Source: Microbacterium forte
GTDB lineage: Bacteria; Actinomycetota; Actinomycetes; Actinomycetales; Microbacteriaceae
NCBI RefSeq assembly: GCF_031885415.1
Contig: NZ_CP116871.1
Span: forward strand, 2,666,001 to 2,730,000
DNA: 64,000 bases
Direction of reading: 5' to 3'
Shown here: piece by piece, positions 1 through 64,000 of the stretch
How the letters are laid out: each line of letters starts with the position of its first letter
How positions within the stretch are numbered: the first letter of the stretch is position 1
The notes under the pieces: model-generated
What the model was told of the DNA's origin: nothing
Seen by the model: the letters and a program-made list of their open reading frames with translations, nothing else
The model's database searches: none
Position numbers and translations under genes: made by a program

Positions 1-1
1 C

Positions 2-184
2 ATCACCGTCGGTGTGGGCCACCGCGGAGTCGACGTCACCGTGCGCCCCGGCGCCGGCATCCCGCTCGACAAGGGCGCGGTGAAGTCCGCCGCCGAAGCT
101 GAGCTGCAGACGTACCGACTCACCAGGAGCGTCCGTACCCGGGTGCGCATCGAGCGCCCCACCGAGCAGGAGGACGAGCTGTGA
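2..184 (+). CDS. C-terminal fragment of a DUF6286-like protein of the alkaline-shock locus
   Basis: An open frame enters from the left edge and ends at TGA 182-184, giving 60 visible residues with no start. The fragment has a short beta-rich segment rich in V and R, including V-D-V-T-V-R-P-G, and an acidic tail. Its stop overlaps the GTG start of the next gene (GTGA), so the two are translationally coupled. In actinobacteria the gene before an AmaP-like protein is usually an Asp23 or DUF6286 family member. That family call rests on context and a loose resemblance only. Confidence 0.5.
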   Translation: MTVGVGHRGVDVTVRPGAGIPLDKGAVKSAAEAELQTYRLTRSVRTRVRIERPTEQEDEL

Positions 185-795
185 ACAACACGAACCGCGC
201 GCTGAACCGCGTACTGCTGCTGATCATCGGGCTGCTGTTCCTGGCCCTCGGCGCCGTCGGCATCGCGATCATGAGCTGGCCCACCGCGACGGAAATCTGG
301 ACGTCGGCCGGTGAGAACGCCCGCTCCTGGCTTGACCAGGCGATCGCTGCCACCGCCATCGCCGGCGGCAGCCTCTCGTGGATCGGAATCGGCGCCGTCG
401 TGGCGATCCTCGTGGTCGTCGTGCTGCTGATCCTCGCGCTCACCAGCATCGCCGGACGCCGCTCGAAGACGGCCTTCCGCTCCACCGGTGCGCAGAACCC
501 GCTCGGTCGGGTCACCGTCACCGAGTCCTTCGTGTCGGATGCCGTGAAGAACTCGCTCGCGACGAGGGACGAGATCCTCTCGACCCAGGTCACAGCGAAC
601 GACATCCGCAACACTCCGGTGCTGCACGTGTCGGTCACGCCGCGGCAGAACACGGACCCGCGAGAGGTCGTCGATCACATCGACCGGCTTCTCACCAACC
701 TCGCCACCCTGACCGGCCGTGACACCGAGACCTACGTCTCGATCCACACCGGGCTCCGTGCGCGTCTCGCCCACGACCAGCGTCGACTGTCTTGA
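181..795 (+). CDS. AmaP-like alkaline shock response membrane anchor protein
   Basis: The product has 204 residues with two N-terminal membrane segments, at about 12-32 and 63-87, joined by an extracytoplasmic loop. A soluble C-terminal domain follows (about 95-204), beginning near a V-T-V-T-E-S-F segment. This two-helix plus Asp23-like layout is that of AmaP, which tethers Asp23 proteins to the membrane in cell-envelope stress. The GTG start at 181 overlaps the previous stop, and a CsbD gene follows. The family assignment is from topology and neighbours; the exact role in this organism is inferred. Confidence 0.65.
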   Translation: MNNTNRALNRVLLLIIGLLFLALGAVGIAIMSWPTATEIWTSAGENARSWLDQAIAATAIAGGSLSWIGIGAVVAILVVVVLLILALTSIAGRRSKTAFRSTGAQNPLGRVTVTESFVSDAVKNSLATRDEILSTQVTANDIRNTPVLHVSVTPRQNTDPREVVDHIDRLLTNLATLTGRDTETYVSIHTGLRARLAHDQRRLS

Positions 796-803
796 CGCAG
801 AGA

Positions 804-856
804 CTTATCGTCGGTCGCGAAGAGCAACGGCGATAAGACGGCGGGAATCCTCCCGC
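804..856 (+). promoter_or_regulatory. Inverted repeats in the csbD leader
   Basis: CTTATCG at 804-810 is mirrored by CGATAAG at 831-837. GCGGGA at 841-846 pairs with TCCCGC at 851-856 around a four-base loop. The second hairpin lies just before the csbD ribosome site (AAAGGAG at 877-883). It could attenuate read-through or stabilise the csbD mRNA. I cannot assign a -35/-10 pair with confidence. Confidence 0.35.
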
Positions 857-889
857 AGTCAACGATCACCCTCACGAAAGGAGCTCCTC

Positions 890-1063
890 ATGGGACTCGA
901 CGACAAGATCAAGAACGCCGCTCAGGACATCGCCGGCAAGGCGAAGGAAGCGATCGGCAACGCGACCGACAACGACAAGCTCGCCGCCGAAGGCAAGGCG
1001 GACCAGGTCAAGGCCGACGCGAAGAAGGCCGGCGAGAACGTCAAGGACGCGTTCAAGAACTGA
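890..1063 (+). CDS. CsbD family general stress protein
   Basis: This 57-residue, highly charged, soluble protein starts M-G-L-D-D-K-I-K-N-A and contains the G-K-A-K-E-A-I-G-N-A-T-D core typical of the CsbD family. These are small helical proteins induced by general stress in many bacteria; their biochemical role is unknown. The ATG is preceded by AAAGGAG at a good distance. Standing just after an AmaP-like gene, it suggests a stress locus. A strong hairpin terminator follows. Family assignment is secure; function is not. Confidence 0.9.
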   Translation: MGLDDKIKNAAQDIAGKAKEAIGNATDNDKLAAEGKADQVKADAKKAGENVKDAFKN

Positions 1064-1072
1064 CACACCCAG

Positions 1073-1110
1073 CGGGCGGGTGGAGGGCGATTCACACCTC
1101 CACCCGCCCG
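1073..1110 (+). terminator. Rho-independent-type terminator after csbD
   Basis: CGGGCGGGTGGAGG (1073-1086) is a perfect 14-bp inverted repeat with CCTCCACCCGCCCG (1097-1110), with a 10-base loop, 10 bases after the csbD stop. The T tail is only two bases, as is common in high-GC actinobacteria. Confidence 0.85.
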
Positions 1111-1141
1111 TTGCTGTGCGCGGGGAGGAGGGCATGAGACG

Positions 1142-2005
1142 ATGCCCGAGATGGATGCCGCCGCCGACGAAGAGCTGCGCGAGCTTCGTGCTCGCGCGTA
1201 CGGCCCTCATGCCGACATCGCGACCGACCCCTCCGCGGTCCGGCGGCTCGAGGAGCTCGAATCCTCACGCAGTGCAGCGGCTGTCCGGCGCGGGGGCCGC
1301 GATCACGCGGCGATCGCCGACTCCGGAGCAGATGGCGAGGCCGCCGAGCTGCGCGTCGTGCATCCCTCGGCCGATGCCGCACGAGAGAGCAGCGACCTTC
1401 TCGACCGGCTCGGCGACGAAGCCACGTGGGAGGAGCCGATCGCACGTGATGCTCCGACCGATGCGCCCCGGCAGCCTGGGCGCCTGGCGCGGTGGCGGGC
1501 GCCGCTGTGGGCGGCATCCGTCATCATGGCTGCCGCGCTCGCAGCGATGATCACTTACGCGTTCGCGTCGATCCCTCCGGTGTCGTCGGCCGCGGGCGCG
1601 CCGCAGATCGCGGCGCTCGAGCTGACGCGCACGGGAGCCGTGCCGCCCGGGTGGTTCGGAGCGGAGGCGGACGTCGCGGCGGTCGAGTTCTACGGCCTGA
1701 CGATCTTCGCGACCCCCGGGTGGGTCTCGGAGTCGGGGGATCGGTCGTCCGAGGATCGCTGCCTCAATGGCGTCCCGACGGAGGACGTGCCGCCGGAAGC
1801 GGACCCCGACGGATCGTCGTATGTCAGCGGGCGGATCTGGGGGGCGTGCAGCGTCGGATCGTTCACGGCGACCTTCGCGATGCCGATCGACGGCGATGCT
1901 CCCGACGAGCTGATCGACCGCTACCCCGAGGGCGCCGCATTGCAGTTCGTTCTCGACGGCGACGGCGACCGCGTCGCGGTCTTCCTCGACAGCGGCTCGG
2001 ACTGA
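1142..2005 (+). CDS. Hypothetical single-pass membrane protein
   Basis: The protein has 287 residues. The first 115 or so are charged and probably cytoplasmic. A membrane segment lies at about 119-141, followed by an extracytoplasmic domain with two cysteines (C-L-N-G and G-A-C-S) that could form a disulphide. A purine-rich GAGGAGGG ends about 9 bases before ATG 1142. I recognise no domain. The gene lies alone between the csbD terminator and a leaderless DUF2277 gene. Confidence 0.75.
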   Translation: MPEMDAAADEELRELRARAYGPHADIATDPSAVRRLEELESSRSAAAVRRGGRDHAAIADSGADGEAAELRVVHPSADAARESSDLLDRLGDEATWEEPIARDAPTDAPRQPGRLARWRAPLWAASVIMAAALAAMITYAFASIPPVSSAAGAPQIAALELTRTGAVPPGWFGAEADVAAVEFYGLTIFATPGWVSESGDRSSEDRCLNGVPTEDVPPEADPDGSSYVSGRIWGACSVGSFTATFAMPIDGDAPDELIDRYPEGAALQFVLDGDGDRVAVFLDSGSD

Positions 2006-2019
2006 CTCCGCCGCACCTC

Positions 2020-2047
2020 TTGACTCCGGCGCTCAGCGATCTAGCCT
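2020..2047 (+). promoter_or_regulatory. Leaderless promoter for the DUF2277 gene
   Basis: TTGACT at 2020-2025 is followed after 16 bases by TAGCCT at 2042-2047. The ATG of the next gene comes seven bases later with no Shine-Dalgarno sequence. This is the classic actinobacterial leaderless arrangement, in which transcription starts at or next to the start codon. Confidence 0.75.
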
Positions 2048-2054
2048 GGCAGGC

Positions 2055-2303
2055 ATGTGCCGCAACATCATTCCGCTGAACAACCTCGCACCGCCCGCGA
2101 CCGACGACGAGTGCCACGAGGCCGCCGTGCAGTTCGTGCGCAAGATCTCGGGCACGAACGCGCCGTCGAGGGCGAACCAGGAAGTGTTCGACCGCGCCGT
2201 CGCCGAGATCGAGCAGCGCGAGAAGCGACAGGCGCGCTCGGCCGAGAGGTACGAGGCGATCCGGGTCTTCCAAGAGGCGAAGCGCGCCGCGCGGGCAGAC
2301 TGA
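2055..2303 (+). CDS. DUF2277 domain-containing protein
   Basis: This small soluble protein of 82 residues opens M-C-R-N-I and continues with a helical, charged C-terminal half. That opening and length fit the DUF2277 family, which is conserved in actinobacteria and proteobacteria and has no known function. The N-terminal cysteine is a conserved family feature. There is no ribosome site; the start is fixed by the leaderless promoter seven bases upstream. It appears monocistronic. Confidence 0.8.
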   Translation: MCRNIIPLNNLAPPATDDECHEAAVQFVRKISGTNAPSRANQEVFDRAVAEIEQREKRQARSAERYEAIRVFQEAKRAARAD

Positions 2304-2366
2304 CGCGGCTCGAGGATCCCGAGCGCACGTTCGAGGTCATCGCCGACAGGCTCTGAGAAGAATCTT

Positions 2367-2403
2367 CATCCACCTGCATCCAAAACCCGGGTTCCTGGGG
2401 AAC
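2367..2403 (+). promoter_or_regulatory. Candidate ECF (SigK-type) promoter for the DUF4397-sortase-sigma operon
   Basis: CATCC occurs at 2367-2371 and again at 2377-2381. The second copy is followed after 17 bases by GGAAC at 2399-2403, about 50 bases before the DUF4397 start. SigK of mycobacteria uses a CCATCC -35 and a CGAAT-like -10 at similar spacing. A SigK/RskA-like pair closes this operon, so autoregulation is plausible. This is inference. Confidence 0.45.
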
Positions 2404-2451
2404 AACTCCTATGAAGGGCCGCACAGGGCGGTCCGGGTACAGGAGGAACAG

Positions 2452-3279
2452 ATGCGCAAGACAGTCGCCGCCGGCCTCGCCGTCGGAATGATCACCGCTC
2501 TCGGCCTGGCATTGCCGGCCGGCGCCGCCACCACCCAGGCGGCTCAGCTCTCCGTGTTGCACGCGATCCCCGACACCCCGGTCGACGTGTACGTCAACGG
2601 CGAGCTGACCCTCGACGACTTCGCCCCCGGCGACCTGGCCGGTCCGCTCGAGCTGCCGGCCGGATCGTATGAGGTCGCCCTCACCGCTCCCGATGCCGCA
2701 GACGCGAGCGCTCCCATCCTCGGACCCGCGACGATCGCTCTCGACGCGGGCGGGAATTACACCGCCGTGGCCCACCTGACCGAAGCGGGCGAACCCGGCC
2801 TCAACCTGTTCACGAACGACATCTCGCAGACGGCACCCGGCCAGGGCAGGCTGACGGTGCGTCACACGGCTGCGGCACCCGCGGTCGACATCCTCGCCGG
2901 CGGCTCGCCCGTGATCGAGAACCTCACGAACCCGAACGAGGCGAAGCTCGACCTGCCCGCGGGAACCGTGTCGGCCGCCGTGGCACTCACGGGCACGACC
3001 GACCCGGTCATCGGCCCGGCGGACGTCGCGATCGAAGAGGGCGTCAACACGATCGTCTATGCCTGGGGCAGTGCCGAAGACGGCAACCTCGCGATCGCCG
3101 CGCAGACGATCTCGGGACTGCACTCGAACCCCGACGGAGTGCCCTCGGGCACCGCGGGCTACCTCGCCCAGCAGGACGCATCGGTGACCACGCTTCTCTC
3201 GGCGGGTCTCGTCGCCCTCGCGATCTCGGCCGCCGTGGGTGCGGGTCTGATCGTCCGTCGTCGCCAGACGGTGCGCTGA
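2452..3279 (+). CDS. Secreted DUF4397 domain protein, membrane-anchored
   Basis: The 275-residue product has a signal peptide (about 1-25, ending near A-G-A-A). Two DUF4397 beta-sandwich repeats follow, starting at about 35 (L-H-A-I-P-D-T-P-V-D-V-Y) and about 137 (V-R-H-T-A-A-A-P-A-V-D-I). A C-terminal membrane helix (about 247-267) ends in an R-R-R tail. No LPxTG motif is visible, so the neighbouring sortase may act on something else. The ATG has a good AGGAGGA site. The stop overlaps the sortase start by one base. It is the first gene of an operon with sortase, sigma and anti-sigma genes, which suggests a surface protein under ECF control. Confidence 0.85.
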   Translation: MRKTVAAGLAVGMITALGLALPAGAATTQAAQLSVLHAIPDTPVDVYVNGELTLDDFAPGDLAGPLELPAGSYEVALTAPDAADASAPILGPATIALDAGGNYTAVAHLTEAGEPGLNLFTNDISQTAPGQGRLTVRHTAAAPAVDILAGGSPVIENLTNPNEAKLDLPAGTVSAAVALTGTTDPVIGPADVAIEEGVNTIVYAWGSAEDGNLAIAAQTISGLHSNPDGVPSGTAGYLAQQDASVTTLLSAGLVALAISAAVGAGLIVRRRQTVR

Positions 3280-3962
3280 TGCTCCGAGGCACGCCGCGAG
3301 AAGCCGGTCTGCGCCGCGTCATCCTGACGCTGGGCGCCCTGGTCACTGCGGCGTGCCTCGTGGCGTGCGCACCGGGAGGGGCGGGCGCGGAACTCCCTCC
3401 TTCCTCGGAGTCGCCCCCCACGACTCCACCGCCCGTCCCTCCCACTTCGCCCCCCACCGCCACCCCCACGAGAGACGTCGAGGTGCGGCCGGGTGCTCTC
3501 CCCACCCCGGAGGCATCCGTCGCTCCCGTGAGTCTGGCCATCCCGTCGCTCGCCATCGACATGCCGGTGACGGACGTCGGGGTGGCCGACACCGGACAGA
3601 TGGAGCTGCCGACCGACCCGGCCGTCGCCGGGTGGTACCGATACGGGGCGGATGCCACGAGCACGAGCGGCCGGATTCTGATCGCAGCGCACGTCGACGC
3701 GGTCGACTATCCGATCGGACCGCTCGCTCGCCTGCGGGACGTGCCCGCAGGCGAGGCCGTCCGCCTCACCGCGGCAGACGGCACGAGTCGCGAGTTCGTG
3801 GTCCAATCCCTGACCTACTACGAGAAGACCTCGCTCCCCACGGCTGAGCTCTTCGAGCGCGGCGGGCCCTCCGCCCTGGTTCTCGTGACGTGCGGCGGCC
3901 CCTTCGACAGCCAGACCGGCCACTACCGCGATAACGTGGTGGCTGTGGCGGTCCCGCGATGA
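3279..3962 (+). CDS. Class F sortase with lipobox-like leader
   Basis: This 227-residue protein has an N-terminal hydrophobic leader ending L-V-A-C (Cys30), which could be a lipobox. A proline- and threonine-rich linker follows to about residue 65, then a sortase domain. The likely catalytic residues are His in A-A-H-V-D (about 138), Cys in V-T-C-G-G (about 205) and Arg in H-Y-R-D-N (about 217). Class F sortases cleave and transfer surface proteins in actinobacteria; the substrate here is unknown. The start overlaps the DUF4397 stop by one base. Tethering of a sortase by a lipobox would be unusual and is only suggested. Confidence 0.85.
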   Translation: MLRGTPREAGLRRVILTLGALVTAACLVACAPGGAGAELPPSSESPPTTPPPVPPTSPPTATPTRDVEVRPGALPTPEASVAPVSLAIPSLAIDMPVTDVGVADTGQMELPTDPAVAGWYRYGADATSTSGRILIAAHVDAVDYPIGPLARLRDVPAGEAVRLTAADGTSREFVVQSLTYYEKTSLPTAELFERGGPSALVLVTCGGPFDSQTGHYRDNVVAVAVPR

Positions 3963-3968
3963 GGCGGG

Positions 3969-4556
3969 GTGATCACCATGGAGAGGAGACTCCGGGTGGA
4001 TGAGACCACCGAAGCCGAGGCAGCGCTCGATCGACGTTTCGTCGCGGGCGACGAGCAGGCACTCGCGGAGCTCTACCGACGCTGGTCGCCGGTCGTCTTC
4101 ACCCTTGCGCTTCGTTCGCTCGGCGACCGGGGGGACGCCGAGGACGTCACACAGCGCACGTTCGTGTCGGCCTGGAACTCGCGCGCCGGATACGACTCAT
4201 CGAAGGCGCGCTTGTCGACCTGGCTGATCGCGATCGCGCGGCGCCGGATCGCCGACACGTTCGAGACGCGGGCCAAGGTGCAGCAGCTGCAGGCCGAGAT
4301 GGAGCGCCTCACTCCACCGGACGCACTCGTCTCGGAGTCGATCGATCTGTCTGAGACGCTGCTGCTCTCGAGCGAGCTGCAGCAGCTCGCACCGGACGCG
4401 CAGGCGGTCATGCGACTGGCCTTCTACGATGACCTGACCCACGAAGAGATCTCACGCAGAATGGGGATGCCGCTCGGCACCGTGAAGAGCCATATCCGCC
4501 GAAGTCTTGCCCGAATGCGCGACCGATTGGAGGTGAACCATGTCACATCTCGATGA
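3969..4556 (+). CDS. ECF sigma factor, SigK-like
   Basis: The protein has 195 residues with sigma region 2 at about 17-80 (including D-A-E-D-V-T-Q-R-T-F-V-S-A-W). Region 4 lies at about 130-190, with the helix-turn-helix T-H-E-E-I-S-R-R-M-G-M-P-L-G-T-V-K-S-H. The start is GTG 3969 or ATG 3978; a GAGGCGGG site lies just upstream. The gene overlaps the following anti-sigma gene by 17 bases. Linkage to an RskA-like anti-sigma factor and to surface proteins resembles the SigK system of mycobacteria. The sigma factor probably drives its own operon. Confidence 0.9.
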   Translation: MITMERRLRVDETTEAEAALDRRFVAGDEQALAELYRRWSPVVFTLALRSLGDRGDAEDVTQRTFVSAWNSRAGYDSSKARLSTWLIAIARRRIADTFETRAKVQQLQAEMERLTPPDALVSESIDLSETLLLSSELQQLAPDAQAVMRLAFYDDLTHEEISRRMGMPLGTVKSHIRRSLARMRDRLEVNHVTSR

Positions 4557-5352
4557 CGAGAAGATCGCCCTGATCGCGATGGGTGAGCCGGTCGGCTCCG
4601 ATGCGGACATGCAGCACCTCGTCGAATGCGAGTCCTGTGCGGCAGAGGTCGCCGAGATGTCCCGCGTGGCGCTCGTGGCGCGATCCAGCGTCGTCGAGGG
4701 CGACCTGGAAGCCCCGCCGGCAGACGTGTGGTCGCGGATCCATGGCGAGCTCGGTTTGACCGAGGTGGTCGCTGCCGATCCCGCGTCCATCGCTGGCGAG
4801 CTCGAACCCCCGCCGGAGCCCGAGCCGGAGCCCGAGCTCGAGCCGGATTCGGAGCCGGCTGCTGCGGATGCCGGGCATCCGCGTCAGCGTGCTCGCGTGC
4901 GCTCGCGTCGTCGCTCCTCGGCATCCGTCTGGATCCTCGCCGCGTCGATGGCGCTCGTCGTCGCGATCGGCGCCGGTGTCTGGATCGCCCGTGCGCTGAC
5001 GCCCTCGTCTGCCGTGATCGCCTCGGCCGAGCTCGCGGCGTTCCCCGATCACCCCGATGCGGTCGGGCAGGCGGAGGTCGACGACGACGGCGACGGCCGG
5101 CGCACGCTCACGGTGACGCTCGAAGGCGATGAGCTTGCAGACGGTGACTACCGCGAGGTGTGGCTGATCCGCGAAGACGGGCAGGCGCTGATCAGCCTCG
5201 GCGTGCTCGACGACGCATCGGGCACCTTCCGTGTGCCCGACGGCGTCGACCTCGACGAGTACCGCCTGGTCGACATCTCCTTCGAGCCGGTGGACGGCGA
5301 TCCGGCGCACTCGGGGGATTCGATCGTGCGGGGAGAACTCGACTTCGCCTGA
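4540..5352 (+). CDS. RskA-like anti-sigma factor with zinc-finger motif
   Basis: The 270-residue product has a cytoplasmic anti-sigma domain with H-x3-C-x2-C (H-L-V-E-C-E-S-C, about 27-34). A Glu/Pro-rich linker (about 85-108), one membrane helix (about 127-150) and an extracytoplasmic RskA C-terminal domain follow. The latter contains Y-R-E-V-W-L-I and V-D-I-S-F-E-P-V-D-G. RskA proteins hold an ECF sigma factor at the membrane until regulated proteolysis releases it. The 17-base overlap with the sigma gene keeps the pair in balance. The ATG lies in GGAGGTGAACCATG, a good ribosome site. Confidence 0.9.
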   Translation: MSHLDDEKIALIAMGEPVGSDADMQHLVECESCAAEVAEMSRVALVARSSVVEGDLEAPPADVWSRIHGELGLTEVVAADPASIAGELEPPPEPEPEPELEPDSEPAAADAGHPRQRARVRSRRRSSASVWILAASMALVVAIGAGVWIARALTPSSAVIASAELAAFPDHPDAVGQAEVDDDGDGRRTLTVTLEGDELADGDYREVWLIREDGQALISLGVLDDASGTFRVPDGVDLDEYRLVDISFEPVDGDPAHSGDSIVRGELDFA

Positions 5353-5403
5353 GGGGCGAGCACCACGCCGCGCGAGTTCCGAGCGCGCTGAGGCGCACTC
5401 GAC

Positions 5404-6126
5404 TCAGGCGTGCGAGCTCTCGGCCTGCGCGAGGACGCGCTGCAGTGGTCGGTAGTGCTCGATCACGGCCGCGCGGTAGGCGTCGACGTCCCCGGCCCGC
5501 ACGGCGGCGAGCATGTCGCCGTGCGCCACCGCGGTCTGATGGATGTCGTCGGGCTGATCGATGTCGAGCTGCGGCAGCACGGCTGTGTGCACGTCCCAGA
5601 AGGCGCCGACGAGCTGCCCGACGAGTCGGTTGCCGATCGCGTCGAAGAGCTTGGTGTGGAACAGGCGGTCGGCCTCGAGGAAGCGCTCGCCTCTGCTCGC
5701 CTTGTCGACCATCTCGGCGACGAGCTCGTCGAGCTCTCCGCCGGCATCGACCTGGGCGGCCGCCACGACACGCTCGGCCATCGAGAGGTCGAGCGCCAGG
5801 CGCACTTCGACGACCTCTCGCAGCGACTGCAGAGACCCTTCGGGGGAGAGGACCCCTCGGAAGACCAGTGCCTCGACCATCGGATCCAGTGACATCGGGC
5901 CGACGTAGGTGCCGTGGCCGTGCCGCACATCGACGATGTCGAGAGTCGACAGGGTGCGGATCGCCTCCCTGACCGACGAGCGAGACACATCGAGCTCTTC
6001 GCAGAGCTCGGCCTCGGTCGGAAGGGGGTCTCCGGGTGTCAGCCCGCGGGCGATGATGAGCTGCTTGATCTGATCCGCCGTCGTCGAGCGCCGCATCCGC
6101 GATGCCCTACTCGTGGTGGACTTCAT
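5404..6126 (-). CDS. GntR/FadR-family regulator of the sialic acid operon
   Basis: From ATG 6126 (after a GAGGGAGA site) the product has 240 residues. An upstream in-frame ATG at 6165 lacks a good site. The N-terminal winged helix contains P-L-P-T-E-A-E-L-C-E-E-L-D-V-S-R-S-S-V-R-E-A. An FCD ligand domain with metal-binding histidines follows. It is divergent from the transporter and catabolic operon for N-acetylneuraminate, as NanR often is. A palindrome in the shared region is a likely binding site. The ligand (sialic acid or a phosphosugar) is inferred from context. Confidence 0.85.
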   Translation of the reverse strand: MKSTTSRASRMRRSTTADQIKQLIIARGLTPGDPLPTEAELCEELDVSRSSVREAIRTLSTLDIVDVRHGHGTYVGPMSLDPMVEALVFRGVLSPEGSLQSLREVVEVRLALDLSMAERVVAAAQVDAGGELDELVAEMVDKASRGERFLEADRLFHTKLFDAIGNRLVGQLVGAFWDVHTAVLPQLDIDQPDDIHQTAVAHGDMLAAVRAGDVDAYRAAVIEHYRPLQRVLAQAESSHA

Positions 6127-6172
6127 CTGGTCTCCCTCTCGTCCCGACTGAAACGCTCCGATCATCTCACTC

Positions 6173-6202
6173 TTGTGATTCGACCGATCGTGTGTTTAGA
6201 GT
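6173..6202 (+). promoter_or_regulatory. Promoter of the sialic acid transport operon
   Basis: TTGTGA at 6173-6178 and TAGAGT at 6197-6202 are separated by 18 bases and precede the binding-protein gene. The putative GntR operator starts eight bases after the -10 box, at the expected transcription start. Confidence 0.55.
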
Positions 6203-6209
6203 ACATCAG

Positions 6210-6220
6210 ACATCAGATGT
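6210..6220. promoter_or_regulatory. Palindromic GntR operator candidate
   Basis: ACATC-A-GATGT is a perfect 11-base dyad with a one-base centre. It is embedded in a run of related CATC/GATG half-sites from 6203 to 6231. It sits between the divergent regulator and the transporter genes, just after the -10 box, where a repressor would block transcription. Confidence 0.55.
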
Positions 6221-6254
6221 CCTCAAGATGTCCCCCACCCACCCTGGAGCACAC

Positions 6255-7853
6255 ATGAACCGACACGTCACCCGCCGCCGTGCGGGTCGATTCACGACAC
6301 TGGTCGCCGGCACCGTCGCCGCCTCCGCCGTCCTGGCCGGCTGCGCCGCCGGAGCGACCCCCGCACCCGACGACGGCGCGTCCGCCGGCGCCGTCGATCC
6401 CGACGCGATCATCGAAGCGGGCATCTCGTACACGCTCAACGGCAGCTTCGACCCGATGGTCGCCTCCGGCGCCGTCACGGTGTCTGCGAACTGGCATGTC
6501 TTCGAGGGCCTCGTCGACCTCGACCCCGTCACGCAGGAGGCCGCCCCCGCACTCGCCGCCGACCTCCCGACCAAGGTCGATGACACCACGTACGAGATCG
6601 ACCTGCGCGAGGGCGCGACGTTCCAGAACGGCGACCCGGTCACCGCAGACGACGTCGTCTTCAGCTACGAGCGCGTCCTGAACCCCGACAACAACTCGCT
6701 GTTCCGGACCTTCATCGACTTCGTCGACACGGTGACCGCGGTCGACGAGGACACGGTGCGGATCACGACCGACTATCCGTTCTCCCTCATCGAAGAGCGC
6801 CTCGGCGTCGTCAAGATCGTGCCCAAGGCGGTCGTCGAAGCAGACCCCGAGGGCTTCGGTGCGAACCCCGTCGGCTCCGGTCCCTACTCGCTGGTCTCCG
6901 CCGTCCCCGAGGACAAGCTCGTCTTCGAGCGCTACGACGACTACAACGGACCGCACCCGGCACTCGCCGCGGGCATGAACTGGAACCTGCTGTCCGATGC
7001 CTCAGCCCGAGTCACGGCTATGTCGACCGGCACGATCCAGGCGATGGAGGACGTGCCCTACATCGACGTCGACTCGCTCGCATCCGCCGCCGATGTCGAG
7101 AGCGTGCAGTCGTTCGGGCTGCTGTTCATGATGTTCAACACGAAGGCCGCGCCGTTCGACGACGTCCGGGTGCGCCAGGCCATGCATTACGCGCTCGACA
7201 TGGACAAGATCATCGAGACGGGGATGCTCGGCAACGCCACCCCCGCCACGTCGTTCCTGCCCGAGACGTACCCGAACTACAACGAGGCCTCGACGGTCTA
7301 CAGCTACGACCCCGAGAAGGCCGAAGAGCTGCTCGCCGAGGCGGGCGTCGACGACCTGTCGATCACGCTGCTCACCACCGACACCGGCTGGGTGAAGGAG
7401 GTCGCACCCCTGATCAAGGAGTCGCTCGACGCCATCGGAATCGACACGACGCTCGACATCGGGCAGTCCGCTTCCATGTACGAGAAGGTCGACTCCGGCG
7501 ACTACACGGTCGCGATCGCTCCGGGAGACCCGTCGGTCTTCGGCGTCGACCCCGACCTGCTCATGAACTGGTGGTACGGCGAGAACGTCTGGACCCAGAC
7601 CCGCACCAACTGGGCCGATTCGGCCGAGTACGCCGAGCTGCGCACGCTCCTCGACGACGCCGTGCAGCAGCAGGGCGACGAGCAGCAGGCCACGTGGGAC
7701 AAGGCGTACGACCTGATCGCCGATGAGGCCGTGCTCTACCCGCTGTTCCACCGCAAGCTGCCCACCGCGTGGAGCAGCCAGGAGCTGATCGGCTTCGCTC
7801 CCGTCCCCACCACCGGCCTGTCGTTCCTCGACGTCGGCGTGGCGGCGAAGTAG
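6255..7853 (+). CDS. ABC transporter substrate-binding lipoprotein (family 5), probable sialic acid binder
   Basis: The mature-start choice is ATG 6255, giving 532 residues with a lipoprotein signal peptide ending V-L-A-G-C (Cys30). The rest is an extracellular solute-binding family 5 (DppA/OppA-like) protein, with E-G-L-V-D-L-D and G-S-G-P-Y-S motifs. GGAG lies 6-9 bases upstream. It heads a Dpp-type transporter operon followed by sialic acid catabolic genes. Peptide-type ABC systems for sialic acid are known (SatABCD of Haemophilus ducreyi and a system in Corynebacterium glutamicum), so sialic acid is the likely ligand. That specificity is from context. Confidence 0.85.
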   Translation: MNRHVTRRRAGRFTTLVAGTVAASAVLAGCAAGATPAPDDGASAGAVDPDAIIEAGISYTLNGSFDPMVASGAVTVSANWHVFEGLVDLDPVTQEAAPALAADLPTKVDDTTYEIDLREGATFQNGDPVTADDVVFSYERVLNPDNNSLFRTFIDFVDTVTAVDEDTVRITTDYPFSLIEERLGVVKIVPKAVVEADPEGFGANPVGSGPYSLVSAVPEDKLVFERYDDYNGPHPALAAGMNWNLLSDASARVTAMSTGTIQAMEDVPYIDVDSLASAADVESVQSFGLLFMMFNTKAAPFDDVRVRQAMHYALDMDKIIETGMLGNATPATSFLPETYPNYNEASTVYSYDPEKAEELLAEAGVDDLSITLLTTDTGWVKEVAPLIKESLDAIGIDTTLDIGQSASMYEKVDSGDYTVAIAPGDPSVFGVDPDLLMNWWYGENVWTQTRTNWADSAEYAELRTLLDDAVQQQGDEQQATWDKAYDLIADEAVLYPLFHRKLPTAWSSQELIGFAPVPTTGLSFLDVGVAAK

Positions 7854-7866
7854 TCCCGGTCTCCAC

Positions 7867-7898
7867 GGCGGGGGTGCGCGCCCGAGCGCATCCCCGCC
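7867..7898 (+). other. Hairpin between binding-protein and permease genes
   Basis: A 13-bp stem with one G-U pair (7867-7879 against 7886-7898) closes a six-base loop 13 bases after the binding-protein stop. Such hairpins usually stabilise the upstream mRNA end or cut read-through, so that binding protein exceeds permease. Confidence 0.75.
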
Positions 7899-7928
7899 AC
7901 ACCTCCCCGAACCTGGAAGGAGCGGCAC

Positions 7929-8885
7929 GTGTCCAACACGCTCCGCCTCATCGGACGACGGCTGCTGCAGCTGCCGTTCATGATCCTCGGCATCACGTTC
8001 CTCGTCTTCTTCGTGATGTCGTTCTCGCCCGTCGACCCGGCACGCACCGCGCTCGGCGAGACCGCATCCCCGGAGGCGCTGCAGGCGTACCGGGAGCAGT
8101 ACGGCCTCGATCAGCCGCTGCTCGTGCGCTACTTCACCTTCCTGGTGGGGCTGCTGCAGGGCAACCTCGGCACCTACTCGGCGCGGAGCCTTCCGGTGAT
8201 CGACGAGGTCGTCCGTGCGTTCCCCGTCACGCTGGCGCTGACCTTCCTCGGCCTCCTCATCGCCGTCATCGTCGCCTTCGTGATCGGCGTCCTCGCCGCC
8301 GTCTATCGTGACCGCTGGCCCGACCAGCTCATCCGCATCATCGGGGTGGCGTCGCTGTCGACGCCCTCGTTCTGGCTCGCGATCCTGCTCATCCAGCTCT
8401 TCACCCTCGGGTTGAACGTGCTGCCCGCGTCCGGTCCCCTGCCCGATCCGTGGGCCGACCCGACAGGGTGGCTCGCCCGCATGGCGCTGCCGGCCATCGC
8501 GCTCGCCGTTCCGGTGATCGGTCAGCTCTCCCGCGTCGTGCGCACCTCGATGGTCGAGGAGCTCGACCGGGACTACGTGCGCACGGCACTCGGCGCCGGC
8601 ATCCCGCGGACCGTCGTCGTCGGTCGCAACGTGCTGCGCAACGCCCTGATCACGCCCGTGACCGTGCTCGGTCTGCGCATCGGCTACCTCATCGGCGGGG
8701 CGGTGGTGATCGAGATCATCTTCGCGATCCCCGGCATGGGCACCCTGATCCTCAACGGCGTGACCAACAACGAACCCAATCTCGTGCAGGGCGTGACTCT
8801 CGCAGTGTCACTGGCCTTCGTGGTGATCAACATCATCGTCGACCTCCTGTACGTGCTCATCAATCCCCGAATCCGGGCGGTGTGA
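7929..8885 (+). CDS. ABC transporter permease, DppB type
   Basis: This integral membrane protein has 318 residues and about six helices. It carries the DppB-type N-terminal segment (V-M-S-F-S-P-V-D-P) and the EAA loop region around R-T-A-L-G-A-G-I-P. It starts at GTG 7929 after GGAAGGAG. It forms the first transmembrane half of the sialic acid transporter, pairing with the next gene. The last codon is two bases from the next start. Confidence 0.9.
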   Translation: MSNTLRLIGRRLLQLPFMILGITFLVFFVMSFSPVDPARTALGETASPEALQAYREQYGLDQPLLVRYFTFLVGLLQGNLGTYSARSLPVIDEVVRAFPVTLALTFLGLLIAVIVAFVIGVLAAVYRDRWPDQLIRIIGVASLSTPSFWLAILLIQLFTLGLNVLPASGPLPDPWADPTGWLARMALPAIALAVPVIGQLSRVVRTSMVEELDRDYVRTALGAGIPRTVVVGRNVLRNALITPVTVLGLRIGYLIGGAVVIEIIFAIPGMGTLILNGVTNNEPNLVQGVTLAVSLAFVVINIIVDLLYVLINPRIRAV

Positions 8886-8886
8886 C

Positions 8887-10941
8887 ATGCGACGCAAACT
8901 GACTGAACGACTCTCGCTCCCGGGACTCCGCCTCGGCGGCCTGTCCCTCGGCTCCCTGATCTGCATCGTGGTGCTCGCAGTGATCGCGTTGGCCGCGATC
9001 GCCGCACCCCTGATCGCGCCGTTCGACCCGCTGGCATCCGGTGCCCCGGTGCAGCCACCGAGCGCGGAGCACTGGTTCGGCACCGACCGCCAGGGCCGCG
9101 ACATCTTCTCCCGACTGGTGTACGGCGCCCGGTACTCCCTGGTGATCGGGCTCGGCGCGACCCTGGTCGCACTCGCCGCGGCCTGCGTGTTCGGCACCAT
9201 CGCCGCCACCGCCCCTCGGTGGATCTCCGAGACCCTCATGCGGGTGATGGACGTGGTGATGTCCTTCCCGGGCATCGCGCTCGCCGCGGTGTTCGTGGCG
9301 GTGTTCGGCAAGTCGCTGCCGGTGCTCGTGCTCACGATCGCCTTCCTCTATGTGCCGCAGCTCACCCGCATCATCCGCGCCAACATCCTCGATCAGTACG
9401 GCGAGGATTACGTCTCGGCCGTGCGCGTCATGGGCGCGGGCACTCCGAGGATCATCGCCAAGCACGTCGCCCGCAACGCGATGGCCCCGGTGCTCGTCTT
9501 CGCGACCGTGCTCGTCGCCGACGCGATCGTCTTCGAGGCGTCGCTGTCGTTCCTGCAGGCCGGCGTGCCCGACCCCGAGCCGTCGTGGGGCAACGTGATC
9601 GCCGCCGGTCGCAACCTGCTGATGAGCGGGGCGTGGTGGGCGACGTTCTTCCCCGGCATCCTCATCATGCTGACGGTGCTCTGCCTCAACATCCTCTCCG
9701 AGGGGATGACCGATGCGATGGTGTCGCCGCGGGCACGAAAGATCACCGCCGATGCCGCGAACACCGAGGAGTCGACGCACGAGCTCGAAGAGGCGGCCGC
9801 CGGCCACGACGACACGAATGTGATCGTCACGGTCGACACCGCCGTCAATCTCTCCGTTCCGAGCGGCGTGCCGGACGTGCTGGTGCCGGTGGCACCCGCG
9901 GTGCCTCTCTCCGAGCGGCTAGCCGTTCTGCGGCAGCGCGAGCTCTCCCGCACCGATCGGCTCGTCTACGCGGGCGACGAGACCCCGTTGCTCGATGTGC
10001 AGGACCTCTGCATCTCGTTCCCGCGGCACGGCGACGTCGACGTGGTCGACCATGTCAGCTTCACGGTGCGCCCCGGCGAGACCATGGCGCTGGTGGGCGA
10101 GTCGGGCTGCGGCAAGTCGATCACCTCGCTGGCCATCATGGGCCTGCTCGACCCGAAGGCCGACGTTCGAGGACGCATCCTCTTCGACGGCCAGGATCTG
10201 CTGCAGATGACCCCCAAGAGGCGCAACGCGCTGCGAGGGCATGACATCGCGATGATCTACCAGGATGCGCTGAGCTCGCTGAATCCGGCGATGCTCATTC
10301 GCTCGCAGATGAAGCAGCTCACCTCGAGGGGTGGCACCCGCACGGCCGAGGACCTGCTCGAGCTGGTGGGTCTCGACCCCGCGCGCACCCTCGCCTCGTA
10401 TCCGCACGAGCTGTCGGGAGGTCAGCGGCAGCGCGTGCTGATCGCGATGGCGCTCACCCGCGACCCGCGCCTCGTGATCGCCGACGAGCCGACCACGGCT
10501 CTCGACGTCACGGTGCAGGCGCAGGTCGTCGAGCTGCTGATGCGGCTGCAGCGCGAGCTCGGCTTCGCTCTCGTCTTCGTCTCGCACGACCTCGCGCTCG
10601 TCGCAGAGCTCACCCACCGCATCACGGTGATGTACGCGGGGCAGGTCGTCGAGCAGGGCACGACCCGCGAGATCCTGACGCAGCCGGTGCATGAGTACAC
10701 GCAGGGGCTGCTCGGCGCCGTGCTGTCGATCGAGGCGGGCTCCGACAGGCTCCACCAGGTCTCCGGCGTCGTCCCGTCGCCGCGTGACTTCCCCGCCGGC
10801 GACCGCTTCGCTCCTCGTTCGTCCGACCCGGCCCGCTACGCGGGGGTCGCGCCGGTGCGCCGGCGGATCGAGGGAACCGAGCACTACTACTCGGCGCATC
10901 CGGACGATGCGCCCATCGATGCGATCGGAGCAGGACGATGA
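8887..10941 (+). CDS. ABC transporter permease-ATPase fusion (DppC-DppD)
   Basis: One 684-residue chain carries a DppC-type permease (about 1-285, EAA loop near R-V-M-G-A-G-T-P) and an acidic linker (about 290-360). A full ATPase follows (about 365-650) with Walker A G-E-S-G-C-G-K-S (about 402), signature L-S-G-G-Q-R-Q-R (about 507) and Walker B V-I-A-D-E-P (about 530). An oligopeptide-transporter C-terminal extension ends the chain. The frame is unbroken, so the fusion is real. Such fusions occur in actinobacterial Dpp-type systems. It overlaps the next ATPase gene by four bases (ATGA). Confidence 0.9.
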   Translation: MRRKLTERLSLPGLRLGGLSLGSLICIVVLAVIALAAIAAPLIAPFDPLASGAPVQPPSAEHWFGTDRQGRDIFSRLVYGARYSLVIGLGATLVALAAACVFGTIAATAPRWISETLMRVMDVVMSFPGIALAAVFVAVFGKSLPVLVLTIAFLYVPQLTRIIRANILDQYGEDYVSAVRVMGAGTPRIIAKHVARNAMAPVLVFATVLVADAIVFEASLSFLQAGVPDPEPSWGNVIAAGRNLLMSGAWWATFFPGILIMLTVLCLNILSEGMTDAMVSPRARKITADAANTEESTHELEEAAAGHDDTNVIVTVDTAVNLSVPSGVPDVLVPVAPAVPLSERLAVLRQRELSRTDRLVYAGDETPLLDVQDLCISFPRHGDVDVVDHVSFTVRPGETMALVGESGCGKSITSLAIMGLLDPKADVRGRILFDGQDLLQMTPKRRNALRGHDIAMIYQDALSSLNPAMLIRSQMKQLTSRGGTRTAEDLLELVGLDPARTLASYPHELSGGQRQRVLIAMALTRDPRLVIADEPTTALDVTVQAQVVELLMRLQRELGFALVFVSHDLALVAELTHRITVMYAGQVVEQGTTREILTQPVHEYTQGLLGAVLSIEAGSDRLHQVSGVVPSPRDFPAGDRFAPRSSDPARYAGVAPVRRRIEGTEHYYSAHPDDAPIDAIGAGR

Positions 10942-11738
10942 GCGAGACCGTCATCGAGCTCGAGGACGTCCACGTCCGCTACAAGACGCGTGCGTCGTCG
11001 CTGTTCAGGCCGAAGTACGTCGACGCACTGGCCGGTGTCTCGCTCACCGTCAAACGGGGGCAGACCCTGGGGATCGTCGGCGAGTCGGGGTCGGGCAAGT
11101 CCACCTCGGCCAAGGTGCTGGTCGGCCTCGAGAAGCCGACCAGCGGCCGCGTCGTGTTCGACGGCGAGACGGTGACCTCGTTCACGCCGGCCGTGCGCCG
11201 ACGGCTCGGGCGGATCCTGTCGGTCGTCTTCCAGGACCCTGCCACGGCTCTGAACGCCCGGATGACCGTGCGCGATGCGCTGCTCGACCCGATGCAGGTG
11301 CACCGGCTCGGCACGCCGGCGAGCCGTGACCGCAAGGTGCGCGATCTGATCGGACTCGTCGGTCTGCCGGCCTCCGCACTCGAGGCGTTGCCCAGCCAGC
11401 TCTCCGGCGGTCAGCGTCAGCGTGTCGCGATCGCGAGGGCGCTGGTGCTGGATCCGCAGGTGATCGTCGCCGACGAACCCACCTCGGCGCTCGACGTCTC
11501 GGTGCGGGCTCAGATCCTCAACCTGCTCACCGACCTGAAGGAGCAGCTCGGCCTCGGCATGGTCTTCATCTCGCACGACATCCAGACCGTCCGCTACCTC
11601 TCAGACGAGATCGCCGTGATGAACCGGGGGAGGGTCGTCGAGTTCGGCGATGCCGCCCGCGTGTTCGAGGCGCCCTCCGACGAATACACCAGAACGCTGC
11701 TGGGCGCCGCGCCCTCGCTGCTCGAACCGACCAACTGA
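10938..11738 (+). CDS. ABC transporter ATP-binding protein, DppF type
   Basis: This 266-residue ATPase has Walker A G-E-S-G-S-G-K-S-T (about 48-56), signature L-S-G-G-Q-R-Q-R, Walker B V-I-V-A-D-E-P-T-S-A-L-D and the H-loop histidine in F-I-S-H-D. It is the second motor subunit of the sialic acid transporter, working with the ATPase half of the preceding fusion. The ATG overlaps the preceding stop (ATGA). Confidence 0.9.
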   Translation: MSETVIELEDVHVRYKTRASSLFRPKYVDALAGVSLTVKRGQTLGIVGESGSGKSTSAKVLVGLEKPTSGRVVFDGETVTSFTPAVRRRLGRILSVVFQDPATALNARMTVRDALLDPMQVHRLGTPASRDRKVRDLIGLVGLPASALEALPSQLSGGQRQRVAIARALVLDPQVIVADEPTSALDVSVRAQILNLLTDLKEQLGLGMVFISHDIQTVRYLSDEIAVMNRGRVVEFGDAARVFEAPSDEYTRTLLGAAPSLLEPTN

Positions 11739-11753
11739 AACGACCGGAACACA

Positions 11754-12701
11754 ATGACTGCTGCATCCTCCTCCGTCACCTTCACCGGTGTCATCCCGCC
11801 CGTCGCCACCCCGCTGCTGCCCGACGGCACGATCGACCACGTCTCGCTCGAGCGTCTCGTCGAGCGACTGATCGCCGAGGGCGTCTCGGGTCTGTTCGCG
11901 CTCGGGTCGACGGGCGAGACCGCCTACTTCACCGACGACCAGCGCGTCGAGCTGCTCACCACGATCGTCAGGGTGAACGCCGGTCGGGTGCCGATCATCG
12001 CCGGTGCGATCGAGCTGACTGCTCCCCGCATCATCGAGACCGCGCGTCGTCTGGTGGCGGCCGGCGCACAGGCGATCGTCACGACGGCACCTCTCTACAC
12101 TCTGAATTCCGCCGCAGAGGTCGCCGATCACTTCCGGGCGATCGCCGCGGCGATCGACGTGCCGCTGTGGGCGTACGACGTGCCCGTGCGGGTGCACTCC
12201 AAGCTCGGCATCGACCTGCTCGTGCGACTCGGCGCCGAGGGAGTCATCCACGGGGTCAAGGACTCCTCAGGCGATGACGTCTCGTTCCGCCGTCTGATCG
12301 CCGCGAACGACGCCGCCGGGCGTCCGCTGCAGCTGCTCACCGGCCATGAGGCCGTCGTCGACGCGATGGCCCTGGCCGGAGCCGACGGTGTGGTGCCGGG
12401 CTTCGCGAACGTCGAGGCCGCGGGCTACGTCAGGCTGTGGGATGCCACGCAGCGCGGCGACTGGACAGAGGCGCGCACCGAGCAGGAGCGCATCAACCGC
12501 GCGTTCGACATCGTCTTCGCGCCGCAGGGCCTCTCGGGTGACGCGACCGGAGTGGGCGCGTTCAAGGCCGCCATGCATGCCCGCGGCATCATCGACCACG
12601 CGACGATGGCCGACACCGTGCAGTCGCTCGATGCCGACACCGTCACGCGCATCCGTCAGATCCTCTCGGAGCAGGGGATGCTGCCGGTCGTCGTCTCCTG
12701 A
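11754..12701 (+). CDS. DapA/NanA family aldolase, probable N-acetylneuraminate lyase
   Basis: The 315-residue TIM-barrel enzyme has the G-S-T-G-E carboxylate-binding motif (about 45-49), a conserved tyrosine in W-A-Y-D-V-P (about 142) and the Schiff-base lysine in G-V-K-D-S-S (about 169). Family members cleave or condense pyruvate. G-S-T-G-E is the form found in E. coli N-acetylneuraminate lyase, whereas dihydrodipicolinate synthases usually have G-T-T-G-E. With ROK kinase, NanE and NagB downstream, cleavage of sialic acid to ManNAc and pyruvate is the best reading. Confidence 0.85.
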   Translation: MTAASSSVTFTGVIPPVATPLLPDGTIDHVSLERLVERLIAEGVSGLFALGSTGETAYFTDDQRVELLTTIVRVNAGRVPIIAGAIELTAPRIIETARRLVAAGAQAIVTTAPLYTLNSAAEVADHFRAIAAAIDVPLWAYDVPVRVHSKLGIDLLVRLGAEGVIHGVKDSSGDDVSFRRLIAANDAAGRPLQLLTGHEAVVDAMALAGADGVVPGFANVEAAGYVRLWDATQRGDWTEARTEQERINRAFDIVFAPQGLSGDATGVGAFKAAMHARGIIDHATMADTVQSLDADTVTRIRQILSEQGMLPVVVS

Positions 12702-13699
12702 TGGCGCGTCGTCTCGTGCCAGCGGATCATGTCGGATCAGCGCATCATGTCGGATCAGCGGAGTCGCGCGAGGTGGTGCTGGCCGTCGACATCGGCGGCA
12801 CGAAGACGTCGGCCGCCCTCGCCGATCGTGGCGACACGCTGCTGTGCACCGAGACGGCGCCCACGCGAGCAGCGGAAGGACCGGCGGCGGTCGTCTCGAC
12901 CGTCGCCGGTCTGGCGCAGAGACTTCTCGACGGATCACCCGCACGTTTCTCGGGCGTCGGGATCGGCGCGGCCGGGGTCGTGAACGCCGTCACCGGCACG
13001 ATCGTCTCGGCGACCGACACCTTCGCCGACTGGCCGGGCACCCCCGTCGCCGAGCTGGTGCGCGAGGCGCTGGGCGACCTGCTGGTGCCCCGCGCCCCGG
13101 TCGTCGTGCAGAACGACGTCGACGCGCATGCCGAGGGCGAGCACCGGCACGGGGCGGCGGCCGGTGCGGCCAGCGTGCTCGTCGTCGCCGTGGGAACCGG
13201 TGTCGGGGCGGGGCTCATCCTCGACGGCAGCGCCGTGCGCGGCGCACACCACGTCGCCGGCGAGATCGCCCACCTGCCGACCCCGGGGGCCGAGCATCTG
13301 CGCTGCCCCTGCGGTCGCATGGGGCATCTCGAGGCCATCGGCTCCGGCATCGGTCTGCACGCGCACTTCCGGTGGCTGGGCGGGGATCCGCACATCATCG
13401 ACGCCCGCGGGGTCGCAGCCGCCGCAGCCGACGGCGACCCGATCGCCATCCATGCCGTCGGAGAGTCCGCCGCTGCCGTCGGGCGCGCGCTCGCCGGCGC
13501 CGCGACCATCCTCGACCCGGAGCGCATCGTGATCACCGGGGGAGTGCCGAAGATCGGCGACGCGTGGTGGACGCCGATGCTGAGCGCGTACGCGGACGAC
13601 GCCATCGATGCACTGCAGTCCACTCCGATCCTGCCGGGCGCGCTCGGTGACGATGCGCCCCTGCGGGGCGCCGCAGCATCCGCCTGGAGGGCGATATGA
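12701..13699 (+). CDS. nanK: ROK family kinase, probable N-acetylmannosamine kinase
   Basis: The product has 332 residues with the phosphate-binding motif D-I-G-G-T-K-T (about 29-35). The ROK zinc motif reads C-P-C-G-R-M-G-H-L-E, with His where the family usually has the third Cys. The start ATG overlaps the lyase stop by one base. The first 25 residues include an H-V-G-S-A duplication that lies outside the fold. Between a NanA-like lyase and NanE, phosphorylation of ManNAc is the expected step. A glucokinase role is less likely but not excluded by sequence. Confidence 0.8.
   Translation: MARRLVPADHVGSAHHVGSAESREVVLAVDIGGTKTSAALADRGDTLLCTETAPTRAAEGPAAVVSTVAGLAQRLLDGSPARFSGVGIGAAGVVNAVTGTIVSATDTFADWPGTPVAELVREALGDLLVPRAPVVVQNDVDAHAEGEHRHGAAAGAASVLVVAVGTGVGAGLILDGSAVRGAHHVAGEIAHLPTPGAEHLRCPCGRMGHLEAIGSGIGLHAHFRWLGGDPHIIDARGVAAAAADGDPIAIHAVGESAAAVGRALAGAATILDPERIVITGGVPKIGDAWWTPMLSAYADDAIDALQSTPILPGALGDDAPLRGAAASAWRAI
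12726..12760 (+). repeat. 18-bp tandem duplication at the kinase N-terminus
   Basis: ATCATGTCGGATCAGCG occurs at 12726-12742 and again at 12744-12760, a period of 18 bases. It duplicates six codons (H-V-G-S-A-x) ahead of the conserved ROK fold, in frame. Confidence 0.85.
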
Positions 13700-14379
13700 C
13701 ATCCATCGACATCCTCGACGAGCTGCGAGGGGGCCTCATCGTCTCGTGCCAGGCCTACCCCGGTGAGGCGATGCGCGATCCCCGCACCATGGCGCAGGTC
13801 GCGCAGGCGGCGGTCGTCGGCGGAGCCGCCGGCATCCGGGTGCAGGGCCTCGACGACATCAGAGCCGTCGCAGGGATGACCGTGCCGGTGATCGGGCTCT
13901 GGAAGGACGGCGACGCCGACGTCTTCATCACCCCGACGCTCGAGCACGCCAAGGCGGTCGCTGACGCAGGTGCCGACATCGTCGCGATCGACGGGACCCG
14001 CAGGCACAGGCCGGACGGGAAGAGTCTCGGCGAGACGGTCGCGGCGCTCCGCGAGCACACGGACGCCCTGATCATGGCCGACTGCGGCTCGCTCGACGAC
14101 GCACTGGCGGCCGAGCGGGCCGGCGTGGACATCCTCGGCACGACGCTCTCGGGCTACACGGCCGAGCGCCCGAAGACCGAGGGGCCGGATCTCGAGCTGA
14201 TCTCGCTCCTCACCGCCCGCTGCAGCACCCCGATCATGGCGGAGGGGCGGATCCACTCGCCTGCGCAGGCGGCGGCAGCGGCCGCCGCCGGCGCGTTCGC
14301 CGTGTGCGTCGGCACCGCGATCACCCACCCGGCGACCATCACGTCATGGTTCGTCGCCGCACTCACCGAGGAGAGCTGA
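13696..14379 (+). CDS. nanE: N-acetylmannosamine-6-phosphate 2-epimerase
   Basis: The 227-residue TIM-barrel protein begins with the NanE signature L-I-V-S-C-Q-A. It also has F-I-T-P-T-L, D-I-V-A-I-D-G-T and M-A-E-G-R-I-H-S-P, matching the phosphate and metal-free active site of the family. It converts ManNAc-6-P to GlcNAc-6-P. It overlaps the kinase stop (ATGA) and shares a TGATG junction with nagB. This gene is the strongest single marker that the operon degrades sialic acid. Confidence 0.92.
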   Translation: MTSIDILDELRGGLIVSCQAYPGEAMRDPRTMAQVAQAAVVGGAAGIRVQGLDDIRAVAGMTVPVIGLWKDGDADVFITPTLEHAKAVADAGADIVAIDGTRRHRPDGKSLGETVAALREHTDALIMADCGSLDDALAAERAGVDILGTTLSGYTAERPKTEGPDLELISLLTARCSTPIMAEGRIHSPAQAAAAAAAGAFAVCVGTAITHPATITSWFVAALTEES

Positions 14380-15155
14380 TGGACGTCGTCATCGCACCCG
14401 AAGCCCAGATCGGCGAGATCGTCGCCGACGACATCGCCGCCCTGATCGCAGCTCGGCCGGATGCCGTGCTCGGCCTCGCGACGGGATCGAGTCCGCTGCG
14501 CATCTATGACGCGGTCGCCGAGCGCGTCGAGCGCGGGGAGCTCTCCCTCGCGCGCGCTCGGGGGTTCATGCTCGACGAGTATGTCGGACTGCCCCTGGGG
14601 CATCCGTGCCGCTACAGCACGGTGATCGACGAGGACTTCGTCTCGCGCGTCGATCTCGCCCCCGGTGCGGTGCGCGGGCCGGACGGTGACGCCGCCGATC
14701 TCGACGCGGCGTGTGCCGGCTATGAGAAGGCGATCCGCGATGCCGGCGGCGTCGACCTGCAGATCCTGGGCATCGGCACGGACGGGCATATCGCGTTCAA
14801 CGAGCCCGGCTCGTCGCTGGCGTCGAGGACCCGAGTGAAGACACTCACCGCACAGACCCGTGAAGACAACGCCCGTTTCTTCGGCGGCGACGTCGACGCG
14901 GTGCCGTATCACTGCCTCACGCAGGGGCTCGGCACGATCATGGACGCGCGACGCATCGTGCTCGTCGCGACCGGTGAGGCGAAGGCAGAGGCCGTCGCGC
15001 AGCTCGTCGAAGGGGCGGTGTCGGCCCGATGGCCCGCGACGATCCTGCAACACCACCGACGCGTCACCGTGCTCGTCGATGACGCGGCCGCGTCCCGGCT
15101 CGCGCTCGCCGAGTACTACCGGCACACTCAGGCGCACCGCCACCTGGTGTCATGA
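14379..15155 (+). CDS. nagB: Glucosamine-6-phosphate deaminase
   Basis: From ATG 14379 the product is 258 residues. Family motifs are visible: A-T-G-S-S-P near residue 34, M-L-D-E-Y-V-G-L near 66 and G-I-G-T-D-G-H-I-A-F-N-E-P near 131. G-L-G-T-I-M-D-A-R also occurs. It makes fructose-6-phosphate and ammonia from GlcN-6-P, ending the pathway. The start overlaps nanE by one base. GlcNAc-6-P deacetylase (NagA), needed between NanE and NagB, is not in this window. Confidence 0.93.
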   Translation: MDVVIAPEAQIGEIVADDIAALIAARPDAVLGLATGSSPLRIYDAVAERVERGELSLARARGFMLDEYVGLPLGHPCRYSTVIDEDFVSRVDLAPGAVRGPDGDAADLDAACAGYEKAIRDAGGVDLQILGIGTDGHIAFNEPGSSLASRTRVKTLTAQTREDNARFFGGDVDAVPYHCLTQGLGTIMDARRIVLVATGEAKAEAVAQLVEGAVSARWPATILQHHRRVTVLVDDAAASRLALAEYYRHTQAHRHLVS

Positions 15156-16090
15156 ACGAGCCGCTCGCACCGCTGCTGGTCAGCTCCTACGCGGTGTCTC
15201 CCGCGCATGCGACCTGGGATCCCGATCTCGAGGCCGAACTCCTGCCCGCGCTCTGCGCGCTGCCCGATGTCGTGGGGCTCGAGGTGCCGTGGATCGGGGG
15301 CCTGCACCCCCATGATCCGGGGTGGTTCCTGCGCCACGTGCCTGCCGCGGCCGAGCTCGCGGTGACCCCGCTGCCATGGGTGATGAAGCGGTGTGCGGCC
15401 GACGCCCGCTACGGCATCGCCTCTCCGGATGAGGACGGGCGTCGCGCCGCCATCGCCGACCTGCGCGCAGTCGCCCGAGACGTGCGGCGGATCGACCACG
15501 ACACCGATGCCTCGGTCACGGTGGTCGCGCTCCACACCGCCCCGCAGGGGGGAGGAGATCGAGCGCGTCTGGCGGCATCGCTCGCCGAGATCACCGGATG
15601 GGACTGGGCGGGAGCGCGGCTCGTCATCGAGCACTGCGACGCCGCGGTGCCGGGTCACCCGTGGGAGAAGGGCTTCCTGACGCTGGACGACGAGCTCGGC
15701 GCGATGCTCTCGGTCGACGCTCCGCTGGCGCTCTGGCTGAACTGGGGTCGCTCGGTGATCGAGACGCGCGACGCCGACGCGGTGACCGGGCAGATCGCGG
15801 AGGCGGCGGCGACCGGTCGGCTCGCCGGGCTGACGTTCTCGGGGTCGGCAGCGATCGACGGCCCCTATGGCCCAGCCTGGACGGACGGGCACCTGCCGCT
15901 CGCGGCAGCGGATCCCGCATCCGGTTCGCTGTTGGATGCGGCCCACGTCGCCGCCGCGCTCGCCTCCGCCGGTCAGGTCGAGCGACTCGGGCTGAAGGTC
16001 AGCCGACGGCCGGGAGACACGACGGCGGAAGATGTCATCCGGACGGTCGACGACAATCTGCGCGCGTTGAGGGCGGCTGCCCGCGCGTGA
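15152..16090 (+). CDS. DUF4862 family TIM-barrel protein in the sialic acid operon
   Basis: The 312-residue protein looks like a xylose-isomerase/sugar-epimerase type barrel, with V-S-S-Y-A-V-S at the start, L-E-V-P-W-I-G-G near 50, L-V-I-E-H-C-D near 158 and a late G-L-T-F-S-G-S-A. This pattern fits DUF4862, for which I know no proven function. It overlaps nagB by four bases (ATGA) and is the last gene of the operon. Acidic and histidine residues on predicted strand ends could bind a metal. A role with modified or unusual sialic acids is a guess from location. Confidence 0.75.
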   Translation: MNEPLAPLLVSSYAVSPAHATWDPDLEAELLPALCALPDVVGLEVPWIGGLHPHDPGWFLRHVPAAAELAVTPLPWVMKRCAADARYGIASPDEDGRRAAIADLRAVARDVRRIDHDTDASVTVVALHTAPQGGGDRARLAASLAEITGWDWAGARLVIEHCDAAVPGHPWEKGFLTLDDELGAMLSVDAPLALWLNWGRSVIETRDADAVTGQIAEAAATGRLAGLTFSGSAAIDGPYGPAWTDGHLPLAAADPASGSLLDAAHVAAALASAGQVERLGLKVSRRPGDTTAEDVIRTVDDNLRALRAAARA

Positions 16091-16108
16091 ACCCGGTCTC
16101 CGCGCTTT

Positions 16109-17032
16109 CTACGCAGCACGCTCCCGCACGGCAGGCCGGGTGAGGCGTGGGATCAACGAGGGCGTGCTCTCGCGGTACTCGACGTAGTCGGCGCGGTCGC
16201 CCCACTTCTTCTCGGCGCGCGCTTCGAGCAGTGGGATGCCGCTCACGCGGGTGAGCAGCAGGATCACGAACAGCGGCGACAGGATCGCGACCCACTGCCA
16301 CCCCGCGAGCACGGGTGCGGCGGTCAGGAACACGCCCACCCAGATGACGATCTCGCCGAAGTAGTTCGGGTGCCGCGAGCGCGACCACAGGCCGGTACGG
16401 ATGAACTCGTCCTTGTTCTTAGGGTCGGCGCGGAACGCCGACTTCTGTGCGTCGGCGACGATCTCGATGGTCATGCCGAGCAGCCACACGACGATGCCCA
16501 CGACAGTCAGCCATCCGATTGGCGCTCGTGCCGCAGCATCCGTGCTGATCGCGATCCATGCCGCCGCCGCCGTGATCGACACCCACGCACCCTGGATCAC
16601 CCACACCTGCAGGAAGCGCACGGGCGAGCCCTTGATCTCGTCGAAGCGGCCGTCGGATCCGGCCTTGTGCACGCGCATCGCGAGGAAGGATCCGAGGCGG
16701 GCGGCCCACAGGATCACCATCGCCGCGAGGATCCAGCTGCGCGCATCGGGCATAGGCGTCACCAGCACGAGAGTGACCGAGATGGCCAGGAAGGTGAGGC
16801 TGCCGGTGAGGTCGAAGAACCGCTCGGTGCGCAGGATCATCGCCGGGATGAACGCGATGACCTGGATGGCGAATGCCGCGGCGACGGCGAGGGCGAACAG
16901 CGGGATGCCGCCGATCGCCGCACCGCCCTGGCTCCCGGCGAGTGCGACGAGGGCTCCGATGACGAGCGCGACGATGATCGCGATGAGAGACGATCGCGAA
17001 GACTTGGGGGTGGAGGAGGTGGGGGAGGACAT
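16109..17032 (-). CDS. DUF1295 membrane protein (steroid 5-alpha-reductase/ICMT-like)
   Basis: From ATG 17032 the product has 307 residues and about seven membrane helices. The C-terminal motif S-R-H-P-N-Y-F-G-E-I-V-I-W is the NADPH-binding signature of the DUF1295/ICMT-like superfamily, suggesting an integral membrane reductase of lipids. The open frame extends far upstream inside the ligase gene; that part is a frame shadow. It lies 17 bases after the acyl-CoA ligase stop and is probably co-transcribed with it. Substrate unknown. Confidence 0.85.
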   Translation of the reverse strand: MSSPTSSTPKSSRSSLIAIIVALVIGALVALAGSQGGAAIGGIPLFALAVAAAFAIQVIAFIPAMILRTERFFDLTGSLTFLAISVTLVLVTPMPDARSWILAAMVILWAARLGSFLAMRVHKAGSDGRFDEIKGSPVRFLQVWVIQGAWVSITAAAAWIAISTDAAARAPIGWLTVVGIVVWLLGMTIEIVADAQKSAFRADPKNKDEFIRTGLWSRSRHPNYFGEIVIWVGVFLTAAPVLAGWQWVAILSPLFVILLLTRVSGIPLLEARAEKKWGDRADYVEYRESTPSLIPRLTRPAVRERAA

Positions 17033-17049
17033 CGTTCTCTTTCTGCTTC

Positions 17050-18879
17050 TCAGAGGTACAGGTCTTCGACGGTGACGGCGGCGCGATCCAGCACGACGCT
17101 CCGCTTGAGCTTCATGGTCGGTGTGACCAGCGCGCGGTCGTCGAGGTCGGCGAAGACGACGCTGAACCGGCGCACCTGCTCGCTGCGGGCCACGAGTGCG
17201 TTGGCGGCGTCGACGGCATTCTGCAGGCGAGCGCGCAGGGTCGGGTCGGTCACGGCGCGGAGGTCGGCCTCGGCGATCGGAGGGATGCTGACGCCTTCGG
17301 ATGCCGCCCAGGCCACGGTCTGCTCGGGGTCGAGCACGAGAAGCGCCGAGAGATACGGCTTGCCCTCGCCCACCATCACCGCGTGCGAGACGAGCGGATC
17401 CGCCTCGACCGCGCTCTCCCACCGCGTCGGCACCACCGTCTTGCCGTTCGAGGTCACGATCACGTCTTTGAGTCGGCCTTCGAGGAAGAGCCGGCCCTGG
17501 TCGTCGAGCCGCCCGAGGTCGCCGGTGCGGAAGAAGCCGTCGACGAAGGCACCCTCGTCGTGGGCCGGGTTGCGGTACCCGCCGAAGACGCCGATGCCGT
17601 TGGCGAGCACCTCGCCGTCGTCGCTGATGCGCACGGTGAGCCCTGGCAGCGGCGAGCCGACGCTGCCGGAGGCGATGCGACCGGGCAGGTTGCCGGTGAG
17701 CGGCGCCGTCGTCTCGGTGAGACCGTAGCCCTCGATGACGGGAACGCCGATGCCGCGGAAGAAGAGCGAGAGCTCGGCGTCGAGCGCGGCTCCACCCGAC
17801 AGGATGTATCCGACGCGCCCGCCCATCACGGTGCGGAGGCGGCGGTAGAAGAGAGCGTCGAAGAAGCGGTGCCGCAGGCTGAGCCCGAGGTCTTTCGGGA
17901 GACGGCGGCCGGCGTCGATCCGTTCGGCGCGGTGGCCCCAGGCGATGGCCGTCGACCGGGCCTTCGCCCACACCGCCGAGAGCTTCTTCTCGGCGGCTTT
18001 GTCGGCCGCGGCGGCCTGGATCTTCTGCAGCACCCGCGGAACGACGACCAGGAATGTCGGGCGCAGAGTGTCGAGGGTCGCGACGACCGTCGAGGGATCG
18101 GAGAGGTGCGCGATGCGCATGCCGCTGGCCAGGCAGATCAGCTGCAGCCCGCGCGCCAGCACGTGGGCGAGGGGCAGGAAGATGACGGTGTTGCCCTGCT
18201 CGTTCACGATCTCGCGATACGCGGCGGCGATGTTGAGGACCTGCCCGAGGAAGTTCCGGTGCGTGAGCACGACGCCCTTGGGCTCGCCCGTGGTGCCCGA
18301 GGTGTAGACGATCGTCGCGGGGTCGTCCTGCGAGGCCGAGGTCCTGCGAGCCTCGAGTTCGTCGTCGGCGACGTCGACGCCCCGCGCGACCAGGTCGGAG
18401 AGCGTGCCGGATGCTGCGGCATCCATCGTCCAGGCGCCGAGAGTGTTCCGTCCGGTCTGCGTGAGCGCCGCCCGCAGAAGCACCGCGTGCTCCGTGGTGC
18501 CGCCGATCGCCAGGCGCACGCCGGCATCGGCGACGATGGCATTGACCTGCGACGGCGATGACGTCTCGTAGATCGGCACGACGACGGCGCCGGCGAACCA
18601 GGAGGCGAGGTCGGCGACGGCCCATTCGTAGCGCGTCGGCGCCATGATCGCGATGGGGTCGCCGGCCCGCACGCCCTGGGCGATGAAGCCCTTCGCCAGA
18701 GCGCGCACCTGGGTGAGGAACTCCCGAGTCGTGATCGGGCGCCACGGGCCTCGAGCATCCGCGCCTTTGACCTCGAAGGCGACGTGATCGGGAGCTGCGG
18801 CTGCGCGTGCGACCAGCAGGTCGGTGACGTTGCGATACCCGTCGAGGTCGGCGAGCGGCGGGGTCGACGATTCGATCAT
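17050..18879 (-). CDS. Long-chain acyl-CoA synthetase (AMP-forming)
   Basis: From ATG 18879 (after GAGAGGAG) the product has 609 residues. It has the AMP-binding P-loop Y-T-S-G-T-T-G-E-P-K-G (about 190), G-Y-G-L-T-E-T-T-A-P, the ligase motif F-R-T-G-D-L-G-R and the catalytic lysine in T-S-N-G-K. This is the FAA/FadD15 style of long-chain acyl-CoA ligases. It activates fatty acids at the membrane with ATP and CoA. It is divergent from the monooxygenase gene and followed closely by a DUF1295 reductase. Confidence 0.9.
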   Translation of the reverse strand: MIESSTPPLADLDGYRNVTDLLVARAAAAPDHVAFEVKGADARGPWRPITTREFLTQVRALAKGFIAQGVRAGDPIAIMAPTRYEWAVADLASWFAGAVVVPIYETSSPSQVNAIVADAGVRLAIGGTTEHAVLLRAALTQTGRNTLGAWTMDAAASGTLSDLVARGVDVADDELEARRTSASQDDPATIVYTSGTTGEPKGVVLTHRNFLGQVLNIAAAYREIVNEQGNTVIFLPLAHVLARGLQLICLASGMRIAHLSDPSTVVATLDTLRPTFLVVVPRVLQKIQAAAADKAAEKKLSAVWAKARSTAIAWGHRAERIDAGRRLPKDLGLSLRHRFFDALFYRRLRTVMGGRVGYILSGGAALDAELSLFFRGIGVPVIEGYGLTETTAPLTGNLPGRIASGSVGSPLPGLTVRISDDGEVLANGIGVFGGYRNPAHDEGAFVDGFFRTGDLGRLDDQGRLFLEGRLKDVIVTSNGKTVVPTRWESAVEADPLVSHAVMVGEGKPYLSALLVLDPEQTVAWAASEGVSIPPIAEADLRAVTDPTLRARLQNAVDAANALVARSEQVRRFSVVFADLDDRALVTPTMKLKRSVVLDRAAVTVEDLYL

Positions 18880-18991
18880 CGGAACTCCTCTCGGGCGCGC
18901 GAGAACGGGCCCATCTGCTCCTGTTCGGAGCCCGCGAGGAATCGGATGGGGTGAGAAGGCCATCCGGGCGAGGGAGAGGTTCTCGTATGAC

Positions 18992-19018
18992 CCCCGGTTA
19001 CCCCTCATGACACCGGGG
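18992..19018. promoter_or_regulatory. Hairpin in the divergent ligase/monooxygenase control region
   Basis: CCCCGGT (18992-18998) pairs with ACCGGGG (19012-19018) around 13 bases. A possible -10 TAGTGT lies at 19042-19047 for the rightward gene. The remainder of 18880-19104 shows no clear -35 or riboswitch. Confidence 0.35.
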
Positions 19019-19158
19019 CGGATCCGACCTCCGTCGCGACCTAGTGTGCTGATTCACCGGGCTCGCGTCGTGAGGCCCGTTCACCGCTGTCAGAGGAGAC
19101 GATCATCACTGCCCGCACATCGGCCGAGCCGAAGCCCCTCATCCTCAACCTGTTCGAG

Positions 19159-20535
19159 ATGAACTGCGTGAGCCACATCACGCACGGGCTGTGGCGCCTG
19201 CCAGGGAACAATCGCGACCGCTACACGGACATCCGGTACTGGACGGAGCTCGCGCGCACCGCCGAGCGGGGTGGATTCGACGCGATCTTCATCGCCGACG
19301 TCGTCGGTGCGTACGACGTCTTCCGCGGTGGCCCCGCGGATGCCCTGCGCGAGGGGCTGCAGATCCCGAACAATGATCCGATGCTCGTCGTCCCGGCGAT
19401 GGCGGCGGTGACCGAGCACCTCGGATTCGGCATCACCTTCTCGACGAGCTACGAGCCGCCGTTCGGGTTCGCCCGTCGGATGAGCACCCTCGACCACCTC
19501 ACCAACGGGCGCGTGGCCTGGAACATCGTCACGTCCTACCTGCCGAATGCGGCGCGGAACTTCGGCCTGGCCGAGGAGATCCCGCACGATGAGCGCTTCG
19601 CGATCGCGGAGGAGTACCTCGACGTCGTCTACAAGCTCTGGGAGGGATCGTGGGACGACGACGCCGTGATCCGCGACCGAGCGGCCGGGGTGTACTCCGA
19701 TCCCTCGAAGGTCAGATACATCGACCACGAGGGCGAGTACTTCCGGGTCGCGGGCCCTCATCTCTCCGAGCCGAGCGTGCAGCGCACCCCTGTGCTGTTC
19801 ACCGCGACCGCGTCGCCCGCGGGCATCGACTTCGCCGGTCGTCATGCTGAAGCGGTGTTCACCGGTGTCCGCGGCCCCGGAGGCGCGGGACCGCTGATCG
19901 ACCGGTTCCGTGACTCGGCGAGGCGGAACGGCCGTGACGGCAGTTCGGTGAAGATCGTCGTGCAGGCCGCCGTGATCGTCGCCCCGACACAGGAGGAGGC
20001 CGAGCGCAAGGCCCAGGAGTATCGCGAGCACGCGAGCCTCATCGGCCGGTTCGTGCATGCGAGCCTGCCGTTCGACCCCACCGCGCACCCGGCGGAGCGC
20101 ACGATCGCGGATGCGCTCGCCGCCGAGGGTCTGCCGGATGACACGCTGCCTCCGCAGTCGGTGTCGGGCACCGTGGGTGATTTCATCGAACGCGTCGGCG
20201 CAGAGCTCGAGCAGGACTTCTTCGCGGTCGGCACTCCCGAGGTCGTCGCCGACGAGATCGAGCGCTGGCTCGACGAGGTGGGCATCGACGGCATCAACCT
20301 CCGCCAGTACCACAGCTACGACACCCTGCAGGATTTCGTGGAGCTCGTCGTCCCCGAGCTCCAACGGCGGGGACGGCTGCGCACCGCCTACGTGCCGGGC
20401 GAGACCCTACGCGAGCGGCTGACCGGCGGCGGAGCGCGTCTCCCTGACGACCACCCGGCGGCGCGGTATCGCGGCGGAACCGGACTGGGCGGCACTCGAC
20501 CGGCGGACTCCCGCCTGATCGGAGCCTCGGCATGA
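19159..20535 (+). CDS. NtaA/SnaA-type FMN-dependent monooxygenase (LLM class)
   Basis: The 458-residue protein is a bacterial luciferase-like TIM barrel of the NtaA/SnaA/DszA branch, with L-P-G-N-N-R, F-I-A-D-V-V-G-A-Y and F-S-T-S-Y-E-P-P-F motifs. These enzymes oxidise sulphur or amine compounds with reduced flavin from a partner reductase. ATG 19159 is the first canonical start. It falls inside the first strand, and the upstream in-frame residues (P-K-P-L-I-L-N-L-F-E) look like the true N-terminus. A GAGGAG site at 19093-19098 points to ATC 19105 instead. The next gene overlaps (ATGA). No flavin reductase is nearby. Confidence 0.9.
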   Translation: MNCVSHITHGLWRLPGNNRDRYTDIRYWTELARTAERGGFDAIFIADVVGAYDVFRGGPADALREGLQIPNNDPMLVVPAMAAVTEHLGFGITFSTSYEPPFGFARRMSTLDHLTNGRVAWNIVTSYLPNAARNFGLAEEIPHDERFAIAEEYLDVVYKLWEGSWDDDAVIRDRAAGVYSDPSKVRYIDHEGEYFRVAGPHLSEPSVQRTPVLFTATASPAGIDFAGRHAEAVFTGVRGPGGAGPLIDRFRDSARRNGRDGSSVKIVVQAAVIVAPTQEEAERKAQEYREHASLIGRFVHASLPFDPTAHPAERTIADALAAEGLPDDTLPPQSVSGTVGDFIERVGAELEQDFFAVGTPEVVADEIERWLDEVGIDGINLRQYHSYDTLQDFVELVVPELQRRGRLRTAYVPGETLRERLTGGGARLPDDHPAARYRGGTGLGGTRPADSRLIGASA

Positions 20536-21917
20536 GCACGGCCACCGCTCCGAGCATCTCGTCCGTCGACTCGCCCGTTGCCGCGTCGACCGACCGACTC
20601 GCTGCGGCGCGCGAGCGATTCGCCCCGCTCTTCGCGGAGATCGCCGCGGGTGCGGCGTCGCGGGAGGCCTCGCGCGAGCTCCCCGTCGACGAGATCCGAC
20701 GCCTCGCCGCCGCGGGGTTCGGCGCCCTGCGCCTCGACGTGTCGGAAGGCGGAGGCGGGTTGACCGCCGGCGAGCTCGTCGAGCTGCTCATCGACCTCGG
20801 TGCCGCCGACGCCAACCTTCCGCAGATCTGGCGCAACCACATCGCCTTCGTGGAAGACCGCCTCTGGCATCGTGAGGGCGGTGCTGACGACGTCTGGATA
20901 GCCCGCATCGCCCAGGGCGCTTTCGTCGGCGGTGCCTGGTCGGAACGCGCCACCGTGCCAGGCGCCAGGAGCAGCACGCGCTTCGACGCGTCGACGCGGC
21001 CCCCGACGGTGAGCGGCACCAAGTACTACAGCACCGGCAGCCTCTACGCCGACTGGATCACGGTGACCGCGAAGACGGATGACGGCGCGGATGTGCTCGT
21101 GGTCGTCGATGCCTCGGAAGCGGGCGTCGTGCGTCATGACGACTGGGGCGGTATCGGCCAACGGCTCACCGCCAGCGGCACGACCGAGCTCCGAGACGTC
21201 CCCGTCGCGGGTGACGCCGTGTTCCCGGACGGAGGTCGCTCGCCCCACCAGGAGACCATCTACCAGCTGGTGCTCGTCGCCGCGGTGGCGGGTGTGGCCG
21301 TCGGAGCGCGGGATGACGGTGCTGCCGCCGTCCGTGCACGGGTGCGCAACTATCCGCAGGGTCTCGCCGCTCTGCCGAGGGAGGACGCGATCGTGCAGGA
21401 GACGATCGGCGGCGTGGCGGCCGCCGCCGCGGCGGCTCGAGCCGTGGTCGTGCATGCGGCGCGCGAACTCGACGCCGGGCTGGAGGCCCTCCGTGCCGCC
21501 CGTGCGAGCGCCGAGGGGCTGCGCGCCGAGGACGCGAGGGGCAGCGACCTGCTGCATCCTGCCGCCGTCGCCACCTACGAGGCCCAGATCGTCACTGCCG
21601 ACGCCGCCCTGCGCGCCTCGACCGAGCTGTTCGACGCGCTCGGATCCTCGTCGGTCGAACACAGGGCAGGCCTCGATCGGCACTGGCGCAACGCCCGTAC
21701 CCTCATCTCCCACAACCCCCGTGGTTACAAGGCGAGGCTTCTCGGCGACTGGTACGTCAACGGAGCCGACCCCGATCCGTGGGCGGCTCGCCATGAGCCG
21801 CTTCCCGATCCCGCAGAGCGCGAGCCCGGTGCTGATCCTGATTCGAGGTCCGCCCCGGGAGCCGACACGCAACGTCATACAGCGACACCGACCGACGATC
21901 CCGGTCACCGCTGGTAA
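20532..21917 (+). CDS. Acyl-CoA dehydrogenase-like flavoprotein (DszC/SfnB group)
   Basis: The 461-residue protein has the three-part acyl-CoA dehydrogenase fold: N-terminal helices, a middle strand region with G-T-K-Y-Y-S-T-G-S-L-Y-A-D, and a C-terminal helical domain. K-Y-Y-S-T-G is typical of the DszC/SfnB branch, which acts as flavin-dependent monooxygenases or desulphonating enzymes. It overlaps the LLM monooxygenase gene by four bases, so the two likely act in sequence on one substrate. A long hydrophilic C-terminal tail ends the protein. Confidence 0.85.
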   Translation: MSTATAPSISSVDSPVAASTDRLAAARERFAPLFAEIAAGAASREASRELPVDEIRRLAAAGFGALRLDVSEGGGGLTAGELVELLIDLGAADANLPQIWRNHIAFVEDRLWHREGGADDVWIARIAQGAFVGGAWSERATVPGARSSTRFDASTRPPTVSGTKYYSTGSLYADWITVTAKTDDGADVLVVVDASEAGVVRHDDWGGIGQRLTASGTTELRDVPVAGDAVFPDGGRSPHQETIYQLVLVAAVAGVAVGARDDGAAAVRARVRNYPQGLAALPREDAIVQETIGGVAAAAAAARAVVVHAARELDAGLEALRAARASAEGLRAEDARGSDLLHPAAVATYEAQIVTADAALRASTELFDALGSSSVEHRAGLDRHWRNARTLISHNPRGYKARLLGDWYVNGADPDPWAARHEPLPDPAEREPGADPDSRSAPGADTQRHTATPTDDPGHRW

Positions 21918-22031
21918 CAGCGCGTGCGCAGGGCCCGATCCAGCCGCAGGATGGTCAACCACACGGGCACAGCAGTGGCCTTGTCGCATCCCGCCCCCCG
22001 CATCTCGAACCCAGCCTCAGGAGAATCCGCC

Positions 22032-23654
22032 ATGTCCCGAATCACCGGACGACGAGTCAGACTCGCCGCCGCAGCCGTCGCCGCGCTCAGCATCGCGCTC
22101 GTCGGCTGCTCCGCCCAGCCGGCGTCCACCGACGCCGACGGCGGATCCCTCGTGTACCTCGACGCCGAGATCCCCACCTCCGCGCAGGTGCAGGAGTCCG
22201 GCACGTGGCAGACGCGTGCACTGCAGCAGAACATCACCGACCGGCTGCTGTACCGCAACCCCGACACGAACCAGCTGGAGCCCTGGATCGCCGAGTCGTG
22301 GACGGTCAGCCCTGACGGCCTCACCTACACGTTCGTGATCCGTGACGGCGTCACCTACAGCGACGGCACTGATCTCGACGCGTCGAGCGTCGCGAAGAAC
22401 CTCGAGTGGCAATCCGCGGGCGACGAAGCGGTGGGCACCACCCCGAACGCCCAGTTCCCGAGCGGTCTGGCGGCGACCGCCGACGACGCGAGCCGCACGG
22501 TGACCGTCACGCTCCCCGAGCCGTACGCGCCGTTCCTCAACGTGCTCACCGGCTGGGGCTCCGGCCTCGTCGCGGATGCGACGATCGACGCGAGCAAGGA
22601 GGATCAGTCGAAGTTCGTGAACCTGATCGGGAGCGGGCCCTTCGTCGTCACCTCGGAGACCTACGGCAAGGAGATCGTGCTCGAGCGCCGCGACGGCTAC
22701 GCCTGGGCGCCAGAGAGCTCGCCGAACCAGGGCGAGGCGCACCTCGCCCAGGTCACCGTGATCCCCGTGCAGGAGGACAGCGTTCGGCTCGGCACCCTCA
22801 CGTCGGGGGAGGCCGACGTGATCCGTTACGTCCAGCCCAGTGAAGAGCAGGGACTCGCGGATGCCGGGTATGAGATCGTCTCGAAGACCGGCGTCGGCCT
22901 GAGCAACCAGTGGTTCCTGCGTCCCGGCGCCCCGCACTTCGACGACATCCAGGTGCGCAGAGCCCTGCTGCATGCGATCGACCGCGAGCAGATCATCGAG
23001 ACTCAGTACACCGAGAGCTGGACGGCCGCGAGCTCGGTGCTGTCGCCGGGCACCTTCGGTTACGTCGACGAGTCGGCGAAGTTCGAGTACGACCCCGATG
23101 AGGCGAACAGCCTGCTCGACGCGGCGGGATGGACGGAGCGCGACTCCGACGGCTATCGCACCAAGGGCGGCGAGCGCCTGACGCTCAAGACCTACATCGA
23201 CGTCTACGACAACACCGCGAAGAGTCTCTTCCAGCAGATCCAGAACCAGTTCAAGGACGTAGGCATCGAGCTGGCGCTGAACGAGCTCGACTACTCGACC
23301 TACTGGGCGACCGCCTTCGCAGACCCCGAAGTCGGACCGCTGCGGGTGGGATGGCCGCACCCGGACGCCTCGAAGGGTCTCAGCGAGTACTACGGCTCGG
23401 CAGGCTCGGATCTGCTCGGCCTCGCCGGGTCCGACCAGACCCTGCAGTCGCTGCTGGACTCGCAGTATGCCGCGACCGACGATGAGGCCCGGACGGCGAT
23501 TCTCGGACAGATCCAGGACTATCTGATCGATCAGGCGTACGTGGTCCCGATCCTGAACGACAGCCAGGTGTACGTCACCCAGCAGCACGTGAAGGGCTTC
23601 CGCCTCACGGACGGCGCTCTGCCGGAGTTCTACAACGCCTCGATCGAGGACTGA
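22032..23654 (+). CDS. ABC transporter substrate-binding lipoprotein (family 5)
   Basis: From ATG 22032, after an AGGAGA site, the product has 540 residues with a lipobox L-V-G-C (about residue 24). It has the family 5 solute-binding fold (W-T-V-S-P-D-G-L-T-Y-T-F and I-G-S-G-P-F). It is preceded by 114 bases with no clear promoter, so it may be co-transcribed with the two flavoenzymes. The transporter presumably imports the substrate they oxidise. Ligand unknown. Confidence 0.88.
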   Translation: MSRITGRRVRLAAAAVAALSIALVGCSAQPASTDADGGSLVYLDAEIPTSAQVQESGTWQTRALQQNITDRLLYRNPDTNQLEPWIAESWTVSPDGLTYTFVIRDGVTYSDGTDLDASSVAKNLEWQSAGDEAVGTTPNAQFPSGLAATADDASRTVTVTLPEPYAPFLNVLTGWGSGLVADATIDASKEDQSKFVNLIGSGPFVVTSETYGKEIVLERRDGYAWAPESSPNQGEAHLAQVTVIPVQEDSVRLGTLTSGEADVIRYVQPSEEQGLADAGYEIVSKTGVGLSNQWFLRPGAPHFDDIQVRRALLHAIDREQIIETQYTESWTAASSVLSPGTFGYVDESAKFEYDPDEANSLLDAAGWTERDSDGYRTKGGERLTLKTYIDVYDNTAKSLFQQIQNQFKDVGIELALNELDYSTYWATAFADPEVGPLRVGWPHPDASKGLSEYYGSAGSDLLGLAGSDQTLQSLLDSQYAATDDEARTAILGQIQDYLIDQAYVVPILNDSQVYVTQQHVKGFRLTDGALPEFYNASIED

Positions 23655-23656
23655 CC

Positions 23657-23694
23657 CGACGGGAGGGCGCCGCGCGCGACGCCCTCCCGTCGGA
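23657..23694 (+). other. Perfect 14-bp hairpin between binding-protein and permease genes
   Basis: CCGACGGGAGGGCG (23657-23670) and CGCCCTCCCGTCGG (23681-23694) form a perfect stem around a 10-base loop, right after the binding-protein stop. It is placed as in the sialic acid operon and probably sets the expression step between the two genes. Confidence 0.8.
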
Positions 23695-23721
23695 ACGCCC
23701 GATGGCCGCAAGGAGGCCCGA

Positions 23722-24765
23722 ATGCAGTACCGCACCTACGTCGTCCGCCGCATCGCGCAGGCGCTGCTCGTGATCGCTCTCGTCTACACCCTCGTGTTCT
23801 TCGCGCTCTTCGTACTCCCCGGCGATCCGATCGAGAACAAGCTCATCAGCCCGCTCAATCCGCTGCCGCCGTCCGCGGCAGAGGCGTTGCGGGCGTACTA
23901 TCACTTCGACCTCTCACCCGTGGAGCAGTTCTTCCTGGCCGTGAGCCGTCTCTTCCAGGGCGATCTCGGATTCTCGCTCGTCAGCAACCGGCCCGTGTCG
24001 GAACTCGTGGCCCAGGGGCTCTCCGACACGATCGTCCTCGCCGCGATCGCCTTCGTCTTCACGATCGTGATCGCGTTGGCGACCGCCCTGGTCGCCGTGT
24101 ACGCGCCCTGGAAGGCCGTGCGCAGTTTCGCGAGCGCCCTGCCGATCGCCTCCATCTCGGCACCGAGCTTCCTCATCGGCTTCGTGCTCCTCGCGGTCTT
24201 CTCGTTCCAGCTCGGCTGGGTCTCGTCGGTGCGCGATGAGGGATTCGTGTCGTATGTGCTCCCGGCGCTCACGCTCGCCCTCGCGGTGAACGGGCCGCTG
24301 TCGCAGGTGCTCATCCAAGGTCTGCGCAAAGCGGCCGACGAGCCGTTCGTCACGGTGCTCCGCGCCAAAGGGCGCAGCGAGTCGAGGATCGCGCTCGGAC
24401 ACGTGCTCAAGAACGGGGCGATCCCGTCGATCACGATGCTCGCTCTGATCGTGGGAGAGCTTCTCGCCGGTGCGGTGATCGTCGAAGCCGTCTTCACACG
24501 CACCGGGCTCGGGTTCATCACGTTCGAGAGCGTCCGCGATCAGGACACGCCCGTGGTGCTGGCGGTCGTGATCCTCATCTCCGCCATCTACGTCGGCATC
24601 AATCTGATCACCGACCTGCTCTACCCGATCCTCGATCCTCGCATCGTCACCCCCGGCCGGGTGACCGCGCAGTCGAGACGGCGGTCAGCCGCCGCGGACG
24701 GTCGCAGTCGTCCGCTCGGCCCGTCGTCGTCCGCCCCCGTCCAGGAAGAGAGCGTGCTCGCATGA
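23722..24765 (+). CDS. ABC transporter permease, DppB type
   Basis: This membrane protein of 347 residues has about six helices, the L-P-G-D-P segment after helix 1 and an EAA loop near L-R-A-K-G-R-S. A Ser/Arg-rich cytoplasmic tail (about 310-347) is longer than usual. AAGGAGG precedes ATG 23722. It overlaps the next permease by four bases. Confidence 0.9.
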   Translation: MQYRTYVVRRIAQALLVIALVYTLVFFALFVLPGDPIENKLISPLNPLPPSAAEALRAYYHFDLSPVEQFFLAVSRLFQGDLGFSLVSNRPVSELVAQGLSDTIVLAAIAFVFTIVIALATALVAVYAPWKAVRSFASALPIASISAPSFLIGFVLLAVFSFQLGWVSSVRDEGFVSYVLPALTLALAVNGPLSQVLIQGLRKAADEPFVTVLRAKGRSESRIALGHVLKNGAIPSITMLALIVGELLAGAVIVEAVFTRTGLGFITFESVRDQDTPVVLAVVILISAIYVGINLITDLLYPILDPRIVTPGRVTAQSRRRSAAADGRSRPLGPSSSAPVQEESVLA

Positions 24766-25640
24766 CGACTGCACTCGACAGACTCCCCGCCTCCGTCCAC
24801 GACACCGTGGACGTCGAGCCGAGTGCCTTCCGTCGCCTCACCGCCCGGCTCGGATTCGGCGACCTCCTGGCGCTCCTCGTCCTCGCTCTCGTGCTGCTCT
24901 CGGTGCTCGCGCCGGGACTCCTGGCGCCCTACGACCCGCTCGCACCTGACGATGCGAATCCACTCGCCGCACCGTCCGCAGCGCATTGGTTCGGCACCGA
25001 CTACCTCGGCCGCGACGTGCTGTCGAGGATCGTACACGGCACCGGTCGGACCCTGCTCGGCTCCGCGGTCGCCGTCCTCATCGGCCTCGGCGTCGGCACC
25101 GTGCTCGGTCTGATCGCCGCCTCGTTCGCCGGGATCGTCGACGCGGTGATCAGCCGGATCGTCGACGTTCTCCTGTCGATCCCGGGCCTGCTGCTCGCGA
25201 TGGTCGTGATCGTCGCGCTGGGCTTCGGCACACTCAACGCTGCCGTCGCCGTCGGTATCTCCTCGATCGCGGCCTTCACCCGCATCATGCGCTCCGAGGT
25301 GCTGACCGTGAAGGACCTGCCGTTCGTCGAGGCGAGCCATCACCTCGGCGGGTCACGCCTCCACGTCCTCATCAGGCATGTGCTGCCGAACTCGTACTCG
25401 GCCGTGCTGTCGCTCACGGCACTGCAGTTCGGTCTCGCGATCATCTGGATCTCCGGGCTCAGCTTCCTCGGTTACGGCGCGCCGCCACCCGAGCCCGAAT
25501 GGGGATTGCTGGTCTCGGAGGGGCGCCAGTACGTGGTCTCCTCGCCGTGGCTCGTCATCGTGCCCGGACTCGTGATCGGCGTCACCGTACTCGCCATCAG
25601 TCGCCTCAGCCAGCTCTCCCGTGGAAGGACCGCAGCATGA
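24762..25640 (+). CDS. ABC transporter permease, DppC type
   Basis: The 292-residue permease has the DppC landmarks H-W-F-G-T-D-Y-L-G-R-D-V-L-S-R and an EAA loop near H-H-L-G-G-S. It pairs with the previous permease. Starts and stops overlap on both sides (ATGA), indicating tight coupling with the ATPase gene. Confidence 0.9.
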   Translation: MTTALDRLPASVHDTVDVEPSAFRRLTARLGFGDLLALLVLALVLLSVLAPGLLAPYDPLAPDDANPLAAPSAAHWFGTDYLGRDVLSRIVHGTGRTLLGSAVAVLIGLGVGTVLGLIAASFAGIVDAVISRIVDVLLSIPGLLLAMVVIVALGFGTLNAAVAVGISSIAAFTRIMRSEVLTVKDLPFVEASHHLGGSRLHVLIRHVLPNSYSAVLSLTALQFGLAIIWISGLSFLGYGAPPPEPEWGLLVSEGRQYVVSSPWLVIVPGLVIGVTVLAISRLSQLSRGRTAA

Positions 25641-27379
25641 CCGGCACTACCCACCCGCACCTGGCTCAGCATCTCGGTGGCCAGGCCGCCCCCGGCCTCC
25701 ATGCCGTGCCCGAGAGGCCGCTGCCGCTCGTGGTCGATTCCCTCGCCGTCGGGTACTCGGTGCCCGGTTCGCGCCGACCGCTGCGGAGTGTGAGCGAGAT
25801 CTCGTTCGAGGTCGGTCGCGGTGAGACGGTCTCGCTGGTCGGCCAGTCGGGCTCGGGCAAGAGCACGATCGCTCGCGCGGTCGCCGGGCTCCTCCCCGTG
25901 AACGGCCGGGTGACCTCAGGGCGCATCCAGGTCGCGGGCCACGACGTCGCACAGAGGTCGAGCAGGCAGTGGCGTCCGCTGCGCGGCACGACCCTCGGCT
26001 TCGTCCCGCAGGATCCGCTCAGCTCACTCGACCCGCTGCAGCGCATAGGCACCCAGATCGCACAGGCCGTCGCCGTATCGGGAGAGGTCGCGAGGGTCGA
26101 CGTGCCCTCGAAGGTCGTCGAGCTGCTCGAGCACGTCGGCATCCGTGACGCCGCGTCGCGGGTCAGGGCGTACCCGCATGAGCTCTCCGGTGGCCAGCTG
26201 CAGCGCGTGCTCATCGCGATCGCGATCGCCGCGAGCCCGCAGCTGCTCATCGCAGACGAGCCGACCTCTGCGCTCGACGTGACAGTGCAGCGCCGCATTC
26301 TCGATCTCCTCGACGGGCTCCGCGACGAGCTGGGCCTCGGCATCCTGTTCATCACCCACGATCTCGCGCTCGCGCAGGAGCGCAGCGACGCGATCGTGGT
26401 GCTGCAGGACGGCGAGATCCGCGAGCAGGGGCGCGCCGACGAGGTGCTGTCCGACCCGCGGCATCCGTACACGATCCGCCTGCTCTCGGATTCACCGGCG
26501 TCCTCGCCGCTTCGGTACCGGGATCGGATCGCGCAGAGGGACACCCGACGCGAGACCTCGGATGCCGGTGCGGAGCGGGAAGCCGTGGTCGAGGTCGCCG
26601 GGGTCTCCAAGCGGTATGGTCGCGACCCGGATGCGCCGAAGGCGCTCGACGACGTCTCGCTGACTCTCCGACGCGGCAGCATCCATGCGCTGGTGGGCGA
26701 ATCCGGATCGGGAAAGTCGACCCTCGCGCGCATCGCCGCTGGACTGACGTCGTTCGACGACGGTGCAGTAGCCGTCGCCGGTCGCGACCTGCCGCAGACC
26801 CCGTCGGTCGCCAATCCGTTCGCGCGGCAGCTGCAGCTCGTCTACCAGAACCCGCTGTCGGCAGTGGATCCGCGCTCGACGATCAGGCAGATCATCGAGG
26901 AGCCGCTGCGCATCCACGGGGTGCGCTCGGCCGTCGAGCGACGGCGCCGCGTCGCCGAGATCATCGATCAGGTGGCTCTGCCGGCGAGTTCGCTCGGACG
27001 ACGTGCACGCGAGGTGTCCGGCGGGCAGCGTCAGCGCGTGGCGCTCGCGAGGACCCTGGTGATCGCGCCGTCCGTGCTCGTGCTCGACGAGCCGACATCG
27101 GCGCTCGACGTCTCGGTTCAGGCGCAGGTCATCGAGCTGCTGCTCGACCTGCGCGACGAGCGCGACCTCAGCTACCTGTTCATCTCGCACGACCTCGGAC
27201 TGATCCGCCAGATCGCCGACGAGGTCACGGTGCTGTCGGACGGACGCGTCGTCGAGACGGGGTCGGCGGACATCGTGCTCGAGCATCCGCACCACGAGTA
27301 CACCCGGGAGCTGCTCGACGCCGTGCCGCGCTTCGACACCGCTCGATCCGAGGAGGCCCGACTGGAGCGGGTCGGATGA
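25637..27379 (+). CDS. ABC ATPase with two fused nucleotide-binding domains (DppD-DppF)
   Basis: From ATG 25637 the 580-residue chain has two complete ATPase domains. The first has G-Q-S-G-S-G-K-S-T (about 73), L-S-G-G-Q-L-Q-R and L-I-A-D-E-P-T-S-A-L-D. The second has G-E-S-G-S-G-K-S-T (about 355), V-S-G-G-Q-R-Q-R and L-V-L-D-E-P-T-S-A-L-D. It provides both motor subunits of the transporter. The open frame extends upstream only as a shadow of the permease gene. The stop overlaps the methyltransferase start. Confidence 0.9.
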   Translation: MTGTTHPHLAQHLGGQAAPGLHAVPERPLPLVVDSLAVGYSVPGSRRPLRSVSEISFEVGRGETVSLVGQSGSGKSTIARAVAGLLPVNGRVTSGRIQVAGHDVAQRSSRQWRPLRGTTLGFVPQDPLSSLDPLQRIGTQIAQAVAVSGEVARVDVPSKVVELLEHVGIRDAASRVRAYPHELSGGQLQRVLIAIAIAASPQLLIADEPTSALDVTVQRRILDLLDGLRDELGLGILFITHDLALAQERSDAIVVLQDGEIREQGRADEVLSDPRHPYTIRLLSDSPASSPLRYRDRIAQRDTRRETSDAGAEREAVVEVAGVSKRYGRDPDAPKALDDVSLTLRRGSIHALVGESGSGKSTLARIAAGLTSFDDGAVAVAGRDLPQTPSVANPFARQLQLVYQNPLSAVDPRSTIRQIIEEPLRIHGVRSAVERRRRVAEIIDQVALPASSLGRRAREVSGGQRQRVALARTLVIAPSVLVLDEPTSALDVSVQAQVIELLLDLRDERDLSYLFISHDLGLIRQIADEVTVLSDGRVVETGSADIVLEHPHHEYTRELLDAVPRFDTARSEEARLERVG

Positions 27380-28176
27380 GCCCGCAGGAACGGGCGGGGG
27401 CGACGGAGCGGGCGTCCGCTCAGGATGTCGATGCTCTGATCGCCGAGGCCGACGCCGCGTCGGTCGACGGCTGGGACTTCGGATGGATCGACGGCCACGC
27501 GACGGAGCAGCGTCCGACGTGGCGCTTCTCGGAGCTGCTCGCTCGGCGCATCGCCGTGGTCCCCTCTCTCCTCGACCTGGAGACCGGGGGTGGCGAGGTC
27601 CTCGACACGGCACCCACGCTCCCGCCGCTCGCCGCGGCGACCGAGTCCTGGCCACCGAACCTCACGCGCGCCGCCGCGCGTCTGCAGCCGCGCGGAGTGG
27701 TCGTCGTCCGCGTGACGGAGGGGCAGCCCCTGCCGTTCGCGGACGACAGCTTCGCTCTGGTCTCGAGTAGGCATCCGGTGGCCGTCGACTGGGCGGAGGT
27801 CTCGAGGGTGCTCGCACCCGGCGGCAGCTACCTCGCGCAGCACGTCGGGCCGGCGAGCGCGTTCGAGCTCGTCGAGGAGTTCCTCGGGCCGCAGCCCACG
27901 GAGATCCGCAGTCGCCGAGACCCCGAAGTCGAGGCGTCGGAGGCGAGGGCGGCCGGTCTCGACGTCGTCGATCTGCGCACGGAGCGCCTGCGTATCGAGT
28001 TCCACGACGTCGGCGCGATCGTGTGGTTCCTGAGAAAGGTGATCTGGCTGGTGCCGGGCTTCGACTCCGCTTCGCACCGCGAGCGTCTGCAGAGTCTGCA
28101 CGAGCGGCTGCAGGAGGGCCCGTTCGTCGCTCACTCGTCTCGCACGCTCATCGAGGCCCGGAAGCCGCGGCGCTGA
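27376..28176 (+). CDS. SAM-dependent methyltransferase-like protein
   Basis: The 266-residue protein resembles class I methyltransferases. S-L-L-D-L-E-T-G-G-G-E matches motif I, L-P-F-A-D-D-S-F-A-L-V-S-S lies at the post-I/motif IV position, and V-L-A-P-G-G-S-Y matches motif V/VI. It overlaps the ABC ATPase gene (ATGA) and so belongs to the same operon. Methylation of a product of the flavoenzymes, or detoxification, could be its role. The substrate cannot be told from sequence. Confidence 0.8.
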   Translation: MSPQERAGATERASAQDVDALIAEADAASVDGWDFGWIDGHATEQRPTWRFSELLARRIAVVPSLLDLETGGGEVLDTAPTLPPLAAATESWPPNLTRAAARLQPRGVVVVRVTEGQPLPFADDSFALVSSRHPVAVDWAEVSRVLAPGGSYLAQHVGPASAFELVEEFLGPQPTEIRSRRDPEVEASEARAAGLDVVDLRTERLRIEFHDVGAIVWFLRKVIWLVPGFDSASHRERLQSLHERLQEGPFVAHSSRTLIEARKPRR

Positions 28177-28289
28177 CTCTCCGTGAAGGAGTCGTCACAC
28201 ATGTGGAGCTCGCGGAGGGTCGGTATCCGGGTGTCGCCGTAGTCTGAGTCGGACAGCTCGATGAGGACCTCAGGGACAGGGATCGATCA

Positions 28290-29321
28290 GTGACGACAGC
28301 TTCGACGACTGGCAGTTCACCGACGGCGCCTGCGGCTCGACGCGAGCGGCGCGTGTGGATCACACTGGGTGCCGTCGCGCTTGCGGTCGGCGGTTATCTG
28401 ACCGCCGCAGCGCTGGTGGCGAACTCCAGTGATCCGTCGGAGGCAGTGCACTCGTACCTCGCGGCGATCGCCGACGGCGATGCCTCCACCGCCGCGCAGA
28501 TCGTCGACCCGGATGCATCCGGTATCGATGCGACGTACCTGACCGACGACATTCTCGGTGCTTCCACCGAGCGTATCGAGGTGGTGTCCGTCACCACGAC
28601 CACGCATGAGGGCGACACCGCGGAGGTGAGGGCTGTGATGGAGCTCGCCTCGCAGACTTTCACCCATACGTTCACGATGACGCGAGATGCGGGTGCCTAC
28701 TGGCTGCTGCAGCCGGGATGGCGACCCGACTCGCCGCTGACCGTCGAGGCGACCGTGGCCGTGCGGGACAGCATCTCCCTCACGGGTGTGGAGCAGGTCG
28801 ATCTCGCCGGCACCGAACTCGAGCTCGCTGTGAAGGATGTCGCCGGGGTGTCTGCGGACTCGCGGTCGGAGCCGGTGCAGGTGTATCCCGCCGTCTATGA
28901 CCTGATCGGCCCAGACCTGGGTACCTACTTCACAGTCGCGCCCGATGAGCTGGCAGCCGTCCCGCCGACAGCGACGGCCGAACTCTCGGTCGCGGCGACG
29001 GAGGCACTGCAGACGGCTCTGACGGATGCCGCGAACGACCGAGCCGACGCGTGTGTCGAACCCGGTACCTCGGCGGATGCGGCCTGTCCTCTGCTCCTGA
29101 GGCAACAGGATCCGTCGACGATCGGGGTCATCCAGGCGCCGTACAACGTGACCTTTCGAACCGACCACCGATTCATGATCGACGTCGTCTTCTGGTACCG
29201 CCCGGAGGGGGGAGCCTCGTCCGGAACCGGCACGACCGACTATAGGACCGATCTCATCGGCACGTACACGGTCGACGGAGACGACGTGACGGTCGAGTTC
29301 ACCCCCTGGGAAGACCTCTGA
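28290..29321 (+). CDS. Hypothetical membrane-anchored protein
   Basis: The 343-residue product starts at GTG 28290. One N-terminal membrane helix (about 21-43) is followed by an extracytoplasmic part. Its first section, A-V-H-S-Y-L-A-A-I-A-D-G-D-A, resembles NTF2/DUF4878-like stress domains. The C-terminal half is beta-rich with two cysteines (C-V-E-P-G and A-C-P-L-L). A TAGTCT -10-like box lies at 28240-28245. No function assigned. Confidence 0.75.
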   Translation: MTTASTTGSSPTAPAARRERRVWITLGAVALAVGGYLTAAALVANSSDPSEAVHSYLAAIADGDASTAAQIVDPDASGIDATYLTDDILGASTERIEVVSVTTTTHEGDTAEVRAVMELASQTFTHTFTMTRDAGAYWLLQPGWRPDSPLTVEATVAVRDSISLTGVEQVDLAGTELELAVKDVAGVSADSRSEPVQVYPAVYDLIGPDLGTYFTVAPDELAAVPPTATAELSVAATEALQTALTDAANDRADACVEPGTSADAACPLLLRQQDPSTIGVIQAPYNVTFRTDHRFMIDVVFWYRPEGGASSGTGTTDYRTDLIGTYTVDGDDVTVEFTPWEDL

Positions 29322-29371
29322 CAGCTACCGACGCGTGACGCGCCGAAGAACGATCGCTCCCGCCGGCGATG

Positions 29372-29935
29372 TCACCCGTTGATCCATCCCTGCATGTCGG
29401 TCCACACCGCAGTCAGGGCATCCTCGAGTGAGAGATCGGAGGGGCCCTCCAGCCATCGGTCCATCGCGAGGTCGAAACACGTCACGGCGAGGGCGGCCAG
29501 GGTATGTGCGTGCTCAGGGGCGATGCCGCGCTGGTTCAGTGACCGTTCGATGGCGCGCGCGAGGTAGTGACTGCGCAGAAGATCGCGTTCGTGCAGCGCG
29601 GGTTCGCTGCGGATGATGCTGCGTCGACGTCCGATCTGCTCCCGCCACTCCTGGAGGCCTCGGCATGCTGCCGCGAGGCCTGCGCGCACGGTGGCCGTCC
29701 CGCCGCGTTCCTGCGGGATGGACTCCATGAAGTCGCTCACCGCTTGGGGGAACTCGCGATCTCGGAGGAACAGGACATCCCGTTTGTCGGAGAAGTGGCG
29801 GAAGAACGTCCGCGTGGTCAGTCCCGCCGCCTCGGCGATCTGGGGAACCGTGGTTCCCGAGTACCCCTGGTCGGTGAACAGGTTCATCGCTGCAGCTTCC
29901 AACCGCAGTGCAGCATCCGGTGACCATCGAGGCAT
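29372..29935 (-). CDS. TetR/AcrR family transcriptional regulator
   Basis: From ATG 29935 the product has 187 residues. The N-terminal helix-turn-helix reads T-V-P-Q-I-A-E-A-A-G-L-T-T-R-T-F-F-R-H-F; the rest is a helical ligand domain. It is divergent from an MDR oxidoreductase, and two related dyads lie in the shared gap. It most likely represses that gene and itself. The longer frame running to 30823 is a shadow of the oxidoreductase. Confidence 0.88.
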   Translation of the reverse strand: MPRWSPDAALRLEAAAMNLFTDQGYSGTTVPQIAEAAGLTTRTFFRHFSDKRDVLFLRDREFPQAVSDFMESIPQERGGTATVRAGLAAACRGLQEWREQIGRRRSIIRSEPALHERDLLRSHYLARAIERSLNQRGIAPEHAHTLAALAVTCFDLAMDRWLEGPSDLSLEDALTAVWTDMQGWING

Positions 29936-29943
29936 ACAGCAAT

Positions 29944-29992
29944 GATGACACGAACTGTCGTAAGCTCGATCGTGATGACACGAGATGTCATC
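29944..29992. promoter_or_regulatory. Two TetR operator candidates, GATGACA-N5-TGTC
   Basis: A perfect 19-base dyad GATGACA-CGAGA-TGTCATC lies at 29974-29992. A related copy, GATGACA-CGAAC-TGTCG, lies at 29944-29960. The copies are 30 bases apart and occupy the divergent region between the TetR gene and the oxidoreductase gene. Confidence 0.65.
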
Positions 29993-30013
29993 GGATACGG
30001 AGAGCAGAGGAAA

Positions 30014-31153
30014 ATGAGCGACAACACTGCGGCGTGGATCGATTCCGCCTATGCGGACCTGACGATTCGAGATGCCCCGATGCCGAAGCCGGGGGCGGGG
30101 CAGCTCTTGCTCGAGGTGCATGCGGTGGCGGTGAATCCGCTCGATGCGATCATCCAGTCCAACGGCACTGTCATGTACGGATGGTTGCGCTACCCGGTGA
30201 TCCTCGGGGAGGACGTCGCGGGCGTGGTCGTCGAGACCGGAGCGGGCGTGGACGACTTCGCCGTCGGAGACCGCGTCGTGGCGTATGCGATGGGCTTGGA
30301 GAAGGGGCGGGATGCCGTCTCCGAGAGCGGCTTCCAGACCTACGTCGCGGTCGACGCGAGCCTGGCCGCCGCTCTGCCGGCCACCACCGCTTTCGAGGAT
30401 GCCGCCGTCCTGCCGCTGGCGGTGTCCACAGCGGCGGCCGGCCTGTTCGAGAAGGAGCAGCTGGGACTGGACTACTCCCGTCTCGGAGACGCGGCGCATC
30501 GCGATGAGGTCGTCGTGATCTGGGGCGGCGCGACAGCCGTCGGAGGCAATGCGATCCAACTCGCCCGAGCGGCCGGTTATCGCGTCATCACGACGGCCTC
30601 TGCGAAGAACCACGACCGGATGAGGCGGCTGGGCGCAGAAGCCGCCTTCGACTATCGCGACCCGAAAGCGGCGAATCGCATCGTCGAAGCCGTCGGCGGT
30701 TCCGCCGTGGCGGGGATCCTCGCCGTCGCGGTGGGATCGGCCGAACCCTGTCTGAGGATCGCCCGCGCCACCGGTGCCACGCGGATCGCGATGGCGAGCC
30801 CTCCCGTCTCGTTCTACGAACAACCCCGGCGTGGCGGTCTCTCCCTCGCCCGCATCCGCCTCTTCCTGAAGCTCGGAACGAAGACCGCCCTCCTGCAGGT
30901 GCGCAGTCGCGCTCGCGGCATCAGGGCATCATTCATCTGGGGGAGCGCCATCGCCACGTCTCCCGTGGGTCCGGCCGTCTGGGGCGGGAATCTCCCTGCC
31001 GCTCTCGCTTCGGGCAGCCACCACCTCTACCCGGAGGCCCACATCGCAGGACACGGGCTTTCGGCCATCCAAGAAGCCATCGACACCCTTCGCCTTGGCG
31101 TATCGGCACGGAAACTCGTCATCACCCTCGACCACCCACCGACGAATCCGTGA
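30014..31153 (+). CDS. MDR family zinc-independent alcohol dehydrogenase/quinone reductase-like protein
   Basis: From ATG 30014 (AGAGG upstream) the product has 379 residues. It has the GroES-like N-terminal domain (V-A-V-N-P-L-D-A) and a nucleotide-binding domain with G-G-A-T-A-V-G-G-N-A. It lacks the catalytic-zinc cysteine cluster, like quinone reductases and enoyl reductases of the medium-chain family. It is the likely target of the divergent TetR regulator, which suggests induction by an electrophile or quinone. Substrate unknown. Confidence 0.85.
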   Translation: MSDNTAAWIDSAYADLTIRDAPMPKPGAGQLLLEVHAVAVNPLDAIIQSNGTVMYGWLRYPVILGEDVAGVVVETGAGVDDFAVGDRVVAYAMGLEKGRDAVSESGFQTYVAVDASLAAALPATTAFEDAAVLPLAVSTAAAGLFEKEQLGLDYSRLGDAAHRDEVVVIWGGATAVGGNAIQLARAAGYRVITTASAKNHDRMRRLGAEAAFDYRDPKAANRIVEAVGGSAVAGILAVAVGSAEPCLRIARATGATRIAMASPPVSFYEQPRRGGLSLARIRLFLKLGTKTALLQVRSRARGIRASFIWGSAIATSPVGPAVWGGNLPAALASGSHHLYPEAHIAGHGLSAIQEAIDTLRLGVSARKLVITLDHPPTNP

Positions 31154-31213
31154 TGGATCTACGAGGAGGTGCCGGAGTGCGTCGCGGGAACAGCGAGCGG
31201 GGCGTCACATATA

Positions 31214-31287
31214 TGGAGGGGCTGACGGGAATCGAACCCGCGCTATCTGCTTGGGAAGCAGAAGTTCTGCCATTGAACTACAGCCCC
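31214..31287 (-). tRNA. tRNA-Gly (anticodon CCC)
   Basis: The reverse strand folds as a full cloverleaf. The acceptor stem is GGGGCTG/CAGCCCC, the D arm is AGTTCAATGGCAGAACT and the anticodon loop TTCCCAA has a five-base stem. The T arm contains GGTTCGATTCC, and an encoded 3' CCA is present. The anticodon CCC reads GGG codons. Length is 74 bases including CCA. Confidence 0.97.
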
Positions 31288-31368
31288 GTACCCGCATCCG
31301 AGGAGCGGGTGAACGCAAGCCTACCCGCACGATCCGTCATGGCCAAAGTGTCGGCCGCGTGTGGTGAC

Positions 31369-31383
31369 TAGGCTGGGGCCGTG
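31369..31383 (+). promoter_or_regulatory. Leaderless promoter of dcd
   Basis: TAGGCT at 31369-31374 is followed after six bases by the GTG start of dcd. No ribosome site is present. The arrangement matches leaderless actinobacterial transcripts; the -35 region is not clear. Confidence 0.6.
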
Positions 31384-31986
31384 CTTCTCAGCGACCGCGA
31401 CATCAGAGCAGAACTCGCCTCCGGCCACATCGGTCTCGACCCGCACGAGCCGGAGATGATCCAGCCGTCGAGCATCGACGTGCGCCTCGACCGCTACTTC
31501 CGTCTCTTCGACAACCACAAGTACCCGTTCATCGACCCGTCGGTCGATCAGCCGGAGCTGACTCGGCTGATCGAGGTCGACCCCGACGAGCCGTTCATCC
31601 TGCACCCCGGTGAGTTCGCGCTCGGCGCGACGTTCGAGCAGGTCTCGCTGGCCGATGACATCGCTGCCCGCCTCGAGGGCAAATCGTCACTCGGTCGCCT
31701 GGGGCTGATCACGCACTCGACCGCGGGCTTCATCGACCCCGGCTTCACGGGGCACGTGACGCTCGAGCTCGCGAATGTCGCGACGCTGCCGATCAAGCTG
31801 TGGCCGGGCATGAAGATCGGACAGTTGTGCTTCTTCCGGCTGACCTCTCCGGCTGAGAATCCGTACGGCTCCGGTCCGTACGGCAACCGCTACCAGGGAC
31901 AGCGCGGGCCCACGGCATCCCGCTCGTTCCAGAACTTCCACAAGACCGACGTCGGAACGACCGACGTCGGAGCCGTAGGGGGCTGA
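31381..31986 (+). CDS. dcd: dCTP deaminase
   Basis: The 201-residue protein opens M-L-L-S-D-R-D-I-R. It has the dCTP deaminase/dUTPase core [19 protein letters not shown] and [10 protein letters not shown]. The enzyme turns dCTP to dUTP for thymidylate synthesis. Mycobacterial homologues also hydrolyse dUTP, and this may be bifunctional too. The GTG start follows a leaderless promoter. The C-terminal end carries a T-D-V-G tandem duplication beyond the fold. Confidence 0.95.
31944..31973 (+). repeat. 15-bp tandem duplication at the dcd C-terminus
   Basis: GACCGACGTCGGAAC (31944-31958) is repeated as GACCGACGTCGGAGC (31959-31973) with one mismatch. It encodes T-D-V-G-T then T-D-V-G-A, just before the stop. 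Confidence 0.85.
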
Positions 31987-31987
31987 C

Positions 31988-32458
31988 ATGAGCGGTGACA
32001 GCAGAGATCCGTACATCCCGTCGGAGGACGCTGTCGTTCCGCCGCCGCCGGCCGAGATCCCGATCCCCGACGGTCTGATCCCGCCGCCTCCGTCGGAGTC
32101 TGCGATTCCGGATGCGGTCATTCCGCCGCCTCCGTCGGAGTCTGCGATTCCGGATGCGGTGATCCCGCCGCCTCCCCCGGAGGCGATGCTTCCGTCGACG
32201 CGCCGATCGCGGCCGAAGCCGGCGATCCTCACCGGCGACCAGCCTGCACCGGTCGCGGAGGACTGGGCGCAGCCGTCCGTCGCGCCCGAGGCGCCGACGT
32301 CAGGCGGATACGGCGCGCTGACTTTCGTGATCTTCGCGTTCCTCATCGTCTTGCTCGTGGCAGCGATCGCCGGGGCCGTCTATCTCGGCACGAACGTGTC
32401 GTTCGCGCTGGCGACTGGCGAGCCTGCGACGGTCGACGGGTCGCTGTGGCATGGGTGA
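31988..32458 (+). CDS. Proline-rich single-pass membrane protein
   Basis: The 156-residue product has a cytoplasmic proline-rich N-terminal half with three I-P-P-P-P-like blocks, two of them in an exact DNA repeat. One membrane helix (about 109-132) follows, with a short outer tail. It starts one base after the dcd stop, so it is probably co-transcribed. No known domain is visible. The proline-rich region may bind SH3- or WW-like partners, but that is speculation. Confidence 0.7.
   Translation: MSGDSRDPYIPSEDAVVPPPPAEIPIPDGLIPPPPSESAIPDAVIPPPPSESAIPDAVIPPPPPEAMLPSTRRSRPKPAILTGDQPAPVAEDWAQPSVAPEAPTSGGYGALTFVIFAFLIVLLVAAIAGAVYLGTNVSFALATGEPATVDGSLWHG
32081..32160 (+). repeat. 42-bp tandem repeat in a proline-rich coding region
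   Basis: A 38-base identical block starts at 32081 and again at 32123, a period of 42 bases or 14 codons. It encodes P-P-P-S-E-S-A-I-P-D-A-V twice. Confidence 0.85.
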
Positions 32459-32666
32459 TCTGAGATACGACCCCGAGGTCGATGCCGCCTATGTGACTCT
32501 GGGTGCTCCGATCGCCGACGGCGAGGTTGCACGAACCGTTCCGGTCGACCTGCCGGACGGCGTCTCGGGTGAGCTGTTCCTCGATTTCGACGAGGACGGC
32601 CATCTGCTCGGCATCGAACTCCTCGGTGCCTCTCGGTTGCTCCGTCCGGAGGGCCGCGCCGTCTGA
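32451..32666 (+). CDS. DUF2283 domain-containing protein
   Basis: This small 71-residue protein has the pattern Y-D-P-E-V-D-A-A-Y-V, then F-L-D-F-D-E-D-G-H-L-L-G-I-E-L-L, which is the DUF2283 signature. The function of the family is unknown. It overlaps the preceding gene by eight bases. Confidence 0.85.
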   Translation: MGDLRYDPEVDAAYVTLGAPIADGEVARTVPVDLPDGVSGELFLDFDEDGHLLGIELLGASRLLRPEGRAV

Positions 32667-32683
32667 CATGCAGCGGGTTCCCG

Positions 32684-33118
32684 TCAGCTCAACCGCGACG
32701 CCCACATGTACGCGGGCACTGCCACGGCGACGACCACGAGGTGCATGACCATCAGCGCGATGACGGCGCTCACTGTCGTCCCGGGGATGAAGCGCAGGGC
32801 GAGCAGCAGAACGTCGGGGACGAACGACGCCACGGTCACGATCGGCACGACCATGGTGAGAGTGCGGCGGGGGTCGCGCGCGTGGCGGCGCACGAGCGAC
32901 CATCCGATCCACCCGGCGACGACGCCCACGGTGGTGAACAGGCTGAAGGCGGGGAACGTCAGCGGGCCGTAGGTCGTCGGCGCGCCGGCGGCAACGGCGA
33001 TGAGGGCGACCATGGAGTTCGCCGCGATCGCGATGGCCACGGCGGCGGCGAGTATGAGGGCGCGACGCAACCGTGAACCGGTGGCGTGCCGATCTCCGCG
33101 GGCGGTGGTGGTGACCAT
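32684..33118 (-). CDS. DUF6069 family membrane protein
   Basis: From ATG 33118, with a GAAGGAG site, the product has 144 residues and four membrane helices, the layout of DUF6069 proteins. It is divergent from a TetR gene, and a 22-bp palindrome lies in the gap, so it is probably the regulator's target. The much longer frame to 34342 is a shadow across the TetR gene and its neighbour. Function unknown. Confidence 0.8.
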   Translation of the reverse strand: MVTTTARGDRHATGSRLRRALILAAAVAIAIAANSMVALIAVAAGAPTTYGPLTFPAFSLFTTVGVVAGWIGWSLVRRHARDPRRTLTMVVPIVTVASFVPDVLLLALRFIPGTTVSAVIALMVMHLVVVAVAVPAYMWASRLS

Positions 33119-33141
33119 GACGACTCCTTCGCTGATCTTAT

Positions 33142-33187
33142 TCCGGTACTGATCAGTACCGGATATAACGGTACTGCTCGATACCGG
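33142..33187. promoter_or_regulatory. 22-bp perfect palindrome plus second dyad, TetR operators
   Basis: Positions 33142-33163 are a perfect palindrome built on CCGGTACTGATCAGTACCGG. A second, imperfect copy (CGGTA-N8-TACCG) lies at 33169-33186. A -10 TAAGAT for the leftward gene lies at 33140-33135 and a TACAAT for the rightward gene at 33192-33197. Binding at these sites could repress both directions. Confidence 0.8.
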
Positions 33188-33191
33188 AACA

Positions 33192-33208
33192 TACAATGGG
33201 GTGCGATG
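33192..33208 (+). promoter_or_regulatory. TACAAT box of a near-leaderless tetR transcript
   Basis: TACAAT at 33192-33197 is followed by eight bases and then the ATG at 33206, without a strong ribosome site. No -35 consensus is evident. Confidence 0.5.
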
Positions 33209-33790
33209 AGCGAAGACGAATCGAATCGGCGCGCAGGGCGTCCCCGCGACCCCGGCGTCGAGAGGGCGATCCTCGACGCGGTTCAGGAGCTCCTCATCGA
33301 GAACGGCTATGCCGGCACGACGATCGGCGCGGTCGCTGATCGTGCGCGCTGCGGACGGTCCGCCATCTACCGTCGCTGGGAGAACAAGGCCGAACTCGTC
33401 GTGGCGGCTGTCCGGGCGCTGCAGGTGACCGCCGCGGTTCCGGACACCGGAACGCTCCGCGGTGATCTCATCGCCGCGGCTATGCACTTCGCCCAGGCGG
33501 ATGAACGGACGGCGGGCGTGCTCGCCAGCATCCTGAGCGAGATCGGCCGCGACGACGAGTTGCGCGACGTCGCCTATCGAGTGGTCGGGGGACCGCCCGT
33601 CGCAGCGCTCGGCGCGGTGATAGAGCGGTGGATCGAGCGGGGCGAGGTCCGGGCGGACGCTCCGGTCGCGCTCGTCGCGGGTCTCGTGCCGACCGCCGCG
33701 TTCGGCAGCATCAGTCTGCGCCGGCGTGCGCTCGAACCGGATGCGGTGGTGCAGCTGGTGGACGAAGTCGTCCTTCCCGCTCTCCGGTAG
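33206..33790 (+). CDS. TetR/AcrR family transcriptional regulator
   Basis: The 194-residue protein has a helix-turn-helix (T-T-I-G-A-V-A-D-R-A-R-C-G-R-S-A-I-Y-R-R-W) and a C-terminal ligand domain of the TetR_C type. Upstream frame residues back to 33086 lie in the divergent control region and are not part of the gene. It likely regulates itself and the DUF6069 membrane gene through the palindromes between them. Confidence 0.9.
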   Translation: MSEDESNRRAGRPRDPGVERAILDAVQELLIENGYAGTTIGAVADRARCGRSAIYRRWENKAELVVAAVRALQVTAAVPDTGTLRGDLIAAAMHFAQADERTAGVLASILSEIGRDDELRDVAYRVVGGPPVAALGAVIERWIERGEVRADAPVALVAGLVPTAAFGSISLRRRALEPDAVVQLVDEVVLPALR

Positions 33791-33817
33791 GAGGTGGCCC
33801 CATTCCCGGTGAACGGC

Positions 33818-33851
33818 GAACGCCCCGTTCGCCGGAGCGAACGGGGCGTTC
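33818..33851. terminator. Bidirectional terminator between tetR and the His-rich regulator
   Basis: GAACGCCCCGTTCGC (33818-33832) and GCGAACGGGGCGTTC (33837-33851) make a perfect 15-bp stem with a four-base CGGA loop. It serves the convergent ends of two genes. Confidence 0.9.
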
Positions 33852-33881
33852 TGTGGATCAGGTGCCTGCTGACGGATGCCG

Positions 33882-34721
33882 TCAGGCGTCGCGACCGCGG
33901 GAGAACCCGGCGTCGAAGCCGCGCTCATAGGCGTGCTGCGCCGCTCGGGCGACGCGGTGCTCGCCGTGGCGGGGCCCTTCGTGCCTGCTGTGCTCGTGCC
34001 CGCCGCCTGCGTGCCCGGCGCCTGCGCGACCGTGGTTCGCGCGATCGTGCGCGTCCGCGAAGCGGTCGTGCCCCGGGTGCCCGCGGTGTCCGCAGTCGTG
34101 GCCGCTGAGCTCGGCATCCGCTCCGTGCTCGTGCTCGTGCTCGTGCTCGGAGTCGAACCCGGGTGCGAAGCCGCGACCACGTCCGAACGGGTGTCCGTGG
34201 CGACGGCCGAAGCCACGTCCGGGACGGCCGGGGCCGAACCCGTGTTCGGGCGCGAAGCCGCGACCGAAGCCGCGGGGTCCGAAGCCGTGACGACGACCGC
34301 GTCCACGGGGGAGCGGAGTCTCTTCGTCCCAGCCGAACGCACGGGCGATCTGCTCGAGCGAGTTCATCGTGGTCTCGAGGTCTTCGGGGCTCACGGCGTC
34401 CGTGACCTTGGCGCGGATGCCGTCGACGATGCCGCCGAGGCGCTCCTTGGCCGCACGGCCGTCGTCGGTCAGCGTCCAGCCGTCGCCGTCGGCGACGACC
34501 CAGCCACGCTCGACGAGGGCGTGCAGCTTGTGGGCGTTCAGAGGGCGACGGGCGGGCGCGGTGCCATCGATGACGTTGAGGATCCGCCAGTCGCGGCGGC
34601 TGGCGTGCTCGCCCTCGAATGCGGAGTCGAACTCGGCCGCCATCAGGCGGTCGACGGCCTTCAGCCAGTAGCCGAAGGGGCGGTGGGTGCTGTCTGTGTT
34701 CTGAGTGTCAGAGGTGTTCAT
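33882..34721 (-). CDS. Winged-helix regulator with long His/Gly-rich C-terminal tail
   Basis: The 279-residue protein has a MarR/PadR-like winged-helix domain in the first 125 residues (R-D-W-R-I-L-N-V-I, then G-W-T-L-T-D-D-G-R-A-A-K). A low-complexity tail of about 150 residues follows, rich in His, Gly, Arg and Phe and including E-H-E-H-E-H-E-H and many G-F-G-R-G blocks. The tail looks able to bind several transition-metal ions. The gene is divergent from another MarR protein with its own His-rich segment. Metal sensing or storage is inferred. The start has AGGAT upstream. Confidence 0.75.
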   Translation of the reverse strand: MNTSDTQNTDSTHRPFGYWLKAVDRLMAAEFDSAFEGEHASRRDWRILNVIDGTAPARRPLNAHKLHALVERGWVVADGDGWTLTDDGRAAKERLGGIVDGIRAKVTDAVSPEDLETTMNSLEQIARAFGWDEETPLPRGRGRRHGFGPRGFGRGFAPEHGFGPGRPGRGFGRRHGHPFGRGRGFAPGFDSEHEHEHEHGADAELSGHDCGHRGHPGHDRFADAHDRANHGRAGAGHAGGGHEHSRHEGPRHGEHRVARAAQHAYERGFDAGFSRGRDA

Positions 34722-34744
34722 GAGTGGAATCCTTAGATGTCATG

Positions 34745-34820
34745 GGGCATGTGCTTGTCACTATGCATGTATATGTAGTGTGACATGCAGTAACGATCCA
34801 TGTCAAGTCGCATGTAAAAT
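34745..34820. promoter_or_regulatory. AT-rich divergent control region with nested dyads
   Basis: The gap between the two His-rich regulators is unusually AT-rich. CACTA (34759-34763) mirrors TAGTG (34776-34780). ACATG (34783-34787) mirrors CATGT (34799-34803). CATGT-like motifs recur five times. TAAAAT (34815-34820) six bases before GTG 34827 suggests a leaderless promoter for the rightward gene. Confidence 0.55.
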
Positions 34821-34826
34821 CGAATT

Positions 34827-35432
34827 GTGAGCTCCGCTGAGAATGACCCCGCCGAGGCCATAGCCCGCGCCCTGTCGCGTCTGCGCGGACGACGTCCTGG
34901 CGAGCGCGGGCGTGGCCCGCGAGGCATGGGCGGGCCGCACGGGTGGCACGGCGGGCCGCACTCCGACCACGCGGACCATGACGACCACGCAGACGGTTCG
35001 GGCCATTCGGGCCATTCCGACCAGGGGCATCACGGGCACGGGCGGCCTGGGCACCCGGGCATGCCGCCCTGGATGAACGACCCGTCCGGACGCTTCGGCG
35101 GACCGGCTCGCATGCGGATGCTCGAGGCGCTCGCCGCGGCGTCGGCCCCGCTCAGCGTCAGTGACCTCGGTGCGGCGATCGGCGTCGACCAGCCCCGAGC
35201 ATCGAGGCTCGTGCAGCAGGGGGTCGCACACGGCTTCGTGCGCCGTGAGGCCGACCCCGACGATGCGCGGCGCACCCGGATCGCGCTGACCGACGAGGGG
35301 CGGAAGATCGCCCGTGGGATGCGGGGCGAACGGCGAGAGGCGCTGGGGAAGGCGCTCGCGGCCTTCACCGATGACGAGCGCGACCAGCTCGCGACGCTGC
35401 TGAACAAGCTCGCCGACAACTGGGAGAGCTGA
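34827..35432 (+). CDS. MarR family regulator with His-rich N-terminal extension
   Basis: From GTG 34827 the product has 201 residues. After a short helix, residues about 20-85 are rich in His, Gly, Asp and Pro, with blocks such as H-S-D-H-A-D-H-D-D-H. A MarR winged helix follows (L-S-V-S-D-L-G-A-A-I-G-V-D-Q-P-R-A-S-R-L-V), with the wing D-P-D-D-A-R-R-T-R-I. The His-rich part is at the N-terminus, unlike its divergent neighbour, where it is C-terminal. A metal-responsive pair is suggested. Confidence 0.8.
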   Translation: MSSAENDPAEAIARALSRLRGRRPGERGRGPRGMGGPHGWHGGPHSDHADHDDHADGSGHSGHSDQGHHGHGRPGHPGMPPWMNDPSGRFGGPARMRMLEALAAASAPLSVSDLGAAIGVDQPRASRLVQQGVAHGFVRREADPDDARRTRIALTDEGRKIARGMRGERREALGKALAAFTDDERDQLATLLNKLADNWES

Positions 35433-35473
35433 GCACGCACGTGACGTGCGCTGTCGGCCGGCGTTACCGATCG

Positions 35474-35526
35474 CCGGTGTTCCGCGATCGCTGACCGGTG
35501 TTCCGGAACGCTCATCCGGTGTTCCG
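35474..35526 (+). repeat. Three 11-bp repeats spaced exactly 21 bp
   Basis: CCGGTGTTCCG occurs at 35474-35484, 35495-35505 and 35516-35526, every 21 bases or two helical turns. The last two include GTTCCGGAA, close to the palindrome GTTCCGGAAC at 35500-35509. They lie about 80-130 bases before the HNH gene and look like a protein-binding array. Confidence 0.75.
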
Positions 35527-35602
35527 GAATATGCTTCTGATCTGGTCGAAAAGTGCTCGATTCTGCGTTCTGAATGTCGGCGGCCCCGAGTTGGATGGAG
35601 TC

Positions 35603-37039
35603 ATGTCATCCCGCACTCGCGCCCTCCTCGATCAGGTCGTCGCCGACCTCGATCGGGTGCTGTCCGATGACGCGCTCGCCGGATTGTCCGACGCAGAACG
35701 GGTGGAGGTGCTGCAGGCGGCGGGCGCAGCGTTCCGTCGGGTCGAGGCCGTGGTGGTCGAGACGATCGCGACGGGGGATGCGGTGGAGTTCCCGCATTCC
35801 ACCGGATGCCGCACGCAGAGCGAACTGCTGCAGCGCACGCTGCTGACAGACCTGCGCGGGGCGACGCGCGTCGGGAAGGTCGTCGATCTGGTGCGGCGGA
35901 GGGTGAACCTGGTCTCCGGCGACCGCATGCCTGCACGGTGGCCGGCGCTGCGAGAGGCGATGCTCGACGGTGCGATCGGAGTCGCCGGGATGCTCGCCGC
36001 AACCGAGCCGATCGAGAAGGTGTCATATCGCATCAGCGCCGTTGACCGGCTCGATGCCGACGAGTGCCTCGCCCGTGCGGCGAGGGGCGTCAGGCCCGAC
36101 CCGCAGGCCGGCCCCGGCGCAGAGGTGCAGGGCCCGGCCCCGACGCTCGACGAGCTGAAGCTCCTTGCAGAGACGTTGGTCTCGCTGCTCGACCCCGACG
36201 GAGACGAGCCCGGCGATGAGCCTGCCCGCCGCCGGGGGATAACCCTCGGGCGGGTACGCGACGGACTGCGGTCGATCAAGGGATACCTGACGCCCGAGGT
36301 CGCGGCCCAGCTCGAGCTGATCCTCGATGCGGTGAACAACCCCAAGGGCGACGGGCCGCCGATGCCGGGCGTGGCGTTCACCCCCACCGATTCGGGCGCG
36401 GCCGACGACGACGATCCGTACAACTCTGATCCGCGTGCCGTCATCGATGACCGCACGGCGGCGCAGAAGCGGCACGACGCATTCGCCGTCGCCCTGGCGA
36501 TCGCCGCCCGACACCGAGACATGCCCACTCTCGGCGGCGCGTCCCCGACTCTGGTCGTGACGGTGGATGCGAAGGACCTCGAGAACGGCACTGGGCGCGC
36601 GAGCGTCAGCGGTGCGTGGGGACAGCTGCCCGCGAGTGTCGCCTCGCACGTCGGATGCTCGGGGACGATACAGCGGGTCCTTCTCGCCGAGGGTCGGATC
36701 ATCGGGATCACCACGACGGATCGGGTGTTCTCGGTGCACCAACGCCGCGCGATCATCGCGCGCGACAGGGAGTGTCTCATCCCGGGGCGTCACGTGTCGG
36801 CGTCGTGGTGCGAGATCCACCACGTCACCGAGCACGCCAGGGGTGGGCCGACGCATACGGACAACGGTGTGCCGTTGTGCTGGTGGCACCACCGAAGTCT
36901 GGGCACGTCCGGGTGGGAGATCCGGATGAACGACGGCATTCCGCAAGTGCGGGGACCGGCATGGTGGGATCCGGCACAGCGATGGCGCACCCCGCGGCTC
37001 AGTCTTCCGGAAGAGTCGGCCCTTGCTCCCGCCGGATGA
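35603..37039 (+). CDS. DUF222 and HNH endonuclease domain protein
   Basis: From ATG 35603, with a GGAG site, the product has 478 residues. An N-terminal DUF222 (13E12-type) region covers about 1-320. A C-terminal HNH motif (C-L-I-P-G-R-H, I-H-H-V-T-E-H-A-R-G-G, L-C-W-W-H-H-R-S-L) binds metal and should cut DNA. This family is multicopy in actinobacterial genomes; members have unclear roles and may be domesticated mobile-element enzymes. No partner genes for a restriction system are seen. Confidence 0.88.
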   Translation: MSSRTRALLDQVVADLDRVLSDDALAGLSDAERVEVLQAAGAAFRRVEAVVVETIATGDAVEFPHSTGCRTQSELLQRTLLTDLRGATRVGKVVDLVRRRVNLVSGDRMPARWPALREAMLDGAIGVAGMLAATEPIEKVSYRISAVDRLDADECLARAARGVRPDPQAGPGAEVQGPAPTLDELKLLAETLVSLLDPDGDEPGDEPARRRGITLGRVRDGLRSIKGYLTPEVAAQLELILDAVNNPKGDGPPMPGVAFTPTDSGAADDDDPYNSDPRAVIDDRTAAQKRHDAFAVALAIAARHRDMPTLGGASPTLVVTVDAKDLENGTGRASVSGAWGQLPASVASHVGCSGTIQRVLLAEGRIIGITTTDRVFSVHQRRAIIARDRECLIPGRHVSASWCEIHHVTEHARGGPTHTDNGVPLCWWHHRSLGTSGWEIRMNDGIPQVRGPAWWDPAQRWRTPRLSLPEESALAPAG

Positions 37040-37061
37040 TTCGGCGTCCAGCGTGAGAGGT

Positions 37062-37982
37062 TCAGGAGACCTCGCCGAACTCCAGCGACTTCTCGTCGTC
37101 GACCGACAGCGACAGCACCACGGTCTCGACGACCGGATGCGCCTCGATCTGCTGTTCGATCGCGCGCAGGCTCCGGGCCACATCGTGTTCACGGGCGTCT
37201 CCGGTGAGATCGACCTCGGCGACGATGAAGAGTCGGTTCGGGCCCACGTACTCGATGTGCAGATAGGTGAGCCGCTGGATCTGCGGCGACGAGAGCAGTG
37301 CGCGCCCGACGCGATCGCGCAATGCGGGCGACGCGTTCGAGCCCACGAGAAAGGCGATGTTGCGGCCGATGAGGATGATCGCGACCACCCCGAGCAGCAC
37401 GCCGACGAGGATCGACCCCACGGCATCCCACGCGGCGACTCCGGTGATCTGGTGCATCGCGATCGCACCGGCCGCGATCACCAGCCCGATCAGGGCGGCC
37501 ATGTCCTCGAAGAACACCGCCCGCAGCGTCGTGTCGCTGGTCTCGAGCACATAGTCCCAGGTCGACGATCCGCGCTCGCGCGCCAACCGTCGCGACTTCA
37601 CCATCGCCTGCGTGAACGACGCACCCTCGAGCACGAAGGCGATGCCGAGCACGGTGTACGCCACCCCGGGGCTCTCTACGGGGCCTGTCTCGGCGAGTTC
37701 CTGCACGCCGTGCATGATCGACACGATCGACCCCGCGGTGAAGATCCCGAACGCCGCGATCAACGACCACACGAACGCCGCACGTCCGTAGCCGAGCGGA
37801 TGCCGCTCATCCTTCACCCTCGCGCCCCGGCGGTCGGCGATGAGCAGGAACACCTCGTTGCCGGCATCCGCCCACGAATGCGCCGCCTCGGCGACCATCG
37901 ACGCCGAAGACGTGATCACCGCAGCGATCGTCTTGGCGATCGCGACGAGGATGTTGGCGAGAAAAGCGATGATGACCGTCAC
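37062..37982 (-). CDS. Cation diffusion facilitator (zinc-type) transporter
   Basis: The 306-residue protein has about five or six membrane helices. CDF metal-site motifs H-S-W-A-D-A-G-N-E in helix II and F-F-E-D-M-A-A-L in the later helix are visible, then a cytoplasmic C-terminal domain with alternating beta and alpha elements. The D-T-T-L-R-A-V-F-F-E-D segment is typical of the ZnT9-like branch. It exports divalent metals with proton exchange. The start is GTG 37982; convergent with the HNH gene. Confidence 0.88.
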   Translation of the reverse strand: MTVIIAFLANILVAIAKTIAAVITSSASMVAEAAHSWADAGNEVFLLIADRRGARVKDERHPLGYGRAAFVWSLIAAFGIFTAGSIVSIMHGVQELAETGPVESPGVAYTVLGIAFVLEGASFTQAMVKSRRLARERGSSTWDYVLETSDTTLRAVFFEDMAALIGLVIAAGAIAMHQITGVAAWDAVGSILVGVLLGVVAIILIGRNIAFLVGSNASPALRDRVGRALLSSPQIQRLTYLHIEYVGPNRLFIVAEVDLTGDAREHDVARSLRAIEQQIEAHPVVETVVLSLSVDDEKSLEFGEVS

Positions 37983-38009
37983 GCGGTCAGGCTACTCCCG
38001 CATCGCCCC

Positions 38010-39422
38010 TCAGCCGCGCTGCGTCGCCTTCACCGGCAGCAGCAGCAGGAACCCGGCGATCAGCACCAGCACGATGCCCAGGATGCCGTACGACGTCGAG
38101 CCCGAAAGCACGATCAGCAGAGTCCAGGCGCCCGATGCCATCCAGCTCGCCGCCCGCCCGGTCGTCGCATACAGGCCGAAGATCTCTCCCTCGCGCCCGG
38201 CGGGCGTGATGCGGGCGAGGAACGACCGCGACGCCGCCTGGGCGGGGCCGACGAAGGCGCAGAGCACCAGGCCGCCGATCCAGAAGACGACCGTTCCGGC
38301 ATCCACCAGGAAGAACACCGCGAGGCCTGCGACAACCATGGCGGCGAGGGAGACGAGGATGATCCGCTTCGGGCCGAAGCGGTCGTCGTAGCGCCCGGCG
38401 ATGATCGTCGAGACGCCCGCGATGAGGTTCGCGGCGATGCCGAAGATCACGAGGTCGAGGAAGCCGAAGTCGAACACCTGGCTGGCGATCACGGCGCCGA
38501 AGGCGAAGACGCCGCCGAGCCCGTCGCGGAACACGGCGCTCGACAGCAGGAACCAGAACGTCTGACGAGTGTCGGGGTTGCGGTACAGGCCGACGACGTC
38601 CTTCACCAGCAGGCCGTAGGAGGCGAAGAAGCCGACCTTGCGTTCGGGGCGTCCGAGCGACGGCTCCGGCACGTTGAGGAAGATCGGGATCGAGAAGACG
38701 ATCGCCCAGAGCGCACAGGCGACAGCGATGATGCGGAACGGCAGTCCCGCGTCATCCGGCAGGCCGAACCAGTCGAAGACGTAGAAGACGACGACGAGCA
38801 CCAGTGCGAGGATGCCGCCGATGTAGCCGAAGCCCCAGCCGAGGCCCGAGATGCGCCCGACGGTCTTCGGGTTCGCGATGCCGATCAGCATGGCGTTCGA
38901 GTTGACCGCGGCGATCTCGCCGAAGACGGACCCTGCCGAGATCAACGCGACGCCGAGCCAGAACAGCGTCGGCGTCGGTTCGACGAACCACAGCCCGAGC
39001 ATGCAGGCGACGAGCGCCCCGGTGCCGATCCCGAGCCAGAGCTTCTGGCGCCCCGCGGCATCCGCGCGCTGACCCAGCACCGGTGCGATCAGGAGGATCG
39101 CGATCCCGGCGATCGTCGACCCGAGGCCCAGACCCGAGGCGAGGTCCGCCTCGGCTGCCTCGCGGATCGGGTCCTTCGCGTCGAGGCCGGCGATCTCCGC
39201 CGGAAGGAACGCCTCGGTCGTGAGATACAGCGCCGTGAAGATGAAGGTGAGGATGACGGTGTTGAAGGGCTGCGTCGCCCAGTCCCACAGCGCCCACGAG
39301 TAGACCTGCTTCTTCGGTGCGGGGGTCTCGCCGCGCAGGTCGAGGCCGATCACGCCGACCGCGCCGCTGTTCGCCGTCGCGGCGGGCTCGGGCACCGCGC
39401 CGCTCTGCGGGGATTCGCTCAT
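38010..39422 (-). CDS. MFS transporter, UMF1/Atg22-like family
   Basis: The 470-residue protein has about 12 membrane helices. It opens with Y-S-W-A-L-W-D-W-A-T-Q-P-F-N-T-V-I, the signature of the UMF1 family related to vacuolar amino acid effluxers. A pair of six-helix bundles is joined by a loop with charged residues near the middle. Substrate is unknown; amino acids are possible. It lies between the CDF and Lrp genes, all on the minus strand. Confidence 0.88.
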   Translation of the reverse strand: MSESPQSGAVPEPAATANSGAVGVIGLDLRGETPAPKKQVYSWALWDWATQPFNTVILTFIFTALYLTTEAFLPAEIAGLDAKDPIREAAEADLASGLGLGSTIAGIAILLIAPVLGQRADAAGRQKLWLGIGTGALVACMLGLWFVEPTPTLFWLGVALISAGSVFGEIAAVNSNAMLIGIANPKTVGRISGLGWGFGYIGGILALVLVVVFYVFDWFGLPDDAGLPFRIIAVACALWAIVFSIPIFLNVPEPSLGRPERKVGFFASYGLLVKDVVGLYRNPDTRQTFWFLLSSAVFRDGLGGVFAFGAVIASQVFDFGFLDLVIFGIAANLIAGVSTIIAGRYDDRFGPKRIILVSLAAMVVAGLAVFFLVDAGTVVFWIGGLVLCAFVGPAQAASRSFLARITPAGREGEIFGLYATTGRAASWMASGAWTLLIVLSGSTSYGILGIVLVLIAGFLLLLPVKATQRG

Positions 39423-39473
39423 GATCGCAGTCTGGCGGCGCGCGGTGAACGGACGGTGACGGCGCGCCGCACG

Positions 39474-40373
39474 TCAGGGGTGGGGCATCGGCTCGCGCAG
39501 CATCCGCGCGTAGTCCTCTTTGAGCACGGCCAGGTGCAGCCACGCCTCGATGCGGGTGACGCCGGCCAGCGACCTCAGCCGCTCGAGACTCGCGTACAGC
39601 GCTCCCGCAGACGGCTCGACCAGCGTGGCCACCGCGTCGAAGCGCCCGAGGGTGCGGGCGGCGAAGTCGATCCCTCGCCCGGTCTTCAGCTCCTCGATCA
39701 CCGCCTCGTCATCGTGGTTGAGATTGAGGCCGACGCCCATCGACAGCTGTCGGTGCGCGAGACCCCTGGCCTCGACAGCGCTGATCTTGATCACCCCGCC
39801 GTCGATCAGTCGCTGCACCCGGGTCGCGACAGCCGAGGGGGAGAGGCGCACGGCCTCGCCGAGTGCACGGAAGCTCATGCGTCCGTCGGACTGCAGCCGT
39901 TCGATGAGGTCTTCATCGACCGTGTCGAGCGTGACGTCACCGTGGTACTCCGAGACGAAGAAGCCCTTCACGACGGTCGAGTAGATGATCGTGTTGATGT
40001 CGAGCACGCCGTCGATCGCTCGGATCTGCGCCAGCAGGTCGTGCAGATCCGCCATGGTGCCCAGGCGCACCTCGGTGACGAGATCGTGGGCACCGCCGAC
40101 CGCCGAGACGAGCACGGTCTCGCTCATGTCGCGCAAGTGCTCGGCGACGATCTCCACGGCCCCATCGGTGCGGATCGACACGTGCGCGAGCACGTGCTGA
40201 CCGAGGAACACCGGATCCACCGCTGCCACGACGCGCACGGTGCGGTCGTCGAGCATCGTGCGCAGTCGGGCGGCGACCGCGGCTCTCGACTGTCCGAGGC
40301 GCAGCGACAGCGAGCGGATGCTGGCGCGACCGTCTTCCTGAAGAGCGCGGATCAGTTCGGCGTCGAAGTCCAT
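39474..40373 (-). CDS. Lrp/AsnC regulator with two tandem Lrp units
   Basis: The 299-residue protein is twice the usual Lrp length. The first helix-turn-helix (S-I-R-S-L-S-L-R-L-G-Q-S-R-A-A-V-A-A-R) is followed by an AsnC ligand domain. A second one follows, with F-R-A-L-G-E-A-V-R-L-S-P-S-A-V-A-T-R and a second ligand domain. It is divergent from the MHS transporter operon and probably controls it in response to an amino acid or guanidino compound. ATG 40373 has a GGGGTG site. Confidence 0.88.
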   Translation of the reverse strand: MDFDAELIRALQEDGRASIRSLSLRLGQSRAAVAARLRTMLDDRTVRVVAAVDPVFLGQHVLAHVSIRTDGAVEIVAEHLRDMSETVLVSAVGGAHDLVTEVRLGTMADLHDLLAQIRAIDGVLDINTIIYSTVVKGFFVSEYHGDVTLDTVDEDLIERLQSDGRMSFRALGEAVRLSPSAVATRVQRLIDGGVIKISAVEARGLAHRQLSMGVGLNLNHDDEAVIEELKTGRGIDFAARTLGRFDAVATLVEPSAGALYASLERLRSLAGVTRIEAWLHLAVLKEDYARMLREPMPHP

Positions 40374-40409
40374 GGATCACCCCATATTCGTCAGTTTCCC
40401 GCGAACGCG

Positions 40410-40452
40410 CCGCCGCAGGTGCATAACTGCAGTGTAAGAGCCGTTGCGGCGG
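40410..40452. promoter_or_regulatory. Inverted repeat in the Lrp/MHS divergent region
   Basis: CCGCCGCA (40410-40417) mirrors TGCGGCGG (40445-40452), with ACTGCAGT (40426-40433), itself a palindrome, between them. These could be Lrp contact sites or the stem of a leader hairpin. Confidence 0.4.
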
Positions 40453-40525
40453 TTGGGTAGGCGACTAGTGCGTGATCCAGCGAGCACAACATCAGTGAAT
40501 CAGGCTTCACACTGGAGTTCTGACC

Positions 40526-40554
40526 TTGTCCTCGCGTCCACACGTCCGTAGCAT
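40526..40554 (+). promoter_or_regulatory. Promoter of the MHS-amidohydrolase-ThDP-ureohydrolase operon
   Basis: TTGTCC at 40526-40531 and TAGCAT at 40549-40554 are 17 bases apart. The transporter start at 40596 has AAAGGAG upstream. Confidence 0.55.
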
Positions 40555-40595
40555 CCTTCGCTATCCGACATCTTCCGCAAAGGAGCGGGCCACAC

Positions 40596-41918
40596 ATGAC
40601 TTCCACCCACAGCAAGGCGCGACGCGCAGGCTTCGCCGCCTTCGTCGGCACCACCATCGAGTGGTACGACTTCTACGTCTACGCGACCGCTGCCGCCCTC
40701 GTCTTCGGTCCGCTGTTCTTCCCGAGCGGCGACCGGCTCGCCGAGACCGCAGCGGCCTTCGCGACGTTCGCCGTCGCGTTCCTCGTCCGCCCGCTCGGCG
40801 GCATCATCTTCGGCCACATCGGCGACAAGCTCGGCCGGCGCACGTCGCTCGTCATCACGCTGCTGCTCATGGGCGCGGCGACCGTGCTCGTGGGCTGCCT
40901 GCCCACGTATGAGAACATCGGCATCCTCGCTCCGATCCTCCTGATCCTGCTCCGTGCCGTCCAGGGCCTCGCGGTCGGCGGCGAATGGGGCGGCGCCGTG
41001 CTGATGAGCGTCGAGCACGCCCCCGAGAAGTCGAAGACCTTCTACGGCGGCTTCACTCAGCTCGGCAACCCGGCCGGCGCCCTGCTGGCCTCGGGCATCT
41101 TCGCGATCATGTCGCGCGTCGGAGACGACTTCATCATCAACGGCGGCTGGCGCATCCCGTTCCTGCTGTCGATCGTGCTGGTCGGCGTCGGGTTCTGGGT
41201 GCGTTACCGCGTCGAGGAGACCCCGGTCTTCGAGACGAAGATCGAGGGGCGCAAGCAGTCGATGCCCCTGGCCTACGCGTTGCGCACCAACTGGCGTCCG
41301 ATCCTGCTCGGCATCGGCATCCTGCCCATCTCGACCGGCGGCTACTACCTTGCGACGACCTTCGCCACGGCCTATGCGACGGGCGACCCGATCGCGATCG
41401 ACGAGCGCGTGATCCTCGACGCGATGACGATCGCCTCCTTCGTCGAGTTCGTCGTGACTCTGCCGGTCGCCTGGCTGGGCGACAAGTGGGGCCGCAAGAA
41501 CGTGATGTACATCGGTCTGATCACTTCGGTGCTCACCTTCGTCCCGTTCCTGCTGATCCTCCCCGGACGCGTCGAGCCGCTGATCTTCCTCTTCGCCTCG
41601 CTGGTGCGCATCGCGATGAGCGCGACCTACGCCCCGATCGCCGCCCTGCTCGCCCAGATGTTCCGTCCGCAGTCCCGGTACACGTCGATCGCGCTGTCCT
41701 ACGGCGTGGGTGCCGCGATCTGGGCAGGATTCTCGCCCTGGTTCGCGACGCAGCTCATCGCCTGGACAGGCAACATCTGGTCGGTCCTCGCGATGTTCAC
41801 CGGCATGGCTGTGATCGCCGGCATCTGCACGAAGCTCGCCCCGCAGCACTCGGATGAGGCCCCGGTCACGGCATCCTTCACCGCCCGCACCGACACGACC
41901 GCGAACAGGCTGCCATGA
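40596..41918 (+). CDS. MHS-family metabolite:proton symporter (MFS)
   Basis: The 440-residue transporter has the MHS opening T-T-I-E-W-Y-D-F-Y-V-Y, the R-P-L-G-G-I-I-F-G-H-I-G-D-K-L-G-R-R loop and 12 helices. MHS porters import carboxylates, betaines and similar compounds with protons. It is the first gene of a four-gene operon with hydrolases, and the stop overlaps the amidohydrolase start (ATGA). It probably imports the operon's substrate. Confidence 0.9.
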   Translation: MTSTHSKARRAGFAAFVGTTIEWYDFYVYATAAALVFGPLFFPSGDRLAETAAAFATFAVAFLVRPLGGIIFGHIGDKLGRRTSLVITLLLMGAATVLVGCLPTYENIGILAPILLILLRAVQGLAVGGEWGGAVLMSVEHAPEKSKTFYGGFTQLGNPAGALLASGIFAIMSRVGDDFIINGGWRIPFLLSIVLVGVGFWVRYRVEETPVFETKIEGRKQSMPLAYALRTNWRPILLGIGILPISTGGYYLATTFATAYATGDPIAIDERVILDAMTIASFVEFVVTLPVAWLGDKWGRKNVMYIGLITSVLTFVPFLLILPGRVEPLIFLFASLVRIAMSATYAPIAALLAQMFRPQSRYTSIALSYGVGAAIWAGFSPWFATQLIAWTGNIWSVLAMFTGMAVIAGICTKLAPQHSDEAPVTASFTARTDTTANRLP

Positions 41919-43603
41919 GAAAGCTCACTCCCTTCGACCGCTCCGCCCAGACGATCCCGCAGCTGTTCACGGCTCGCGTGATCCGGACGGTGGATGCGGA
42001 TGCCACGACGGCGACCGCCATGCTCACCGATCGCGGCCGGATCCTCGCGATCGGCACCCCGGCCGAGTGCCGGGCCGCGGCGGAGCGCGCGGGGCTCGCA
42101 CCCGACCACGTCGACCTCGGTGACGCGGTGATCGTGCCCGGTTTCGTCGATGCGCACGCCCACCCGCTGATGTTCGGGCAGCTGATGACGTGGGTCGACT
42201 GCGGACCCGAGAAGGCCGAGAGCATCCCCGAGATCGTGGCGCTGCTGAAGGCGGCGGCGGTGGACGCACCCGCCGGACGCCCGGTGCGCGGCTACGGCTA
42301 CGAGCAGCGCAACCTCGCCGAGAAGCGGCATCCCACCCGCTTCGAGCTCGACGAGGTCGCCGCCGACCGAGAGGTCTACCTGATGAACGCCTCGGGCCAC
42401 GGCGGCGTCGTCAACTCGTACACGCTCACCAAGAACGGCGTCGACCGTGACACGCCGAATCCCGACGGCGGCGAGTTCTTCCGCGACGCCGACGGCGAGC
42501 TGACGGGCGAGCTCTCGGATGCCGCGTGCAACATCCTCACCGGCGTGCACGGGGTGAAGATCGGCCACCACGGACCGAACTTCCACCTCGCCGACGAGCC
42601 GGAGGAGCACCTGCGTCAGCTGGATGCCGCCACGCAGCGGTTCCTCGCCGGGGGAGTCACCTCGATCGGCGACTGTCAGGTCACCCGACGCGAGTTCGAC
42701 ATGTATCTGCGTCTCGCCGAGGCCGGCCGCCTCGAGCTGCGGGTGTCGATGTACCTGCTGTCGCACCTGCTCGACGAGGCGCTCGAGATGGGTCTCGTGG
42801 GGCAGTTCGGCAACGCCCACCTCAGCTTCGCCGGCATCAAGCTCTACGCCGACGGCACGCTCGGCGGCTGGACGGCGTACTTCCCCGACGGGTATGTCGG
42901 AGACCCCTGCCGCACCGGTCAGCTGTATCACGAGCCCGCCGAATACGCGGCGCTGATCAGCCGGGCGCACGCGGCGGGCCTGCAGACGGCGACACACGCG
43001 CAGTCGCCGACGGCGATCGAGATGGTCGTGTCGGCGATCGAGGCGGCGCTCGCCGAGCGGCCCGACTCCGATGCGCGGCACCGCATCGAGCACTGCGGTC
43101 TGCCGACGCCCGAGCAGATCGACCGGATGGCGGCCTCCGGCATCCGCCCGGTCAACCAGACCCAGCACTACTTCAACTGGGGCGAGGGCGTCGAAGAGGC
43201 GATCGGCACCCCGGGCGAGCGCTTCAACCCCCTCGGCGAGTTCGAGAGGGCGGGGGTGCCGTTCACGATCTCGTCGGATGCTCCGGTGGCCGAGCCCATC
43301 CCGCTCGAGGCGATCCAGACGGCCGTCACCCGCGTGACCCGTCGAGGGCACAAGCTCGGGCCAGACGATCTGCGGGTCTCCGCCCTCTCGGCTCTGCGCG
43401 CGCACACGATCGAAGGCGCCGTGTCGATCGGCCGAGAAGACGACCTCGGCTCGCTCGAGGTCGGCAAGTACGCCGACTTCGTCGTGCTCTCCGACGACCC
43501 GCTGGCCGTCGACGCCGAGGAGATCTCGTCGATCGCCGTGCGCGAGACGTGGGTCGACGGCACACGCCGCCACGTCGGCGCCGCAGTCATGGTCTCGGCA
43601 TGA
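41915..43603 (+). CDS. Metal-dependent amidohydrolase, YtcJ-like
   Basis: The 562-residue amidohydrolase has H-x-H in D-A-H-A-H-P, later ligands T-H-A-Q-S and R-I-E-H-C-G, and the catalytic Asp in I-S-S-D-A-P. It belongs to the YtcJ branch, which hydrolyses amides, guanidines or lactams. It sits between a transporter and a ThDP enzyme and overlaps both by four bases. Its likely task is removal of an N-acyl or ring group from the imported compound. Substrate not known. Confidence 0.88.
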   Translation: MRKLTPFDRSAQTIPQLFTARVIRTVDADATTATAMLTDRGRILAIGTPAECRAAAERAGLAPDHVDLGDAVIVPGFVDAHAHPLMFGQLMTWVDCGPEKAESIPEIVALLKAAAVDAPAGRPVRGYGYEQRNLAEKRHPTRFELDEVAADREVYLMNASGHGGVVNSYTLTKNGVDRDTPNPDGGEFFRDADGELTGELSDAACNILTGVHGVKIGHHGPNFHLADEPEEHLRQLDAATQRFLAGGVTSIGDCQVTRREFDMYLRLAEAGRLELRVSMYLLSHLLDEALEMGLVGQFGNAHLSFAGIKLYADGTLGGWTAYFPDGYVGDPCRTGQLYHEPAEYAALISRAHAAGLQTATHAQSPTAIEMVVSAIEAALAERPDSDARHRIEHCGLPTPEQIDRMAASGIRPVNQTQHYFNWGEGVEEAIGTPGERFNPLGEFERAGVPFTISSDAPVAEPIPLEAIQTAVTRVTRRGHKLGPDDLRVSALSALRAHTIEGAVSIGREDDLGSLEVGKYADFVVLSDDPLAVDAEEISSIAVRETWVDGTRRHVGAAVMVSA

Positions 43604-45243
43604 GCGAGGATGCGACCATGACAGACGAGCGCTACGCCGATACCGCCGGCCGCTACGCCGATACCGCCGGCCGCGCGGTGCTCGAGACCATCCGCGCCTA
43701 CGGCGTCGATGCGATCTTCGGCATCCCGGGCACGCACAACCTCGAGCTGTATCGCCCGCTCGCCTCTCTCGGCATCCGCGCGGTGACGAACAGGCACGAG
43801 CAGGGCTCGGGCTACGGCGCCGACGGCTGGGCGCAGCAGACGGGTCTTCCCGGTGTCGTCATCACGACCTCCGGCCCCGGTCTGCAGAACGCCATGAGCG
43901 CGATCGGCACGGCGTTCTGCGAGTCACGGCCGCTGATCGTGCTGTCTCCCGGGGTGCCGCTGGGCGCCGAGTTCGCCGATGTCGGCACCCTGCACGAGAC
44001 GAAGGATGCCACGGCCATGGTCGGCGCGATCGCCGAGTGGTCGCGCCGGGTGTCCAGCGCCGCCGAGGCGGTCGATGCGGTGCACGACGCCTTCACGCTC
44101 TTCCAGACCGGCCGCCCCCGCCCCGTGCACATCGAGATCCCCCTCGACGTGCTCGAGGCCCCGGCCGATGTCCCCGCGGAGGCGCGCCACCCCAGGGTGA
44201 TGCCTCCGCGGGTGTCGGGTGATCCGTCAGCTCTCGCCGATGCCGCACGTCTGCTGCAGGGTGCGCAGCGGCCGGTCATCGTCGCGGGTGGCGGGTCGGT
44301 CGATGCCGCGCACGAGGTCACCGCACTCGCGGAACGCCTCGGTGCCCCGGTGCTCACCACGCTCAACGGCAAGGGTGTCATCGACGAGCGGCATCCGCTG
44401 TCGCTCGGCTCGAACCTGCGTCTCGCTGCGGCCCGCGAGGTGGCCGAAGACGCCGACGTGGTGCTCGTCATCGGATCGAAGCTCGGTGAGGCCGAACTCT
44501 GGGCTCCGCGGTTGGAGGCGCGCGGCGCCGTCGTGCGCATCGACATCTCGCCGCTGCAGCGGAACAAGAACCTCGACGCGACCGTGGGGATCGTCGGTGA
44601 CGCCGCCGCGGTGAGCGCCGCCCTGCTCGCGCTGCTGCCCGACGAGGGCAGGGCTGCTCGAGACCTGACCACCGAGCGCGCCGCGATCGAGGCCGAGATG
44701 CGCGACACCGCCCCCGAGGCGGTCGCGCTGGCCGAGCTCATCGCCGACGCTCTCCCCGATGACGCGATCGTCGCCGGCGACTCCTCGCAGATCGTCTACA
44801 TGGCGCTCGGCAGCGTGCTGAGCTCGCAGCATCCGCACTCCCTGCTCTACACGCCCACCTATGCGACCCTCGGCTACGGCCTTCCCGCCGCGATCGGCGC
44901 CAGGGTGGCGCAGACCGAGCATCCCGTCGTCACCGTGATCGGAGACGGTGCGCTGATGTTCTGCGTCAATGAGCTCGTGACGGCCGTCGAACAGCGGCGC
45001 GACGTCACCATCGTGTGCGTCGACAACGGCGGCTACGCCGAGATCCGTCAGAACGAGGTCGACCGAGGCATGACCCCCATCGGCGTCGACCTGGTGCAGC
45101 CCGACTGGGCGGCGCTGGCGACCGCCTTCGGCGCCACCGGGCGTCGGGTCGACGACCCAGACGACGTCGTGCCGAGCATCCGCGACGCCATCGCCGCCGG
45201 CGGAGTGCAGCTCGTGCACATCCCCACGCAGAGACAGGACTGA
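43600..45243 (+). CDS. ThDP-dependent enzyme of the acetolactate synthase/decarboxylase family
   Basis: From ATG 43600 the product has 547 residues. It has the activating Glu in T-N-R-H-E-Q-G, a central nucleotide-like domain and the ThDP motif G-D-G-A-L-M-F to V-D-N-G-G. The family includes acetolactate synthase, benzoylformate decarboxylase and AruI, the 2-ketoarginine decarboxylase. With a ureohydrolase next door, a guanidino 2-oxoacid is an attractive substrate. An N-terminal R-Y-A-D-T-A-G duplication precedes the fold. Confidence 0.85.
43630..43671 (+). repeat. Exact 21-bp tandem duplication at the ThDP enzyme N-terminus
   Basis: The 21 bases at 43630-43650 are repeated exactly at 43651-43671, doubling R-Y-A-D-T-A-G in frame ahead of the conserved domain. 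Confidence 0.9.
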
Positions 45244-45245
45244 TC

Positions 45246-46196
45246 ATGACCGAGAACGTGGGCCCCATCGACGCCTCCGTGAACCCCCGGTACTCCGGGA
45301 TCGCGACCTTCGCCCGCCTGCCGAGGATCGAAGACGTGCCTCGCGCCGACATCGCCGTCGTGGGCATCCCCTTCGACTCCGGCGTGAGCTATCGCCCCGG
45401 CACGCGCTTCGGCCCGTCGCACGTGCGCGAGTCCTCGCGGCTGCTGCGCCCGTACAACCCCGCCCAGGACGTGTCGCCGTTCGCGGTCGCGCAGGTGGTG
45501 GATGCCGGTGACATCCCGGTCAACCCGTTCGACCTCACCGAGGCGGTGACCGAGGTCGAACGCGCCGCGCTCGCGCTCGGCGAGCAGGTGCAGCGCATCG
45601 TCACGATCGGCGGCGACCACACGGTCGCGCTGCCGCTGCTGCGGGCGGTGGCGGCGAAGCACGGCCCGGTCGCCGTGCTGCACTTCGACGCCCACCTCGA
45701 CACCTGGGACACCTACTTCGGCGCCCCGATCACACACGGCACGCCGTTCCGCCGCGCGAGCGAGGAGGGGCTGATCGACCTCACCTCGAGCTGCCACGTC
45801 GGCACCCGCGGGCCGTTGTACTCGAAGCAGGACCTCGAAGACGACGAGCGCCTCGGATTCTCGATCGTGTCGAGCGAGTACATCGAGGAGCACGGCGTCG
45901 AGGCCGGCATCCAGCGCATCCTGCAGCGCATCGGAGACAGGCCGCTGTACGTGTCGATCGACATCGACGTGCTCGATCCCGCGCACGCACCGGGCACCGG
46001 AACACCCGAGGCCGGGGGCCTCACGAGCCGCGAGCTGCTGCGCATCCTCCGTGCCCTCGGAGACTGCGACATCGTGGGCGCCGACGTCGTCGAGGTGTCG
46101 CCCGCGTACGACCATGCGCAGATCACCGGCATCGCGGCGAGCCACGTCGTGTACGAGCTGGTGTCGCTGCTCGCCGCCCGCATCGGCCGCAGCTGA
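45246..46196 (+). CDS. Ureohydrolase (agmatinase/guanidinobutyrase family)
   Basis: From ATG 45246 the 316-residue enzyme has the manganese ligands G-G-D-H-T, F-D-A-H-L-D and S-I-D-I-D-V-L-D. It also has [11 protein letters not shown], as in agmatinases, guanidinobutyrases and related enzymes. It would release urea from a guanidino compound. It follows the ThDP enzyme with a two-base gap. The family does not show the exact substrate; guanidinobutyrate or agmatine are likely. The stop lies in a tandem repeat. Confidence 0.9.
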
Positions 46197-46222
46197 CTCG
46201 GCCGCGTCTGACTCGGTCGGGT
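46193..46222 (+). repeat. 15-bp tandem repeat containing the ureohydrolase stop codon
   Basis: CTGACTCGGCCGCGT (46193-46207) is followed by CTGACTCGGTCGGGT (46208-46222), 13 of 15 bases identical. The gene's TGA lies in the first copy and a second TGA in the next. Confidence 0.75.
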
Positions 46223-46234
46223 CGGAGACACCCC

Positions 46235-47113
46235 TCACGCATACGACGCCGCGAGCATCTCGGCGAAGAGCTCTTCGGCATCGCGCTCGACGCGGCGGCG
46301 GGTGAACCACTCGCAGATGTTGACGCAGTCGCGGTGCAGCAGGTCGAGGCCCTGGGGGTTGGCGATGATGTCGACGATCTGCGGCAGGTCGATCACCCGC
46401 ACGCGACCCTCGTGCACCAGCAGGTTGTAGGCCGAGAGGTCGCCGTGGGCGAAGCCCGCCGCGGCGAAGATCCGCATGAGATCGACGATCTGATCGTAGA
46501 GACCGGCGAGCTCGGCCCGGTCGCTGCGCACGGCCGCCAACCGGGGCGCCGCGACTCCTGACGCGTCGCCGATGAACTCCATCAGCAGCTCGGTGCCGTT
46601 GACCTGCACGGGGTAGGGCACCGGCGCGCCGAGCTCCCACATGCGGCACAGCGCGTCGAACTCGGCGAACGACCATTGCAGGGCGGCGACGGCTCGGCCG
46701 TGTTCGGACTTCTTCGCGAGGGCTCGGGTGTCACGGGTGTTCCTCGTGCTGCGGCCCTCGGTGTAGACGCCCGAGCGGTGGAAGCTGCTGTGGTCGGAGT
46801 CGCGGTAGCGCTTCGCCGCGAGCAGGGTGCGCTGGGTCGGGTCATCCGGCACCGCGCGCTCGAGCAGGAACACGTCGGCCTCCTTGCCGGTCTTGAGGAT
46901 GCCGAGCTCGGTGTCGAGTGCGCCGGCGCTCGTCACCACCCATTCGGGCCAGGGGAGCGGCCCTCGCTCCGACGGGGTGATCGCCGGCCAGGTGGTCCAG
47001 CGCTGGTGCTCACCGGGTTCGACGTCGGCGAAGGTGGGGACGGAATCGAAAGGGGATGCGTCGAAGAAGGAGGACGAAGAGGATGCTTCGGAAGAAGCGA
47101 AGAGATCAGACAC
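46235..47113 (-). CDS. RIO-family serine protein kinase
   Basis: The kinase core shows T-G-K-E-A-D-V-F-L (nucleotide loop), L-A-A-K-R-Y-R-D (lysine), A-H-G-D-L-S-A-Y-N-L-L-V (catalytic loop) and V-I-D-L-P-Q (metal site). These are the RIO1-like motifs, found in archaea, eukaryotes and some bacteria. GTG 47113 is preceded by GGAG and is my preferred start (292 residues); GTG 47140 would add nine residues. Its target in bacteria is unknown. A 20-codon ORF sits just upstream on the same transcript. Confidence 0.85.
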   Translation of the reverse strand: MSDLFASSEASSSSSFFDASPFDSVPTFADVEPGEHQRWTTWPAITPSERGPLPWPEWVVTSAGALDTELGILKTGKEADVFLLERAVPDDPTQRTLLAAKRYRDSDHSSFHRSGVYTEGRSTRNTRDTRALAKKSEHGRAVAALQWSFAEFDALCRMWELGAPVPYPVQVNGTELLMEFIGDASGVAAPRLAAVRSDRAELAGLYDQIVDLMRIFAAAGFAHGDLSAYNLLVHEGRVRVIDLPQIVDIIANPQGLDLLHRDCVNICEWFTRRRVERDAEELFAEMLAASYA

Positions 47114-47147
47114 GATGTGGCTCCGAGAGAGGGAGGCCACGCGCGGA

Positions 47148-47210
47148 TCAGGAGCGAGAGGCCTCGAGAGGAAGGATGTCGGCGAGGGGCACGACAGAGA
47201 CGGTGTTCAT
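47148..47210 (-). CDS. Small ORF (20 codons) upstream of the RIO kinase
   Basis: On the minus strand an ATG at 47210 opens M-N-T-V-S-V-V-P-L-A-D-I-L-P-L-E-A-S-R-S and stops at 47148. AGAGGAG ends about nine bases upstream, a better ribosome site than most genes here. The stop is about 34 bases before the kinase start. A promoter (TGGACA-N18-TAGGCT) lies upstream. It could be a leader peptide or a small protein. No family is known to me. Confidence 0.55.
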   Translation of the reverse strand: MNTVSVVPLADILPLEASRS

Positions 47211-47261
47211 GTCATCCACTCCTCTCGCTCTGGCCTTCCGGGAGAACCCGGTGCGTCGTCG

Positions 47262-47291
47262 AGCCTAGGGGGCGCGGGCGGATGCTGTCCA
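47262..47291 (-). promoter_or_regulatory. Promoter for the small ORF and RIO kinase
   Basis: Read on the minus strand, TGGACA (47291-47286) and TAGGCT (47267-47262) are 18 bases apart, about 50 bases before the small ORF. Confidence 0.55.
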
Positions 47292-47389
47292 GACCCGGAT
47301 CTCCCGGTCTCACCGCAGTCCGGACGAATGGTCGGATGCCCTGGACGCCGCGTCGGGCGACCCGCCTCCGCGCCTGGGAGTGTTGAACC

Positions 47390-48595
47390 ATGACCACGAC
47401 CGCGCCCGTACCCGTGACGACCGCCCGCACCGAGAGCATCCGCTACGGCGGACTCATCGTGCTGATGCTGATGGGGTTCCTTCTCGTCACGGCCGAATTC
47501 CTGCCCAACGGCGTGCTCACCGAGATGGCCGACGCTCTCGGCGTCACACCGGGCCAGGCGGGGCAGACGGTCACGGTCACCGCGCTCGTCGGTCTGATCG
47601 TGGCGCCGACGGTGGGGCTGATCTTCCCCCGTCTCGACCGGCGCTCGCTGCTCGTCTGGATGGCGCTCGCCGCAGCCGCGTCGAACCTCATCGTCGCGAT
47701 CGCGCCCAACCTCATCATCGTGCTGCTCGCGCGGTTCCTGCTGGGTGCGGCGATCAGCGCCTTCTGGGCGATGTCGATCACGGTCGCCGTGCGCCTGGCG
47801 GGCCCGGAGCACCTCGGGCGAGGCGTCATGTTCACCTCCGCGGGTGTGTCGCTCGCGACCGTCGCGGGAGTGCCCCTCGGTGTGATGCTCAGCGAGATCG
47901 TCGACTGGCAGACCGTGTTCGCGATCGCGGGCGTCCTCATGGTGCTGCTCGCCGTGGCGCTGCGGTTCATGCTCCCGTCGGTCCCGGCCGAGCAGGGCGC
48001 CAGCATCCGGCTCCTCGTCGACACGCTGCGTCGTCCCGGCATCGGGCTCGGCATGGTCGGGCACGTGCTCGTCGTGCTCGGTCACTTCCTCGCCTACACG
48101 TACGTGCGACTCGCGCTCGAACGCATCCCCGAGATCGAGCCGTCGACGATCATCCTGCTTCTCGCCCTCTTCGGGCTCGGAGGCCTCGCCGGCAACCTCG
48201 GGCTCGGGTTCTTCATCGACCGCACCTTCGGCTTCTTCGCGGTGTTCGCCCCCCTGGTGATCGCCGCGTCGGTGCTGTCGATGATCTTCCTCTCGGGGTC
48301 GGTCCTCGGCATCGGCATCGTCGTGCTGGTCTGGGGTTTCTTCTTCTCCTCGTGGCTGCTCGTGATCAACACGTGGGTGGGGCACCGCTCGCCCGACCGG
48401 CTCGAGGCGGGCGGAAGCCTCGTGGTCGTGGGATTCCAGGGAGCGATCACGATCGCCGCCGGAGTCGGCGGACTGCTCGTCGACACCCTCGATGTCGAGT
48501 TCGTCTACGTGCTCGGGGCCGTGTCCCTGCTGGTCGGCGCCGTGCTCTTCGGAATGTCGAACCGCAGGAGCGTCGCGGCGGCGAAGCGCGCCTGA
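47390..48595 (+). CDS. MFS transporter (Cmx/CmrA or AraJ-like efflux)
   Basis: The 401-residue protein has about 12 helices. The first loop is T-A-E-F-L-P-N-G-V-L, as in the AraJ/Cmx drug:proton group. The helix ends lack long loops. It is probably an efflux pump. A convergent AraC regulator follows; both stop codons fall in the arms of the same hairpin. Substrate unknown. Confidence 0.87.
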   Translation: MTTTAPVPVTTARTESIRYGGLIVLMLMGFLLVTAEFLPNGVLTEMADALGVTPGQAGQTVTVTALVGLIVAPTVGLIFPRLDRRSLLVWMALAAAASNLIVAIAPNLIIVLLARFLLGAAISAFWAMSITVAVRLAGPEHLGRGVMFTSAGVSLATVAGVPLGVMLSEIVDWQTVFAIAGVLMVLLAVALRFMLPSVPAEQGASIRLLVDTLRRPGIGLGMVGHVLVVLGHFLAYTYVRLALERIPEIEPSTIILLLALFGLGGLAGNLGLGFFIDRTFGFFAVFAPLVIAASVLSMIFLSGSVLGIGIVVLVWGFFFSSWLLVINTWVGHRSPDRLEAGGSLVVVGFQGAITIAAGVGGLLVDTLDVEFVYVLGAVSLLVGAVLFGMSNRRSVAAAKRA

Positions 48596-48619
48596 GCGGC
48601 GGGCAGGGCCGGCTCAGGC
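48590..48619. terminator. Bidirectional hairpin holding both stop codons
   Basis: GCCTGAGC (48590-48597) pairs with GCTCAGGC (48612-48619) around 14 bases. The MFS stop (48593-48595) and the AraC stop on the other strand (48616-48614) lie in the two arms. Confidence 0.6.
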
Positions 48620-49531
48620 AGGGACGGCGGTGAGCTGCGTCGCCCGCCAGACCGACGGAGTCATCCCCGTGCGGCGGCGGAAAGCCCGGCTGAAGCCCTC
48701 GTCGGAGGCGTAGCCCAGTTCGCGCGACGTCTCGCTGACCGAGCGGCCCTCGCTCAGCATCCGCTTCGCCGCGTCGACGCGCACCTCGGTGACGTAGTCG
48801 GCGGGTGAGCGGCCGATCGCGCTGCGGAATCGTTCGGCGAACACGGATCGCGACATCGCGCCGACGCTCGCGAGGCGTTCGACCGTCCAGTCGCGGCCGG
48901 GCTGCTCATGGATCGCCTCGACGACGCGGTCGAGGAACGGATCATTCGACACGGAGGGCCAGCCGGCCGGCGCGCAGCCGTTGGCGGCCCATGCGCGGAT
49001 CACCGAGAGCAGCACGGTCTGCGCCATCATCCGGCAGATCACCGGGTCGCCCTGGCGTGACGGGCAGGTCGTGGGATCGGTGGGGCCCATGCTTCCGGCG
49101 AGTGCGGCTGCGGCCGGTTCCAGCGCGGCGAACGACATGACGGTGATCGGATCGGGAAGGAGCGCGGCGATCATCGCGGCGCTGTCGGAGAATTCGAGGT
49201 CGACGACGACGAGGTCGGTCACCCCGTCGGCTTCGAGGGCGATCGACGAGCGGCCGAGCGTCAGGAACGCGTCTCCGGCGACCAGGTTCGCGTGCAGCGG
49301 GCGATCGTCCACCGCGACGATCTGCGCTGCGGGGTCGACGTCGAGGCGGCATCCGGTGGTCAGCGGGGGATGCCCGTGCACCGAGCCCGAGGCGATGTAG
49401 ACGAGGGTGGCCGAACCCGACGGGATCGGCAGGAGCCCGCCTGGGGCGAGGGCGACGCGACGGGCGATGCCGACGCGGAGGTCGACGGAGTCGAGCACGT
49501 GCCCGAGGGCTGCGGAGTCGACGGTCACCAT
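48614..49531 (-). CDS. AraC family transcriptional regulator
   Basis: From ATG 49531 the product has 305 residues. The N-terminal cupin-like sensing domain (AraC-binding-like-2) is followed by two C-terminal helix-turn-helix motifs. The second is S-V-S-E-T-S-R-E-L-G-Y-A-S-D-E-G-F-S-R-A-F-type. It may control the convergent MFS pump. The longer frame toward 49837 runs into the DUF3817 gene and is a shadow. Confidence 0.88.
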   Translation of the reverse strand: MVTVDSAALGHVLDSVDLRVGIARRVALAPGGLLPIPSGSATLVYIASGSVHGHPPLTTGCRLDVDPAAQIVAVDDRPLHANLVAGDAFLTLGRSSIALEADGVTDLVVVDLEFSDSAAMIAALLPDPITVMSFAALEPAAAALAGSMGPTDPTTCPSRQGDPVICRMMAQTVLLSVIRAWAANGCAPAGWPSVSNDPFLDRVVEAIHEQPGRDWTVERLASVGAMSRSVFAERFRSAIGRSPADYVTEVRVDAAKRMLSEGRSVSETSRELGYASDEGFSRAFRRRTGMTPSVWRATQLTAVPA

Positions 49532-49601
49532 GCGTTCGGCAACACCCGGGGGCGCATAGCTATTCCGGATACGCTGGACGGACCCCCACCCGAGGAGTCC
49601 C

Positions 49602-50063
49602 GTGTTCCGCACACCCGACCGCCTGTTCCGAGTTCTCGCGATCGCGGAGGCGATCACCTGGACCATCCTGATCTCGGCGATCATCGCCCGTGCCGCAGGT
49701 GCGCCGGGAATCGTCGTCACGATCGGCGGTGGCATCCACGGGTTCGTGTTCCTCGCGTACGCGGCGACCGCCGTGCTCGTCGCGCTCAACCAGCGCTGGC
49801 ACCTCGGCGTCGCGGTCCTGGCCGTGGCGAGCGCCATCGTCCCCTACGCGACCATTCCCATGGAGATCTGGCTGCATCGCACCGGCCGCCTGGCCGGCGA
49901 GTGGCGGCTGGAGCAGACGCAGGACCCGCGCGATGCGCGCTGGTACGACAGGCTCATGCGCTGGTTCCTGCGCCGCCCGTGGGTGCTGGCGATCCTGCTC
50001 GTCGTCGGCATCGTCGCGCTGTACGTGATCCTGCTGCTCGTGGGCCCGCCGGGCGGCAAGTGA
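49602..50063 (+). CDS. DUF3817 domain membrane protein
   Basis: This 153-residue protein, starting at GTG 49602 after GAGGAG, opens with F-R-V-L-A-I-A-E-A-I-T-W, the DUF3817 signature. It has three N-terminal helices and a fourth near the C-terminus after a charged loop. The family is widespread in actinobacteria and of unknown function. It is divergent from the AraC gene across 70 bases that include the palindrome ATAGCTAT (49556-49563). Confidence 0.85.
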   Translation: MFRTPDRLFRVLAIAEAITWTILISAIIARAAGAPGIVVTIGGGIHGFVFLAYAATAVLVALNQRWHLGVAVLAVASAIVPYATIPMEIWLHRTGRLAGEWRLEQTQDPRDARWYDRLMRWFLRRPWVLAILLVVGIVALYVILLLVGPPGGK

Positions 50064-50066
50064 TCT

Positions 50067-50099
50067 CCGCCCGGCGTCAGCAGAGCGGATGCCGGGCGG
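50067..50099. terminator. Terminator between convergent DUF3817 and lipoprotein genes
   Basis: CCGCCCGGC (50067-50075) and GCCGGGCGG (50091-50099) form a perfect 9-bp stem with a 15-base loop in a 42-base convergent gap. Confidence 0.75.
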
Positions 50100-50105
50100 C
50101 CGGCG

Positions 50106-50792
50106 TCACTGGATGACGACGGCGTTGCTGTCGATGACCTCGGCCATCGTGGCCTGCAGGTCGCCACCGGTGCAGTCGACGATCACGTAGAGTCCGACAC
50201 CCGTCGCGGTGAAGGCCCGTGCGGCCATCGCCCATCGGCGTTCGCCCTCTTCGCCCACGACCTGGCGGTTCTCGACGTCGGCGTTGCCGCCGACCTGATA
50301 GCTGAACGACCCCGTCGTCGCGAGCGGGGTGATCGCGGCGGCGTCCGCTTCGCCGAGTATGACGGCGAGCATGGCATCCGAGCTGACGCTGTCGTCGCCG
50401 GCCACGGTCGGCACATCGGGGATCAGCCCCTGCCAGAACTGGGCCGTGCAGGTGTCGTCGACCGTGCCGTACGTCCAGCCTCCGTTGCCGTCGTCCGGCT
50501 TGACGATCTTCCAGCCGTCGTCGGCGATGAGCCCGTCGCCCCACTGGATGTACGCCTCCGAAGGGATGTCGGCACCGTCTGCGAAGGTCATGGTCGATGG
50601 CAGGTCGCCGGCGGGCTCGTCCGAGGGCTGCTCGGACGGGATCGAAGTCGGGGAGGGCTCTGGCCCGTCGCCATCCGGCACGTTCACGGGGATCTGCGCA
50701 TACAGGCAGCCGCTGAGCGGCAGCGCGGCCAGCGCGATCACCGAGAGGGCGGCGAGGCGGGCGAGCTGCGGGGCCTGCGAGATGCGCGTCAT
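50106..50792 (-). CDS. Hypothetical lipoprotein
   Basis: From ATG 50792 the product has 228 residues with a lipoprotein signal (L-P-L-S-G-C, Cys29), a Pro/Ser/Glu linker and a beta-rich domain with two further cysteines (D-D-T-C-T and V-D-C-T). No function can be assigned. The start has a leaderless promoter, TAGGCT seven bases upstream. Confidence 0.8.
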   Translation of the reverse strand: MTRISQAPQLARLAALSVIALAALPLSGCLYAQIPVNVPDGDGPEPSPTSIPSEQPSDEPAGDLPSTMTFADGADIPSEAYIQWGDGLIADDGWKIVKPDDGNGGWTYGTVDDTCTAQFWQGLIPDVPTVAGDDSVSSDAMLAVILGEADAAAITPLATTGSFSYQVGGNADVENRQVVGEEGERRWAMAARAFTATGVGLYVIVDCTGGDLQATMAEVIDSNAVVIQ

Positions 50793-50799
50793 GCCGGTC

Positions 50800-50805
50800 A
50801 GCCTA
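50800..50805 (-). promoter_or_regulatory. Leaderless -10 box of the lipoprotein gene
   Basis: On the minus strand TAGGCT (50805-50800) is followed by seven bases and then ATG 50792. The arrangement matches the dcd and DUF2277 promoters. Confidence 0.6.
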
Positions 50806-50826
50806 GTCGCCGGTATGCCGGCTGAT

Positions 50827-51840
50827 TCAGTGCGCCGTGGCGATGCCGACCGCATCGTGCACCATGACCGACGCGACCCTCGCGCCCGCGCCTGCTGCGA
50901 CGATCAGCTGCTGGGGGCCGGGGATCGCCGCATCACCGGCGGCATAGAGCCCCGGGATGTCGGTGCGGCCCGACCGATCGGTGACGAGGTGCCCGTCGTG
51001 GTCGATGGCGGGGGCGAACCCGTGCAGGAATGACACATCGGTCTGCCACTCGGGTCGCACGAAACCGCCCTCGACCGCGACGACGGTGCCGTCTGTCAGC
51101 CGGATCGCCTCGATGCGCCCGCGGTCTCCGACGAGCTCGGCGATCGGATGCCGCAGCACGGCGACCCCCGTGGAGGCGAGCTCGGCCTCCTCCGCGGCCG
51201 TGACCGTGTCTGCGCCGAGGGTGAAGACGGTGAGGCTCTCGGTCCAGCGCGAGATGAGCCGGGCGCGGTCGGCGAGGTCGGGCGTCTCTCCGATGAGGGC
51301 GAGTCGTCGCCCGCGCAGCTCCCACGCGTCGCATGCCGCGCAGCTGAACAGGCTGATGCCGTAGAAGCCCCGCAGATTCGGGACGTCGGGAAGGGTCTCG
51401 CGCAGGCCCGTCGCGAGCAGCACGCTCCGAGCGGTCACCACGTCGGTCGGGTCCTTGCGGCCGACGGATGCCGTGAAACCGGCATCCGTCCCCGAATCCG
51501 TCCCCGAATCCGTTCCCGCATCCGTCTCGGCATCCGTCTCGGCATCCGTCCCGGCATCCGCCGGGGGAGCCGATCTGCGGAGTTCGAGCACCCTGACGCG
51601 CGTGCGCACCTCGATGTTCGGGTACGCGGCGAGCTCGTCGCGGGCCATGCGGCGCAGCTCGTGCGGGGCCACCCCGTCACGGGTGAGGAAGCCGTGCGAG
51701 TTCAGCGTGGCGGCGTTGCGCGGACGGTCGGCGTCGACCACCAGCACGCGCATGAGCGAACGGCCCAGGTTGAGGGCGGCGGACAGCCCTGCAGGGCCAC
51801 CGCCGATCACGAGCACGTCGTAGGTGTCCGTGTCAGTCAT
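50827..51840 (-). CDS. Thioredoxin-reductase-like FAD/NAD(P) oxidoreductase with tetrapeptide repeat insert
   Basis: From ATG 51840, after GGGAG, the product has 337 residues. It has the FAD motif V-I-G-G-G-P-A-G-L-S-A-A, a C-A-A-C pair in F-S-C-A-A-C-D-A-W at the TrxR disulphide position, an NADPH motif region and a late G-L-Y-A-A-G-D-A. An insert of seven T-D-x-x units (about 92-119) interrupts the fold. The partner is unknown. The siroheme genes upstream may be in the same transcript (141-base gap). Confidence 0.85.
   Translation of the reverse strand: MTDTDTYDVLVIGGGPAGLSAALNLGRSLMRVLVVDADRPRNAATLNSHGFLTRDGVAPHELRRMARDELAAYPNIEVRTRVRVLELRRSAPPADAGTDAETDAETDAGTDSGTDSGTDAGFTASVGRKDPTDVVTARSVLLATGLRETLPDVPNLRGFYGISLFSCAACDAWELRGRRLALIGETPDLADRARLISRWTESLTVFTLGADTVTAAEEAELASTGVAVLRHPIAELVGDRGRIEAIRLTDGTVVAVEGGFVRPEWQTDVSFLHGFAPAIDHDGHLVTDRSGRTDIPGLYAAGDAAIPGPQQLIVAAGAGARVASVMVHDAVGIATAH
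51482..51565 (-). repeat. Seven 12-bp tandem repeats inside the oxidoreductase gene
   Basis: Seven 12-base units run from 51482 to 51565; on the plus strand they read GCATCCGTCTCG-like. They encode T-D-A-G/T-D-A-E/T-D-S-G steps in a surface loop. Length could vary between strains. Confidence 0.85.
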
Positions 51841-51981
51841 TCGCGCTCCCGGGAGAAGAGCGGTGACCGCCGTGTGACCGGGCGCGGATGCGCCGACCAT
51901 GGCGGCGCCGCCGACGGACGCGCTCATCGGGCGAGAATCGGTCCGCTGACGACAGTCTGCCACCTCTTGACTGAGGGTCGC

Positions 51982-52722
51982 CTAACTCGGGCTGATCCCG
52001 GCGTGCGGGCTGAGCGCGACCACGTCACCGACCACGACGACCGCGGGGGATCGCACCTGTCGAACCGCGGCGAGGTGGGCGATCGTGCCGAGGGTGCCGA
52101 CCGTGACTCGCTGTCGGGCACCGAACCCGTCTTCGATGATGGCCACCGGGCAGTCGGCGCCGCGCGACCCCGCGGCGAGCACATGCGCGGAATGCCCGAG
52201 CGTGTTCACTCCCATCAGCAGCACGACGGTGTGGTCGCGTCCGCCCCCGAGCGCCTCGATCTGGTCGTGGGCGCTGGCCACGGTGAATGTCTCAGCGATG
52301 CCGCGCTGGGTCAGGGGGATCCCGGCGAGACCTGGCACCGCCACTGCGCTCGTGACGCCCGGGATGACATCGACCGCGATGCCGGCGGCTTCGCAGAAGA
52401 GCTGCTCCTCGCGCCCTCGTCCGAAGACGAAGGGGTCGCCGCCCTTGAGCCGCACCACATGCCGGCCCTGCTGGGCCAGCGAGAGGAGCAGCTCGTTGAT
52501 GCCGTCCTGCGGCACCGGGTGATGACCGGGGAGCTTGCCGACGTCGATGACCTCGGCGTCGAGCTGCACTCCTTCGTCGGCGAGCTGTGCGAGCACGGCG
52601 CGGGCTCCGAGGCGGTCGGCTACGATCACATCGGCCTGCTGCAGGGCGCGCAGCCCCCTCAGGGTCAGCAGGCCGGCATCGCCGGGTCCTGCTCCGACCA
52701 GGGTGACCGTGCCGAGGGTCAT
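51982..52722 (-). CDS. cobA: Uroporphyrinogen-III C-methyltransferase
   Basis: The 246-residue enzyme has the SUMT motifs V-G-A-G-P-G-D-A-G-L-L-T, V-R-L-K-G-G-D-P-F-V-F-G-R-G and a late L-M-G-V. It methylates uroporphyrinogen III twice to make precorrin-2, for siroheme or cobalamin. It overlaps the chelatase gene by four bases. No separate precorrin-2 dehydrogenase is seen here. Confidence 0.92.
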   Translation of the reverse strand: MTLGTVTLVGAGPGDAGLLTLRGLRALQQADVIVADRLGARAVLAQLADEGVQLDAEVIDVGKLPGHHPVPQDGINELLLSLAQQGRHVVRLKGGDPFVFGRGREEQLFCEAAGIAVDVIPGVTSAVAVPGLAGIPLTQRGIAETFTVASAHDQIEALGGGRDHTVVLLMGVNTLGHSAHVLAAGSRGADCPVAIIEDGFGARQRVTVGTLGTIAHLAAVRQVRSPAVVVVGDVVALSPHAGISPS

Positions 52723-53471
52723 GACTGTGCGGGCTCGGGCGTCAGCGCGGCCCCGGGGGACTGTGCGGTGAGCAGCTGCTCCGACGCCTCCTCGTATCGG
52801 GCGATGACGAGGTCGATCAGCGGCTGCGGCACGGTCGTGCCGTCGAGCAGGGGCGCGGTGACGCGTCGGCCCGGCGCCTGCCTCAGGGTGAGGTCGAAGA
52901 AGAAGCCGCGGGCGAGCAGGTATGTCGAGACGACCGCGTCGGGGTGCTCGCGCAGCGCATGGGGCAGGTCGGGCTCGCGCGCGGCGAGGTAGGAGAGCTC
53001 GACCCTTCTGCCGAGCCGCAGCGAGAGAAGAGACGCCATGGCTTCGGCATCCGTCAGCGAGGCGGGGTCGCGCGAGCCGGCGACGGCGAGGATCACGGAC
53101 GCATCCTCGGTGTGCTTCGAGCCGGCAACGGTCGAGAGCGTCTCGGACAGCCGTTCCGCGAGAACTTCGGCGAGCCGGGGGTCGGGGCCCATCGGGGCGC
53201 TGACCACGGCATCCGCCTTCTTCGCCGCCATGCCGTGCAGGTCGTGATGCACGTGGAAGCCGCGCGAGAGCAGCAGCGGCACGATCACGACGGGCCCGTC
53301 GATCGTCGGCAGCAGGTCGGCGGCATCGGGCTGCTGCACGTCGACGAAGGCGCTGCGCACCTCGACCTCGGGCATCGCTGCGGCGACCGCGCCGACCAGA
53401 TCGGAGATGGCACGGGCTCCCTCGGCATCCGAGGTGCCGTGCGACACGGCGAGGAGGATGGGGCGGCTCAT
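52719..53471 (-). CDS. Sirohydrochlorin chelatase family protein (CbiX-like)
   Basis: The 250-residue protein has S-H-G-T near the start (metal-ligand His), P-L-L-L-S-R-G-F-H-V-H-H-D and a second half with A-G-S-R-D-P and Y-L-L-A-R-G-F-F. This is the two-lobed CbiX/SirB layout. It inserts iron (or cobalt) into sirohydrochlorin. With cobA it makes siroheme for sulphite or nitrite reductase, which are not in the window. Confidence 0.88.
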   Translation of the reverse strand: MSRPILLAVSHGTSDAEGARAISDLVGAVAAAMPEVEVRSAFVDVQQPDAADLLPTIDGPVVIVPLLLSRGFHVHHDLHGMAAKKADAVVSAPMGPDPRLAEVLAERLSETLSTVAGSKHTEDASVILAVAGSRDPASLTDAEAMASLLSLRLGRRVELSYLAAREPDLPHALREHPDAVVSTYLLARGFFFDLTLRQAPGRRVTAPLLDGTTVPQPLIDLVIARYEEASEQLLTAQSPGAALTPEPAQS

Positions 53472-53563
53472 GCAGGGACTCTAGGTGAGCCGTGTGACGG
53501 CGGTGTTTCGAGATCCTCGCCTCGACGCAGGTGCGGATGTGCGGGGTCGAGGCGTCCGATTCA

Positions 53564-53640
53564 AAAGTTGAGCCGGTTCATATCAACTTTATTTGACAGC
53601 GTCCGGAGGTCGGAGTACAGTTGAGCCATCGCGACTCAGG
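53564..53640 (+). promoter_or_regulatory. dnaK promoter with HAIR operator and upstream inverted repeat
   Basis: TTGACA (53593-53598) and TACAGT (53616-53621) are 17 bases apart. A HAIR-like HspR site, GTTGAGC-N7-ACTCAGG, lies at 53620-53640, overlapping the -10 end. AAAGTTGA (53564-53571) and TCAACTTT (53583-53590) form a second dyad just before the -35 box. HspR from the same operon likely represses here. Confidence 0.8.
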
Positions 53641-53649
53641 TTTCCCTGA

Positions 53650-55563
<1,914 letters not shown>

Positions 55564-55565
55564 TC

Positions 55566-56201
55566 ATGACGGACAAGAACTTCGACGACAATCAGGTTCC
55601 TGAGCCCGCCGAAGGTCACAGCGAGGGGTCGGATGCTCAGGCATCCGGCCCCGCGCCGCACAACCCGGACTCTGATGAGGCCCGGGCTGCGGAGGGCTCT
55701 GACGACGCGGACTTCACGATCGACGACATCCTGAACGCCGACCAGACGGCTGAGGCCGCTGCGGGGGATGCCGCGATCGCCGACGCCGAGAACGCGCTGC
55801 TGAACGACCTCAAGCGGCTCCAGGCCGAATACGCCAACTACCGCCGACGCACCGAAGAGCAGCGTCAGGTCGAGATCGAGCGCGCGAAGGGCGAGGCCGC
55901 CAAGGGCCTCATCCCCGTGCTCGACGATCTCGATCGTGCCGCTCAGCACGGTGATCTGGTCGAAGGCACGCCCTTCGCCGTGATCGCCGGCAAGGTGCGC
56001 ACGGTCGTCGAGCGTCTCGGTGTCGTCTCGTACGGTGAGAAGGGCGAGGAATTCGACCCGCAGCGCCACGAGGCGATCTTCCAGCAGCCCACCCCGGGCG
56101 CCGACAAGACCACGGTGCTCGAGGTCGTCGAGGTGGGTTACCGCCTCGGTGACGTCGAGCTGCGTCCCGCGAAGGTCGTCGTCGCCGTACCCGCAGAGTA
56201 G
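55566..56201 (+). CDS. grpE: Nucleotide exchange factor GrpE
   Basis: The 211-residue protein has a disordered acidic N-terminal part (about 1-70), a coiled-coil helix with L-K-R-L-Q-A-E-Y-A-N-Y-R-R-R-T and the C-terminal beta domain (V-V-E-V-G-Y-R-L-G-D). It releases ADP from DnaK. It begins two bases after dnaK. Confidence 0.96.
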   Translation: MTDKNFDDNQVPEPAEGHSEGSDAQASGPAPHNPDSDEARAAEGSDDADFTIDDILNADQTAEAAAGDAAIADAENALLNDLKRLQAEYANYRRRTEEQRQVEIERAKGEAAKGLIPVLDDLDRAAQHGDLVEGTPFAVIAGKVRTVVERLGVVSYGEKGEEFDPQRHEAIFQQPTPGADKTTVLEVVEVGYRLGDVELRPAKVVVAVPAE

Positions 56202-56208
56202 GTGATCG

Positions 56209-57198
56209 ATGGCTAGCCAGGACTGGTTCGACAAGGACTTCTACAAGATCCTCGGGGTCTCGAAGGACGTCAGCGACGCTGATCTCAAGAAGACCTACCG
56301 CAAGCTCGCTCGCAAGTACCACCCCGACTCCAATCAGGGTGACGAGAAGGCGGAGGCGAAGTTCAAAGAGATCAGCGAGGCATACTCGGTGCTCTCGGAT
56401 CCCGAGCAGCGCAAGGAGTACGACGAGATCCGCGCCATGGGCTCGGGCGCACGCTTCACGGCGGGCGGTGCGGGAGCAGGCGGCTTCGAAGACGTCTTCA
56501 GCCGGTTCGGGCAGCAGGGGCGCGGGCAGCAGCAGTCCGCCGACTTCGAGGACATCTTCGCGATGTTCAACCAGGGTCAGGGCGGCCCGTTCGGCTCCGG
56601 TCGATTCGGCCAGACCTCCGGCGGATACCGCGGCTTCGGCGGGCCCCAGAAGGGCGCCGATGTCACGGCGCGCACCACGCTCGACTTCGCCACCGCCGTG
56701 CAGGGTGAGACCATCAGCCTGCAGGGGGACGACGGCAAGCCGTTCAAGGTGAAGATCCCCGCCGGTGTCGCCGACGGGCAGAAGATCAGACTCCGCGGAC
56801 GTGGTCGTCCCTCGCCCGATGGCGGGGAGAACGGCGACGTCGTGGTGCAGATCGCGGTGCGACCGCATCCGGTGTTCACCCGCGAGGGGCTGAACCTGCG
56901 CGTGGTCGTGCCGGTGACCTTCACCGAGGCGGCACTCGGCGCGACGATCGAGGTTCCGACGCTCAGCGGCGACACGGTCAAGCTCCGTGTCGCACCTGGC
57001 ACGCCGTCCGGACGCGTCCTGCGCGTCAAGGGTCGCGGCGTCGCCACTTCGAAGGGCACGGGCGACCTGCTCGCCGAGCTGCAGATCGCGGTGCCGTCGC
57101 ACCTCGACGAGGCCGCTCGGGAGGCGCTGGAGAAGTTCCAGTCGCTGGAGCCGGCGGAGAACCCGCGTGCCGACCTCATGGCGAAGGCGCGGCGCTAG
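56209..57198 (+). CDS. dnaJ: DnaJ-type cochaperone without zinc finger
   Basis: The 329-residue protein has the J domain with H-P-D (about residue 39-41) and a Gly/Phe-rich region. The two C-terminal substrate domains follow directly. The C-x-x-C-x-G-x-G zinc repeats of classical DnaJ are absent, so this is a type II (CbpA-like) form. It stimulates DnaK. It starts seven bases after grpE and precedes hspR. Confidence 0.93.
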   Translation: MASQDWFDKDFYKILGVSKDVSDADLKKTYRKLARKYHPDSNQGDEKAEAKFKEISEAYSVLSDPEQRKEYDEIRAMGSGARFTAGGAGAGGFEDVFSRFGQQGRGQQQSADFEDIFAMFNQGQGGPFGSGRFGQTSGGYRGFGGPQKGADVTARTTLDFATAVQGETISLQGDDGKPFKVKIPAGVADGQKIRLRGRGRPSPDGGENGDVVVQIAVRPHPVFTREGLNLRVVVPVTFTEAALGATIEVPTLSGDTVKLRVAPGTPSGRVLRVKGRGVATSKGTGDLLAELQIAVPSHLDEAAREALEKFQSLEPAENPRADLMAKARR

Positions 57199-57241
57199 AA
57201 GATCATGACGAACGCGAACACCGAGGAGGAGGTGATCCACT

Positions 57242-57673
57242 GTGGCTGACCAGCGCGTGGACGCCGACACCCCGGTGTTCGCGATCGCCGTCGCCGCCCA
57301 GCTCTCGGGTCTTCACCCGCAGACGCTGCGGCAGTACGACCGCATCGGGCTCGTGGTGCCCGGTCGCACCTCCGGCGGCTCTCGTCGCTATTCGACCCGC
57401 AACATCGAACAGCTCCGCGAGGTCGCCCAGCTGTCATCCGAGGGCATGAGTCTTCCGGCGATCGCGCGTGTCCTCGACCTCGAAGACGAGAACCGGATGC
57501 TGCGCAGCCGCGTGGCCGAACTCGACGCCGCGCTGCGTGCCGAGCGCGACAACCGTCCGGGCATGCGCGTGTTCGCCGCGGGATCCGCCGGCGTCATTCC
57601 GGTGCCCAGTGGCCGCCGCATCCGCCGCTCGGCCGAGGTCGTGCTCTGGCACCCGGGCAGCGGCCGCAGTTGA
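57242..57673 (+). CDS. hspR: MerR-family heat-shock repressor HspR
   Basis: The 143-residue protein has a MerR helix-turn-helix (L-H-P-Q-T-L-R-Q-Y-D-R-I-G-L-V) and a wing with R-T-S-G-G-S-R-R-Y-S. A helix for dimerisation follows. HspR binds HAIR sites and needs DnaK to repress, forming a feedback loop. GTG 57242 follows GAGGAGGAGG. The C-terminal tail (R-I-R-R-S-A-E-V-V-L-W) is typical. Confidence 0.93.
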   Translation: MADQRVDADTPVFAIAVAAQLSGLHPQTLRQYDRIGLVVPGRTSGGSRRYSTRNIEQLREVAQLSSEGMSLPAIARVLDLEDENRMLRSRVAELDAALRAERDNRPGMRVFAAGSAGVIPVPSGRRIRRSAEVVLWHPGSGRS

Positions 57674-57695
57674 TAGTCGGCGAACTGCACGACTG

Positions 57696-58124
57696 CTAGG
57701 CGGCACCGAAGAATCGGGTTGCGATGTCGGCCACCTCTTTGTCGAGCGTGTCGATGCGCGCGGTCAGTTTCGAGTCGAGAGCGTCGATCCTGCCGTTGAG
57801 CCGCCACTCGAGCGACTCGATCTGTCCGCTGAGCCGGTGGTCGAGTGCTTCGATCTGTCCGCTGAGCCGGTGGTCGAGTGCTTCGATCTGTCCGCTGAGC
57901 CGGTGGTCGAGTGCCTCGATCTTGCCGGTGAGTCGGTGGTCGAGTGCCTCGATCTTGCCGGTGAGCATTCCTTCGAGCCCGCTGATCTGTCCGGTGAGCC
58001 TGCCGTCGAGACGGCCGATCTCAGCCCGGATGACTCTGCTGAACTGCGTGGTCATGACCGTCACGACCCCCAGCATCGTCGCGGAGAACACCGCGATGAG
58101 CGTCCAGATCTGAGGTTCGTTCAT
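57696..58124 (-). CDS. Membrane-anchored hendecad coiled-coil repeat protein
   Basis: From ATG 58124 (better spaced to GGAG than ATG 58130) the product has 142 residues. One membrane helix (about 6-26) is followed by nine 11-residue units of the form L-D-x-R-L-x-G-x-I-x-A, ending in a short tail. Eleven-residue periodicity suggests a near-straight or right-handed coiled coil. Five units are 33-bp near copies in the DNA. Such repeats resemble tail-fibre or surface stalks, but no partner is visible. Function unknown. Confidence 0.75.
   Translation of the reverse strand: MNEPQIWTLIAVFSATMLGVVTVMTTQFSRVIRAEIGRLDGRLTGQISGLEGMLTGKIEALDHRLTGKIEALDHRLSGQIEALDHRLSGQIEALDHRLSGQIESLEWRLNGRIDALDSKLTARIDTLDKEVADIATRFFGAA
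57819..57983 (-). repeat. Five 33-bp tandem repeats
   Basis: Units start at 57819, 57852, 57885, 57918 and 57951 with an exact 33-base period. The first three are almost identical. They encode the L-D-H-R-L-S/T-G-Q/K-I-E-A unit. Copy number may vary by slippage or recombination. Confidence 0.9.
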
Positions 58125-58296
58125 CGTCATGTCTCCATCCTGTGAACGTCGCGCCAGAATGGCAGTGTTGCGTGATCGGACGAGGCCCGACCGCGATGAT
58201 CCCGCAGGCGTGGGGGCGGATCGAGCGGTAGGCGAGTCTGTGCAGGAGGGGTCCTCGCACGCGTCGGCCACCCGCGCGCGGTATCGTTGCGACACG

Positions 58297-59724
58297 ATGA
58301 GGATGACGCGTCGCACACTGCTGATGGGCGCCGGAGCCGGTGTCCTGGGAGTCCTGCTGGCCTCCTGCACGCCCGAGCCGGCGCCGTCGCCCACGCCCGA
58401 TCGCTCGCCCACTCCGAAGCCGACCGCGGGTGCGATCACCCCCGCCGCGTTCGCCCGCAGCTCGTGGACGACCGACCCGTTCGCGCTCGGCGCTGCGAGC
58501 TTCACTCCGGTCGGCACACAGGCGAGGGCCCGCGAGGCGCTGGCCGAGCCGGTCGACGACCGGCTCTTCTTCTCGGGCGAAGCGACCGACGTCGAGGCGC
58601 CGGGCACGATCGCCGCCGCGCTCCGATCCGGTGATCGAGCCGCCGACGAGCTCGTTCGCGCCGCCGACAGCGGTGAGCGCGTGGCGATCGTCGGCGCAGG
58701 TCTCGCCGGTGCCGCCGCCGCTGCCCGACTCGTCGCCGAGGGGCTGCAGGTCACGGTGTTCGAGGCGCGTGACCGCATCGGCGGACGCGTGCACTCGGTG
58801 GTCGACGACATGGCCTGGCCCTTCCCCGCGCAACTGGGCGGCTGGCTGCTCGGCTCGTCCGACGACGTCCTGCTCGAGACTCTCAACGCCCGTGACATCC
58901 GGACGGCTCCGATCTCGGGTTCGCTGTGGCGATCGACTGACGGAGACGTCGAGCCGGTGCCGATCGAACCTGTGCAGGCGGCGATCGCCACCGCCCAGCA
59001 GGGGCCGACCGACTCGTCTCTCGAGGATGCGCTGACGGCAGCGGGCGCTGATCCTGACGAGCCGGGACTCGCGGCGCTGCTCGCTTCGATCGCGGCCGCA
59101 TCGGGGGCCGATGCCTCCGACGAGTCGACCTGGTTCCCCCCTCGGCTTCCCACCGACGAGCTGGTGGCACCTCTCGGCGACCTGACCCCGGCCCTCGACG
59201 AGCTTCTCGAGGGCGCGAAGCTGAGCCTCTCATCGCCCGTCAGTCGCGTGGCCTACGACGACGCCGGCGTCAGCCTCGGCATCGCCTCGGGGGAGTCGCT
59301 GTCGTTCGACCGGGTCCTGATCACGGTGCCGCTCGGAGTGCTGAAGGGCGAGGGCGTGGAGTTCGCTCCGGCGCTGCCCTTCGGTCATCGCGGTGCCATC
59401 GCCGAGCTCGGGATGGGACTCATCGAGACGGTCTGGCTGCGCTTCGACGATCCTCTGATCGTGTCGGCACCCGAGCCCGAAGGTGACCCTGAAGGCGACG
59501 CCGAAGAGGGTGCTGACGCCGAGTCCGCTGCGACGCTCTGGCACGTCGTCGGCGGCGATGCGCTGATCCGCACCTGGATCAACCTCGCACCGGCCACGGG
59601 CGAGAACGTCGTGGTGGGCATCGTCGGCGGAGAAGCGGCAGCCACGTTCGCCGAGATGAGCGAGCAGAAGGCGCTCGAGGCGGCGATCGCCTCGCTCGCA
59701 CCGTTCCTCACGGCACCGGCCTGA
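58297..59724 (+). CDS. Tat-type lipoprotein flavin amine oxidase with apparent circular permutation
   Basis: From ATG 58297 the product has 475 residues. A twin-arginine-like leader (T-R-R-T-L-L-M-G-A) ends at lipobox L-L-A-S-C (about 24). Next comes a block normally found at the C-terminus of amine oxidases: S-S-W-T-T-D-P-F-A-L-G (about 54), L-A-E-P-V-D-D-R-L-F-F-S-G-E-A-T (about 83-98), then G-T-I-A-A-A-L-R-S-G-D-R-A-A. Only then does the usual N-terminal FAD motif appear, V-G-A-G-L-A-G-A-A-A-A-A-R-L (about 130). The protein stops after G-E-A-A-A-T-F-A-E-M-S, exactly where the moved block would start. So the domain order is permuted; substrate unknown. Confidence 0.85.
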   Translation: MRMTRRTLLMGAGAGVLGVLLASCTPEPAPSPTPDRSPTPKPTAGAITPAAFARSSWTTDPFALGAASFTPVGTQARAREALAEPVDDRLFFSGEATDVEAPGTIAAALRSGDRAADELVRAADSGERVAIVGAGLAGAAAAARLVAEGLQVTVFEARDRIGGRVHSVVDDMAWPFPAQLGGWLLGSSDDVLLETLNARDIRTAPISGSLWRSTDGDVEPVPIEPVQAAIATAQQGPTDSSLEDALTAAGADPDEPGLAALLASIAAASGADASDESTWFPPRLPTDELVAPLGDLTPALDELLEGAKLSLSSPVSRVAYDDAGVSLGIASGESLSFDRVLITVPLGVLKGEGVEFAPALPFGHRGAIAELGMGLIETVWLRFDDPLIVSAPEPEGDPEGDAEEGADAESAATLWHVVGGDALIRTWINLAPATGENVVVGIVGGEAAATFAEMSEQKALEAAIASLAPFLTAPA

Positions 59725-59763
59725 CTCTCCCGAGCCTGACTCGCACCGGCCTGACTCGCACCG
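59719..59763 (+). repeat. 15-bp tandem repeat across the oxidase stop codon
   Basis: Three 15-base units occupy 59719-59733, 59734-59748 and 59749-59763. The last two are identical (GCCTGACTCGCACCG) and the first, which holds the stop codon, is diverged. Each has TGA at the same place. Confidence 0.8.
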
Positions 59764-59775
59764 GCCGCAGCGGGC

Positions 59776-60453
59776 TCAGACCTCCGGGCGCTCCTGACCG
59801 CGTCGCCGCATCCGGCTGACGAGCACGATGAACGTCGCGACGAGCGCGAAGATCGCCAGCGCCACCCCACTGGTGAGCAGGAATTCGGGAGGCCCTGATA
59901 CCTGTCGGGGGTCGAGGAAGTAATACGGGTACCACCCCACAGACGGCCCGCGCCACATCGTGACACCGCCCCACGCGAGCGGGAAGGTGAGCGCCGTCGG
60001 CACCACCCACCAGGGCACGCCGCGGTGCCCCGGTGTGAGCACCCAGGCGAGGGCGGTGCACGCAGGCAGCCAGAAATGCAGCACTTGATCAGACCATGGC
60101 ACGTCGACGCGGATGCCGCGGAGCCCCGCCTGCCAGACGATCAGCGCGAAGGCGAGTCCTGCCGTGATCGTCCAGGTGAGCACGAGCGCCAGCGCGACCG
60201 TGAACCAGCGAGGATCCGTCGCCCGGATGAAGGCGAGCACCGCGCCGATCAGCAGCACGACCACGAGCGCGCAATTGGACTGGACCGTCAGGTACGCGAA
60301 GAAGTTCTCTCCCGCGATCGATCGGGAGCTCAGGCCCCAGAACAGCCGGTGCACGAGCGCGACGGTGCACACTGCGGCCGTGGCCAAGCGCAGCACGCCG
60401 AACGCCGATCGTGCCCTCACTCTCGCCTCGTGCCCCTTTCCGGCTGTGCGCAT
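59776..60453 (-). CDS. Pr6Pr family membrane protein
   Basis: From ATG 60453 the product has 225 residues and six membrane helices with F-F-A-Y-L-T-V-Q-S-N, L-H-F-W-L-P and W-Y-P-Y-Y-F-L-D-P motifs, as in the Pr6Pr (FAR-17a/AIG1-like) family. Function is unknown; human relatives hydrolyse unusual fatty esters. A TAGACT -10-like box on the minus strand lies at 60497-60492. Confidence 0.82.
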   Translation of the reverse strand: MRTAGKGHEARVRARSAFGVLRLATAAVCTVALVHRLFWGLSSRSIAGENFFAYLTVQSNCALVVVLLIGAVLAFIRATDPRWFTVALALVLTWTITAGLAFALIVWQAGLRGIRVDVPWSDQVLHFWLPACTALAWVLTPGHRGVPWWVVPTALTFPLAWGGVTMWRGPSVGWYPYYFLDPRQVSGPPEFLLTSGVALAIFALVATFIVLVSRMRRRGQERPEV

Positions 60454-60625
60454 CGTCGTCCAGACGGCGCATCTCCCATCCGGCGAGTCTACGGAAGACG
60501 CGGCGAGCGGGGCTGCGACGAGCTGCGCACAGGAGACGGAAAAGTCGTCTGAATAGCGTGGAAGGAGGGATAGCCCCTGCTCCGCGCCTGGCGCGCGGTG
60601 TCCTGCCACGAAGGAACACCTCCTC

Positions 60626-61066
60626 ATGACGAACACCACCGCCCCCTCCGCCGCCGCCTCGCTGGGACTCCTCGTCCTGCGCATCGTGGTCGGCGCCGTC
60701 TTCACCGCTCACGGGGCGCAGAAGATCTTCGAATACACGATCCCCGGCACGATCGGCAGCTTCGCGGGCATGGGGGTCCCCATGCCCGAGATCGCGGCAC
60801 CGTTCGTCGCCTTCGTCGAGCTGATCGGCGGAATCCTGCTGGTCCTCGGCCTCTTCACCCGCCTGGCCGGCATCCTGCTCGCGATCGACATGGTCGTGGC
60901 GCTGGTCCTCGTGCACCTCGCCGCGGGACTCTGGGTCGGTGAAGGCGGATACGAGTTCGTCGCCGTGCTCGGTGCAGCCGCGCTGGCTCTCGCGCTCACG
61001 GGCGCTGGGCGCTTCTCGCTCGACGGCGCCTTCCTGTGCGGCCGGGTTCCCGCCTGGCTCAGCTGA
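60626..61066 (+). CDS. DoxX family membrane protein
   Basis: The 146-residue protein has four helices and the family segments L-R-I-V-V-G-A-V-F-T-A-H-G-A-Q-K, E-L-I-G-G-I-L-L-V-L-G and an aromatic C-terminal part. DoxX proteins are linked to redox or electron transfer at the membrane in some bacteria; the role here is unknown. A strong terminator follows. Confidence 0.87.
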   Translation: MTNTTAPSAAASLGLLVLRIVVGAVFTAHGAQKIFEYTIPGTIGSFAGMGVPMPEIAAPFVAFVELIGGILLVLGLFTRLAGILLAIDMVVALVLVHLAAGLWVGEGGYEFVAVLGAAALALALTGAGRFSLDGAFLCGRVPAWLS

Positions 61067-61072
61067 CGAGAC

Positions 61073-61100
61073 GAGGGGGCGTTCCACGGGACGCCCCCTC
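61073..61100 (+). terminator. Terminator after the DoxX gene
   Basis: GAGGGGGCGT (61073-61082) pairs with ACGCCCCCTC (61091-61100) around eight bases, seven bases after the stop. Confidence 0.8.
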
Positions 61101-61110
61101 GGCCGGTGTG

Positions 61111-61131
61111 TATCCTGTCAACAGTTAACAG
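61111..61131. promoter_or_regulatory. -10 box and GntR operator overlapping the ribosome site
   Basis: TATCCT (61111-61116) is a possible -10 box. CTGTCAAC-A-GTTAACAG (61115-61131) is a 17-base dyad with one mismatched pair. It abuts the AGGAGG ribosome site of the GntR gene that follows, so binding would block its own transcription. Confidence 0.65.
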
Positions 61132-61140
61132 GAGGTCACC

Positions 61141-61806
61141 GTGACACAGACGGTCAAGCGCGGAGAGTCCCTCGGCGCACAGGTGGCGCAGGTCCTGCGT
61201 CAGCGCATCGTCCGAGGCGAGCTCTCGCCCGGCGCGCGCATCACCGAAGAGGCGCTCGCCGAGGAGTTCTCGGTGAGCCGGGGGCCGATCCGCGACGCCC
61301 TCACCCAGCTCAGCTTCGAGAAGCTCGTCGAAGTGCAGCGTCCGCGCGGGGTGTACATCACGGGTCTCTCGCAGGACGACGTCGATCAGCTCTACAGTCT
61401 GCGCGGCGCTCTCGAGCAGCTCGCGCTCTCACGTGCCATGAGAGTCGACGACGACGCGCGCTGGGCGGCGATGGCGGCCGCCGTCGAGAGAATGGGGCAG
61501 GCCGCGGACGCGGGCGACCATGCGGCGTTCGTCGCAGCCGACCTCGAGTTCCATTCGGAGATCTACGTGCTGGCCGACCATCCGCGCCTGCAGGGTGCGT
61601 GGAGTCAGTATCTGCCGACCTTCGCGTCGCTTCTCGAGGTCACCATCAACCACGACGACGACCTTCACGAGTCCTCCGACGACCACATGAAGCTCATGGA
61701 CGTGATGCGCTCAGGCACGCCCGAGGAGGCGGCGTCAGTGCTCACCGCGCACCTCGACGGCGCGCGCGATCGGATGCTCAGCGAACTGGCCGACCGGCCG
61801 GCCTGA
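61141..61806 (+). CDS. GntR/FadR-family transcriptional regulator
   Basis: The 221-residue protein starts at GTG 61141 after AGGAGG. A GntR winged helix (I-T-E-E-A-L-A-E-E-F-S-V-S-R-G-P-I-R-D-A-L) is followed by an FCD ligand domain. No obvious target gene is adjacent, as its neighbours are DoxX and an anti-sigma pair on other strands. The effector is unknown. It likely represses itself through the dyad at its start. Confidence 0.87.
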   Translation: MTQTVKRGESLGAQVAQVLRQRIVRGELSPGARITEEALAEEFSVSRGPIRDALTQLSFEKLVEVQRPRGVYITGLSQDDVDQLYSLRGALEQLALSRAMRVDDDARWAAMAAAVERMGQAADAGDHAAFVAADLEFHSEIYVLADHPRLQGAWSQYLPTFASLLEVTINHDDDLHESSDDHMKLMDVMRSGTPEEAASVLTAHLDGARDRMLSELADRPA

Positions 61807-61834
61807 CTGCGGCTGCCGCCTGACAGCGGCTGCC
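61801..61834 (+). repeat. 17-bp tandem repeat containing the GntR stop codon
   Basis: GCCTGACTGCGGCTGCC (61801-61817) is repeated as GCCTGACAGCGGCTGCC (61818-61834) with one mismatch. The gene's TGA is in the first unit and another TGA in the second. Confidence 0.8.
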
Positions 61835-61855
61835 GCGCGGCGCCAGGCGCCGGGC

Positions 61856-62290
61856 TCAGGCGTGCGGTGCGAGACGGCGTCGCAGCACCCAGGTGTTGCC
61901 GGTCGCATCGACGCTGTGCTCGAAGTCGTCGAGCACAGCCGTCGTGAGGGCCAGACCGCGTCCGCTCTCGCTGTCGACGCCGGGCATCGCCACCGCATCC
62001 CAGTCGATCCTGGCCGGATCAGCCGTGTCGACGAAGGTGGCGACGAGTTCATCGTCGGCCACCGCGATGTCGACCTCGACGGTGATGCCGGCATCCGGCT
62101 CGCCCTCGGCCTCGCCGTGCGCGGCGATGTTCGTGGACACCTCGCTGACCGCCAGCGCGAACAGCGTGCGGTCTTCCGGGGCCACGTGCGGAGACGCCTC
62201 CCACAGCGCGTCGAGGGCGTCGAGGACGTGCTCGACGAAGGCGGGCCCAGCGAGGCCGGCGACGTGCGCGGTGCGCCGGTCAGCGCCCAT
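61856..62290 (-). CDS. RsbW-like serine kinase/anti-sigma ATPase
   Basis: The 144-residue protein has the GHKL ATPase N-box A-L-A-V-S-E-V-S-T-N-I-A-A-H-G (about 45-59), a D-x-G-like region and a late G-R-G-L-A-L-T. This is the RsbW/HATPase_c_2 fold used in partner-switching control of sigma factors or other targets. It overlaps the STAS gene by 11 bases; the two are probable partners. Confidence 0.87.
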   Translation of the reverse strand: MGADRRTAHVAGLAGPAFVEHVLDALDALWEASPHVAPEDRTLFALAVSEVSTNIAAHGEAEGEPDAGITVEVDIAVADDELVATFVDTADPARIDWDAVAMPGVDSESGRGLALTTAVLDDFEHSVDATGNTWVLRRRLAPHA

Positions 62291-62612
62291 CGAACGCCGT
62301 CTCGGGCGTGGGGTGGTCGAGCAGGACGCGGTCGAGGTTGGTCAGGTGCAGCACCGTCCGAACCGCCTCGGGCACTGCTGCGATGCGCAGATCGCCGCCC
62401 GCGACCCTGGCGCTCTTGAGTCCGCCGACGAGAGCGCCGAGACCAGAGGAGTCGACGAACTGCAGGTCGGTCATGTCGATGACGATCCGGGAATCGCCTC
62501 CTGCCACGAGGTCGTTGACCGCTTTGCGCAGCAGAGGCGCTCCTGTCGCGGTGAGGCGGCCGGACAGGGCGATCACGGCGAAGCCGTCTCTGATGTCAGT
62601 TCTGAGATCCAT
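62280..62612 (-). CDS. STAS domain anti-sigma factor antagonist
   Basis: The 110-residue protein has the STAS fold with the phosphorylatable serine motif F-V-D-S-S-G-L-G-A-L (about 56-65). It would bind the RsbW-like kinase next door when unphosphorylated. It overlaps both neighbours (17 bases with the glycosyltransferase, 11 with the kinase), so all three are co-transcribed. It may tie exopolysaccharide synthesis to stress. Confidence 0.88.
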   Translation of the reverse strand: MDLRTDIRDGFAVIALSGRLTATGAPLLRKAVNDLVAGGDSRIVIDMTDLQFVDSSGLGALVGGLKSARVAGGDLRIAAVPEAVRTVLHLTNLDRVLLDHPTPETAFDGR

Positions 62613-64000
62613 GGTTCTCCTCCTCGAGGGTGCGGGCCGGTCCGCGGTAGCGGGCGGCTTGGATGATGACGCTGAGCACGACGAGGTCGTACAGCACCCA
62701 CACCGTGTTGACGAGAGTGCCCGTCCCGTCGCCGGTGCCGATGATGACCCGGGTCACACCGATCACGAGAGCGATGCCGAGCACGACCATCGCCGTCAGC
62801 TGCGGCCAGATCTCCCGCCACGGCACCCCTCGTGGATCCCGTCCGTCCTTGCGCGTCACGGCGAATGTGAGCGGGCGGTGGAGCACGACGTTGGCGAACG
62901 CCGACCAGCAGGCGCGGATCCAGACAGGGAACAGCGCGAGCGAGTACTGCTGCCCCCTCCACGTTCGCAGCCCCTTGGCCACCACGAGGAACAGCACCTG
63001 GTTGACGAGGAAGTACGGGAGGAACCTCACGAAGAAGTCGACCGACCAGGCGGTGACCGGCAGCACGCCGAAGACGAGGTAGACGACCGGCGCCGTGAGG
63101 TAGACCACAGCGGCGAACCCGGACAGGTAGCTCCACATCGTGGCGAAGTACATCAGTCGCTGGCCGATCGACAGCCCGCGCTTGGCGAGCGGGTTGTCGC
63201 GCAGCATGACCTGCAGGGTGCCCTGCGCCCAGCGCAGTCGCTGCGTCAGCATCGTGCGCAGATCCTCGGGGGCGAGGCCCTTGGCGAGGATCTCGTGGTG
63301 ATAGACGCTGCGCCAGCCGAGCGAGTGCAGCTGCATGGCCGTGGCCATGTCCTCGGTCACCGAGATCGTGGCGAGGGGGAGGATCGGCTGCGCCTCGTCG
63401 CCTCGGTCGAGTCGGAGCGCGTCGAGCAGTGCCCTGACCGCATCCAGCGCGTTGATGGGGGAGAGGTCGGAGTCGGCGAGTGCGGTGAGTCCCACCTCGT
63501 CGACGACGATCGCATCGAGCTGCGCGTCGTGTGCGATCGGCAGCGAGCCGAGCTCTGCGAGATCGGCTCGGATCCCCGCGAGGTCCTTCGCGACGAGGAT
63601 CACCGACGCGTTGTGCACCGCGGCGAGCACGGCGTCCGCGACCTCCCTGACGGGGGCGCCGCCGGCGAGATCACGACGGCCCCGGCCGATCGCCACGTGC
63701 AGCGCGAAGAGCTCGCGACGGAGTTCGGGGTCGGACGCCGAGCGCATCTCCTTCTCGATCAGGGTCTCAGAGGTGCGCAGCGCGCGGGCCGCGGTGTCGG
63801 TCACCTCGCGCACGTAGCCGATGATGCCCAGCTGCATCAGGGCGTCGCGACGGAGCACCGCGTTGGATCCGCAGAAGAACGCGGCGTTCCAGCCGTCCTT
63901 GCCCTGCTGGATCGGGCCGTAGAACAGCGGAGCCTGGCTGCCGAGAGGGTCGGCCTCGTCGACGTTGACGAACCACTGCGGGGTCTGCACCACGGCGACC
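62596..64000 (-). CDS. Family 2 glycosyltransferase, cellulose synthase-like (5' end outside window)
   Basis: The visible 467 codons run off the right edge with no true start. V-A-V-V-Q-T-P-Q-W-F-V-N and D-A-L-M-Q-L-G lie near the edge. The processive-enzyme motif Q-R-L-R-W-A-Q-G follows, then four or five membrane helices and a cytosolic C-terminal loop. An insert of about 120 residues of helix-rich sequence lies before the second catalytic block. It probably polymerises an exopolysaccharide at the membrane. Gene overlap with the STAS/RsbW pair is unusual. Confidence 0.85.
   Translation of the reverse strand, partial: VAVVQTPQWFVNVDEADPLGSQAPLFYGPIQQGKDGWNAAFFCGSNAVLRRDALMQLGIIGYVREVTDTAARALRTSETLIEKEMRSASDPELRRELFALHVAIGRGRRDLAGGAPVREVADAVLAAVHNASVILVAKDLAGIRADLAELGSLPIAHDAQLDAIVVDEVGLTALADSDLSPINALDAVRALLDALRLDRGDEAQPILPLATISVTEDMATAMQLHSLGWRSVYHHEILAKGLAPEDLRTMLTQRLRWAQGTLQVMLRDNPLAKRGLSIGQRLMYFATMWSYLSGFAAVVYLTAPVVYLVFGVLPVTAWSVDFFVRFLPYFLVNQVLFLVVAKGLRTWRGQQYSLALFPVWIRACWSAFANVVLHRPLTFAVTRKDGRDPRGVPWREIWPQLTAMVVLGIALVIGVTRVIIGTGDGTGTLVNTVWVLYDLVVLSVIIQAARYRGPARTLEEENHGSQN

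Follow-up and report, generated by a model that had tools for sequence, protein, structure and literature searches.

The window, a 64,000-nt stretch of the Microbacterium forte genome, contains an ORF for a protein of 475 aa, followed by a convergent gene. The features of the two genes are:

58297..59724, + strand: probable circularly permuted FAD amine-oxidase-type gene, 475 aa, predicted Tat lipoprotein (ORF, profile and structure prediction)
58297..58368, + strand: predicted twin-arginine leader with lipobox LLASC, Cys24 (sequence; positions conserved in alignment A1)
58369..58440, + strand: Pro-rich tether, residues 25-48 (sequence; low pLDDT in the model)
58441..58665, + strand: moved block, residues 49-123, corresponding to the C-terminal FAD segment of ordinary amine oxidases (homology, part profiles, pLDDT)
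58669..58896, + strand: Rossmann FAD part, residues 125-200 with GAGLAG, E156 and GGR, N-terminal in ordinary relatives (Pfam, phmmer, part profiles)
59179..59706, + strand: core and substrate part, residues 295-470 (phmmer, part profiles)
59428..59430, + strand: codon of Thr378, at the position of the flavin-N5-facing Lys of LSD1, PAO and MAO (LSD2 alignment)
59776..60459, - strand: convergent gene for a Pr6Pr-family membrane protein (NF038065), a neighbor conserved in Microbacteriaceae; start codon provisional (profile, tblastn)

In the window and in three related loci (L001-L003) the permuted gene follows a full dnaK-grpE-dnaJ-hspR row, and in some Microbacterium relatives it follows dnaJ and hspR. 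Between hspR and the permuted gene the window also holds a small coiled-coil-like ORF (57696-58139, - strand) that contains 5.8 copies of a 33-bp tandem repeat (87% matches). A relative of this ORF is found at the same place in L015, L018, L019, L020 and L041, and is absent at L001-L003, L014, L016, L017 and L023.

From N- to C-terminus the protein consists of the leader MRMTRRTLLMGAGAGVLGVLLASC, the Pro-rich tether, a segment running from SSWTTDPFALGAASFTPVG to LAEPVDDRLFFSGEATDVEAPGTIAAALRSGDRAADEL, and then the Rossmann motif VAIVGAGLAG. The block motifs W57-T-T-D60-P, L82-A-E-P-V, F91-F-S-G-E-A-T97 and S111-G-D-R-A-A all precede G133-A-G-L-A-G, and the chain ends just past the core part, at the ordinary core/block junction. 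Among the permuted proteins of alignment A3, G133, G135, G138 and G162-G163-R164 are invariant and E156 is present in 68/70. The G-E-A of the block is conserved among permuted proteins.

The protein was assigned to the family PF01593 by hmmscan against Pfam (152.5 bits, cut-off 19.8, E 2.8e-44). Positions 1-365 of the 443-position profile span residues 136-471; the coverage thus stops at 365 at the C-terminus of the protein, where the tail of the profile is missing. Using phmmer against PDB sequences, human LSD2 was matched as three pieces in rotated order: residues 125-166 correspond to LSD2 335-376, residues 298-468 to 535-692, and residues 49-119 to 703-773, this last piece with an i-E of 5.7e-6. 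Residues 51-125 also match the C-terminal segment of a PAOX chain. Part profiles for the FAD block (C), the Rossmann part (N) and the core (M) gave the order C-N-M in the 475-aa protein and N-M-C in ordinary relatives. The family profile, the Rossmann motifs and the FAD block are all found in the protein, but the block is N-terminal instead of C-terminal, and we therefore file it as a permuted variant of the PF01593 family. These results bear out the original prediction that the C-terminal FAD motifs stand before the Rossmann GAGLAG and that the protein ends where the moved block would normally start.

The tail lengths agree with the second point. In the rotated proteins of P0242-P0361 the chain continues for 4-15 residues past the core profile (median 5, n=101), and the gap from core to block is 3-10 residues in the 13 ordinary proteins of this set. 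For the remaining rotated sequences the median tail is 7 residues; eight tails exceed 25 and the longest is 49. Over 399 C-N-M sequences, counting repeated loci, the HMM ends of block and Rossmann part are separated by 4-12 residues (median 6). When 40 genomes of the class were searched with PF01593, three matches came from its own genome and the permuted gene was absent among them, despite its hmmscan E of 2.8e-44. For P0001 searched against NCBIfam, all of the matches listed (25 of 44) were far below cut-off. A region of the genome matching residues 54-177 (3523011-3523370) was considered as a second permuted copy and rejected, as the part profiles found the Rossmann part alone; it is the start of an ORF that by eye appears to encode a phytoene desaturase.

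Of 1201 relatives in the database, the 120 listed cover 77-100% of the query in their alignments, and by part profiles all of these have the rotated order except P0086, whose start is missing. P0001-P0241 comprise 240 rotated proteins plus P0086, and P0242-P0361 comprise 107 rotated (five cut short, C-N only) and 13 ordinary proteins; as the query here was the rotated protein or its junction, the tallies say nothing about the overall frequency of the order. The 240 include P0228, where a second block match of 5.2 bits overlapping the core interior was judged to be noise. Duplication intermediates were sought, and no protein with a block at both ends was seen among P0001-P0361 or the scanned loci.

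Whole genomes were searched with the block-Rossmann junction as the query, and these counts do bear on frequency. Within the genus, 97 of 247 genomes had a match (95 full at E <= 2.4e-29 and two partial; the next E was about 1e-12). Full matches were found in 100/299 genomes of the family, from 30/85 genera, not counting G258 and G433, in which the junction is partial or interrupted. Wider sets gave 21/347 genomes for the order (4 of them outside the family), 25/345 for the class (13 outside the family, in 6 families; the matches in G897 and G1153 are cut by contig ends) and 10/346 for the phylum (5 outside the class, in 4 families). The junction-bearing genomes total 13 coded families. Matches to the block only were ordinary-order proteins when checked at the fetched loci. 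Homologs with the same order, which the original prediction had proposed to look for, thus occur from genus to phylum. With the odd chain order alone in its favor, an assembly error, frameshift or split and duplicated gene can be dismissed as extremely improbable, since the host genome was assembled as a single, complete 3.75-Mb contig, the identical order recurs in the 97 genus genomes and in unrelated assemblies, and conservation in independent genomes excludes chance or artefact.

Euzebya rosea, an Ilumatobacter sp. and an Acidimicrobiales MAG were among the named matches of the third search. Three permuted proteins (P0246, P0271, P0295) come from MAGs labeled Thermoproteota, Nonlabens and Granulosicoccus; these labels may reflect binning errors or transfer beyond Actinomycetota. 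In the family genome G433, the partial junction match (G433:C16:40376-40630) contains two in-frame TGA codons and is perhaps a decayed permuted gene. Two further candidates turned out to have the ordinary order: L004, from a Deltaproteobacteria MAG (26% over 51-449), which had been taken as a distant permuted member, and the match over 4-119 with an internal TAG in G1140 (L091).

Structure predictions for two distant members, the window protein included, were confident over the whole folded chain as monomer models. In the moved block of the window-protein model, ten-residue pLDDT means were 96-99 from residue 51. The predicted fold is structurally similar to that of amine oxidases, and structural alignment with folds of the maize PAO (1b37) and yeast Fms1 type terminates where a permutation would have it end. 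The confidence of the model suggests that the block lies at the FAD site.

Taken together, the rotated-order homology, the two confident models, the end of the structural alignment and the wide conservation support the circular permutation that had been proposed. We put at roughly 0.82 the probability that the gene product is a naturally circularly permuted flavoprotein of the flavin amine-oxidase fold, from the LSD/polyamine-oxidase side of the family. The ordinary order of Rossmann part, core/substrate domain and C-terminal FAD block would have become FAD block, Rossmann part and core. The cut would lie in the loop preceding the W-x-x-D-P strand, and the new join would be a short linker from the old last helix to the first Rossmann strand. 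According to the predicted fold, a single molecule with the rotated chain would form the usual FAD pocket again, and from this fold, the chain order and its conservation we infer FAD binding. The short linker would also suit a domain-swapped dimer, in which the moved block completes the FAD site of the partner subunit, but the monomer models are confident across the entire folded chain and we consider such a swap quite unlikely.

The leader matches the twin-arginine and lipobox patterns, and T4-R5-R6, L21 and C24 are invariant in the 32 rows of alignment A1. The proposal of a Tat-type lipoprotein is therefore upheld at the level of the motif, and the permuted protein is predicted to be exported and lipidated. 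With such a leader, we would expect folding and FAD loading in the cytoplasm, followed by anchoring outside the membrane.

The kinds of rotated protein were sorted by eye. Those of Microbacteriaceae begin with a twin-arginine leader and lipobox. Outside this family most of the rotated proteins inspected have a twin-arginine leader, some of them without the lipobox Cys (e.g., L058, L059, L062-L064, L086-L088), and L057 and P0315 lack a clear leader. A leaderless rotated group is formed by P0122-P0241 and L053-L056, with named matches in Kineosporia, Kineococcus, Actinoplanes, Catenuloplanes, Catellatospora and kin; in eight members inspected the block starts 4-20 residues from the N-terminus, e.g., MPIVPVAYAVSRWGEDPWS. 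Within the core, the leaderless P0178 has an internal short tandem repeat and P0158 a Ser/Gly-rich insert. In L055 a class-V aminotransferase ORF (PF00266; 197-1465, + strand; family f15) overlaps the start of the leaderless permuted gene and is a possible pathway lead for this type.

The original prediction also called the protein an amine oxidase. The fold agrees with this name, but the oxidase label is weaker, as the window protein has Thr378 in the column of the N5 lysine, which is expected in an O2-using amine oxidase of the PAO, MAO or LSD type. In P0001-P0121 this column holds T in 117/121, S in 2, M in 1 and A in 1, and in P0122-P0241 it holds 118 K and one gap, with one protein lacking a core match. 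In the set used for the first tree (see below), K is found in 28/28 ordinary proteins, 16/16 leaderless rotated proteins, 7/7 proteins from other classes plus f35/f37, 8/9 of the f51/f48/f54/f43 group, 7/24 other rotated proteins of Microbacteriaceae and 0/20 from the genus of the window (T in 18, A and S in 1 each). Given this distribution over rotated and ordinary groups, the lysine was probably lost after the rotation, within Microbacteriaceae, where most of the rotated proteins carry another residue there, usually Thr. Two aromatic-cage positions are altered in the window protein (A67, F69), and its substrates might therefore not be amines.

For human MAO A, the available text of PMC8009472 gives a kcat about 200-fold lower in K305M and about 100-fold lower in K305S; substrate still reduces K305M, and its reoxidation by O2 is slow. 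K305Q has wild-type activity, so the lysine is not strictly required. According to the part of PMC12272882 available to us, the lysine is present in nearly all family members. A lysine-independent amine oxidase of the classical, O2-dependent kind would fit the conserved fold and FAD motifs, the K305Q mutant and the database name 'flavin monoamine oxidase family protein' of some relatives. However, threonine is by our own comparison nearer to serine than to glutamine, the K305M and K305S mutants are strongly impaired, and all ordinary relatives in the first tree's set keep the lysine. With Thr378 in place of the residue that family oxidases use with O2, oxidase activity is doubtful, and we regard this reading as unlikely.

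The protein of the Microbacteriaceae branch could also be permuted and FAD-binding without being an amine enzyme, serving in binding, as a scaffold or as a sensor. In the Microbacterium clade the lysine is mostly Thr, Ala mostly replaces the first cage aromatic, and 'WLLG' stands in place of the 'W[IV]HG' stretch, as this reading would allow. Against it, GxGxxG, E156, GGR and the G-E-A of the block are conserved, and dN/dS is 0.17-0.36 against nine relatives (Nei-Gojobori type count), which shows that the gene is under purifying selection. We rank a non-enzyme second, and on the improbable side. The leading guess is a membrane-side dehydrogenase, for which we would give slightly less than an even chance: by analogy, the window enzyme would oxidize an amine-like substrate and pass the electrons to an acceptor other than O2 at the membrane. 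The nearest analogs are NicA2 and Pnao from Pseudomonas putida S16, which belong to the family, carry export signals and function as dehydrogenases together with a cytochrome c (available text of PMC9396064, which makes no mention of a rotation). Unlike the window protein they keep the lysine (K340, K345), so its loss is not the sole or usual route to a dehydrogenase. No cytochrome gene was found among the window neighbors examined.

The Pr6Pr gene (NF038065, E 4e-24; no Pfam family above cut-off) is the constant neighbor, 3' of the permuted gene and convergent with it. By tblastn it lies beside the permuted gene in 41/41 distinct permuted loci of Microbacteriaceae (repeats of the window and L014 removed) and in 0/21 permuted loci from other families, most of these loci extending much less than 1 kb past the gene end. 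Among 119 genus genomes, taken to be G000-G118, both genes occur in 44, the permuted gene alone in one, Pr6Pr alone in none and neither gene in 74 (Pr6Pr at E <= 3.2e-73; Fisher p 5e-32, kinship ignored). The exception, G108, is 79% complete with a partial match. All 44 pairs are convergent on one contig, with at most 2.7 kb from junction match to Pr6Pr. Weaker matches were left out of this count, namely those in G009, G053, G072 and G097, which lack the permuted gene (E 1e-21 to 2e-22, 30-38% identity), and a likewise weak second place in G075. The two genes have thus mostly been gained or lost together. This suggests a joint function, for which a convergent neighbor is weaker evidence than an operon, and tentatively Pr6Pr may help the electron transfer of the putative dehydrogenase. 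The 7/24 proteins that retain Lys do so although their loci carry Pr6Pr, so lysine loss and Pr6Pr are not tightly tied. We found no papers on Pr6Pr in the open-access literature.

The 13 ordinary proteins found among the nearest matches are 56-75% identical to the rotated junction query over 45-53% of it, and 10 of 12 inspected have a twin-arginine leader (not P0326 and P0327). The breakpoint loop is similar in ordinary and rotated proteins: ordinary P0327 reads ALRTIYGPAIPEPAAYALTRWAADPFA, while rotated P0242 ends in ...ALRAAYG and its block starts with PTAALVTRWAADPLA. P0335 (Mycolicibacterium tusciae), of ordinary N-M-C order, shares the twin-arginine leader with the window protein and has a breakpoint loop, PNPTGSLVTRWAADPFA, of the same kind as rotated proteins. 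We computed trees of 104, 105 and 76 proteins, leaving out ordinary proteins with weak part scores and thinning by hand (35 names dropped before the second tree, 29 more before the third). The best trees need 3, 6 and 4 order changes, and in the second and third sets the fit falls by 33 and 14 log units when one rotated clade is forced, as would be expected from repeated rotations at one breakpoint or from a reversal. Yet a single rotated clade is not rejected in any set (p-AU 0.549, 0.122 and 0.28), and in the first it gains 2.5 log units. A single origin is simpler; more than one is possible, though we hold this to be less probable. It is improbable as a whole that, among actinobacterial and often Tat-exported enzymes, the fold was rotated repeatedly at the same loop (or turned back) and that the Microbacteriaceae branch is a lysine-free, lipid-anchored dehydrogenase acting as a unit with Pr6Pr.

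Compared with known systems, the amine-oxidase domains of LSD1 and LSD2 (KDM1A/KDM1B) have the block at the C-terminus instead of the N-terminus, and LSD2 has Lys where the window protein has Thr378. LSD is nuclear and has extra domains. Maize polyamine oxidase (1b37) and yeast Fms1 share the fold and FAD motifs of the window protein, but have the ordinary order and known substrates, with Lys300 in maize PAO (entry titles). The genome also encodes an ordinary paralog of the same family (G000:C1:945428-946678), its best PF01593 match, with ordinary order, the Lys in place ('FNKIFIQF') and no leader by eye. As anticipated, we found no description of a rotated amine oxidase or flavoprotein of this kind in the open-access literature. 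The circularly permuted FMN-bind protein mentioned in PMC11334425 has a different fold.

Whole cofactor-binding enzymes are, to our knowledge, seldom circularly permuted in nature, and the amine-oxidase fold is a well-studied one. Here, identity between ordinary and rotated versions reaches 75% across around half the junction region, and close pairs can be compared to test what a rotation costs, how it arose and what follows from it. The new termini would offer a different attachment place for tags, anchors or partners in biocatalysts of the amine-oxidase fold. The loss of the O2-handling lysine would serve as a natural test of the features that turn a flavoprotein into an oxidase. Through its link with the permuted gene, Pr6Pr may provide a lead into its membrane-protein family.
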